Positions 1-36,624 of a stretch of 36,624 nucleotides of DNA are shown here, in pieces. The DNA lies in assembly GCA_025656505.1 (NCBI GenBank), contig JAHXHR010000022.1, positions 1 through 36,624 on the forward strand, given 5' to 3'. The position numbers and the translations under genes were made by a program. Under the pieces are notes generated by a model. It did not search any database. It saw only the letters and a list, made by a program, of their open reading frames with translations, and had not been told where the DNA came from. The number at the start of each line of letters is the position of its first letter. Position 1 is the first letter of the stretch. The stretch comes from Candidatus Thiodiazotropha sp. (ex Epidulcina cf. delphinae). Lineage in GTDB: Bacteria > Pseudomonadota > Gammaproteobacteria > Chromatiales > Chromatiaceae.

Positions 1-57
1 CGGTTACTGATCGAGGAGCGGTATACCTGGCCGGTACGTACCGTTCTGTAGGGAGGG

Positions 58-75
58 GGTAGCCTTCGGGCTACC
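58..75. other. Stem-loop with TTCG tetraloop
   Basis: A perfect 7-bp stem (GGTAGCC / GGCTACC) closes on the very stable tetraloop TTCG, and purine-rich and pyrimidine-rich flanks (around 51-57 and 76-82) could extend it. No T-tract follows on either strand, so this is not a clean Rho-independent terminator. It could be the 3' end structure of a gene lying left of the window. Confidence 0.4.
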
Positions 76-551
76 TCCTACCAGATTCTTAATTCGCCTG
101 ATTATCAAGCGGTTAAGGGTGGCAAAGTAGAAATAGTTACAAATGAGTAATAACGGCCGGCAGCATATAAATAAACCAGACGCCACGCTCAGCGCCTTTG
201 CGAGAGTGTTTAAATTGTTCTTGGAGAGGGGCTAGGATGTCACGTAGAATGAACATGTGCTGGTGTTCCTTTTTGCTATTGATTTCAACCGCTTAGCAGA
301 AGAAATTATAACAAACAGGGAGCATCGGCACAACAATAAGTTGTTGTTTTACAATGAAAGATCGATTTTTTGCCCTGCTAATATTATGGTTGCCTCGTTG
401 TCTTGAGAAAAAGACATTCGAACGAGTTTATGGGCCATTTAAAAAGCGTAAAACTTTAGTTGCTGTAATACTTGTGGGTAATAGAAAGTGTCTGTGCGGG
501 GGGCTCCCGGTAACGGGCGTTCCTACCGCGAGAGGCATGCAGGAGATCAGG
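76..551. other. Intergenic region without a supported gene
   Basis: I see no convincing gene here. An in-frame extension of the next gene back to an ATG at 354 is open, but its codons give a composition unlike the family and there is no ribosome binding site at 354. I searched for the integron core GTTRRRY as a left cassette boundary and found no match between 1 and 551. Confidence 0.5.
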
Positions 552-1274
552 GTGCAAATAGCCATAGTTGTGTACCAGGGAATGACGGCTCTTGATGCTG
601 TGGGGCCTTACGAGGTGTTTCGGTTCGTTCCTGATGTTGAGATTCGGTTTGTGGGCCACAAGCCTGGGCCAGTTGTTACTGACAGCGGGGTTTTAGTCCT
701 TGGTGCCACACACTCGCTGTCGGAAACCCCAGGCCCCGATATCGTCCTAGTGCCTGGATCATCAGCGGATACGACGACAGCTATGGCGGATGGGAAATTG
801 CTGAACTGGCTACAGGCTGTCAATGAGACTTCCAGGCTGACCTTGTCCGTATGTTCAGGTGCTCTAATATTGGCTGCTGCAGGTCTATTGGAGGGTCATC
901 CAGCCACCACTCACTGGGTCGCCCAGAAGGGGCTTAAGCGCTTTGGCGTTGAGCCAAGGAAAAATGACCGCATTGTTAAATCTGGAAAACTAATCACAGC
1001 CGCAGGTGTTTCCGCCGGAATTGACCTAGCGCTGTCAGTAGTCGAAGATCTATATGGAAGGGATCGCGCAGAGATAACTCAGTTGTTAATCGAGTACGAT
1101 CCAATGCCCCCTGTAGATTCCGGCCATCCAAGTAAGGCATCGGAGGCCGTGTACAAAGCAGCGAGAGCAGAAATGCTTGCAGAGGCGAAGAATCCAAGAA
1201 ACGTCGTGTCAGTACCTGTAATTCTGTGGCGCCGCGCTCTTCAGCAAGTCAGAAGAAAGATAGGCGTGAAGTAG
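552..1274 (+). CDS. DJ-1/PfpI family protein (GATase1-like, isonitrile hydratase/AraC-type N-domain relatives)
   Basis: This is a 240-aa protein of the DJ-1/PfpI superfamily, whose members include isonitrile hydratases, chaperone/deglycase-like proteins and sensor domains. Visible landmarks are the N-terminal strand and GPYEV motif (Glu about residue 21), the nucleophile elbow SVCSGA (Cys about 101) and a downstream TTHW His. I chose the GTG at 552 because AGGAG (541-545) lies 6 nt upstream and the protein then begins MQIAIVVYQG, as is usual in the family. A longer frame opens at 354 but has no Shine-Dalgarno. The gene stands alone and its stop is only 5 nt from an attC-like site, so it may be an integron gene cassette. 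The substrate cannot be told from sequence. Confidence 0.85.
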   Translation: MQIAIVVYQGMTALDAVGPYEVFRFVPDVEIRFVGHKPGPVVTDSGVLVLGATHSLSETPGPDIVLVPGSSADTTTAMADGKLLNWLQAVNETSRLTLSVCSGALILAAAGLLEGHPATTHWVAQKGLKRFGVEPRKNDRIVKSGKLITAAGVSAGIDLALSVVEDLYGRDRAEITQLLIEYDPMPPVDSGHPSKASEAVYKAARAEMLAEAKNPRNVVSVPVILWRRALQQVRRKIGVK

Positions 1275-1279
1275 GGGAT

Positions 1280-1335
1280 GCCTAACGAACAAGGTTAGAT
1301 CGTGCGATAGCCGCGATCTGAACCGTTTGTTGGGC
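1280..1335 (+). repeat. attC: Putative integron attC recombination site
   Basis: The 56-bp segment begins with GCCTAAC (R'' consensus RYYYAAC, 1280-1286) and ends with GTTGGGC (R' consensus GTTRRRY, 1329-1335). Between them the arms are imperfectly complementary: GGTT-A-GATCG (1293-1302) against CGATC-TG-AACC (1314-1324), with unpaired bases on one arm and an 11-nt variable terminal loop. This is the layout of single-stranded attC substrates. It starts 5 nt after the stop of the DJ-1/PfpI gene, the normal place for a cassette attC. No integrase gene, attI or second attC is visible in the window. Confidence 0.65.
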
Positions 1336-1410
1336 GATACTGATCCGGATTTAGTAATTGTGAAGATAATCAGTGTGTTAGAGTTTGTGGATGGACGCTG
1401 AATAGTGCAT

Positions 1411-1466
1411 GTTCAATCAAAAGGCTCATTCATATTATCAGCGGCCAGGTGAAATATCCGGGTTAC
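1411..1466 (+). repeat. Degenerate right-end remnant of element family E2
   Basis: This segment closely matches the right end of the complete element at 6530-6783. Both contain TTCATATTATCAGCGG followed by a GGTGAAAYATCCGGG block. The left end and the internal hairpin are missing here, so it is a decayed fragment lying between the attC-like site and mlaC. Confidence 0.6.
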
Positions 1467-1551
1467 GTTGCGTCGGCTATGGATGTATCAGCACCATTCC
1501 GACGCTTTGTTGTCTCACTAACAGGCCGAATTTTGGGGAAATTAAGGAACC

Positions 1552-2181
1552 ATGATCAGATTTACAGCCATGCTATTTCTCACTATGCTGTTTACCGCCA
1601 GTCTGCCGGCGGCGGCAAAGGTTACACCCTCCGAGCGGGTCAAGGAGACCGTCGATCGTGTGTTGCAGGTCCTGCGGGATGAGGGACTGGACAGGCAGGA
1701 CCGTCGTGATCGGGTGAAGGAAATCGTGCGTGAGCGGTTCGACTATGAATCCATGTCGCAGGTCATCCTCGCCGCCAACTGGCGCAAGGCCACGAAATCG
1801 CAGCGGGAGCAGTTTATCACCCTGTTTCGGGAACTCCTGGAACAGACTTACTACTCCGCCATGGATAGTTACAATAACCAATCCGTGCGTATGGGAAGAG
1901 AGCGGCAGAAGGGCAAGCTTGCGAATGTGCTGACTTTCATCGTGGCGGCGAACAAGGAGTTAACGGTGAGTTACAAGCTGCGCTATCGGAACGATGACTG
2001 GCTCGCCTACGACGTTGCCGTGGATGGAGTCAGCCTTGTGAGCAACTATCGCACCTCATTTCGTAATCTGGTCAAGAGCAAAGGCATGGACGGATTGCTG
2101 GCAGAACTTGCCGAGAAGGTTGCAACGCTCAAATCCAACACTAGGAATAGTGAGCAGGGAACACTCCCTGCGGAACAGTAG
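1552..2181 (+). CDS. mlaC: MlaC/Ttg2D phospholipid-binding periplasmic protein
   Basis: A 209-aa MlaC-family protein (Tol_Tol_Ttg2 domain). In the Mla pathway MlaC carries phospholipid across the periplasm between the outer-membrane MlaA complex and the inner-membrane MlaFEDB transporter, helping keep the outer membrane asymmetric. The N-terminus is a Sec signal peptide, with hydrophobic residues to about 18 and an ASLPAAAK cleavage region. The rest has family features, including RFDYESMSQVILAANWR and an LVSNYRTSFRNLV segment near the C-terminus. AAGGA (1544-1548) precedes the ATG. Unusually, mlaC is alone: no mlaD, mlaE, mlaF or mlaB is adjacent, and the upstream DNA holds a repeat remnant. 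A small perfect hairpin (2154-2171) lies within the last codons. Confidence 0.88.
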   Translation: MIRFTAMLFLTMLFTASLPAAAKVTPSERVKETVDRVLQVLRDEGLDRQDRRDRVKEIVRERFDYESMSQVILAANWRKATKSQREQFITLFRELLEQTYYSAMDSYNNQSVRMGRERQKGKLANVLTFIVAANKELTVSYKLRYRNDDWLAYDVAVDGVSLVSNYRTSFRNLVKSKGMDGLLAELAEKVATLKSNTRNSEQGTLPAEQ

Positions 2182-2330
2182 ATAGCTGCGGCGGATGCAC
2201 TTCCCTGTTCACTGGGCCACAGCCGGCAGTATGGTGAGCCGTTGCGCCCGATTCCGGCCCGATAAGCGCTGTTACGCACAATCGCGACAACAGATCCTAT
2301 CCTGATTCAGGATCATTGAAGGAGATCGTT

Positions 2331-2999
2331 ATGTATAAGAAAAAGCTATTGACCCTTGTGTTTGCGTCAATCCTCCCTCTCAGTCACACCCTCTACGCAG
2401 AGGAGGCGCAAGGCATGGAGACGGATGCGGTAGGATTGCCTGCCGCAACGGAGCCGGTGGATGACGCTGCCGGGTATCGTTGGCATGCCCGAGAAGAGCA
2501 GTACCAGGCGCTGAGAAAACGGGCGGAAGAAGCCGGCGTGATGTTGCCCGAACGTCCGCCATGGCGCCCTGTGCAGAATAGGCAGGCGTTTCGTCCCGGC
2601 ATGGAAGAGCGTATGCAACACCGTCAACGGATGATGTCGATGACTGACGAGGAGCGTGACGCCTATCGTCGGGAGCGCTATCTGGAGATGCGTGAACAGG
2701 CGCAAGAGATGGGGGTGGAGATGCCTGAAACCCCGCCTTGGGCGGCGCGCCGGCAGGCTTTGGATGAAGAGTGGGCCAAGCACCGGGAGGTCATCGAGGG
2801 GATGAGTGATGAAGAGCGGGCTGCCTGCCACGCCATGCATCGCCGTCACATGGGCATGATGCCTGGCAGGGGCATGGGTCATCATCGCGGCTGCGGCATG
2901 ATGGGACAGGGTGGTTGCAGCATGGGACCTGCTGTGCCGGGATATGGGTACGGTCCTGGTCCTTACGCGCCCTGGAATTTCCGGAATCCGAATCGATAG
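2331..2999 (+). CDS. Secreted Met/His-rich protein with two internal repeats, function unknown
   Basis: A 222-aa protein that I cannot assign to a named family. It starts at ATG 2331, with AAGGAG (2319-2324) 6 nt upstream. A signal peptide is clear (MYKKKLLTLV then hydrophobic, cut near LYAEE). The mature part holds two similar units: YQALRKRAEEAGVMLPERPPW (58-78; only its ends are diagnostic) and a copy at 117-137 ending MPETPPW. A second motif pair, MTDEERDAYR (104-113) and MSDEERAACH (158-167), alternates with them. Residues 171-200 are rich in Met, His, Gly and Cys (HRGCGMMGQGGCSMG), and the tail is Gly/Pro/Tyr/Asn. The composition suggests a periplasmic metal-binding or envelope-stress protein, by analogy with Spy/CpxP-like metal sensors. 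This is inference only. Confidence 0.75.
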   Translation: MYKKKLLTLVFASILPLSHTLYAEEAQGMETDAVGLPAATEPVDDAAGYRWHAREEQYQALRKRAEEAGVMLPERPPWRPVQNRQAFRPGMEERMQHRQRMMSMTDEERDAYRRERYLEMREQAQEMGVEMPETPPWAARRQALDEEWAKHREVIEGMSDEERAACHAMHRRHMGMMPGRGMGHHRGCGMMGQGGCSMGPAVPGYGYGPGPYAPWNFRNPNR

Positions 3000-3024
3000 C
3001 CGGGCATCTTTGGCGGGGAGTCGG

Positions 3025-3675
3025 TCAGGCATTCATTTCACGTAAGAGGTTCTCCGCTTCCCGGCGAGACAGGTAACGCCAGGGAAGCGGTATAAGCCCG
3101 GGGACGAGTTTCCGGTATTTCCGGTAGACCGCTCCGTGATAGAGCAACAGTTTGCGCTCTTCCAATCGGGATCCCAGGATCAGGTATAACGTGACCATGA
3201 TCGCCGAAACCAGCCGGGCGGCATCCATATCCTGGGTCCAGATCAGCAGTAGGCCGAGGCTGTACCAGGGATGGCGCACGAATCGGTGCATCGGGGAGAT
3301 ATACAGGCGCTCCTGGTCCCGTACATCCTGCAACTGTCGTTGCAGTTGCCGGATGCCAAGGAATTCACGACTGTCGTAATAGCTTAGCGAACGGAAGAAT
3401 CCTACGCCTGCCGACAGCATCACCCCATAGGCCAGCCAAGCGAAGGCCCCCTCCCAGCGCCACAAAGGTTCTGAGCGGAGCCACCACAGGGCGGCAATGG
3501 GGGGCAAGATGAGTATCACCGCCTGGACATTGAAGAGAATCCGGTACCAGGGCATCAGTGCCGGGTGGCGCACGGCAATCCGCTGCTTCAGCCACAGGGA
3601 GGCAAACAGGGAGTGGAGCAGAAAATAGCCCGGCCAGAGCAGAGCCGGCACTATCAAGTCAGCGGGTCCGGGCAT
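3025..3675 (-). CDS. ICMT/NnrU-like integral membrane methyltransferase family protein
   Basis: A 216-aa polytopic membrane protein with about four to five hydrophobic segments. The C-terminal half carries the hallmark of the isoprenylcysteine methyltransferase/phospholipid methyltransferase-like superfamily: RFVRHPWYSLGLLL (around 132-145), then a hydrophobic hairpin and SRLEERKLLLYHGAVYRKY. In that superfamily this region binds S-adenosylmethionine. The substrate of this member is unknown; possibilities include a lipid, a small thiol or NnrU-like roles. The ATG at 3675 lacks a strong Shine-Dalgarno. The gene converges with the Met/His-rich gene and is transcribed away from its own upstream neighbour ppk2 by only 45 bp, so the two could be co-transcribed. 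Confidence 0.75.
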   Translation of the reverse strand: MPGPADLIVPALLWPGYFLLHSLFASLWLKQRIAVRHPALMPWYRILFNVQAVILILPPIAALWWLRSEPLWRWEGAFAWLAYGVMLSAGVGFFRSLSYYDSREFLGIRQLQRQLQDVRDQERLYISPMHRFVRHPWYSLGLLLIWTQDMDAARLVSAIMVTLYLILGSRLEERKLLLYHGAVYRKYRKLVPGLIPLPWRYLSRREAENLLREMNA

Positions 3676-3720
3676 GGATGGTCGGCGGACCGGGCGGTTT
3701 GCGACGCCCGATCCGGTTCG

Positions 3721-4635
3721 TCAGCCGACGAACTTGCCCCGTTGCAGGCGCTGGGCCTCCATCAGTTCCAGCTCCCTGGAGCCGGAGATCACCACATCGG
3801 GATTGGGGACGAAATCCAGATCAGGCTGCATTCGTTCATAAGGGATCGAGTTGAGAATCACTTTCATGGCATTCACCCGCGCCATGTGTTTGTCATTGGA
3901 GCGGATGATGGTCCATGGGGCATGAGTGGTATGGGTGCGCTTCAGCATCTCATACTTCTGATTGGTGAACTCGTCCCAGCGATCCTGGGCCTGGACGTCG
4001 ATCTCCGATAATTTCCACTGCCGCAAGGGATCCGTTTTACGACGTTCGAACCGCCTTGCCTGCTCTTCCCTGGTGACTGAGAAGTAGAGCTTCACGAGGA
4101 TGGTCCCCTGTCGCACCAGGTCCTTCTCGAAGCCGGGGCAGCCGATCATGAAGTTGTCGTACTCCTCTTTGGTGCAGAATCCGAAAATGGGTTCAACGAC
4201 TGCACGGTTGTACCAACTGCGGTCGAACAGCACCGCCTCACCGCCTCGTGGACACTGAGCGACATATTTCTGGAAGAACCACTGGGTTTTTTGCACATCG
4301 CTGGGTTTACCGAGGGCGACCACCCGGTAGTGCTTTTCGTTCATGTAGCGTGTGACGCGCCGAATGGTGCCGCCCTTGCCGGCTGCGTCACGGCCTTCGA
4401 ACAAGATGATCATGCGCGTTCGCGTCTTTTCGAGATATTGTTGCACGCCGATCAGTTCGGCCTGGTAAGGTTTCAGTTCTTCCTCTCGCTTGAATCTGCG
4501 GATCGCCTTCTTTTCGATCTTCTGCTCCTGTTCGGTCCGGGTCTTGAGTCGCTTGTAGTCACTCAGCAATTCATCCAGCCTGACCGGCTGTTCATCGATG
4601 AAGATGGTTTCGGGATTATTGATTTCTTCATTCAT
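3721..4635 (-). CDS. ppk2: Polyphosphate kinase 2 family protein
   Basis: A 304-aa PPK2-family phosphotransferase, which transfers phosphate between polyphosphate and nucleoside phosphates. The fold is P-loop kinase-like. Walker A is GRDAAGKGG (81-89). The Walker B/lid motif is LFDRSWYNRA (136-145), followed by the lid helix RRFERRKTDPLRQWKLS. The length and the RxxxRRxTDPLxxWKLS motif fit class I PPK2, which typically favours (d)NDP/NTP interconversion. The exact nucleotide preference cannot be read. A GAGGGG Shine-Dalgarno sits before ATG 4635. The charged N-terminal 60 residues are probably a helical extension. Context suggests cytoplasmic phosphate/energy storage metabolism. Confidence 0.92.
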   Translation of the reverse strand: MNEEINNPETIFIDEQPVRLDELLSDYKRLKTRTEQEQKIEKKAIRRFKREEELKPYQAELIGVQQYLEKTRTRMIILFEGRDAAGKGGTIRRVTRYMNEKHYRVVALGKPSDVQKTQWFFQKYVAQCPRGGEAVLFDRSWYNRAVVEPIFGFCTKEEYDNFMIGCPGFEKDLVRQGTILVKLYFSVTREEQARRFERRKTDPLRQWKLSEIDVQAQDRWDEFTNQKYEMLKRTHTTHAPWTIIRSNDKHMARVNAMKVILNSIPYERMQPDLDFVPNPDVVISGSRELELMEAQRLQRGKFVG

Positions 4636-4721
4636 GGCATGTCCCCTCTTTGACGGATCGATATTATCTTAGCGACATTTTAAGCCTTTTGGGCGTTGGA
4701 TGCCGGTGTTTTTTCGCGGTT

Positions 4722-6452
4722 TCAAAAGCGATAGGCGGATTCGATCTGGGCGCGTGTGAGTATGCCCTGAATGCGCCAGTAGTGCGCTTGGTCGAACCAT
4801 TCTATATAGAGTGCTTCCGCGCTGCCGCCATCCAGTTTTTCGAGGGCCTCCTGGAGGGTGGCCTGCATCGGCAATGGCGCCAGTTCATAACGTGTCGCGG
4901 GAATCGAAAACAGATCCAGCTCGTCCTTCTCTTGTTGTTCCAAGTTGCGCAGCAGGTCCACGCCGGGCATCAGGGCCATCTCCTCCTCCGCTCCCTTGAT
5001 GAGTATCCACTCCGGGTTCTGATCGAAGATCAACTTGGCCGAGTCACGGCTCAGATAGGGGCCGACTTGAACAAAATTGCGGTTCATGAAACCGGCTGCA
5101 CCGGTGCGGCGTAGCGACTGCATGACGGGATCGGTATGATAGTTGAGCCCTGTGGCCTCCAGCAGGGTGTGGAACATGGATGATTTGCCGAACAGTTCGC
5201 TGCTGACCAGGTTGGCGATGACGATGGCCAACATTCCGGGCATGATGATCTCCGGGCTATGGGTCAGCTCGATCACGGCGGTCAGCGCCGCGAGCGGCGC
5301 CTGCAGGGCGGCGCCCATCACGGCGCCCATGCCGATCAGGACATAGACCCCGGGATCAGAGACCTGGCCTTCAAAGACCAAGCCGGGTAGTGGGGCGATG
5401 ATCCCGCCCACTGCAGCGCCGATGAACAGCGCGGGTCCGATGGTGCCGCCGGGAATCCCCAGGCCGATGCTTGCTGCGGTGGCAAGGATCTTTGCAAACA
5501 CCAGTATGACAAGCAGGTTGAGTCCCAACTCGCCGAGCAGGATCTGATTGACGGTGTCGTAGCCGATGCCCATCACTTCAGGGACCGCCAATGCACAGAG
5601 ACCGATCAGCACCCCGGCCAATGCGTTGCGTATCCAGAAAGCCATTTTTTGCGTCTTATCGGAAAAGAGCTGGATCAGATGCACATAGGCGGCGGATGCG
5701 CTGCCGGCAGCCAGTCCGAGTAGCAGAATGAACACCAGCTCATGCAGGGAGCCTAGCTGGATGATGGCGATATCGAATGCCCGCTCACCGTCGAACAGCA
5801 TCAGGGAGACATTGTGGGCGCTGACCGCGGCCAGCATGATGGGGATGAAACTGACCAGCGTATACTCCATCATCACCACTTCCAGGGCGAAGATGACGCC
5901 GGCCAGCGGCGTATCGAAGGAGGCGGAGATGCCGGCTGCCACACCGCAGCCTACCAGGGTTCGGATGCTGTTGTTGGGCAGTGAAAGATATTGCCCCAGC
6001 AGAGAGCCGCAGGCAGCCCCGAGAAACACATGCGGTCCCTCGCGGCCCACCGAGTGCCCAGTGATAATGGCGATGGCGGCGCCGAAAAACTGCAGCAGGA
6101 AGCCGCGCAGAGAGAGGTGTCCCTGGTGGTAGACCAGCCGCTCCATCACCCGTGGGATGCCGAGAACATACAACCCCTTGGAGAATCGCAGGAATATCAG
6201 CCCGAGTAAAAGACCGCCGATGACCGGCAATGCGAATCGAAGTAGCGGAGGGAGGGTTTCGTAGTTTTCAACGCCGCCGTCAGGCAGCATGGCGGACTGG
6301 CTCGATTCCACCAAGAGCCTGAAGAGCGCTATCGCAATACCTGCGACAACGCCGCAGATCAGTCCAAGGACTGAAAGGATCAGCAGCGCGTCGTGGCGCG
6401 AGAGCTGCAGACGAAGCCGATCCAACCAGTTAACAATCCCATCAAGGATCAC
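4722..6452 (-). CDS. ClC-type chloride channel/antiporter
   Basis: A 576-aa protein with a ClC core of about 18 membrane helices (residues 20-435) and a soluble C-terminal tail of about 120 residues. The gating-glutamate motif GREGP is intact (GHSVGREGPHVFLGAA). The first selectivity motif reads VLGIP in place of GSGIP, and the third reads GIPGGTIGP in place of GxFxP. A conserved core glycine/alanine-rich stretch, AAGISASFDTPLAGVIFALEV, is present. The tail (from about 440) resembles a degenerate CBS-like module but no clear CBS pair is visible. The start is GTG 6452, because an in-frame stop lies just upstream with no other usable start between. These proteins move chloride, sometimes fluoride or nitrate, across the inner membrane; the altered selectivity motifs leave the ion open. 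Confidence 0.87.
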   Translation of the reverse strand: MILDGIVNWLDRLRLQLSRHDALLILSVLGLICGVVAGIAIALFRLLVESSQSAMLPDGGVENYETLPPLLRFALPVIGGLLLGLIFLRFSKGLYVLGIPRVMERLVYHQGHLSLRGFLLQFFGAAIAIITGHSVGREGPHVFLGAACGSLLGQYLSLPNNSIRTLVGCGVAAGISASFDTPLAGVIFALEVVMMEYTLVSFIPIMLAAVSAHNVSLMLFDGERAFDIAIIQLGSLHELVFILLLGLAAGSASAAYVHLIQLFSDKTQKMAFWIRNALAGVLIGLCALAVPEVMGIGYDTVNQILLGELGLNLLVILVFAKILATAASIGLGIPGGTIGPALFIGAAVGGIIAPLPGLVFEGQVSDPGVYVLIGMGAVMGAALQAPLAALTAVIELTHSPEIIMPGMLAIVIANLVSSELFGKSSMFHTLLEATGLNYHTDPVMQSLRRTGAAGFMNRNFVQVGPYLSRDSAKLIFDQNPEWILIKGAEEEMALMPGVDLLRNLEQQEKDELDLFSIPATRYELAPLPMQATLQEALEKLDGGSAEALYIEWFDQAHYWRIQGILTRAQIESAYRF

Positions 6453-6529
6453 AATCGGGATACCCTTGGAGTCATCGATTCAGGATTAACATAATGGAGT
6501 AGTAGCAGGGCGTCAGCAAATCGGATAGC

Positions 6530-6783
6530 TCTAGCCCGGATGTTTCACCCGGGAACGTGATGATCGTGCCGAACTCGTTGCTCAGGGGCGGATTTGCGAT
6601 TGAGTCAATAGCCTAAGCTATGGATGATTGAGGAAATACCGTCCCTGAGCGACGAGTTTGGTACGAGGGCGCGTTCAGCGTTGCCTGGTAACACTTCGCG
6701 CTTTGCTAATATTCTAAATATTACATGTTAAATTAAAAGGTTAATTCATATTATCAGCGGTTGGGTGAAACATCCGGGCTAGA
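6530..6783. mobile_element. MITE-like element, family E2 (complete copy)
   Basis: A 254-bp element with perfect 21-bp terminal inverted repeats (6530-6550 and 6763-6783; ends read CTAGCCCGGATGTTTCACCC). Inside is a second, 26-bp imperfect inverted repeat (6566-6591 and 6639-6664, GTGCCGAACTCG against CGAGTTTGGTAC). Its loop is tipped by a smaller palindrome ATAGC-CTAA-GCTAT. TAGC flanks both ends (6526-6529, 6784-6787) and may be a target-site duplication. It encodes no protein. It lies between the divergent clc and feoA genes, and a degenerate right end recurs at 1411-1466. Confidence 0.8.
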
Positions 6784-6883
6784 TAGCCCGGAAGCCTGTC
6801 AAACGGGCGGTAAAATCGAGTTGATGGAGAGGTTGCCGGGTGGATCTGTTGCGCAAACCGAACATTCGTTGATTGAGATGTAC

Positions 6884-6892
6884 TGTGGATAA
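6884..6892 (-). promoter_or_regulatory. DnaA-box match upstream of feoA
   Basis: TGTGGATAA is the exact reverse complement of the DnaA box TTATCCACA. It ends 4 nt before the proposed feo -35 element. A single 9-mer can occur by chance, so binding is unproven. Confidence 0.35.
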
Positions 6893-6896
6893 TTGA

Positions 6897-6925
6897 TTGC
6901 ATAGAGACATAAATCCTGCTCTAAT
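6897..6925 (+). promoter_or_regulatory. Proposed sigma-70 promoter of feoABC
   Basis: TTGCAT (6897-6902) and TCTAAT (6920-6925, five of six to TATAAT) are separated by exactly 17 bp. The -10 hexamer overlaps the Fur box, as expected for iron-repressed promoters. The transcript would start about 30 nt before the feoA coding region. Confidence 0.5.
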
Positions 6926-6938
6926 GATAATCATTAAC
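6920..6938 (+). promoter_or_regulatory. Fur box of the feo operon
   Basis: The segment contains AATGATAATCATTA and matches about 16 of 19 positions of the classical Fur consensus GATAATGATAATCATTATC. It overlaps the proposed -10 element and lies just upstream of feoA. Iron-bound Fur should therefore repress feoABC when iron is plentiful. Confidence 0.85.
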
Positions 6939-6964
6939 ATTTAAGTGTTTTTTGTGACTTGTTT

Positions 6965-7240
6965 GTGGCGTCTGACAGGATCATCTCAGAGAAACTGACC
7001 ACCCTGGCTAGGTTGCCGGTAGGTAGCCGTGCTCTGATCAAAAGGATCGTGGGGGGTAGACGCCTTATCCACCGGCTTCTCAGTCTCGGGTTAAGGGTGG
7101 GTTCGGAGGTCGAGTTGATCCAACGCCGGGGCGGTGGTGTGGTGGTTGCCAATCAGGGTGCCCGTATCGCGCTTGGGGGCGGGGTGGCGGAAAAACTGTT
7201 AATGCTGCCGCTTGATGCCGCGCGAGACTCAGCGGATTAG
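6965..7240 (+). CDS. feoA: FeoA, SH3-like partner of the ferrous iron transporter
   Basis: A small FeoA-domain protein of about 91 aa. FeoA has an SH3-like beta barrel and works with FeoB at the cytoplasmic face of the inner membrane. The family pattern is clear: LARLPVGSRALIKRIVGG, the turn RLLSLGLRVGSEVELIQR, and the end GARIALGGGVAEKLLML. The start is uncertain. TTG 6959 and GTG 6965 are both in frame without a good Shine-Dalgarno, and I prefer GTG 6965. The gene is first in feoABC, 8 bp before feoB, and lies directly behind a Fur-controlled promoter. Confidence 0.85.
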   Translation: MASDRIISEKLTTLARLPVGSRALIKRIVGGRRLIHRLLSLGLRVGSEVELIQRRGGGVVVANQGARIALGGGVAEKLLMLPLDAARDSAD

Positions 7241-7248
7241 GAAGCACT

Positions 7249-9606
7249 GTGGTCTGTCATGAGAACAGTCCTTCGGTCGTCACATCCGTTCAACGTCCGT
7301 TGACCATCGCCCTTGCAGGTAACCCCAACTGTGGTAAGACGGCGCTCTTCAACAGTCTCACGGGCATTCGCCAGCGAACCGGCAACTGGCCCGGCGTGAC
7401 GGTGGATCGTAAAGAGGGACGCTTCAATATCGATAGTGAAGCGGTCGGTGTCGTCGATCTTCCCGGTATCTACTCACTGGATGCCTCCTCACTGGATGAG
7501 AAGGTGACACGCGACTATCTGCTCTCCGGCGAAGCCGACCTTATCGTCAATATCGTGGATGCCTCGAATCTGGAGCGCAATCTCTATTTCTCGATACAGA
7601 TGCTGGAGATGGGGGTGCCGTTACTGCTTGCGTTGAACATGATGGACGTGGCGCGCAAGCGCGGCCTGGAGATCGATGTTCATCGCCTGAGCCGGGATCT
7701 GGGGTGTCCGGTGATACCTATCGTCGCAGTCACCGGAGAGGGCATCACCAAGCTCAAGGGGGCGATTCAGGACCTCGCAGCGGGTGCGGTGAGCGGTGGT
7801 TTTGCCCTTGCCCAGGATGAGGTGGTCGAGCAGGCGATCATGGCCATGGAGCCGCTCCTGCCGATGATGGAAAACCAGAGCCATTCGAAACGGCGTTGGT
7901 TGTTGTTGAAGATGCTGGAAGGAGACCGATTCGCCCTGAGCCATTCCGATGAGGCGTTACGTGAACAAGTGCGCCATTGGCAGTATTTGATAGAGGACCG
8001 GGTGGATGAAGAGCCGGATATACACATTGCGGATACCCGATACGGGCATGCCCATGCCATCTCCCAGAATGTGACCCAGCAGCATGGGCGGGTAGAGAAG
8101 ACCATCAGTGACCGCATCGACAAGGTGGTGCTGAGCCGGCTCTTCGGGATTCCGGTATTTCTGTTCGTGATGTACCTGATGTTCATGTTTGCGATCAACA
8201 TCGGCGGCGCCTTTATCGATTTTTTCGATGGCGTGGCCGGGGCGATTTTCGTCGATGGTTTCGGGCATCTGCTGAACTCACTGGGGCTGCCGCAATGGCT
8301 GATCGTATTACTGGCCGACGGGGCCGGCGGTGGAGTTCAGGTGGTCGCCACCTTCATCCCGATCATCACCGCCCTGTATCTGTTTCTCTCCGTCGTGGAG
8401 GATTCCGGCTACATGGCCAGGGCCGCGTTCGTGATGGACCGTTTCATGCGCTCTATCGGTCTCCCCGGCAAGGCGTTCGTGTCGATGATCGTCGGCTTCG
8501 GCTGTAATGTGCCTGCGGTGATGGCGACCCGCACCTTGGAGAGTGAAAGGGAGCGCAAGCTGACCATTTTGATGAACCCTTTCATGTCCTGCGGCGCCCG
8601 CCTGCCGGTGTATGTATTGTTCGCGGCCGCCTTTTTCCCCAGCAACGGGCAGAATCTGGTGTTCGGCCTCTATCTGATAGGCATAGCGGTGGCGGTCATC
8701 ACCGGACTGATCATGAAAAAGACCCTGCTTTCAGGCGAGAGCACCGGTTTTATGATGGAGTTGCCCCACTATCACATGCCTACCCTGCGGGGTGTCATGC
8801 TGCGCACCTGGGACAGGGTCAAGCTCTTCATCAAGGAGGCGGGCCGGGTGATCGTGTTGATGGTATTGGTGATCAACACCCTCAACGCCATCGGCACCGA
8901 TGGCAGCTTCGGTAACGAGGATACCGAACACTCGGTGCTCAGCGCATTGAGTAGAGTGATTACGCCGGTGCTGGCGCCGATGGGTATCCACCAGGATAAC
9001 TGGCCTGCCACGGTCGGTATCTTCACCGGTATCCTTGCCAAGGAGACGGTGGTCGGCACACTTGATGCCCTGTATACGAATCTCGCCAAGGAAGAGACCG
9101 GGGGAGAGGCATCCGCCCGATCCTTCGATTTTGTACAGGCGATCACCGAGGCGGCGGCCACGATTCCGCAGAATTTGCTCGGCGTAAAGGATCTGCTCAA
9201 GGATCCGCTAGCCATGGATGTCGGCGATATCGGCAGCGCCGAAGCGGCCGCCAGGGCACAGCAGGTGAACATCGATGTCTTCGGCGCCATGGCGGCCCGC
9301 TTCGATGGTCAGGTCGGGGCGTTCGCCTATCTCCTGTTCATCCTGCTCTACTCCCCCTGTGTCGCCACGATCGCCGCGATTCGTCGTGAGGCGGGTCGTC
9401 GCTGGGCTGTCTTCGTGGTGGCCTGGTCCACCGGCATCGCGTTCATCGTCGCCAGTCTGTTCTATCAGGTAGCGACCTACGCCGGTCATCCGCAAAGCGC
9501 ATCGATTTGGATCGTCAGCCTGGTAGCGGTGCTTGTGGCCGTCATCGGCGGTTTGAGGTACTGGTCCCTGCGCAGCCGGCAACTGCTGTCCGAGGCCGAG
9601 GTATGA
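7249..9606 (+). CDS. feoB: FeoB ferrous iron transporter, GTPase-coupled
   Basis: A 785-aa protein, close to the usual FeoB length. The N-terminal G domain shows G1 GNPNCGKT (24-31), G3 DLPG (70-73) and G4 NMMD (130-133). Next come a helical GDI-like region and two Gate (nucleoside-recognition-like) membrane blocks. These include the conserved GFGCNVPAVMATRTL and SCGARLPVYVLF segments around residues 420-460, and YSPCVATIAAIRRE near 700. It imports Fe2+ across the inner membrane. The GTG start is supported by AGGAA (7239-7243) overlapping the feoA stop region. The stop overlaps the feoC start as ATGA, so translation is probably coupled. Confidence 0.97.
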   Translation: MVCHENSPSVVTSVQRPLTIALAGNPNCGKTALFNSLTGIRQRTGNWPGVTVDRKEGRFNIDSEAVGVVDLPGIYSLDASSLDEKVTRDYLLSGEADLIVNIVDASNLERNLYFSIQMLEMGVPLLLALNMMDVARKRGLEIDVHRLSRDLGCPVIPIVAVTGEGITKLKGAIQDLAAGAVSGGFALAQDEVVEQAIMAMEPLLPMMENQSHSKRRWLLLKMLEGDRFALSHSDEALREQVRHWQYLIEDRVDEEPDIHIADTRYGHAHAISQNVTQQHGRVEKTISDRIDKVVLSRLFGIPVFLFVMYLMFMFAINIGGAFIDFFDGVAGAIFVDGFGHLLNSLGLPQWLIVLLADGAGGGVQVVATFIPIITALYLFLSVVEDSGYMARAAFVMDRFMRSIGLPGKAFVSMIVGFGCNVPAVMATRTLESERERKLTILMNPFMSCGARLPVYVLFAAAFFPSNGQNLVFGLYLIGIAVAVITGLIMKKTLLSGESTGFMMELPHYHMPTLRGVMLRTWDRVKLFIKEAGRVIVLMVLVINTLNAIGTDGSFGNEDTEHSVLSALSRVITPVLAPMGIHQDNWPATVGIFTGILAKETVVGTLDALYTNLAKEETGGEASARSFDFVQAITEAAATIPQNLLGVKDLLKDPLAMDVGDIGSAEAAARAQQVNIDVFGAMAARFDGQVGAFAYLLFILLYSPCVATIAAIRREAGRRWAVFVVAWSTGIAFIVASLFYQVATYAGHPQSASIWIVSLVAVLVAVIGGLRYWSLRSRQLLSEAEV

Positions 9607-9824
9607 TTCTTTCCGACATCAGAGAGTTTTTGCTGAAACGGGGGCAGGCCACCCTGGCGGAGATCGCCCTGCACGTCGATGCAGAGCCCGATGCGGTGAG
9701 AGGCATGCTGCAACAGTGGGTGCGTAAGGGCAGGATCGAGCAGCGCAAGGTCGAGGCTGCCTGCGGGAGTAGCTGCAATCGATGTGACCCGGCGGTGACG
9801 GAACTCTATGTCTGGCGGCAGTAA
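9603..9824 (+). CDS. feoC: FeoC-like regulator with cysteine cluster
   Basis: A 73-aa winged-helix protein of the FeoC family. Residues 1-50 form the wHTH (MILSDIREFLLKRGQATLAE, then the recognition helix in AVRGMLQQWVRKGRIE). Residues 54-61 carry three cysteines, CGSSCNRC, resembling the wing cysteines that bind an Fe-S cluster in enterobacterial FeoC, where four are usual. FeoC associates with FeoB and is thought to adjust its stability or activity. The ATG overlaps the feoB stop. The fourth ligand is missing here, so any cluster would need a different residue or a partner. Confidence 0.85.
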   Translation: MILSDIREFLLKRGQATLAEIALHVDAEPDAVRGMLQQWVRKGRIEQRKVEAACGSSCNRCDPAVTELYVWRQ

Positions 9825-9964
9825 GCGTGGCTGAGCGGTACCATCCCTTTTGCGGAGACAGTGCTGCGATGTTCGATGAAACTGCGGACCTGAAACTCGC
9901 TGTACAAGCCGTCAGGATCGCTTGTCCGGTTTCGCCTGCGTTTTTTCCTCGCGCCGGTACGGGA

Positions 9965-10912
9965 TCAATCGACCTGAAATAGATCCGTATCCGGATGGAA
10001 GGTATACCAGGCGAACCAAAAGGCAGTGACTGACGGCATCATCCGGCCGGTCGCGTCCATCGCCGTTGCGGTTTGATTGTCGACATCGTAGTGGATTTCG
10101 ATCTCTTTACCGGCCAAGCGATCCTTGATCAGGCCACTGGTTTTCGATAATTCCACAAAAGGATATGCCTTGGTATGACCATCGATCTCCAATCCCAACA
10201 CACGTTCCTTAGGATGGTAACCCTGGGAGAGGAACTCAACCGGAAAGTAGACCTGGCGACTCGTCTCGTAGCCTTTGTAGGGAGATCGTTGATAATTGCG
10301 CGAATATCCCGTCTTCTGAGACAGCACCAATGTCTCGGGATGGCGCTGTCGCCAGTCCGACCAGGTCGTGTGTTGTAAGGGAATGGGTGTAAGACGCTGC
10401 CCTTTGTAAGCACCGCTGACGGCCTGCATTTTGATTTGGGACCAAAGCGAATCCGTGCGCCTGTCATAGAGCAGCACATCGCTGTTATAGAGTAGCCCGG
10501 AGACCCCGAAGGTGAGGGGGACGCCACCCGACTGTGCCTGAAACGCTATCCCTGTGCCACATAGAGGGCAGTAGGTGACGGCAACGCTCTCGCCGCCGAA
10601 ACGGTCATTGACGATCTCGTGCCAATTCATGATGGCGATGGGATAGGCCTTGATCACGCCGTTATGCGCCAGGCCGAGTATGCGGTCGTCGGCAGCGAGA
10701 AAATCAGCCTTACCGGCGGTCAGGAAGCGGGGGTTGTCGATCGCAGGGATACCGTCCCGAGGAGGCCCTCCCGACAATACGCTCTCGATCGGAATCAAGG
10801 CGTCAGACAGATCAAATCCGTTCTTAGACGGTCCCGCATGTGCGGCGCCCGTCAGCCAGCCTGACAGCAGCATGATTAATAAAGCTCTTGGCATATCGTA
10901 GCTCATCATCAT
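9965..10912 (-). CDS. DUF3179 domain secreted protein
   Basis: A 315-aa protein of the DUF3179 family, whose role is unknown. The start is the ATG at 10912, because AAGGA (about 10920-10924) lies 7 nt upstream; a longer GTG frame from 10933 is less likely. A Sec signal peptide is visible (MPRALLIMLLSGWLTGAAHA). Mature landmarks are the DRFGGESVAVTYCPLCGTG region with a CPLC pair, VSGLLYNSDVLLYDR, and the SLWSQ motif, all typical of the family. The CxxC could be redox active or bind metal, but that is inference. The gene stands alone, converging with feoABC. Confidence 0.88.
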   Translation of the reverse strand: MMMSYDMPRALLIMLLSGWLTGAAHAGPSKNGFDLSDALIPIESVLSGGPPRDGIPAIDNPRFLTAGKADFLAADDRILGLAHNGVIKAYPIAIMNWHEIVNDRFGGESVAVTYCPLCGTGIAFQAQSGGVPLTFGVSGLLYNSDVLLYDRRTDSLWSQIKMQAVSGAYKGQRLTPIPLQHTTWSDWRQRHPETLVLSQKTGYSRNYQRSPYKGYETSRQVYFPVEFLSQGYHPKERVLGLEIDGHTKAYPFVELSKTSGLIKDRLAGKEIEIHYDVDNQTATAMDATGRMMPSVTAFWFAWYTFHPDTDLFQVD

Positions 10913-10933
10913 GTTTTCATCCTTCTCTATCAC

Positions 10934-11579
10934 CGATTCAGCATCGCAATGCTGGCAGTAGACATCATCTGCTGTCTTGAGCGTAACATCGGTGTTAGCT
11001 CCCGATGACGGCTTGCCGGGGTATTGTCAGATACAAACCATGGTTTGGTAGAGGATAGAAGGCTGATCATATGGTAACCACCTCGTCATTTGATGCACTG
11101 TAGACTCGCCGAAGGCGTGAACCGGTCGATCCGATCAACACCTTGGAGGCTATATGATACGTAGCGGATGGAGGTCTGGATTCACCGCCGGAATAGGGGA
11201 GGGATAGTAACCCGACTGTTCGATTCTCCTCGATGGGCAGCGCCCCTACGGAATGAACTGCGCGACCATGCGTAGTAGCGCAGTGATAAATGAATTTTGT
11301 GTCGGTTTGCCCAGGTTAGAGAAAACACTAACACAATCACCGTCAAGAGCAGATTGGGTGATGAGTTTTCTCACATCGGAAAATGAGGGTGTCCCAATTT
11401 TGTTCGACATGCAGGGGGGCGGTGGGGTTGGCGGAGACGAATTCCACCTGTACCCACCCACCAGCTTACCCACAACGGTTTATTTGGATTTTAACAACAG
11501 GTTTTTTTATATCTTCTTTTCGGCGGGAACTGTCTTGACAGAGGGGGCCACTTTAGACAGAGGTGATAAAGGTTATTGG
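10934..11579. other. Unassigned intergenic stretch
   Basis: About 650 bp without a gene I can support. Overlapping open frames exist on both strands (plus 11253-11630; minus 11246-11473), but neither has a Shine-Dalgarno, a recognised motif or a credible neighbour. The plus frame runs into the E1 element, which argues against it being real. The segment could be decayed coding or mobile DNA. Confidence 0.4.
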
Positions 11580-11584
11580 ATAAA

Positions 11585-11873
11585 CCTAAAAACCGTAGTT
11601 GACCGCTCCATTCTGATACCAAGCTACTGATAGGCAAACGATTGACTTCGATTTGCCTATTCACCTGCCGGGTGAACCAGGCTACGGGGTGAATGGCACG
11701 CTTGCGGTGGCGCATGGCTGCGTTGCAACGCCTTGGAATAGCATGACGATTCCGCGTCATTGCGCGCCGTGCAGGGATGCACAAGTGTCGCAAGCACAGG
11801 GATGTGCAGGAGCGACCCTTGCCCTGCACCCCCGCAAGCGCACACTTCACCCCGTCCAACTGCGGTTTTTAGG
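11585..11873. mobile_element. MITE-like element, family E1 copy A (complete)
   Basis: A 289-bp element whose ends are inverted: CCTAAAAACCGTAGTTG at the left and CAACTGCGGTTTTTAGG at the right (one mismatch). ATAAA stands on both sides (11580-11584, 11874-11878), fitting a 5-bp target-site duplication. Internally it carries TTCACCTGCCGGGTGAA, the palindrome GCGTTGCAACGC, the hairpin GGAATAG-catga-CGATTCC (11735-11753), and alternating GTGCAGGGATGCAC-type motifs. No transposase is encoded. It matches copy D (29232-29495) nearly throughout, apart from a short internal duplication around CACAAGTGTCGCAAGCACAG. Confidence 0.85.
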
Positions 11874-11919
11874 ATAAAGGGCTGCTGATTTGTTGGCTCT
11901 TTTCCAGATTATGAAAAAG

Positions 11920-12779
11920 TTAGAAACGCGCTCCAATAGTCAACATGAAGTCACTGGCAAGGATATCCTCTTGAGAGGGTCGTCTGGCGAAATATTCATT
12001 ATTCTGCGCAGTTAAAAAAGTCACCTCAGTACTATCATAACTCAAGTTTCGGCGTTCAAATTCAACTCGTTTCCATGTTCTATGTGGGAACGCATGATGT
12101 GAACAGGGCGTAGGGTGCGGCCTTGCCGCACCATGCTGGGTTGCGCTCCTGTTTGCTATGGCGGGTTTTTTCACTTTGCGACCCCCTGACCCATACCTTG
12201 GGTTCCAGGGCTTCAAGTTACGGTGCGGCAGGGCCACACCCTACGAAGCTCGTAGAATATGGGAACGGGACGAACTCCGAAACTTGAGTCATAAGATGCC
12301 TCCATAAAAAAGTTAACCGAGTCGTTGGGTTCGCCGAGTTCAAAGCCGAGTGCGCCAATCGCTCCGACATCGGTCCCGTCTACCAGATAATCTCCGTCAT
12401 TGATATGAAAACTGGCGCCGACCCGCGCATATGGGCGAAAGTAGGATGAGGAGAAAAAACCATAGCCTATAGAGAGTTGGATGGGAACGTCATAATATTC
12501 CACATCACCGAATATTAGAACGAGAGGCCCTACGCCGGCATCCAGGCGAAAACCGGAATCGAAAAGCCCTGCGAACCGGTAGGAGAGCCCGATAGGCACG
12601 CCGCTTAGTTCGTCGTCCAGAAGCAGGTTGTCTTCGTGCCAGTCCCATATGTTCTTTGCTCCTGATACATAGGAGAATCCAATGTAGTGTGCTGATCCGG
12701 CGGACAGTAAGGCCCCGGAATATGCAGTAAGGAGGATTGTTATTGTAAGGGCCGGAATTAATCTCCTGGAATACTTCAT
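11920..12779 (-). pseudogene. Outer-membrane beta-barrel protein gene split by a MITE-like element
   Basis: The 5' part (12779 down to about 12289) encodes a signal peptide (MKYSRRLIPALTITILLTAY...) and amphipathic beta strands such as HYIGFSYVSG and YFRPYARVGASF. The current frame runs into an inserted element and stops at 12213, giving a 188-aa product with a foreign tail (WPCRTVT). The 3' part (12040 down to 11920) encodes EYFARRPSQEDILASDFMLT and ends IGARF-stop. Removing 12041-12288 plus one TCATAA copy joins the two parts in frame at residues SYDSTEV. That gives a 201-aa protein with a C-terminal Phe, the usual signature recognised by the BAM complex. The restored product is probably a small outer-membrane barrel of unknown ligand. 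Confidence 0.82.
12041..12288. mobile_element. MITE-like element, family E3, inserted in the barrel gene
   Basis: A 248-bp element with terminal inverted repeats CTCAAGTTTCGGCGTTC (12041-12057) and its near complement at 12272-12288 (16 of 17). It is flanked by a 6-bp duplication TCATAA (12035-12040 and 12289-12294). Inside lies an inverted pair of GTAGGGTGCGGC...GCCGCACC hairpins (about 12111-12134 and 12222-12244). It has no coding capacity for a transposase. The insertion site is within codons of the outer-membrane barrel gene. Confidence 0.85.
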
Positions 12780-12886
12780 CACGTTTATTCGTTTTCCTTT
12801 AATAGACAGTCTCAATAAAGCTGTACGCAGAATTGCTGTGAGACGTAGTATATGGGGTGCATTGATGATGCTCAAATATGAATGGG

Positions 12887-15094
12887 TTAAAGCATCTCTT
12901 GCGGATCCACGTCGATCGACCAGCGCACCCGGCGTGAGGCGGGTAACGCGGTGATGCCGGGAACCCATTTCACCAACCAATGATGCAATGCCTGTCGTTG
13001 CGCTGATTGAATCAGCAGATGGGCGCGGGTCTTGCCCGCTTTTCGCTCCATCGGTGCGGGAACAGGCCCCCAGAATTCAACTGCGGCGGCGCCGGTTATC
13101 TCTTTGCCGATCCGCATCGCCTGAGTAAGAAACGTCTCTGGGTCGGATGCCTTGGTCGATTCGGCGCGTAGCAATACTTGGTGAGAGTAGGGGGGGAGCA
13201 CCGCCATCCTGCGCTCATCGAGGGCCTCCTTGGCGAAGGCCGTGTAACCCTTGGTGGTCAGGAGTTGCATCAAGGGATGATCAGGGTGGCGTGTCTGTAT
13301 CAGCACCTTGCCTGGGCGTTCGGCCCTGCCGGCCCTGCCGGCCACCTGCAGAACCAGTTGCGCCATCCGCTCGGATGCGCGGAAGTCGGCGCCGAACAAG
13401 CCATGATCCACATCAAGGATGGCGACCAGGGTGACCAAGGGGAAATGGTGGCCCTTTGCCAGTATCTGAGTACCCAGCAGCAGGGGGTAGTGTCCTGTTT
13501 TTGCCTCTCCGAGGAGCTTCTCGAGTGTGCCCTTGCGGCTGGTGGAGTCACGATCGATCCTTGCCAACGGCGTCTCGGGGAAGCGGCGCTGCAGCGTCTC
13601 CTCGATACGTTCGGTTCCCTGTCCCAGAGGGCGTAGATCGGGACTGCCGCAATCAGGGCAGTGCGCCGGCACTTGGCGTTGATGCCCGCAGTGGTGACAC
13701 CAGAGCAGTTGTTGTTGCCGGTGATGGGTCATGCGCGCATCGCAGCGGGGACAGTCGGTGAGCCAGCCGCAGGCATGGCAGGTGATCATCGGCGCATAGC
13801 CGCGGCGATTGAGAAACAGCATTGCCTGTTCGCCGGTTGCAAGCGTCTGCCTGAGTTGCTTGAGCAGGGCCGGGGAGAGACCGCCGTCGAGATGTACGCT
13901 GCGGATATCCAACAGTCGGAGTTGCGGCATGCGCGCCCCAGCCGCGCGCCGGGGGAGACTCAACCGATGGTAACGGCCCTCATCGGCGTTGCGCAGGGAC
14001 TCCAGGGATGGGGTGGCGGAGCCGAGCACCACCGGGCAGTCGCACTGCTGCGCACGCACCAGCGAGAGGTCTCTTGCGGAATAGCGGAAGCCCTCCTGCT
14101 GTTTGTAAGAGAGGTCGTGTTCCTCGTCGACGATGATCAGGCCGAGCGCGGGCATGGGGGTGAACACGGCGGAGCGAGTGCCGACGACGACCTTTTTTTC
14201 TGACCGGCGCATGGCCTGCCAGACCCGTTCCCGTTCACCGTCCGAGAGTCCGGAGTGCAGCACCGCCACCCCTGCGCCGATCTGCTCCTTGAAACGTTGC
14301 AGCAGTTGCGGGGTAAGGCCGATTTCCGGCACCAACACCAGGGCTTGTTGCCGGCGCGCCAGGACGGCTTCGATCAGATACAGGTAGACCTCTGTCTTGC
14401 CGCTACCCGTGACGCCGTGAAGCAGAAAGGGCTTGAATCGTCCCAGATGGGCGCAGGTTTCATCCACGGCGGATTGCTGGTCCGGATTGAGTTTGTGTCT
14501 TGGCGTCGCCGGTGGAACCGACTCGACCACCGGTTCAATTTGGCAGGTTTCGATCCAGCCTTTGTCCGATAAGCGACGCAATACGGCGGGAGAGGCTTCG
14601 CAGCCGTCGGAAAGGGCTGACTTGGCCATGCCCTCGGGTGTTTCAGCCAGGGCTTGGATGACTGCGAGCTGTTTAGGGGCGCGGAGCAGTGTTTCGGAGT
14701 TCACTGCCTGTCCTGCCGTTGTCAGGCGTAGACCTACGGGCTTGCTGACGGATGGTGACCGGCCTTTTCTCAGATTGCCGGGAAGGGCGAGAAAGATCAC
14801 ATCGCCGAACGGGTGTTGATAGTAGTCCGCAGCCCAGCGCAGTAAACGGATGTCACTTTCTTGCAGTAACGGGGCCGGGTCGAGTTGCTCCAGAACCCGT
14901 TTCAAACGATCTGCGGGGATCGTGCTCCGGGCGGTGAGCCTAATCAGCAGACCGGTACGGCTGCCACGCCCGAAAGGGACTTGGAAGCGGCTGCCGGGCA
15001 ACAACGGGTGGGAATGATGCTTGGGTGGAAGGTAGTCGAAGAGTGTCCGCAAAGGGCCGGGTAGGGCGATCTGAAGAATGGGTGCTGAAACCAT
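12887..15094 (-). CDS. priA: Primosomal protein N' (replication restart helicase PriA)
   Basis: A 735-aa PriA, a typical full-length enzyme. PriA is the 3'-to-5' superfamily 2 helicase that recognises stalled forks and loads the replisome with PriB/DnaT/DnaC. The N-terminal 3'-DNA-binding domain comes first (LPGPLRTLFDYLPP). Walker A GVTGSGKT is at 227-234 and the DEEH box at 323-326. The zinc-binding insertion has paired cysteines (CHACG, CPRC, CHHCG, CPDCG, roughly 440-485). Helicase motif V/VI includes GTQILAKGHHFP and VAGRAGRAERPG. The ATG at 15094 gives the expected N-terminus. The 3' end runs to the region just before the barrel gene on the same strand. Confidence 0.97.
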   Translation of the reverse strand: MVSAPILQIALPGPLRTLFDYLPPKHHSHPLLPGSRFQVPFGRGSRTGLLIRLTARSTIPADRLKRVLEQLDPAPLLQESDIRLLRWAADYYQHPFGDVIFLALPGNLRKGRSPSVSKPVGLRLTTAGQAVNSETLLRAPKQLAVIQALAETPEGMAKSALSDGCEASPAVLRRLSDKGWIETCQIEPVVESVPPATPRHKLNPDQQSAVDETCAHLGRFKPFLLHGVTGSGKTEVYLYLIEAVLARRQQALVLVPEIGLTPQLLQRFKEQIGAGVAVLHSGLSDGERERVWQAMRRSEKKVVVGTRSAVFTPMPALGLIIVDEEHDLSYKQQEGFRYSARDLSLVRAQQCDCPVVLGSATPSLESLRNADEGRYHRLSLPRRAAGARMPQLRLLDIRSVHLDGGLSPALLKQLRQTLATGEQAMLFLNRRGYAPMITCHACGWLTDCPRCDARMTHHRQQQLLWCHHCGHQRQVPAHCPDCGSPDLRPLGQGTERIEETLQRRFPETPLARIDRDSTSRKGTLEKLLGEAKTGHYPLLLGTQILAKGHHFPLVTLVAILDVDHGLFGADFRASERMAQLVLQVAGRAGRAERPGKVLIQTRHPDHPLMQLLTTKGYTAFAKEALDERRMAVLPPYSHQVLLRAESTKASDPETFLTQAMRIGKEITGAAAVEFWGPVPAPMERKAGKTRAHLLIQSAQRQALHHWLVKWVPGITALPASRRVRWSIDVDPQEML

Positions 15095-15562
15095 GGACAG
15101 ACTGTATCATGGGCGCATAAATTTACCGGAAAATTCTCTAACCGTTTGATGCGCACGGCGAAATATTTTTTCCACAACATCTGTGGATAACTTTGTGGAT
15201 GGTTTTTTAATATCAGGCTTAAGGCCTTGTGGCTGCTGGGTTCTTATTAATTTGGCCAATTTTTCACCAGTTAGACTAATGTTATATTTTACAAATAGTT
15301 ATAATATATCATCTTCTGCTAATGTATCTACGAAACCACCCCCCGAGGTGCTGTATTGCAACAATTCGGGGAATGTGAATAAGACGCGGTTTTAAGGGGC
15401 AGTGACCGCTTACGCCGACATTGGGCAAAGCCTTTTCGCCATCATGAATGGCTGTGGCGCAGATGAGACACAGCGTTTGTCGAAGCGCATAAAGGGGTAG
15501 AGAGGCGTCCCGGAAAATTGATACCCTGTAGCGTGGCAAACGGCTGGGGGAGAGACGCCGTC
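15095..15562. other. Intergenic region with DnaA-box-like cluster and AT-rich tract
   Basis: This spacer lies between divergent priA and the fructosamine-kinase gene. Its left part carries DnaA-box-like 9-mers (see 15168-15202), followed by an AT-rich tract around 15280-15320 (TAGTTATAATATATCATC). I see no gene in 15203-15562; an open frame on the minus strand (15309-15640) shows no family signature. Confidence 0.5.
15168..15202. promoter_or_regulatory. Cluster of three DnaA-box-like sequences
   Basis: TTTTCCACA (15168-15176) differs from the consensus TTATCCACA at one position. TGTGGATAA (15182-15190) is an exact reverse-complement box. TGTGGATGG (15194-15202) is a weaker third copy. All three fall within 35 bp, about 75 bp upstream of priA, and an AT-rich tract follows about 80-120 bp further on. 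DnaA binding is plausible but unproven. Confidence 0.5.
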
Positions 15563-16441
15563 GTGACTCAATGGCAAATCATAGCGGAACATGTTACACA
15601 GACCACCGGGATGCCGTTCTATCCGTTGGAACCGAGGCACATAGGTGGTGGGTGCATCAATACGGGCGTGCGCCTGACCGATGGCGAGCGGGTCTATTTC
15701 GTCAAGCTCAACGGCGCTGCATTGTTGGATATGTTCGAGGCGGAATCGGACGGGCTCAAGGAGATGGCCGATGCAAGCGTCATTCGAGTGCCGAGTCCGC
15801 TATGCTGCGGACTGAGCAACGGCCAATCCTATCTGGTGATGGAGTTTATCGAGATGGGGCATGCGGGCCGAAGCGGCGGTGAATCGGCCGGCCGGCAACT
15901 CGCCGCCATGCATCGTGCTGCCCAGCCCCTTTTCGGATGGCGGCGAGACAATACCATCGGTTCGACACATCAACCGAATCAACAGCGCGACAACTGGATA
16001 GACTTTTGGCGTGAGCAACGCCTGGGGTTTCAACTGCAACTGGCAGCGCGAAACGGTTATCGCGGCGGCCTGCAGCGACAGGGTGAACGGCTGTTGGAGC
16101 GGTTTCACGTACTGATCGACCACCAGCCGCAGCCCTCATTACTGCATGGCGATCTCTGGGGGGGTAATCTGGCCTACGACCGAGAGGGCAACCCGGTCAT
16201 TTTCGATCCGGCGGTCTACTACGGCGATCGGGAGGCGGACCTGGCCATGACAGAGTTGTTCGGTGGTTTCGGTAATCACTTTTACGATGCCTATCGGGAG
16301 AGCCGGCCCTTATCTCCGGGCTACTCGACCCGCAAAAACCTCTACAACCTCTACCATATCCTCAACCATTTGAATCTCTTCGGTGGCGGCTACCTGGGTC
16401 AGGCGACATCGATGATCGACCGGCTGTTGGCGGAAGTGTAG
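15563..16441 (+). CDS. Fructosamine kinase/FN3K family protein
   Basis: A 292-aa protein of the fructosamine-3-kinase family, related to aminoglycoside phosphotransferases. Such kinases phosphorylate ketoamine sugar adducts on proteins or amines, promoting deglycation. Family motifs are IGGGCINTGVRL (ATP-binding loop), YFVKLN (catalytic Lys), the Brenner-type catalytic segment LLHGDLWGGN, and the metal-binding VIFDPAVYYGDREADLAM. The GTG at 15563 is chosen because a purine-rich GGGGGAGAG (15546-15553) precedes it; a TTG at 15518 is also in frame. It is divergent from priA and converges on hisC across a repeat fragment. Confidence 0.88.
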   Translation: MTQWQIIAEHVTQTTGMPFYPLEPRHIGGGCINTGVRLTDGERVYFVKLNGAALLDMFEAESDGLKEMADASVIRVPSPLCCGLSNGQSYLVMEFIEMGHAGRSGGESAGRQLAAMHRAAQPLFGWRRDNTIGSTHQPNQQRDNWIDFWREQRLGFQLQLAARNGYRGGLQRQGERLLERFHVLIDHQPQPSLLHGDLWGGNLAYDREGNPVIFDPAVYYGDREADLAMTELFGGFGNHFYDAYRESRPLSPGYSTRKNLYNLYHILNHLNLFGGGYLGQATSMIDRLLAEV

Positions 16442-16449
16442 TACGCGCA

Positions 16450-16542
16450 TTTCACCCGGCAGGTGAATAGGCAAATCGCAGTCAATAGTTTGCCTATCAG
16501 TAGTTTAGTATCAGGATGGAGCGGTCAACTGCGGTTTTTAGG
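16450..16542 (-). repeat. Family E1 fragment, copy B (left end only, inverted)
   Basis: Read on the minus strand, this segment matches the first 93 or so bases of copies A and D: it begins CCTAAAAACCGCAGTTGACC and runs to CACCTGCCGGGTGAA. The right half of the element and its inverted repeat are missing. It sits in the roughly 100-bp gap between the convergent fructosamine-kinase gene and hisC, with the element end 1 nt from the hisC stop. Confidence 0.75.
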
Positions 16543-16543
16543 A

Positions 16544-17599
16544 TCAAACCATTCCCTTCAGTATTGTAACGAGACGTTCGTTCTGATCCTGTGTGCCGAC
16601 GGTGATTCGCAGAAACCGGTCGATTCTCGGTTGCTTGAAGTGACGCACGATCACCCCCGCCCTGCGCAATTTCGCGGCGATTGTCTCTGCATCCAGTTCA
16701 GGGTGACGGGTAAACACAAAATTGGCTGCGGAGGGCAACACCAGGAAGCCTATCGCTCGTAACCCGGCAGTGAGCTGTTTGCGTGAGTCGATCACCTGTT
16801 GACAGGTTTGTCTGAAATAAGCGTCATCCTCAAATGAGGCGATCGCTGCCGCAGAGGCAAGCCGGTCGATCGGGTAGGAGTTGAAGCTGTCCTTGACCCG
16901 CTCCAGTCCTTCGATCAGCTCGGCGTCACCGATCGCCAATCCAATGCGTAAACCAGCCAGTGAACGGGATTTCGAGAGTGTCTGCGTCACCAGCAGATTG
17001 GGGTGGCGATCCACCAACTTTACCGCGCTCTCCCCGCCAAAATCGATATACGCCTCATCGACGACCACTACCGTGTCGCTGTTGTCGGCAAGTAACCGTT
17101 CGATCTCCATCAGTGGCAGCAGGCAGCCGGTCGGTGCATTTGGATTGGGGAAGATGACGCCGCCGTTGGGTTGAGCGTAACGGCTGACACGGAGTGAAAA
17201 ATCTTCCTCGAGGGGAACGGTCCGGTACTCGATGCCGTAGAGATTGCAATACACCGGATAAAAGCTGTAGGTGATATCCGGAAACAACAGCGGGCGGGAG
17301 TGTTGAAAGAGGGCGAAAAAGGTGTGCGCCAATACCTCATCAGAGCCGTTACCGACAAACACCTGTTCCGGTGTAACACCGTAGTAGTCAGCCACCACCT
17401 GACGCAGGGCCATTGAGGTGGGTTCGGGGTAGAGTCGCAGATTGTCACCCAGCCCATTCTGTATCGCCTCGATGACCCGGGGCGAAGGACCATAGGGATT
17501 TTCATTGGTGTTCAGCTTTAGCAGATTGTCGATCTTCGGCTGTTCGCCCGGTATATAGGGCGAGAGTCGGTTGACAATCGGGCTCCAGTAACGGCTCAT
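16544..17599 (-). CDS. hisC: Histidinol-phosphate aminotransferase
   Basis: A 351-aa class I/II PLP-dependent aminotransferase. HisC converts imidazole-acetol phosphate and glutamate to histidinol phosphate, a late step of histidine synthesis. Signatures are [12 protein letters not shown] (substrate-binding N-terminus), [18 protein letters not shown] (Asp/Tyr contacting PLP), the PLP lysine in [14 protein letters not shown], and a C-terminal RITVGT Arg. It lies downstream of hisD on the same strand but is separated from it by about 600 bp of repeat elements. It therefore probably relies on read-through or a new promoter. Confidence 0.95.
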
Positions 17600-17629
17600 A
17601 CAGATGATCCTAAGTAGGGCTTTAAGCTA

Positions 17630-17782
17630 GTGTGGTGTAACGTATAAATTGCACCAATCAGCGAGACGCTAAGCCGTCATCTGCGCCCCGAAGGAAGTGC
17701 CCTTGGGGTGCTAGGCGCGTTCCGCCTGGTCTTGAGGCATTGACGGGCCTCTGATCGGTGCCGTTTATACGTTACACCACAC
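17630..17782. mobile_element. MITE-like element, family E4, in a CTAG target
   Basis: A 153-bp core bounded by TA. Including the CTAG on each side, the termini at 17627-17648 and 17764-17785 are perfect 22-bp inverted repeats (ends GTGTGGTGTAACGTATAAA). The similarity extends, with three mismatches, to about 36 bp. A CTAG target with TA duplication is what IS630-family elements typically generate, so mobilisation by such a transposase is a reasonable inference. There is no coding sequence. It lies 28 bp upstream of the hisC start. Confidence 0.85.
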
Positions 17783-17831
17783 TAGTGTATAAAAATATCC
17801 CGTTTCAGGTCGGGCACTCGCTATAAGCAGG

Positions 17832-17857
17832 CGTAGGGTGCGGCCCTGCCGCACCAT
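17832..17857. repeat. REP-like hairpin GTAGGGTGCGGC...GCCGCACC
   Basis: GGTGCGGC-CCT-GCCGCACC forms a perfect 8-bp stem preceded by GTAGG. The same unit occurs twice, inverted, inside element E3 (12111-12134 and 12222-12244), so it is a dispersed repeat unit in its own right. Confidence 0.6.
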
Positions 17858-17925
17858 GCCGCCCTGCCGCGAAACACCAGGGCGACGCTGAATCCTAAAT
17901 TATCAGGTTGACGGAGTACTTAGGG

Positions 17926-18072
17926 CTGCCCATTACCCACAAATATTTCCACCCTTTAAAAACAATGAGTTACAAACCATGCCCCTAACAGCCAACAAAA
18001 ATATGAACCTAACGAAAACAACAGGTTATGTCATGTCTGTTCCCATATTTCAGACTTATGGGTAATGGGCAG
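17926..18072. mobile_element. MITE-like element, family E6, with 8-bp target duplication
   Basis: A 147-bp element with 14-bp perfect terminal inverted repeats CTGCCCATTACCCA and TGGGTAATGGGCAG. It is flanked by a perfect 8-bp direct repeat ACTTAGGG (17918-17925 and 18073-18080). It is AT-richer than its surroundings and encodes no protein. Its right duplication overlaps the left terminus of element E5, so E6 inserted into the edge of an older E5 copy. Confidence 0.88.
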
Positions 18073-18077
18073 ACTTA

Positions 18078-18238
18078 GGGGGTGTTCTCAATCATCGTTC
18101 GCGGCGTGATTCCGGCCCTTTTCCGCGCTGGCGGCGTTGCGATTCGTTGCAATAGAATGACTATTGCGCCTCATCGCGCCTTGCCGGCACGAAAAATGAC
18201 TCAGAATCACGCTCACTCAGGTAATTGAGAACGCCCCC
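18078..18238. mobile_element. MITE-like element, family E5, overlapping the 3' end of hisD
   Basis: About 161 bp with inverted ends GGGGGTGTTCTCAAT and ATTGAGAACGCCCCC (one mismatch), each bordered by TA (18076-18077, 18239-18240). A central hairpin GCAATAG-aatga-CTATTGC is at 18149-18167. The element has no transposase. Its right end (18213-18238) is translated as the last residues of hisD. Confidence 0.8.
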
Positions 18239-19538
18239 TAGATTTAAAACGGTACTCCGCCGACCGGGCATGGGCGGTCAGTCCTTCGCCGCGCGCCATC
18301 ACGGAAGAGGTTCTCGCCAGGGTATCCGCCCCTTCAGGCGAGGCCATGATCAGGCTGGACCGTTTCTGGAAATCATACACCCCCAAAGGCGAAGAGAAGC
18401 GAGCGGTGCGAGAGGTCGGCAGCACGTGGTTGGGACCGGCGCAGTAGTCCCCCATGGCCTCAGCGGTGTATCTGCCCATGAAGATGGCTCCTGCATGGCG
18501 AATGCACTTGGCCATCGCCTGGGGATTCGCCACGGAGAGTTCGAGGTGTTCGGGAGCGATGTGGTTGGCCAGTTCAACAGCCTCATCCATATCCTTGACA
18601 TGGATCAGTGCGCCACGCACTCGCAGGGCGGCGGCAATGATCTCCCGGCGCTCCAGGGTTGGCAGGAGTTTGTCGATGCCGGCGGTTACCCGGCCGATGA
18701 AGGCTGCATCGGGACACAGCAGGATCGACTGGGCGTCTTCATCGTGCTCCGCCTGGGAGAAGAGATCCATGGCGATCCAGTCGGGATCGGTCTCACCGTC
18801 ACAGACAATCAGGATCTCCGATGGTCCCGCGATCATATCGATACCGACCTGGCCGAACACCGCCCGTTTGGCGGTTGCGACGTAGATATTGCCGGGTCCG
18901 ACGATCTTGTCTACCGGCGGTATGCTGTCGGTACCATAAGCCAGGGCCGCTACGGCCTGGGCGCCACCGACGGCAAACACCCTGTCGATCCCCGCCACAT
19001 GGGCTGCGGCCAGCACCAGTTCGTTGCGTTCACCGCCCGGTGTCGGGACCACCATGATCAGTTCAGCGACACCCGCGACCCTGGCGGGGATGGCGTTCAT
19101 CAGCACCGAAGAGGGATAGGCCGCCTTGCCGCCGGGCACATAGAGGCCGACGCTGTCGAGCGGGGTGATCTGCTGTCCCAGCAATGTGCCGTCCGGCTCG
19201 GTATATGACCAAGCGTCCGTGATCTGGTGTTCCGCATAGGCGCGGATACGGTTGGCGGAGATCTCCAGGGCCTGCTGTTGATCGGCCGGAATGGCATCCC
19301 ATGCCTGCTCAAGACGGTTCAGCGGGATCTCCAGGTCTGTCGCACTTTCAGCCTGCCAACGATCAAAGCGGTTGGTGAACTCGACCAGGGCCGTATCGCC
19401 TTTGCTTCTGATGTCGTCAATGATCTGATTGACCCTGTCATTGACGGCAGTGTCCGAGATCGATTCCCAGGCAAGCAGCACGTCGAGTTGTTGTTGAAAA
19501 TCACGGTCGCTGGTCGATAGTTGGCGGATTTCGCTCAT
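18213..19538 (-). CDS. hisD: Histidinol dehydrogenase
   Basis: A 441-aa zinc-dependent enzyme that oxidises histidinol to histidine in two NAD+-linked steps, the end of the pathway. Family motifs include [56 protein letters not shown] (metal-ligand Gln/His region), IAPEHLEL and [13 protein letters not shown]. The start ATG is 5 nt after hisG. The C-terminus is odd: the last eight codons (RGRSQLPE-stop) lie inside MITE-like element E5, so the native ending has been replaced. The replaced tail lies beyond the catalytic core, so activity is probably kept. Confidence 0.96.
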
Positions 19539-19543
19539 GGTTA

Positions 19544-20197
19544 CTACCCTGTTGATTGATTGACGGCTTCCCGGAAGGCGTCAATCAACTGCGTGACCAA
19601 TACGTGCTTCATTTTCCAGGATGCCTTGTTGACCACCAGCCGGGAACTGATGTCGGTAATATGTTCGATGGGCACCAGGCCGTTGGCTTTGAGGGTATTG
19701 CCGCTCTCCACCAGGTCCACGATCAAATCGGCCAGGCCGACGATAGGGGCCAGTTCCATGGATCCATAGAGCTTGATGATCTCCACCTGTTCGCCTTTGG
19801 CGGCAAAAAAGCGCTGCGCGCTTTTTACATATTTAGTGGCGACCCGTAACCGTCCCTTGGCTTCGGCGGCGCCGGTGTTTGGATAGCCCGCCGTCATCAG
19901 GCGGCAACGGGCGATTTGCAGGTCCAAGGGCTCGTATAGACCCTCGCCACCGTGTTCCATCAACACGTCTTTACCCGCGATGCCCATGTCTGCCGCACCG
20001 TATTGGACGTAGGTAGGGACATCCGTGGCCCGGATAATCACCAGCTTCACCTGTTGGTGATTGGTGTCGAGGATCAGCTTACGGCTGGTCTCCGGGTCGT
20101 CCGACGGCTCAATGCCGGCGTGGGCCAACAGAGGCAGGCTCTGCTCGAAGATACGCCCTTTGGAAAGCGCGATGGTAATGGGTGCGTCAAATTTCAT
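19544..20197 (-). CDS. hisG: ATP phosphoribosyltransferase, short form
   Basis: A 217-aa short-form HisG, the first enzyme of histidine synthesis, which condenses ATP with PRPP. Motifs are [18 protein letters not shown], the [21 protein letters not shown] region, and the PRPP loop [16 protein letters not shown]. The short form lacks the C-terminal regulatory domain and normally requires HisZ, a HisRS-like paralogue, as its regulatory partner. No hisZ is in the window. The gene sits 70 bp after murA and 5 nt before hisD, in the same transcriptional direction. Confidence 0.95.
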
Positions 20198-20267
20198 GGG
20201 TCGGTTTGCGTTTCGCGCGGTTGTAAAAATGGAAGGATAACAAATGATACGGATTACTGGGCAGGCA

Positions 20268-21617
<1,350 letters not shown>

Positions 21618-21669
21618 TTATCCTTAAATTCGTCGATATCGTCTCGTGTAGGGGGTGGATGGAGGGGCG

Positions 21670-22743
21670 TCAACGGCGGCTTAACGCTTGGCCGATGTAG
21701 GTCTTGATGGCAGCCTGGCCTGCATCGTCGATACTAGTGAATTCCACCCGGCTCAACCAGTTGTTTTCCTGTTTTTCGGTGTTGAGGATTTTTGCATAGA
21801 CGTGGCTGCTGTATTCGCTCATCAACGAAGTGCAGAGGGTGATGCGGATATCGGACAGGGTCTGCAACTCAAGGGGCAGATTGGCCAACAGACCATTGTA
21901 GCTGAGATCGACGGCCCGGCCGGAAAAACGCTGCGCCGAGATCTCTTTGTCTTGCAGTGTATGGAAGGTGATCGGGAAATCCACTGCGACACGCGGGCTG
22001 CGGCGCGATTCCACCCGGGGAACCTCCAGGTAACGCGGACGGGTCGTTGCAAGCAGCTCGTGGAGTGAGACCGGTAATTGCTTGCCTTTTACCTGTACCT
22101 GGTTCGGCGGTCCGCACTCGATATAATCCTTGGCCAGATTGCGTGAGCGTTCGCTTAGCAGCACCTGCCCGCGCAGGCTGTAGGCCTCTATGCGTGAGGC
22201 CAGGTTTACCTCATCTCCGATCACCGTGTACTCATGGTGGAGTTCGGAGCCGAGGTGTCCCGCCACAACCTGGCCGGTATTGATGCCGATGCCCATGAAG
22301 AGCCGCGGATAGCCGTGTTTGTTATTGTCAGCGTTAATCTCCGGCATGGCGCGTTGCATCTCGACCGCGCAGGCGACGGCCCGTTCCAGGTCGTCCTGTT
22401 TTTGCTCGGCCAGTCCGAACAGGGCCATGATCGAGTCGCCCATGAATTTATCGATGCGGCCGTCGAAGCGGAAGATGATTTCACACATCCTAGAGAAATA
22501 GAAGTTGAGAATCTCGATGATGACACGCGGTTGATAGCGCTCCGCAAGCGCGGTAAAACCGCGCAGATCGGAGAGCAGGATGGTAATCTGCTTGCTTTGT
22601 GGTTTTTCACTGCCTTGCGGAGGTTCATCCAAGGACTTGATCAAGGCCTGGTGCAGGCGGCTTCTCTGTATCGGCGAGAGTTGCATCTCGAGGGACTTGC
22701 CGACGGTATCGATGATCCTTTCGATCTCTTCAGCGTGCTTCAT
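21670..22743 (-). CDS. Class III nucleotide cyclase fused to a PilZ domain
   Basis: A 357-aa cytoplasmic protein with three parts. Residues 1-45 are a short helical region. Residues 50-235 are a class III adenylate/guanylate cyclase homology domain: metal-binding Asp59 (LLSDLRGFTAL) and Asp103 (FMGDSIMALFG), and transition-state Asn180/Arg184 (GDEVNLASRIE). A Lys at 99 and an Asp at 177 favour ATP over GTP. Residues 243-350 are a PilZ domain with the c-di-GMP motif intact: RxxxR at 247-251 (RRSPR) and DxSxxG at 279-284 (DLSYNG). The fusion suggests cAMP synthesis tuned by c-di-GMP; this is inference. The gene follows a degS-like gene on the same strand, 64 bp downstream. Confidence 0.85.
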   Translation of the reverse strand: MKHAEEIERIIDTVGKSLEMQLSPIQRSRLHQALIKSLDEPPQGSEKPQSKQITILLSDLRGFTALAERYQPRVIIEILNFYFSRMCEIIFRFDGRIDKFMGDSIMALFGLAEQKQDDLERAVACAVEMQRAMPEINADNNKHGYPRLFMGIGINTGQVVAGHLGSELHHEYTVIGDEVNLASRIEAYSLRGQVLLSERSRNLAKDYIECGPPNQVQVKGKQLPVSLHELLATTRPRYLEVPRVESRRSPRVAVDFPITFHTLQDKEISAQRFSGRAVDLSYNGLLANLPLELQTLSDIRITLCTSLMSEYSSHVYAKILNTEKQENNWLSRVEFTSIDDAGQAAIKTYIGQALSRR

Positions 22744-22807
22744 TCTTAGAAAACCCCTTGGCTGATTGTCATAGGACTGTGTTCAGTATAGTCAGCACAA
22801 GCACCGG

Positions 22808-23968
22808 TTACTTTTCGAGGGGCGGACGCTCCCCGGAAACGGTACCGAAATTAAATGGGGCGTTACCGCGCCAGCCGCCGATTTGCAGCCGTGCGCCGGG
22901 CGGTTGGCCGGCGATGAGTTGCATCAGTTGCTGGGAGTTCTCCAATAGGGTCTCGTTGATGCTTGTGATGACATCCCCCGGACGCAGCCCCGCCTTACTC
23001 GCCGGCCCATTCTCCTGCACGCCGGTGATCAGGATTCCGTCTTCGCTGTGCAGTCCGAAGGCCTCCGCCAGCTTTTCGGTGACGTCTTGGCCCTGAACGC
23101 CCAGCCAGCCCCTGACCACATGTCCGCTGTCGATCAGTTGGCGCATGATGCCGTCCGCCAGATCGAACGGTATGGCAAAGCCGATGCCGTGGGAACCGCC
23201 GGTCTTGGAAAAGATGGCGGTATTGATGCCGATCAGCTCTCCCCGGGCGTTCACCAGGGCGCCGCCTGAATTACCGGGATTGATGGCGGCATCGGTCTGG
23301 ATAAAGTTCTCGAAGGTGCTGATGCCCAGACGGGAGCGGCCGGTGGCGCTGATGATCCCCATGGTAACCGTTTGGCCGACCCCGAAAGGGTTGCCGATCG
23401 CCAATACCACATCGCCCACCTGCTGGTCACCGGATTTGCCCACCGGAATCGCCTGCAGCGTACTGTCAGTGTCTATTTTCAATACCGCAACATCGGATTC
23501 CGCATCGCTTCCCACGATGCTGACGCTAACGCTCCGTCCGTTGGCCAGTACGACTTTGATCTCGGCCGCCGCCTCGATGACATGGTGGTTGGTCAGCAGA
23601 TAGCCGTCCTCGGAGACGATAACGCCGGAGCCCAGACTGGTTTCCAGTCTTCGATGGGTCTGTTCCGGCAGCATATTGCCGAACAGGTGTTGCAGCAGTG
23701 GATCCTTGAAACGTATCGCATGAGATTCAGTGGTGATTTTGGCGGTGAAGATATTCACCACCGACGCCGCCGCCTTTTCAACCGCGTCCGCATAGGAAAA
23801 GGGACTGCTCCGGCGGGGTAGTGCGATAACCGAGGCCGATGCCCCGGGCGCCACGACCCCGTCAGGCGCGTTAACCCGCTCAGGGGCCATAAAAATCACC
23901 ACCAACGCCCCTACCAGACCGGCTGTCAGGGCTGTAAGCAACAGGGAAAGTAGTTTTCTCATACGCAT
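22808..23968 (-). CDS. Membrane-anchored DegS-like HtrA serine protease
   Basis: A 386-aa HtrA-family protease. An N-terminal hydrophobic segment (about 7-27) looks like a membrane anchor rather than a cleaved signal, as in DegS/AlgW. The trypsin-like domain carries the triad His129 (TNHHV), Asp159 (ESDVAV) and Ser234 (NPGNSGGAL). One PDZ domain follows (about 280-370, GWLGVQG and GPASKAGLRPGDVI). Single PDZ plus anchor is the DegS/AlgW architecture, which senses misfolded outer-membrane proteins and starts RseA cleavage. No rseA/rpoE is nearby, so the sigma-E link is by family only. No strong Shine-Dalgarno precedes ATG 23968. Confidence 0.92.
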   Translation of the reverse strand: MRMRKLLSLLLTALTAGLVGALVVIFMAPERVNAPDGVVAPGASASVIALPRRSSPFSYADAVEKAAASVVNIFTAKITTESHAIRFKDPLLQHLFGNMLPEQTHRRLETSLGSGVIVSEDGYLLTNHHVIEAAAEIKVVLANGRSVSVSIVGSDAESDVAVLKIDTDSTLQAIPVGKSGDQQVGDVVLAIGNPFGVGQTVTMGIISATGRSRLGISTFENFIQTDAAINPGNSGGALVNARGELIGINTAIFSKTGGSHGIGFAIPFDLADGIMRQLIDSGHVVRGWLGVQGQDVTEKLAEAFGLHSEDGILITGVQENGPASKAGLRPGDVITSINETLLENSQQLMQLIAGQPPGARLQIGGWRGNAPFNFGTVSGERPPLEK

Positions 23969-24017
23969 CGATTTGAGTAATCTAGCAACTCAGACTCTAT
24001 TTTCAGGCAAACATAGC

Positions 24018-24770
24018 ATGATTGATATTTTATCGCTCGAAACCTATTGCAACGAACTATTGTCGGTCGATGATTTTGACGATTACTGCCCAAACGGCCT
24101 GCAGGTCGAGGCTACGGAGCAGGTGACGAGACTGATGGCGGGGGTAACGGCCTGTCAGGCGCTGATCGAAGAGGCAGGGCGTTGGGGGGCGGATGCCCTG
24201 TTGGTCCACCATGGCTACTTCTGGCGGGGTGAGAGACTGCCTTTGCGTGGCCTCAAAGGTAGGCGAATCGGAGCCCTGTTTCAGCAACATACCGGTTTGT
24301 TGGCCTACCACCTGCCGTTGGATGCCCATCCGGTCTACGGTAACAATAGACAGTTGGGGAGCCGTTTGGGCTTTGCCGATGCGCAGGCTGCTCCGGTGGG
24401 CCGTTCCCTGATTTGGCAAATGCGCCTACCCCAACCCGTTTCCGCCGGAGATCTCGCACAGCGTTTGACCGACAGCCTGGGACGCAAACCGCTGCATATC
24501 GAGTCGAACCAGCGTCGGTTGCGGCGTATCGGTTGGTGTACGGGCGCCGCCCAGGGCGCTATCGAAGAGGCATCGGCGCTGGGCCTGGACGGCTACATTT
24601 CAGGAGAGATTTCCGAGCCCACGGTACATCTGGCCAGGGAGTTGGACATCCACTATTTTGCTGCGGGGCATCATGCCACCGAACGTTACGGCGTACAGGC
24701 CCTGGGGCGCCATCTGGCGGAACGGTTCGACCTCGCATACCGTTTCGTCGATATCGAAAATCCGGTATGA
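24018..24770 (+). CDS. Nif3-like dinuclear metal centre protein (YbgI family)
   Basis: A 250-aa Nif3/YbgI-family protein, proposed to bind two metal ions in a toroidal hexamer; its enzymatic role is unsettled. Conserved pieces are DYCPNGLQVE, the metal-ligand motif LLVHHGYFW, HLPLDAHPVYGNN, and GHHATERYG near the C-terminus. I start at ATG 24018 (MIDILSLETY), since the in-frame extension to 23973 adds residues outside the family fold. The gene is divergent from the DegS-like protease and precedes petABC; the same neighbourhood is frequent in gammaproteobacteria. Confidence 0.88.
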   Translation: MIDILSLETYCNELLSVDDFDDYCPNGLQVEATEQVTRLMAGVTACQALIEEAGRWGADALLVHHGYFWRGERLPLRGLKGRRIGALFQQHTGLLAYHLPLDAHPVYGNNRQLGSRLGFADAQAAPVGRSLIWQMRLPQPVSAGDLAQRLTDSLGRKPLHIESNQRRLRRIGWCTGAAQGAIEEASALGLDGYISGEISEPTVHLARELDIHYFAAGHHATERYGVQALGRHLAERFDLAYRFVDIENPV

Positions 24771-24979
24771 GCGACCCCCGTCTCGACCGAAGCGGGAAGC
24801 CTGATTGACGGGAGGAACTCGAAATGCGCCTTGACCGATAAGGCTGCATTGTGGAGAATACGCGGTTAATTTTTAGCGGTCCATTAAGATTTCTAATGTC
24901 CTGATAGGGGTAGCGCTGCGGAAGGGTTTTAGCGGGTCCGCTACAGCTCAGATTAAAGTACCGAGGGAGTCCTTGAGAT

Positions 24980-25576
24980 ATGAGCGCAGATGGCGTTGAT
25001 TTAAAAAAGCGGCGTAGCCTTACGCTTGCAACCAGTGCGGTCGGGGCGGTCGGCGCCGGTTTCGTGATCTATCCGTTCCTGGCGGCCTGGGCCCCCAGTG
25101 AGAAAGCCAAGGCGGCGGGAGCGCCGGTCGAGGCCGATATCGGCAAGCTCGAGCCGGGTCAGCTAATGCGGGTCAAATGGCGCGGCAAGCCGGTCTGGGT
25201 CGTCCATCGCACCGAACAAAATCTGCAGGATCTGCCGACCCTGGACGGTGTGCTGCTCGATCCCGCTTCGGACGATGCCGGTCAGCAGCCCGACTACTGT
25301 AAAAACGCCACTCGTTCCGTGAAGGGTAAGTACTTGATTGCGGTCGGCATCTGCACCCATTTGGGCTGCTCGCCCACCTATCGCCCGGAAGTGGCTCCTG
25401 AGGATCTTGGCGCCGAGTGGAAAGGCGGATTCTTCTGTCCCTGTCACGGCTCCCGATTCGATCTGGCAGGCCGGGTCTACGCCGGCGTGCCGGCGCCGAA
25501 GAATTTGGAGATCCCCCCCTACCAGTATCTGTCCGAGACCAAGATCCTGGTCGGTGCCGATGGAGGAGCAGCCTGA
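24980..25576 (+). CDS. petA: Ubiquinol-cytochrome c reductase Rieske iron-sulfur subunit
   Basis: A 198-aa Rieske protein of the cytochrome bc1 complex, which takes one electron from ubiquinol at the Qo site. The N-terminus is a twin-arginine-like uncleaved anchor ([16 protein letters not shown], then hydrophobic). Cluster box 1 is CTHLGC (ligands Cys125 and His127) and box 2 is CPCHGS (ligands Cys153 and His156). Cys130 and Cys155 form the usual disulfide. GAGGGAGT precedes ATG 24980. The stop overlaps petB as TGATG. It is the first gene of petABC. Confidence 0.97.
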
Positions 25577-26817
25577 TGAGTATGATGAAAAGCGCTGTCG
25601 AGTGGATTGACACTCGATACCCGATGACCAAAGTGTGGAACGAGCACCTAGCCCAATATTATGCGCCGAAGAACTTCAACTTCTGGTACTTAATGGGATC
25701 CCTGGCGATGCTGGTGCTGGTGATCCAGGTTTTAACCGGCGTCTGGCTGGCAATGAGTTACAAACCCGATTCGGAGTTGGCGTTCGGCTCGGTGGAATAC
25801 ATCATGCGTGATGTGGATTGGGGCTGGTTGATTCGATATATGCACTCCACCGGCGCCTCGGCCTTCTTCGTCCTGATCTACTTACACATGTTCCGTGGTC
25901 TGATGTACGGCTCCTACCGCAAACCGCGTGAGCTGCTGTGGATTATCGGCGTGATTATCTATCTGGCGATGATGGCTACGGCCTTTTTCGGTTATCTGTT
26001 GCCTTGGGGGCAGATGTCCTTCTGGGGCGCGCAGGTTATCGTCAATCTCTTCTCCGCCGTGCCGGTGATCGGTCCCGACCTGGGGGTATGGGTGCGTGGC
26101 GACTACGTGATCTCCGACGCTACCCTGAACCGCTTCTTCGCCCTTCATTTCCTGCTGCCTTTCGTATTGGCTGCGCTGGTGTTCATTCACATCATCGCTT
26201 TGCATAAGGTGGGCTCCAACAATCCAGACGGTGTTGAGATCAAGAAGGGCCCGAAGGGCAATCGTTGGAGCGACAGCGCCCCGGCCGACGGCATTCCTTT
26301 TCATCCCTACTATTCGGTGAAGGATATTGTCGGAGTGGCCGGATTCCTGTTCCTGTTTGCCGCAGCGGTCTTTTTTGCCCCGGAGATGGGGGGCTACTTC
26401 ATCGAACATCCCAACTTCGAACCGGCGAATCCGTTGAAGACCCCGCCGCACATCGCTCCGGTATGGTATTTCACGCCATTCTACGCCATTCTGCGGGCTG
26501 TCCCCTCAATTGCAGGCTCCGCCTTCCCCGGCGTGGTGGCGATGTTCGCCTCGATCCTGGTCATGTTCTTCCTGCCCTGGCTGGATCGCAGCCCGGTGAA
26601 GTCGATTCGCTACAAGGGTTTGCTGTATAAGGTTTTGCTCTTTCTGTTCGTGATCGACTTCATTGTGCTCGGTTACCTCGGCACCCAGGCGACCACCGAC
26701 CTGTACAAGCTGATGGCGCAGATCGGCACGATATACTACTTCGCCTTCTTCCTGCTGATGCCGATCTACAGCAAAATGGACAAGACCAAACCAGTGCCTG
26801 AGAGGGTGACCGAATGA
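25576..26817 (+). CDS. petB: Cytochrome b subunit of the bc1 complex
   Basis: A 413-aa cytochrome b with about eight transmembrane helices. The four haem-b ligands are His90, His104, His191 and His205 (MHSTGASAFFVLIYLH and LHFLLPFVLAALVFIH). The Qo-site PEWY motif reads PVWY (295-298), a variant that I believe also occurs in other proteobacteria. ATG 25576 overlaps the petA stop, and GGAGGAG (25562-25568) gives the Shine-Dalgarno, so the longer in-frame extension upstream is not used. The stop overlaps petC as ATGA. Together with PetA and PetC it pumps protons by the Q cycle in the inner membrane. Confidence 0.97.
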   Translation: MSMMKSAVEWIDTRYPMTKVWNEHLAQYYAPKNFNFWYLMGSLAMLVLVIQVLTGVWLAMSYKPDSELAFGSVEYIMRDVDWGWLIRYMHSTGASAFFVLIYLHMFRGLMYGSYRKPRELLWIIGVIIYLAMMATAFFGYLLPWGQMSFWGAQVIVNLFSAVPVIGPDLGVWVRGDYVISDATLNRFFALHFLLPFVLAALVFIHIIALHKVGSNNPDGVEIKKGPKGNRWSDSAPADGIPFHPYYSVKDIVGVAGFLFLFAAAVFFAPEMGGYFIEHPNFEPANPLKTPPHIAPVWYFTPFYAILRAVPSIAGSAFPGVVAMFASILVMFFLPWLDRSPVKSIRYKGLLYKVLLFLFVIDFIVLGYLGTQATTDLYKLMAQIGTIYYFAFFLLMPIYSKMDKTKPVPERVTE

Positions 26818-27554
26818 ATAAGCTGATTTTTGCACTCCTACTAGCCCTGGCCCCCATGCTCGGACTGGCTGCGGGAGGCGGCGCGCACCTGGATGACGCC
26901 GGTATCGACTTGGGCGATCAGGCGTCGCTGCAGCGTGGCGCCAAGTATTTCATGAACTACTGCCTGAGCTGTCATTCGGCCAAGTTCCAGCGCTACAACC
27001 GGATGGGGAAGGATCTCGGCCTGACTGACGAGGAGGTCATCAATAGCCTGATGTTCACCACCGATAAGATCGGTGACACCATGAACATAGCGATGACGGA
27101 AGCGAAAGCCACCGAGTGGTTCGGTAGTCCTCCGCCGGATCTGAGCGTCATCTCACGCGCCCGCGGCGTGGACTGGATCTACACCTATCTGCGCAGTTTC
27201 TACCTGGATGACAAGCGCCCCTTCGGCGTCAACAATATCGTCTTCCCGGATGTGGCTATGCCTCATGTGCTGTGGGAACTGCAGGGCGCACAGAAGGCCG
27301 TATTCAAGCTCGAAAAGGGTTCAAGCGGCAAAGATGTCGAGGTGTTCGACCACTTCGAACCCGTGACCCAGGGAACCCTGAGCGCGGAAGAGTACGATCA
27401 GGTGGCCCGCGATCTGACGGCGTTTCTCAGCTATATAGGTGAGCCGATCCAAATGGAGCGCAAGCGCCTGGGTGTCTGGGTGCTGCTGTTCATCGCCGTC
27501 TTCTTTGTGCTGGCCTACATGCTCAAAAAAGAGTATTGGAAAGACATTCACTGA
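26814..27554 (+). CDS. petC: Cytochrome c1 subunit of the bc1 complex
   Basis: A 246-aa cytochrome c1. A Sec signal peptide (MNKLIFALLLALAPMLGLAA) is followed by the haem c motif CLSCHS (Cys50, Cys53, His54). The distal Met is probably in DVAMPHVLWEL. A C-terminal anchor (GVWVLLFIAVFFVLAYML) holds it in the inner membrane, with the haem in the periplasm. It passes electrons from the Rieske protein to soluble cytochrome c. The ATG overlaps the petB stop. A terminator follows the gene. Confidence 0.96.
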   Translation: MNKLIFALLLALAPMLGLAAGGGAHLDDAGIDLGDQASLQRGAKYFMNYCLSCHSAKFQRYNRMGKDLGLTDEEVINSLMFTTDKIGDTMNIAMTEAKATEWFGSPPPDLSVISRARGVDWIYTYLRSFYLDDKRPFGVNNIVFPDVAMPHVLWELQGAQKAVFKLEKGSSGKDVEVFDHFEPVTQGTLSAEEYDQVARDLTAFLSYIGEPIQMERKRLGVWVLLFIAVFFVLAYMLKKEYWKDIH

Positions 27555-27583
27555 AAAAACTTTTTAGCTTGACCTGACAAAAG

Positions 27584-27617
27584 GGCGCGCAGTTGCGGTA
27601 TACTGTGCGCCTTTTTT
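27584..27617 (+). terminator. Rho-independent terminator after petABC
   Basis: GGCGCGCAG (27584-27592) pairs with CTGTGCGCC (27603-27611) with a single central mismatch and a 10-nt loop. Six T residues follow directly (27612-27617). It lies about 30 bp after the petC stop and before sspA. Confidence 0.85.
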
Positions 27618-27696
27618 CGTGTCATATTTTTATTTTTTTTCTGCAGCGGGTCCAGGTTCGGCCCGGACTGTCGGATATCTTGAGGAGAGGCTATAA

Positions 27697-28320
27697 ATGG
27701 CCGCAGTTGCTAACAAACGCTCAGTGATGACCCTCTATTCGGATCCGACGGATCCCTATTGTCATCGAGTCAGGCTGGTGCTGGCGGAAAAGAACATTAC
27801 CTACGAAGTGGAGGATATCGATCCGCTGAACGTGCCTGAGGAAGTGATGGAACTGAACCCCTACGGCACCCTTCCGACCCTGGTGGACAGAGATTTGAAG
27901 CTCTATGAGTCGCGTATCATCATGGAGTATCTGGATGAGCGTTTCCCACACCCTCCGCTGCTGCCGGTGGATCCGGTCTCACGCTCCACGTCGCGTCTGC
28001 TGATGTATCGTGTGGATAATGACTGGTATCGCCAGATGGATGTCATTCTCAGTGGCAGGAAAGAGGCATCCAAAGCGCGCAAAGAACTGCGAGAGAGCCT
28101 GGTTTCCACTACACCGGTTTTCAATGCGAAACCCTTCTTCATGAGCGATGAGTTTACCTTGGTCGATTGCGCGATCGCCCCCTTGTTATGGCGTCTTCGG
28201 GGGTTGGGTGTGGAGATTCCTGCGAGCGCTAAAGGTTTGCATGAGTATGCCAAGCGCCTGTTCGAAAAGGAGTCGTTCATTAAAAGCCTCTCAGAAGCCG
28301 AACAGGAAATGCGCGACTGA
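27697..28320 (+). CDS. sspA: Stringent starvation protein A
   Basis: A 207-aa GST-fold protein without GST activity in known cases. SspA binds RNA polymerase and helps with stationary-phase and acid-stress expression. The thioredoxin-like half shows MTLYSDPTDPYCHRVRLVLAEK, and the PHP-containing surface motif FPHPPLLPVDP important in E. coli SspA is conserved. The C-terminal half is all-helical. GAGGAGAGG precedes ATG 27697. It is followed 3 nt later by sspB, the conserved pair. Confidence 0.95.
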   Translation: MAAVANKRSVMTLYSDPTDPYCHRVRLVLAEKNITYEVEDIDPLNVPEEVMELNPYGTLPTLVDRDLKLYESRIIMEYLDERFPHPPLLPVDPVSRSTSRLLMYRVDNDWYRQMDVILSGRKEASKARKELRESLVSTTPVFNAKPFFMSDEFTLVDCAIAPLLWRLRGLGVEIPASAKGLHEYAKRLFEKESFIKSLSEAEQEMRD

Positions 28321-28323
28321 GTA

Positions 28324-28722
28324 ATGGGAGAAATGTCATCCAATCGTCCCTACCTGATCCGGGCGCTCTATGAGTGGTTGGTGGATAACGATAAGACGCC
28401 CTATTTGATGGTCAATGCCGGCTATGCCGGCGCCGTGGTGCCGAGACGGTTTGTTGATGATGGGCGTATCGTGTTGAACCTTGCCCCGTCGGCGATATCA
28501 GGTCTCGAGCTGGGAAACGAGTGGATCGGTTTCAGCGCCCGGTTCGATGGCGCAGCGGAGGATATCCTCATTCCTCCAGGCGCCGTGATGGGAATCTATG
28601 CTAAGGAGAATGGTCAGGGAATGCTGTTTCCCGACGAAGAAGTGACATCGGATGAGGATACTGAAGATGAACCCGATCCGTCGAAACCAGGTAAACGCCC
28701 ATCGCTGAAAGTGGTCAAGTAG
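28324..28722 (+). CDS. sspB: ClpXP adaptor SspB
   Basis: A 132-aa SspB. It tethers ssrA-tagged proteins and some native substrates to ClpXP. The folded domain spans about residues 5-105 (RPYLIRALYEWLVDN, the substrate-binding groove region IVLNLAPSAISGLELGNEWIGFSARF). An acidic, disordered linker (EEVTSDEDTEDEPDPS) leads to the C-terminal ClpX-binding module RPSLKVVK. That arrangement matches E. coli SspB. Two ATGs (28324 and 28333) are possible starts. An E1 repeat fragment begins 7 bp after the stop. Confidence 0.95.
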   Translation: MGEMSSNRPYLIRALYEWLVDNDKTPYLMVNAGYAGAVVPRRFVDDGRIVLNLAPSAISGLELGNEWIGFSARFDGAAEDILIPPGAVMGIYAKENGQGMLFPDEEVTSDEDTEDEPDPSKPGKRPSLKVVK

Positions 28723-28729
28723 CGATCAT

Positions 28730-28790
28730 CCTAAAAACCGCAGTTGACCACTCCATCCTGATATTAAACTACTGATGGGCAAACCATTGA
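28730..28790 (+). repeat. Family E1 fragment, copy C (left end)
   Basis: It begins CCTAAAAACCGCAGTTGACC and follows copies A, B and D for about 60 bp, up to GGGCAAACCATTGAC, then diverges. The rest of the element is absent. It lies just after the sspB stop. Confidence 0.7.
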
Positions 28791-28882
28791 CGATGCTGGT
28801 CGATTGGCTGGGTGTGCGGCGTCAACCGGTTGACCCGGATGACGTGTCTGGGTCAGTAGCGCCGGTATTTTCCATTTGATAA

Positions 28883-29215
28883 TCAATGATCCAGTTCGGG
28901 TCCGGTTTCCTTGTCAGGCAAGTCTATATGAAGGCTGACATTCTGAGCGCCGATCATCACTACATAGCCGGTTCGTCGGCCTGAGCCTTCCAGGCTATAG
29001 TCGAACTCATAGACACGACGCAGTTTCAAGCCGCTGCGCAACCAGCGGAGTCCCAGCCGGTGTAGGGCTACAGTCTGATCGAGAAACTGGACATCGTGAC
29101 TTTGGCAGGCATTGCGGCTGATGCGGATTGCGATCTCGCGCACACGCAGGCTGTCACGCCAAAACCAGATCAGCAGCATCAGAATCAGTAGCAGATTGAG
29201 TGTTGAATATGACAT
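28883..29215 (-). CDS. DUF3301 family small membrane-anchored protein
   Basis: A 110-aa protein of the DUF3301 family, function unknown. One N-terminal transmembrane helix (LNLLLILMLLIWFW) is followed by a charged region (REIAIRISRNACQSHDVQFLDQTVAL) and a beta-rich C-terminal part ending GYVVMIGAQNVSLHIDLP. I start at ATG 29215. A longer in-frame reading into the neighbouring repeat element is clearly artefactual. E1 copy D sits only 16 bp upstream, where a promoter and ribosome binding site would be expected, and no Shine-Dalgarno is visible. Expression may therefore be altered. Confidence 0.8.
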   Translation of the reverse strand: MSYSTLNLLLILMLLIWFWRDSLRVREIAIRISRNACQSHDVQFLDQTVALHRLGLRWLRSGLKLRRVYEFDYSLEGSGRRTGYVVMIGAQNVSLHIDLPDKETGPELDH

Positions 29216-29231
29216 ATTGGGTATAGATAAT

Positions 29232-29495
29232 CCTAAAAGCCGCAGTTGACCGCTCCATTCTGATACTGAACTACTGATATGCAAGCTATTAACTTCGATT
29301 TGTCTATTCACCGGTTGGGTGAACCACGCTACGGGGCGAATTGCGCGCTTGCGGGGGCGCATGGCTGCGTTGCAACGCCTTGGAATAGCATGACGATTCC
29401 GCGTCATTGCGCGCCGTGCAGGGATGCACAGGAGCGACCCTTGCCCTGCACCCCGGCAAACGCACACTTCACCCCGTCCAACTGCGGTTTTTAGG
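29232..29495. mobile_element. MITE-like element, family E1 copy D (complete)
   Basis: A 264-bp element with inverted ends CCTAAAAGCCGCAGTTG and CAACTGCGGTTTTTAGG and a 5-bp target duplication ATAAT (29227-29231, 29496-29500). It has the same internal order as copy A (11585-11873), including the GGAATAG-catga-CGATTCC hairpin, but lacks that copy's short internal duplication. It separates a DUF3301 gene from a macrodomain gene. The right duplication supplies part of the ATG of the macrodomain gene. Confidence 0.87.
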
Positions 29496-29498
29496 ATA

Positions 29499-30011
29499 AT
29501 GGGCCAGATACATATTGTAACGTCAGACATCACCCGGCTGAAAGTGGATGTGATCGTGAATGCCGCCAACACCTCACTTTTAGGCGGTGGCGGGGTGGAT
29601 GGAGCCATACATCGCGCGGCTGGTGGAGAGCTGCTTGTCTACTGCCGCACTTTGGGTGGTTGCCCGACCGGCGAGGCCAGATTGACTCCCGGGTTCAATC
29701 TGCCGGCGCAGTGGATAATCCATACTGTCGGGCCGGTTTGGCAAGACGGTGAGCAGGAGGAGCCGGTGCTGTTGTATGATTGCTACCAAAACAGTTTCCG
29801 GCTGGCCGCAGAACAAGGTTGCCGTACGATCGCGTTTCCGGCGATCAGCACAGGCGTCTATGGCTACCCTAAACGGGAGGCAGCCGAAGTGGCCCTGCAT
29901 GTGATGAGTAACTGGATTGATGGATTTGACCGGATTACCGCCTGTTGCTTCAGTCAGGCCGATGCCGATCTCTATCATGCACTTTGTCCGGCGTGCCTTT
30001 TCGATGAGTGA
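29499..30011 (+). CDS. Macrodomain protein (O-acetyl-ADP-ribose deacetylase-like)
   Basis: A 170-aa stand-alone macrodomain, similar in layout to YmdB-type proteins that bind or hydrolyse ADP-ribose derivatives. Motifs are [20 protein letters not shown] (N-terminal strand; Asp and the conserved Asn), [14 protein letters not shown], and the phosphate loop ISTGVYGYP. The ATG at 29499 is formed in the target duplication of E1 copy D. The only Shine-Dalgarno-like sequence (AGGA, 29493-29496) belongs to the end of that element and is very close. The native upstream region has thus been displaced. Confidence 0.9.
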
Positions 30012-30013
30012 CT

Positions 30014-30238
30014 ATGTTTTCCTGGCTAGATAGAATTTCTCTACGAATGATCGCCATCGCAGCCGTCTTGCTCGGTTTGGCTCCGGTTTTCCCTGAGCCC
30101 CACCTGTTGGAAAAACTCAAGATGCTGGTTGACGGCGGTTTGCACAAGCCCATCGATATCTTCGATCTCTTTCTCCATGGTTCGGGGGTAATCCTGTTGA
30201 TCATCAAACTGATTCGCGACGGAAGGGAGGTCTCCTGA
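30014..30238 (+). CDS. Small two-helix membrane protein
   Basis: A 74-aa hydrophobic protein with two predicted transmembrane segments (RMIAIAAVLLGLAPVF and GSGVILLIIKLI). They are joined by a conserved-looking amphipathic loop, PEPHLLEKLKMLVDGG. Similar short proteins are common in gammaproteobacteria and are often loosely labelled RND transporter, although they are far too small to be one. The ATG lies 2 nt after the macrodomain stop, so the two are probably co-translated. Its function is unknown. Confidence 0.7.
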   Translation: MFSWLDRISLRMIAIAAVLLGLAPVFPEPHLLEKLKMLVDGGLHKPIDIFDLFLHGSGVILLIIKLIRDGREVS

Positions 30239-30299
30239 CCCGGGGGGCCTCTTTTCGACGGTCAGAAAACGGTTGACGGTTGCATGCTGCGGATGCGTT

Positions 30300-31103
30300 T
30301 CACGCCTTGGGTGGGCTGAGACGGTCGAGGCGTAATCGCTCGCGTTCGTCAAACAGATGTTTGGAGCCGATCCAGACCGCCGCCATGGCGCCGAACCCGG
30401 TCCCTGCCGCGATCAGCAGCATGATCAAGATCTGATACTTGCCCGCTTCGAAGGGAGGGGCGCCGGCGAGGATTTGCCCGGTCATCATGCCCGGCAGGCT
30501 GACCACCCCGGCCGCCGCCATGGCGTTGATGATCGGTATCAGTCCGCTGCGTAGCGCAGTGCGGCGGATTTCACGGATCGCCTCATCCCACGGATGGCCC
30601 AACAACAGTCGCGCCTCAATCTCGTGGCGTTGCCGCCAGGCATTGTGGGTCAGGTTATCCAAGGCGATGGCGATCCCTGACATGGTGTTGCCCAGCAACA
30701 TGCCGAGCAGGGGGATCAGATACTGTACCGAGTACCAGGGTTCGGCCCGGATGATGACGGTCAGCGCCAGCAGGGTGACCGTGAAAGAGGAGATGAACAT
30801 GGAAAGTGTGCCGATCCCCATGCCCCAGAAGCCGATGAAACGGCGTTGTTGTCGAGCCATTACCTCGTAGCCGGCCACCAGCAGCATAAACAGTGCCAGC
30901 GAGGCGATCAGCAGGGGGTGCGATTGAACGAACAGGAACTTCAGCACCAGACCCAGCAGGCTTAGTTGGATCACGGTGCGCAAGGCCGCGATCAGCAACT
31001 GGCGCTCTATGCCGAGGGAGAGTCGAAACGAAAGCAGGGCCAGGGCCGGCACCAGTACGGCGGCCAGGAAGAGATCAAGCGGGGTGAGTAGAATCAGTGC
31101 CAT
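30300..31103 (-). CDS. fetB: FetB-like ABC transporter permease
   Basis: A 267-aa polytopic membrane protein of the UPF0014/FetB (YbbM) family. With FetA it forms an exporter linked to iron homeostasis and oxidative-stress resistance in E. coli. Characteristic stretches are ELSRLEL-type N-terminal helices (LRTVIQLSLLGLVLKFLF), the GMLLGNTMSGIAIALDN core, and IPIINAMAAAGVVSLPGMMTGQILAG. The ATG (31103) overlaps the fetA stop as TGATG. The family assignment is firm. The metal exported here is inferred. Confidence 0.88.
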   Translation of the reverse strand: MALILLTPLDLFLAAVLVPALALLSFRLSLGIERQLLIAALRTVIQLSLLGLVLKFLFVQSHPLLIASLALFMLLVAGYEVMARQQRRFIGFWGMGIGTLSMFISSFTVTLLALTVIIRAEPWYSVQYLIPLLGMLLGNTMSGIAIALDNLTHNAWRQRHEIEARLLLGHPWDEAIREIRRTALRSGLIPIINAMAAAGVVSLPGMMTGQILAGAPPFEAGKYQILIMLLIAAGTGFGAMAAVWIGSKHLFDERERLRLDRLSPPKA

Positions 31104-31696
31104 CAACGTTTTCTCAACCGCCCCGATTCGATCTGCCGGCGATGCTCGCCCACGCGCTTTTGTTGGGCCGGGTCATGGGTGATCCAGAGTACCGCTGTTT
31201 GGTATTTTTTACGCCACGACTCGATGAGCCGCTCGACCTTTATGATGTTGCCCGCATCCAAGTTGGCGGTGGGCTCATCCAGGAGCAGCACCTGGGGACG
31301 GTTGGTGAGTAGCCTGATCAAGGCAAGCCGTTGTCTTTCTCCGCTTGAGAGCCGGCTGATTTGCCATTCCGTCGATTCGATCGGCAGGTCCAGGTTCGTT
31401 AACAGATCCCGGTCTATGGCGTTGAAATGGTCGCCTACCCGTTCACTCCACCAGGCGCTCTCAGCCGATAGAAGGCCGACATGGCGGCGCCATTCGGGAC
31501 CAGAGAATGTCTGTTTCTCCCGCTCGTCCAACCAGGCTTCACCTTGATGCGGATCGAGATCCGCCACGGCTCGGAGCAGGCGGGTTTTGCCACATCCGGA
31601 CGGACCGCTGAGGGTGGTACATTCACCGGCAGGGAGGTGCAGATCGAACGGCGCCAGTAAAGGGGAGTGGAACTGCTTAAGTGTCAGGCTGCTCAT
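31103..31696 (-). CDS. fetA: FetA-like ABC transporter ATP-binding protein
   Basis: A 197-aa ABC ATPase: Walker A SGPSGCGKTRLL, ABC signature LSSGERQRLALIR, Walker B VLLLDEPTANLD, and switch His in WITHDP. It is short, as expected for the YbbL/FetA family. The start at ATG 31696 overlaps the trmB stop (TGATG), so an alternative start 30 nt upstream is not needed. It is paired with the fetB permease downstream, and the two are likely translationally coupled. Confidence 0.88.
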   Translation of the reverse strand: MSSLTLKQFHSPLLAPFDLHLPAGECTTLSGPSGCGKTRLLRAVADLDPHQGEAWLDEREKQTFSGPEWRRHVGLLSAESAWWSERVGDHFNAIDRDLLTNLDLPIESTEWQISRLSSGERQRLALIRLLTNRPQVLLLDEPTANLDAGNIIKVERLIESWRKKYQTAVLWITHDPAQQKRVGEHRRQIESGRLRKR

Positions 31697-32391
31697 CAGG
31701 CCTTTCGCTCGAACAAGAGATCCCACACACCATGTCCCAGTCGCTCTCCTCGCCGTTCAAATTTTGTCAGCGGACGAGTCTCCGGGCGGGGCGAGTATTT
31801 TCCATTGCCTGCCTGGTTGATAAAACCTGGATGGGCTGAGAACACGGCCATCATCTGTTTGGCATAGTCCCGCCAATCGGTGGCCATGTGCAGCGCGCCG
31901 CCGGGGCTGAGGGCGCGGTAGGCCTGTTCGGCAAACTCAGTTTGAACGATGCGGCGCTTATGATGCTTTCTTTTATGCCATGGGTCGGGGAAGTAGAGCA
32001 GGATACGGGAGAGACCGGCGGCGTCCAAGTGGTGCCGCAGCAGTTCCATGGCATCGGCTTGCAGGATCCGGACATTATCACGCTGTTGCTCGGCCAGTTT
32101 GATCATCAAATGGCCGACTCCGGGGCTATGTACTTCGATACCGAGAAAGTTCTGCTCGGGGTGTTGCGCCGCCATCAGGCTCAGCGCCTCACCGTTACCG
32201 AATCCGATCTCCAGGGTGACTGGGTTGTGGTTACCGAACAGTTCGGTGAGTTTGAGTCGTTCGCCGTCCAGACTCAATCCATATCGAGGCCAGAGTTCGT
32301 CAAAGGCGCGTTGTTGCCCTTCCGTCATACGTCCCTGTCGCAGGACATAGCTGCGAATGGGGCGTTGTGGTTTGTGATGGGGTTGGGTCAT
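31696..32391 (-). CDS. trmB: tRNA (guanine-N7-)-methyltransferase
   Basis: A 231-aa class I SAM-dependent enzyme that makes m7G46 in tRNA variable loops. The SAM motif is VTLEIGFGNGEAL. The family motif YFPDPWHKRKHHKRRIVQ contains the catalytic Asp and the RNA-binding basic patch, and the C-terminus holds TKFERRGERLGHGVWDL. ATG 32391 begins MTQPHHKPQRPIRSY, the usual N-terminus. An upstream in-frame extension is not supported. There is no strong Shine-Dalgarno. Confidence 0.96.
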   Translation of the reverse strand: MTQPHHKPQRPIRSYVLRQGRMTEGQQRAFDELWPRYGLSLDGERLKLTELFGNHNPVTLEIGFGNGEALSLMAAQHPEQNFLGIEVHSPGVGHLMIKLAEQQRDNVRILQADAMELLRHHLDAAGLSRILLYFPDPWHKRKHHKRRIVQTEFAEQAYRALSPGGALHMATDWRDYAKQMMAVFSAHPGFINQAGNGKYSPRPETRPLTKFERRGERLGHGVWDLLFERKA

Positions 32392-32475
32392 GGGAATAAT
32401 GTTGAATGTTAAATGGACGTGAGCGTTGCGAACACCGAAATTCAAAATTAACCATTCATCATTCAAAATTGGTCG

Positions 32476-33270
32476 TTAAAAGAATAGTCCGTCTATCGGT
32501 GAAGAGGCTGAAGCAAAGCGCTTGGCCGGCATTCGTCCCGCCAGATAGGCCTCCCGGCCTGCCTGGATCGCCTTTTTCATGGCAGAGGCCATGAGCACCG
32601 GATGCCGGGCGGCGGCGATGGCGGTATTCATGAGCACGCCGTCACAACCCAGTTCCATGGCCACTGCGGCATCCGATGCGGTGCCGACACCGGCATCCAC
32701 CAGGATCGGCACCTCGGCATTTTCAACGATGGTGCGGATGTTCAATCTGTTGCGGATTCCCAGACCCGATCCGATGGGAGCGGCTAGCGGCATTACGGCG
32801 ACGCAGCCCATCGCCTCCAGGCGTTTGGCCATGATCGGGTCATCATTGGTGTAGACCATGACATCGAAACCGTCCTTGATCAGTATGTCGGCCGCTTCCA
32901 GGGTCTGCACCACATCCGGGAACAGGGTCTTCTCGTCGCCCAGCACCTCCAGTTTTACCAGATTATGGCCGTCCAATAGTTCCCTTGCCAGGCGGCAGGT
33001 GCGCACAGCGGTCTTGGCGTCGAAGCAACCGGCGGTGTTCGGCAGGTAGGTATATTCGTCAGGGGGGAGAACCTTAAGGATATTGGGTTGACCCTGATCC
33101 TGGCCGATATTGGTGCGCCGTACCGCAATGGTAATGATCTCAGCGCCGCCGGCATCGATCGCCTCGCGGGTCTGCTGCATATCCTTGTATTTGCCGGTGC
33201 CCACCAGCAGGCGGGAGGTGAATTCTCGTCCGGCGACGCTGAAACTGTCTTTCTGCGTATCGTTTGGCAT
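32476..33270 (-). CDS. thiG: Thiazole synthase
   Basis: A 264-aa TIM-barrel enzyme that builds the thiazole ring of thiamine from deoxyxylulose phosphate, dehydroglycine or glycine imine and ThiS thiocarboxylate. Motifs are [22 protein letters not shown], the Schiff-base lysine in [22 protein letters not shown], and [22 protein letters not shown]. The order is thiS-thiG-trmB-fetA-fetB on the minus strand. An 84-bp gap to trmB holds a repetitive AATTCAAAATT sequence. Confidence 0.96.
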
Positions 33271-33307
33271 AGGTTTAGGTCTTAAAATAACGGTTGGGAG
33301 GGTAAGT

Positions 33308-33342
33308 ATTAACCCGGCGACCTAATAGGTCGCCGGGTTAAT
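33308..33342. other. Perfect 16-bp hairpin between thiS and thiG
   Basis: ATTAACCCGGCGACCT and AGGTCGCCGGGTTAAT pair over 16 bp with a 3-nt loop. The structure lies 23 bp after thiS and about 38 bp before thiG in the transcript. No T-run follows on the minus strand, so it is not a simple terminator. It may stabilise or process the mRNA, or adjust the thiS:thiG ratio. Confidence 0.6.
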
Positions 33343-33364
33343 AGTGATTCGAGTCGGTGTTCGG

Positions 33365-33565
33365 TCAGCCTCCGCCGACGGCCTGAATGATTTCAACGCG
33401 ATCCTGTTCCTGCAGGGGGAGTCCGCTGAAGGTGCTGCGAGGGACCAGCGCTTCATTGACCTCGACAGCAACCCGCTCTCCTGTCAGGTCAAGCAGTTCG
33501 ATCAGGCCCGCCATATCCAGGGTGTCGGGAATTTGCTTTTCCGCACCGTTTAAGTAAATCTGCAT
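33365..33565 (-). CDS. thiS: Sulfur carrier protein ThiS
   Basis: A 66-aa ubiquitin-like protein. Its C-terminus VGGG provides the Gly-Gly tail that ThiF adenylates and that then carries the sulfur as a thiocarboxylate for ThiG. The start MQIYLNGAEKQIPD and the closing RVEIIQAVGGG are typical. No TPP riboswitch motif is visible in the 147 bp upstream. Confidence 0.93.
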   Translation of the reverse strand: MQIYLNGAEKQIPDTLDMAGLIELLDLTGERVAVEVNEALVPRSTFSGLPLQEQDRVEIIQAVGGG

Positions 33566-33712
33566 CTGTGTCTGATCCCGGTTAGGCGTTGGAGCAAGGT
33601 TAAAGCCTGGATTCTACCTTAACTGGGGGCGACAAAGTACGTAGAGCGAATAATCATAAGAAGTCCTGTGCGGGTATCACCGCAAGCCGGTTGAATGCCC
33701 CGGAGGGGAGCT

Positions 33713-35530
33713 GTGAAGTGGAGTGAAGACTTAATACCTTTGGAGCGGGCGGGCTCCCTCGACGGCCTGTTTTTTCAGCGGATGCGCCGCACACCGGATA
33801 CCCCGGCCTACCGCCACTATCATCGACGCAAAAAACAGTGGTGTGAACTGACCTGGGCCGACATGGAGCGCCAGGTTTCGCGTTGGCGCCAAGCCCTTTC
33901 CGGGGAGGATCTGGAGCCGGGCGACAGGGTCGCCATCCTGTTGCGCAACAGCCCGGAATGGGTGATGTTCGACCAGGCCGCGCTCTCTTTGGGGCTGGTG
34001 GTGGTGCCCTTGTATACCGACGACCGCGCCGACGCCATTGCCTACATATTGCGTGATGCGGCGGTAAAGCTGTTGCTGGTGCAGGATACCGGCCGCTGGA
34101 ACCGGATGGCGGAGGCGGTGGATGAGCTGCCTCAACTGCAGCGGGTGGTGGTATTGGAGACACAGAAGCAGCCGAGTTTACGGGAAGATGATCTTGTGCG
34201 CGAGGCGAACGCCTGGCTGCCGGCGCGGGGAGAACCGTTGAAGAAGCGTCAGGCCGATCCGAACAGTCTGGCCTCCATTGTCTACACCTCCGGCACCACA
34301 GGGCGTCCCAAAGGGGTGATGCTGAGCCACATGAACATGCTCTCCATCGCCCATGGTTCGTTGACGGTGGTGGATTGCTATCAGCAGGACAGCTTTCTGT
34401 CGTTTCTCCCACTCTCCCATACGCTTGAGCGGACGGCCGGTTACTATCTGCCGATGATGGCCGGCGCCTGCGTCTCTTTCGCCCGTTCGGTTCCCCAACT
34501 GGCGGGAGATCTGCAACAGGTGAGGCCGACCGTAATCATTGCCGTGCCGCGAATCTTCGAGCGGGTCTATGCACGGGTGCAGGAGCAGTTGAAAAACAAG
34601 CCGGCCTTCGCCCGTATGCTCTTCGATCTGACCCTTAACGTCGGTTTTAAGGAGTTTGAATATCGTATGGGTCGCCGGCGGTGGTTTCCCGGTTTGTTGC
34701 TTCACCCGCTGCTGCGTAGACTGGTTTCCGCCAAGATACTCGACAAATTAGGCGGCCGGTTACGGGTTGCGGTCAGTGGCGGGGCCGCCATTTCCCCTGA
34801 GATAGCGCGGGTCTTTCTCGGTTTGGGACTGCCCATGCTGCAGGGATACGGGCTGACGGAGACCAGCCCGGTCATCAGTGTCAATCCCATGCACAATGTC
34901 AAGCCGGAAAGCGTGGGTGTGCCGTTACGCGGCGTCAGCGTGAAGGTCGGCGAGGACGACGAACTGTTGGTCAAGACACCCGGCATGATGTTGGGGTATT
35001 GGAATAACCATGCCGCCACCGCAGAGATGATCGATCCCCAGGGTTGGCTGCACACCGGCGATCAGGCGCGTATCGATGAGGATGGGCACATCCATATCAC
35101 CGGACGGATCAAAGATATCCTAGTACTCTCCAATGGTGAGAAAATCCCCCCGTCGGATATGGAAATGGCCATTGAGCTTGATCCGTTGGTCGAGCAGGTG
35201 ATGGTGGTGGGCGAGGGCAAGCCCTATCTCGGCGCCTTGGTAGTGCTCAATCCCGATCTCTGGAACGGTCTTGCCGAGGAGTTCGATCTCGATCCTTTAC
35301 GGCAGGAGAGCCTGGGCGACGAGCGCCTGCAGAATGTGGTGCTGAAGCGCATCAGGATGGCCCTAAGGGATTTTCCGGGGTATGCCAAGATCCGCCGGGT
35401 AGCCCTGCTGCTGGAGCCCTGGACTATCGATAACGGGCTGATGACCCCAACCATAAAGGTCAAGCGCCGGAAGGTGTTGGACTACTGCAGGGAAACGGTC
35501 GATTCGCTCTATGGCGACGGTTTGGTGTGA
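33713..35530 (+). CDS. Long-chain acyl-CoA synthetase (AMP-dependent)
   Basis: A 605-aa ANL-superfamily enzyme that activates fatty acids through an acyl-AMP to acyl-CoA. The P-loop is IVYTSGTTGRPKGVMLSH. The A5 motif is GYGLTETSPVI, and the A7-A8 region is LHTGDQARIDEDGHIHITGRIKD. The last motif has the catalytic Lys in TPTIKVKRRKVL near the C-terminus. GTG 33713 is preferred because GGAGG (33702-33706) lies 6 nt upstream; an in-frame ATG at 33695 would place that sequence inside the gene. It resembles the FAA1-like group, so long-chain substrates are likely. Confidence 0.93.
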   Translation: MKWSEDLIPLERAGSLDGLFFQRMRRTPDTPAYRHYHRRKKQWCELTWADMERQVSRWRQALSGEDLEPGDRVAILLRNSPEWVMFDQAALSLGLVVVPLYTDDRADAIAYILRDAAVKLLLVQDTGRWNRMAEAVDELPQLQRVVVLETQKQPSLREDDLVREANAWLPARGEPLKKRQADPNSLASIVYTSGTTGRPKGVMLSHMNMLSIAHGSLTVVDCYQQDSFLSFLPLSHTLERTAGYYLPMMAGACVSFARSVPQLAGDLQQVRPTVIIAVPRIFERVYARVQEQLKNKPAFARMLFDLTLNVGFKEFEYRMGRRRWFPGLLLHPLLRRLVSAKILDKLGGRLRVAVSGGAAISPEIARVFLGLGLPMLQGYGLTETSPVISVNPMHNVKPESVGVPLRGVSVKVGEDDELLVKTPGMMLGYWNNHAATAEMIDPQGWLHTGDQARIDEDGHIHITGRIKDILVLSNGEKIPPSDMEMAIELDPLVEQVMVVGEGKPYLGALVVLNPDLWNGLAEEFDLDPLRQESLGDERLQNVVLKRIRMALRDFPGYAKIRRVALLLEPWTIDNGLMTPTIKVKRRKVLDYCRETVDSLYGDGLV

Positions 35531-35605
35531 AGATTTGCGGAGCGCTTGCGCACCCGGCCGGGGCTGGTGTACCTTTCCACACTGTTCAGCGATCTCAACC
35601 TGCAT

Positions 35606-35679
35606 GCGGGTATCGTATATCGGTATTACCCTGGCTTCCCAAGCCGGAGAGACGGGTTCGACTCCCGTTACCCGCTCCA
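35606..35679 (+). tRNA. tRNA-Gly (anticodon CCC)
   Basis: A full cloverleaf can be drawn. The acceptor stem GCGGGTA/TACCCGC (35606-35612, 35669-35675) is perfect. The D-arm has GTA/TAC with a GG in the loop. The anticodon stem CTGGC/GCCGG encloses loop TTCCCAA with anticodon CCC at 35638-35640. The T-arm ACGGG/CCCGT has loop TTCGACT. The terminal CCA is encoded (35677-35679). It matches the bacterial glycine tRNA reading GGG. Elements with phage-like features follow directly. Confidence 0.95.
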
Positions 35680-35721
35680 TTCCCCCGGCCCTGTTCGGGG
35701 GGTCCGCATCACGGACAGAGA

Positions 35722-35747
35722 CACCCCGTCCAGCTGCGGTTTTTAGG
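35722..35747 (+). repeat. Family E1 fragment, copy E (right end)
   Basis: CACCCCGTCCAGCTGCGG plus TTTTTAGG matches the last 26 bp of copies A and D with one difference. The rest of the element is missing. It begins 43 bp after the tRNA-Gly gene. Confidence 0.7.
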
Positions 35748-35826
35748 ATCATTGCTCAATTTGGATGGATGTCCTGTTTATTGGCACTGAGCTGACAGAG
35801 CCAACTCGTTAAATTACAGTAATCAA

Positions 35827-36045
35827 GCCTGAAAATATTCAGGCCGGGATTGGAACCCCGCAATGCACAAGGGCCATAAAGACGCTCTGCGTCTTTTTTT
35901 ATGGCCGACCCACTATGGTGGGTTGTACAGGGCACCTTCGGGTGGCCGTTTCCTTGTGTGCGGTAGTCTCAACCCTGTACAGCTCGCCACCCTTAGATTG
36001 AGACCTTTTGGTGGCGATTATATTAATGCTACACACAAGGGCTAA
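35827..36045 (+). ncRNA. Structured leader around an Ash-like ORF (hairpins and possible pseudoknot)
   Basis: Several complementary segments are visible. GCCTGAA-AATA-TTCAGGC forms a hairpin at 35827-35844. GGCCATAAA-GACGC-TCT-GCGTC-TTTTTTT-ATGGCC forms a terminator-like hairpin at 35872-35906. CCTTGTGTG (35952-35960) pairs with CACACAAGG (36032-36040). Within that, GTCTCAA (35966-35972) pairs with TTGAGAC (35998-36004), and TCGCCACC (35984-35991) pairs with GGTGGCGA (36010-36017). The last two helices cross, which would make a pseudoknot. Phage P4-like leaders are known to use structured RNA for immunity control. That parallel is inference here. Confidence 0.45.
35863..36045 (+). CDS. Ash-like phage protein (short)
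   Basis: A 60-aa reading frame. Its C-terminal part, NPVQLATLRLRPFGGDYINA followed by THKG, resembles the conserved end of phage Ash family proteins (P4-like satellites; often annotated Ash or Icd-like). The N-terminal part passes through a terminator-like hairpin. There is no good Shine-Dalgarno at ATG 35863, so the start is uncertain. The gene lies between tRNA-Gly and an IS3-family insertion, as expected at the edge of a tRNA-integrated element. The same DNA folds strongly, so both protein and RNA roles are possible. Confidence 0.5.
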   Translation: MHKGHKDALRLFLWPTHYGGLYRAPSGGRFLVCGSLNPVQLATLRLRPFGGDYINATHKG

Positions 36046-36149
36046 ATTATGCATGAACGTAAGCTTATGGTTCGACAAGGTCACTGAGGTGGTCTAATGG
36101 ATTTGTACAACCCAGTTAAGCATAATTAACTTAACTGAGGTAGAGAATA

Positions 36150-36443
36150 ATGACAACCAGAAAGAAATATACAAAAGAATTCAAGTTAGATGCTGTCAGC
36201 CTTGTGCTTGAGCAAGGCTATACCCGAATAGAAGCGGCAAAAAGTCTGGATGTTAATGTCCAAATGCCGGGCCGCTGGGTGAAAGAGCATCAGAGTGAAG
36301 ATGGGCAAGCATTTCGTGGTAATGGGAAATTGACACCTGAGCAGGAAGAAAACAGGAATCTCAAATCCCAGGTTAAACGCCTTGAGATGGAGAGAGACCT
36401 ATTAAAAAAAGCGACGGCATTCTTTGCAGCAGAAACAAAGTGA
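36150..36443 (+). CDS. IS3-family transposase OrfA
   Basis: A 97-aa OrfA. Residues 1-50 form a helix-turn-helix (KKYTKEFKLDAVSLVLEQGY, then TRIEAAKSLDVN). Residues 62-92 form a leucine-zipper-like coiled coil (EENRNLKSQVKRLEMERDLLKKATAFF). The slippery run A7 (36404-36410), followed by G, lies in the frame TTA AAA AAA GCG. A -1 shift there opens straight into orfB, as in most IS3 elements, giving the OrfAB transposase. Confidence 0.92.
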   Translation: MTTRKKYTKEFKLDAVSLVLEQGYTRIEAAKSLDVNVQMPGRWVKEHQSEDGQAFRGNGKLTPEQEENRNLKSQVKRLEMERDLLKKATAFFAAETK

Positions 36444-36624
36444 AATATTCTTTCATCACCCAACATAAGAATGCCTATCCAATTAGCCTGCAATGTCAGG
36501 TTTTGGGTGTCACACGCAATGGTTATTACCAGTATCAAAAGAATCCGGGAAAATCCAAAGACCCTTTGTACCAGGACATGCTTGAATGGGTTGAAGACAT
36601 AGCCAAAAGCTCAGACCATACTTA
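36440..36624 (+). CDS. IS3-family transposase OrfB, 5' part (truncated by window end)
   Basis: An open frame in the -1 phase relative to orfA begins around GTG 36440 and reads KYSFITQHKNAYPISLQCQV, then LGVTRNGYYQY. This is the typical N-terminus of IS3 OrfB, ahead of the DDE integrase core, which lies beyond the window. The frame is open from the A7 slip site without a stop, so the fused protein can be made. Confidence 0.88.
   Translation, partial: MKYSFITQHKNAYPISLQCQVLGVTRNGYYQYQKNPGKSKDPLYQDMLEWVEDIAKSSDHT

Follow-up and report, generated by a model that had tools for sequence, protein, structure and literature searches.

A type I MITE very probably splits a putative outer-membrane barrel gene in a Candidatus Thiodiazotropha genome

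Introduction

In the window, by which we mean the whole stretch of 36,624 nucleotides analyzed here (Candidatus Thiodiazotropha sp. (ex Epidulcina cf. delphinae), contig JAHXHR010000022.1), a gene on the minus strand is broken near its 3' end, and the locus raises the question of what broke it, by which machinery, and what would remain of the gene product. A first-pass annotation had described a 248-bp element between two copies of TCATAA inside this gene, had proposed that the element moved recently, and had pointed to relatives and to the rest of the genome as the places where an uninterrupted allele and further copies should be sought. In the following, G000 is the window's own genome and G019 a same-genus genome, in a comparison set that holds one genome per species. 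The explanation that we favor with high confidence is that a type I miniature inverted-repeat transposable element (MITE; element A), moved in trans by an IS4/ISPepr1-like transposase, split the barrel gene and removed its last 38 residues.

Results

The interrupting element and the empty allele

Element A spans 12041-12288 (plus strand, the orientation being arbitrary), precisely the bases first proposed, and is flanked by TCATAA at 12035-12040 on the left and at 12289-12294 on the right. Its terminal inverted repeats are CTCAAGTTTCGGCGTTC (12041-12057, plus strand) and, as read on the minus strand, CTCAAGTTTCGGAGTTC (12272-12288), which can be written together as CTCAAGTTTCGG[C/A]GTTC. The 17-bp inverted ends of the earlier description lie where it had placed them, but with one mismatch (16/17 positions). 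A reading of 250 bp with a CATA duplication, in which the flanking A and T lengthen the inverted repeat by one base, was rejected because copies with other flanks (TAAACAT, for example) set the boundary at CTCAAG. None of the reading frames inside the 248 bp is a transposase frame, and together with the multiple copies, the inverted ends and the flanking duplications this is the pattern of a non-autonomous MITE. At full length the element is predicted to fold into a single long hairpin (-127.8 kcal/mol, z -9.81), with 0 of 200 shuffles equally stable. An inner inverted repeat of the CGTAGGGTGCGGC type lies within it, with one arm at 12109-12132 (plus strand) and its partner at 12222-12245 (minus strand), and copies of this unit are scattered through further genomes of the genus. 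When element A was used as a query, 20 of the 22 genus genomes gave matches at E ≤ 0.001, G000 and G019 included; among the matches listed, those outside these two genomes fall on the inner CGTAGGGTGCGGC type unit.

The element divides the gene into a 5' part of 163 codons (12291-12779, minus strand), whose protein is 91% identical to that of G019, and a severed 3' part of 38 codons plus stop (DSTEVTF...IGARF; 11920-12036, minus strand), which stands in the frame matching the 5' part. The present reading frame runs across the junction (12213-12779, minus strand) and encodes 188 residues, the final 25 of which lie past the junction and come after the last conserved tyrosine. Upstream, at 12887-15094 on the minus strand, is a gene that we take to be priA-like, which occupies the same position beside the G019 allele; the 1269 bp compared are 92.2% identical at the DNA level.

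The uninterrupted allele is present at this syntenic site. The G019 gene (L133 1501-2106) encodes 201 residues ending in GARF, the length and the terminal Phe foreseen when the 163 and 38 codons are joined in frame. A single TTATGA (TCATAA on the other strand) is found at L133 1986-1991 and is covered by both flank alignments, in which the window and G019 share 91% DNA identity (528/580) on one side and 93% (113/121) on the other. Moreover, the intact G019 protein as a query returns two matches in the window, residues 1-166 and 161-201, which flank the element. On these alignments, L133 1986-1991 is the empty site.

Uninterrupted homologues are also found in G005 (67% over residues 12-163) and in G065 (47% over residues 18-201), and the G019 and G005 proteins both have the 38-residue C-terminal stretch that closes with Phe. 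The gene is rare among the genomes compared, the 5' part being matched in 3 of the 22 of the genus and the intact protein in 4 of the 210 of the family, in both cases with the window's genome included. Relatives that share the interruption with conserved codons, or a restored protein devoid of homologues, had been named as outcomes contrary to an insertion; neither is seen in the genomes compared.

Copies of the element and their duplications

A search of G000 with element A (best 40 of 105 candidates scored) gave 68 listed matches, nine of them covering positions 1-248 at ≥94% identity. Seven full-length copies among the matches listed are 99.6-100% identical. Two of these, at C70:21214 and C11:45184, share their flanks (663 bp at 99.5%) and were taken as one, so that six distinct insertions remain. 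Each of the six carries an exact duplication of 6-7 bp (TCATAA, TGATAA, TAATAA, TTACAA, TTTTAA and TAAACAT). The further copies with 6-bp duplications that had been sought in the genome are thereby found, and the 6-bp duplication itself is exact in the window, but other copies can have 7 bp. An 86-bp form of the element is present in three copies, two with exact duplications. G019 contains at least 35 copies of full length, with identities of 90-93% (best 35 of 164 candidates scored), and exact duplications flank 14 of the 21 whose flanks were examined.

Searching G000 for the pattern of the ends revealed many further paired ends about 246 bp apart. These define family B (246 bp), which has the same ends as element A and an interior that shows no match to A beyond them; 15 of its 17 distinct copies among the G000 loci examined have exact 6-7 bp duplications. 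Altogether, an exact 6-7 bp flanking repeat is present at 43 of the 64 end-bounded elements in the loci examined and absent at 21, and in a control with swapped flanks 103 of 4032 pairs share ≥5 bp. Among the 21 elements devoid of a duplication are four A copies of G000, which are older or shortened, 7 of the 21 G019 copies, and 6 of the 10 pairings that come from other genomes, nested or partial in some cases.

Twelve A copies (L012, L050, L166-L168, L172, L173, L175, L176 and L178-L180) keep the left end and stop between positions 204 and 216. Their boundary is exactly CCCTACGAAACT in seven of the twelve, with unrelated sequence beyond it, and L050 has its flanks in common with L166 in the other genome. 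These copies may have a different right end, or loss at one end may have recurred.

The partner insertion sequence

Patterns built on an end found at a contig edge matched in 8 of the 210 family genomes in one search and at 13 stretches in another, and led to L219, where ends of the same type bound 1,664 bp (2612-4275) that hold a transposase split into two frames. In a family relative, G099, the corresponding element (L223, 209-1872) is also of 1,664 bp, carries CTCAAGTTTCGGAGTTC at both ends and encodes an intact transposase of 495 aa. The right end of element A is identical to the ends of this insertion sequence over 17 bp, and the left end at 16/17. With the N-terminal part of the L219 transposase (297 aa) as query, relatives were detected at E ≤ 1e-20 in 13 of the 210 family genomes, and no match was obtained in the G000 or G019 assemblies at the same threshold.

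The L223 transposase scores 285.5 with the NCBIfam model IS4_4 (cut-off 250), and that of the more distant L225 falls just below, at 248.3; the IS701 models are also matched, more weakly but clearly. A YREK motif has an expected spacing of Y-2-R-3-E-6-K, and one was read by eye in the L223 frame as YALRWGIEVYFKEAK. Both L223 ends carry CTCAAGTTTCGGA, fitting the ISPepr1 end consensus YT-AA-YTT---A. G181 has two complete copies that are more distant (L225 and L236; 1,676 bp, ends CTCACGTTTCGGAGTTC), and these are flanked by exact 7-bp duplications, TTTCTTT and CTACTAT, respectively, and inspection of the flanks of L219, L223 and L229 showed no matching duplication. A sequence search of the PDB with the transposase returned no match at E up to 1, and a scan of viral contigs for the end pattern gave one contig edge. 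IS1634, with AT-rich duplications of 5-6 bp, was considered as the partner and rejected because the insertion sequence sharing these ends matches IS4_4 and has the YREK motif. Also, a scan for paired ends shows no end pair at the loci of the five PF01609 matches in G000, all of which are above the cut-off.

In G000, the ends of the insertion sequence appear at contig edges. The 5' end is matched by C74 at 82-89%, and C74 is identical to C83 over 90 bases; the 3' end is matched by C66 at 82-83% over about 126 bases, and C33 has a near-identical 3' end. It is from these four edges only that we infer the presence of the insertion sequence in G000, and ends confined to contig edges would fit a repeat collapsed in assembly. 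At the C66 end (L070), an apparent orfA, presumably of IS3 type, lies roughly 150 bp beyond the IS 3' end, which suggests that one copy of the insertion sequence is itself interrupted there. In G019, the only copy found is a 144-bp internal deletion derivative (L182, C4:146019-146162), whose pieces match IS positions 1363-1328 and 836-804. Single ends in this genome were also checked for an autonomous element, and all 17 regions taken contain A copies, mostly truncated.

Whether a different transposase moved element A is the alternative that retains most weight, and we consider it improbable. The occurrence of 6-bp duplications beside those of 7 bp, the IS701 matches and a G000 assembly in which the search at E ≤ 1e-20 detected no such transposase would all be compatible with it. 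Nonetheless, the agreement of both ends with the insertion sequence and the 7-bp duplications seen in both the insertion sequence and the MITEs argue for the IS4/ISPepr1-like enzyme.

Age of the insertion and fate of the gene

The window copy of element A is identical to one young G000 copy and has a single difference over 248 bases from each of four others. The six young G000 copies and 21 G019 copies share a mean identity of 91.5% (126 pairs), and between the two genomes dS is 0.23 for the 5' part of the gene, 0.23 for the 3' part and 0.29 for the priA-like part. Since the copies differ at 0-1 of 248 positions, against a dS of 0.23-0.29 between the genomes, the insertion would be much younger than the split of G000 and G019, in keeping with the recent move proposed from the window. 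The 3' part likewise appears undecayed, as had been stated, with a dN/dS of 0.15 against G019 on 38 codons only (5.0 synonymous and 3.0 nonsynonymous differences), and this low value would come mostly from the time before the insertion.

Concerning the product, a protein that is about 200 aa long, has a hydrophobic N-terminus and ends in Phe is weakly likened to outer-membrane barrels through the Pfam family PF13505 (OMP_b-brl, cut-off 28.7): the G005 homologue lies above the cut-off (30.1), whereas the G019 allele reaches 23.7 and the window 5' part 22.2, both under it. In barrels, the terminal Phe is normally required for outer-membrane assembly. The split gene lacks the C-terminal 38 residues, terminal Phe included, and is most likely a null allele.

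There is only a slim chance that the allele is not simply null, and that the fused 188-residue frame or precise excision provides an altered surface protein or a switchable gene. Slippage is known to excise DNA where short direct repeats enclose a long palindrome. The element could be imagined to switch a surface barrel slowly: with its strong palindrome and the exact 6-bp repeats at its borders it would be lost precisely, and part of the population would keep the intact gene, a scenario to which we give equally little credit. The undecayed 3' part, with its dN/dS of 0.15 on 38 codons, would agree with such a gene; however, recency alone explains the absence of decay, and the fused frame is devoid of the very residues, terminal Phe included, that the G019 and G005 homologues have in common. 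The least probable reading is that the element is genuine and its place in the barrel gene an assembly error, the multi-copy 248-bp repeat having joined wrong flanks: the G000 assembly does comprise 159 contigs, several with edges within about 90-140 bp of such ends, but G019 joins the two flanks directly across one TCATAA and the duplication in the window is exact, a combination that a chimera is unlikely to yield.

Other features of the window

A different repeat family, of about 289 bp and with ends CCTAAAAACCGCAGTTG, is represented at 11585-11873, just downstream of the interrupted gene, and at 29232-29495, with single ends at 16526, 28730 and 35731. Duplications of 5 bp accompany it (ATAAA and ATAAT in the window; TTTAA, TTCAT and TTGAA at three of five other pairs), and 48 matches were listed in G000 (best 40 of 270 candidates scored). 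Towards the end of the window, matches to the Rfam families isrK and C4 antisense RNA above the gathering score (35827-35899 and 35911-35994) lie near a tRNA at 35606-35676, and this region is possibly a phage remnant.

Discussion

A sequence of events for the preferred explanation, mobilization of element A in trans, can be proposed from these comparisons. The IS4-like transposase would bind the ends that element A shares with the insertion sequence, the element would then enter the AT-rich TCATAA near the 3' end of the barrel gene, and gap repair would duplicate the six target bases. The gene now encodes 188 residues, devoid of the 38 C-terminal ones and of the terminal Phe, and would very likely be inactive.

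The pair of filled and empty alleles, exact to the base, provides a natural example of a MITE burst in a family that includes Sedimenticola and a tubeworm symbiont. Moreover, common ends link families A and B, MITEs whose interiors differ, to one IS4-type insertion sequence. This helps the annotation of such genomes, whose contigs often break near these elements; the principle is not new. Disruption of a gene by a MITE is already known in kind, and what stands out here is that the proof is unusually complete. The family of element A is new to the literature searched: no description of it or of the ends CTCAAGTTTCGG was found in the open-licence literature, and an earlier account elsewhere is possible.

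Compared with type I bacterial MITEs, element A is likewise short and non-coding, with inverted ends, target duplications, many copies and termini shared with an insertion sequence; it differs in an interior that holds two arms of a widely dispersed palindromic unit of the CGTAGGGTGCGGC type. As for the partner, the ISPepr1 subgroup of IS4 is described, in the excerpt of PMC2266710 used here, by the end consensus YT-AA-YTT---A, AT-rich targets, duplications of 7-8 bp and a size of 1,500-1,600 bp. The insertion sequence reported here resembles that description in its terminal consensus, YREK motif and AT-rich targets; 7-bp duplications flank two complete copies, L225 and L236, and no matching ones flank L219, L223 or L229. 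However, it is longer (1,664-1,676 bp), and because its size falls outside the listed range we name it ISPepr1-like and do not assign it as a member. Also, the MITE duplications are often of 6 bp, element A has no transposase, and its left end has C instead of A at consensus position 13.

Finally, a comparison can be made with the gene-disrupting MITEs of Anabaena sp. 90. According to the portion of PMC3542288 available to us, 15 of the 147 MITEs of that genome lie within disrupted ORFs, and they are short structured elements of 77-541 bp, as element A is also a short structured element that breaks an ORF. Nevertheless, the same portion calls the Anabaena elements type II, with no evident similarity to the ends of that genome's insertion sequences, whereas for element A a family of insertion sequences with matching ends was found.
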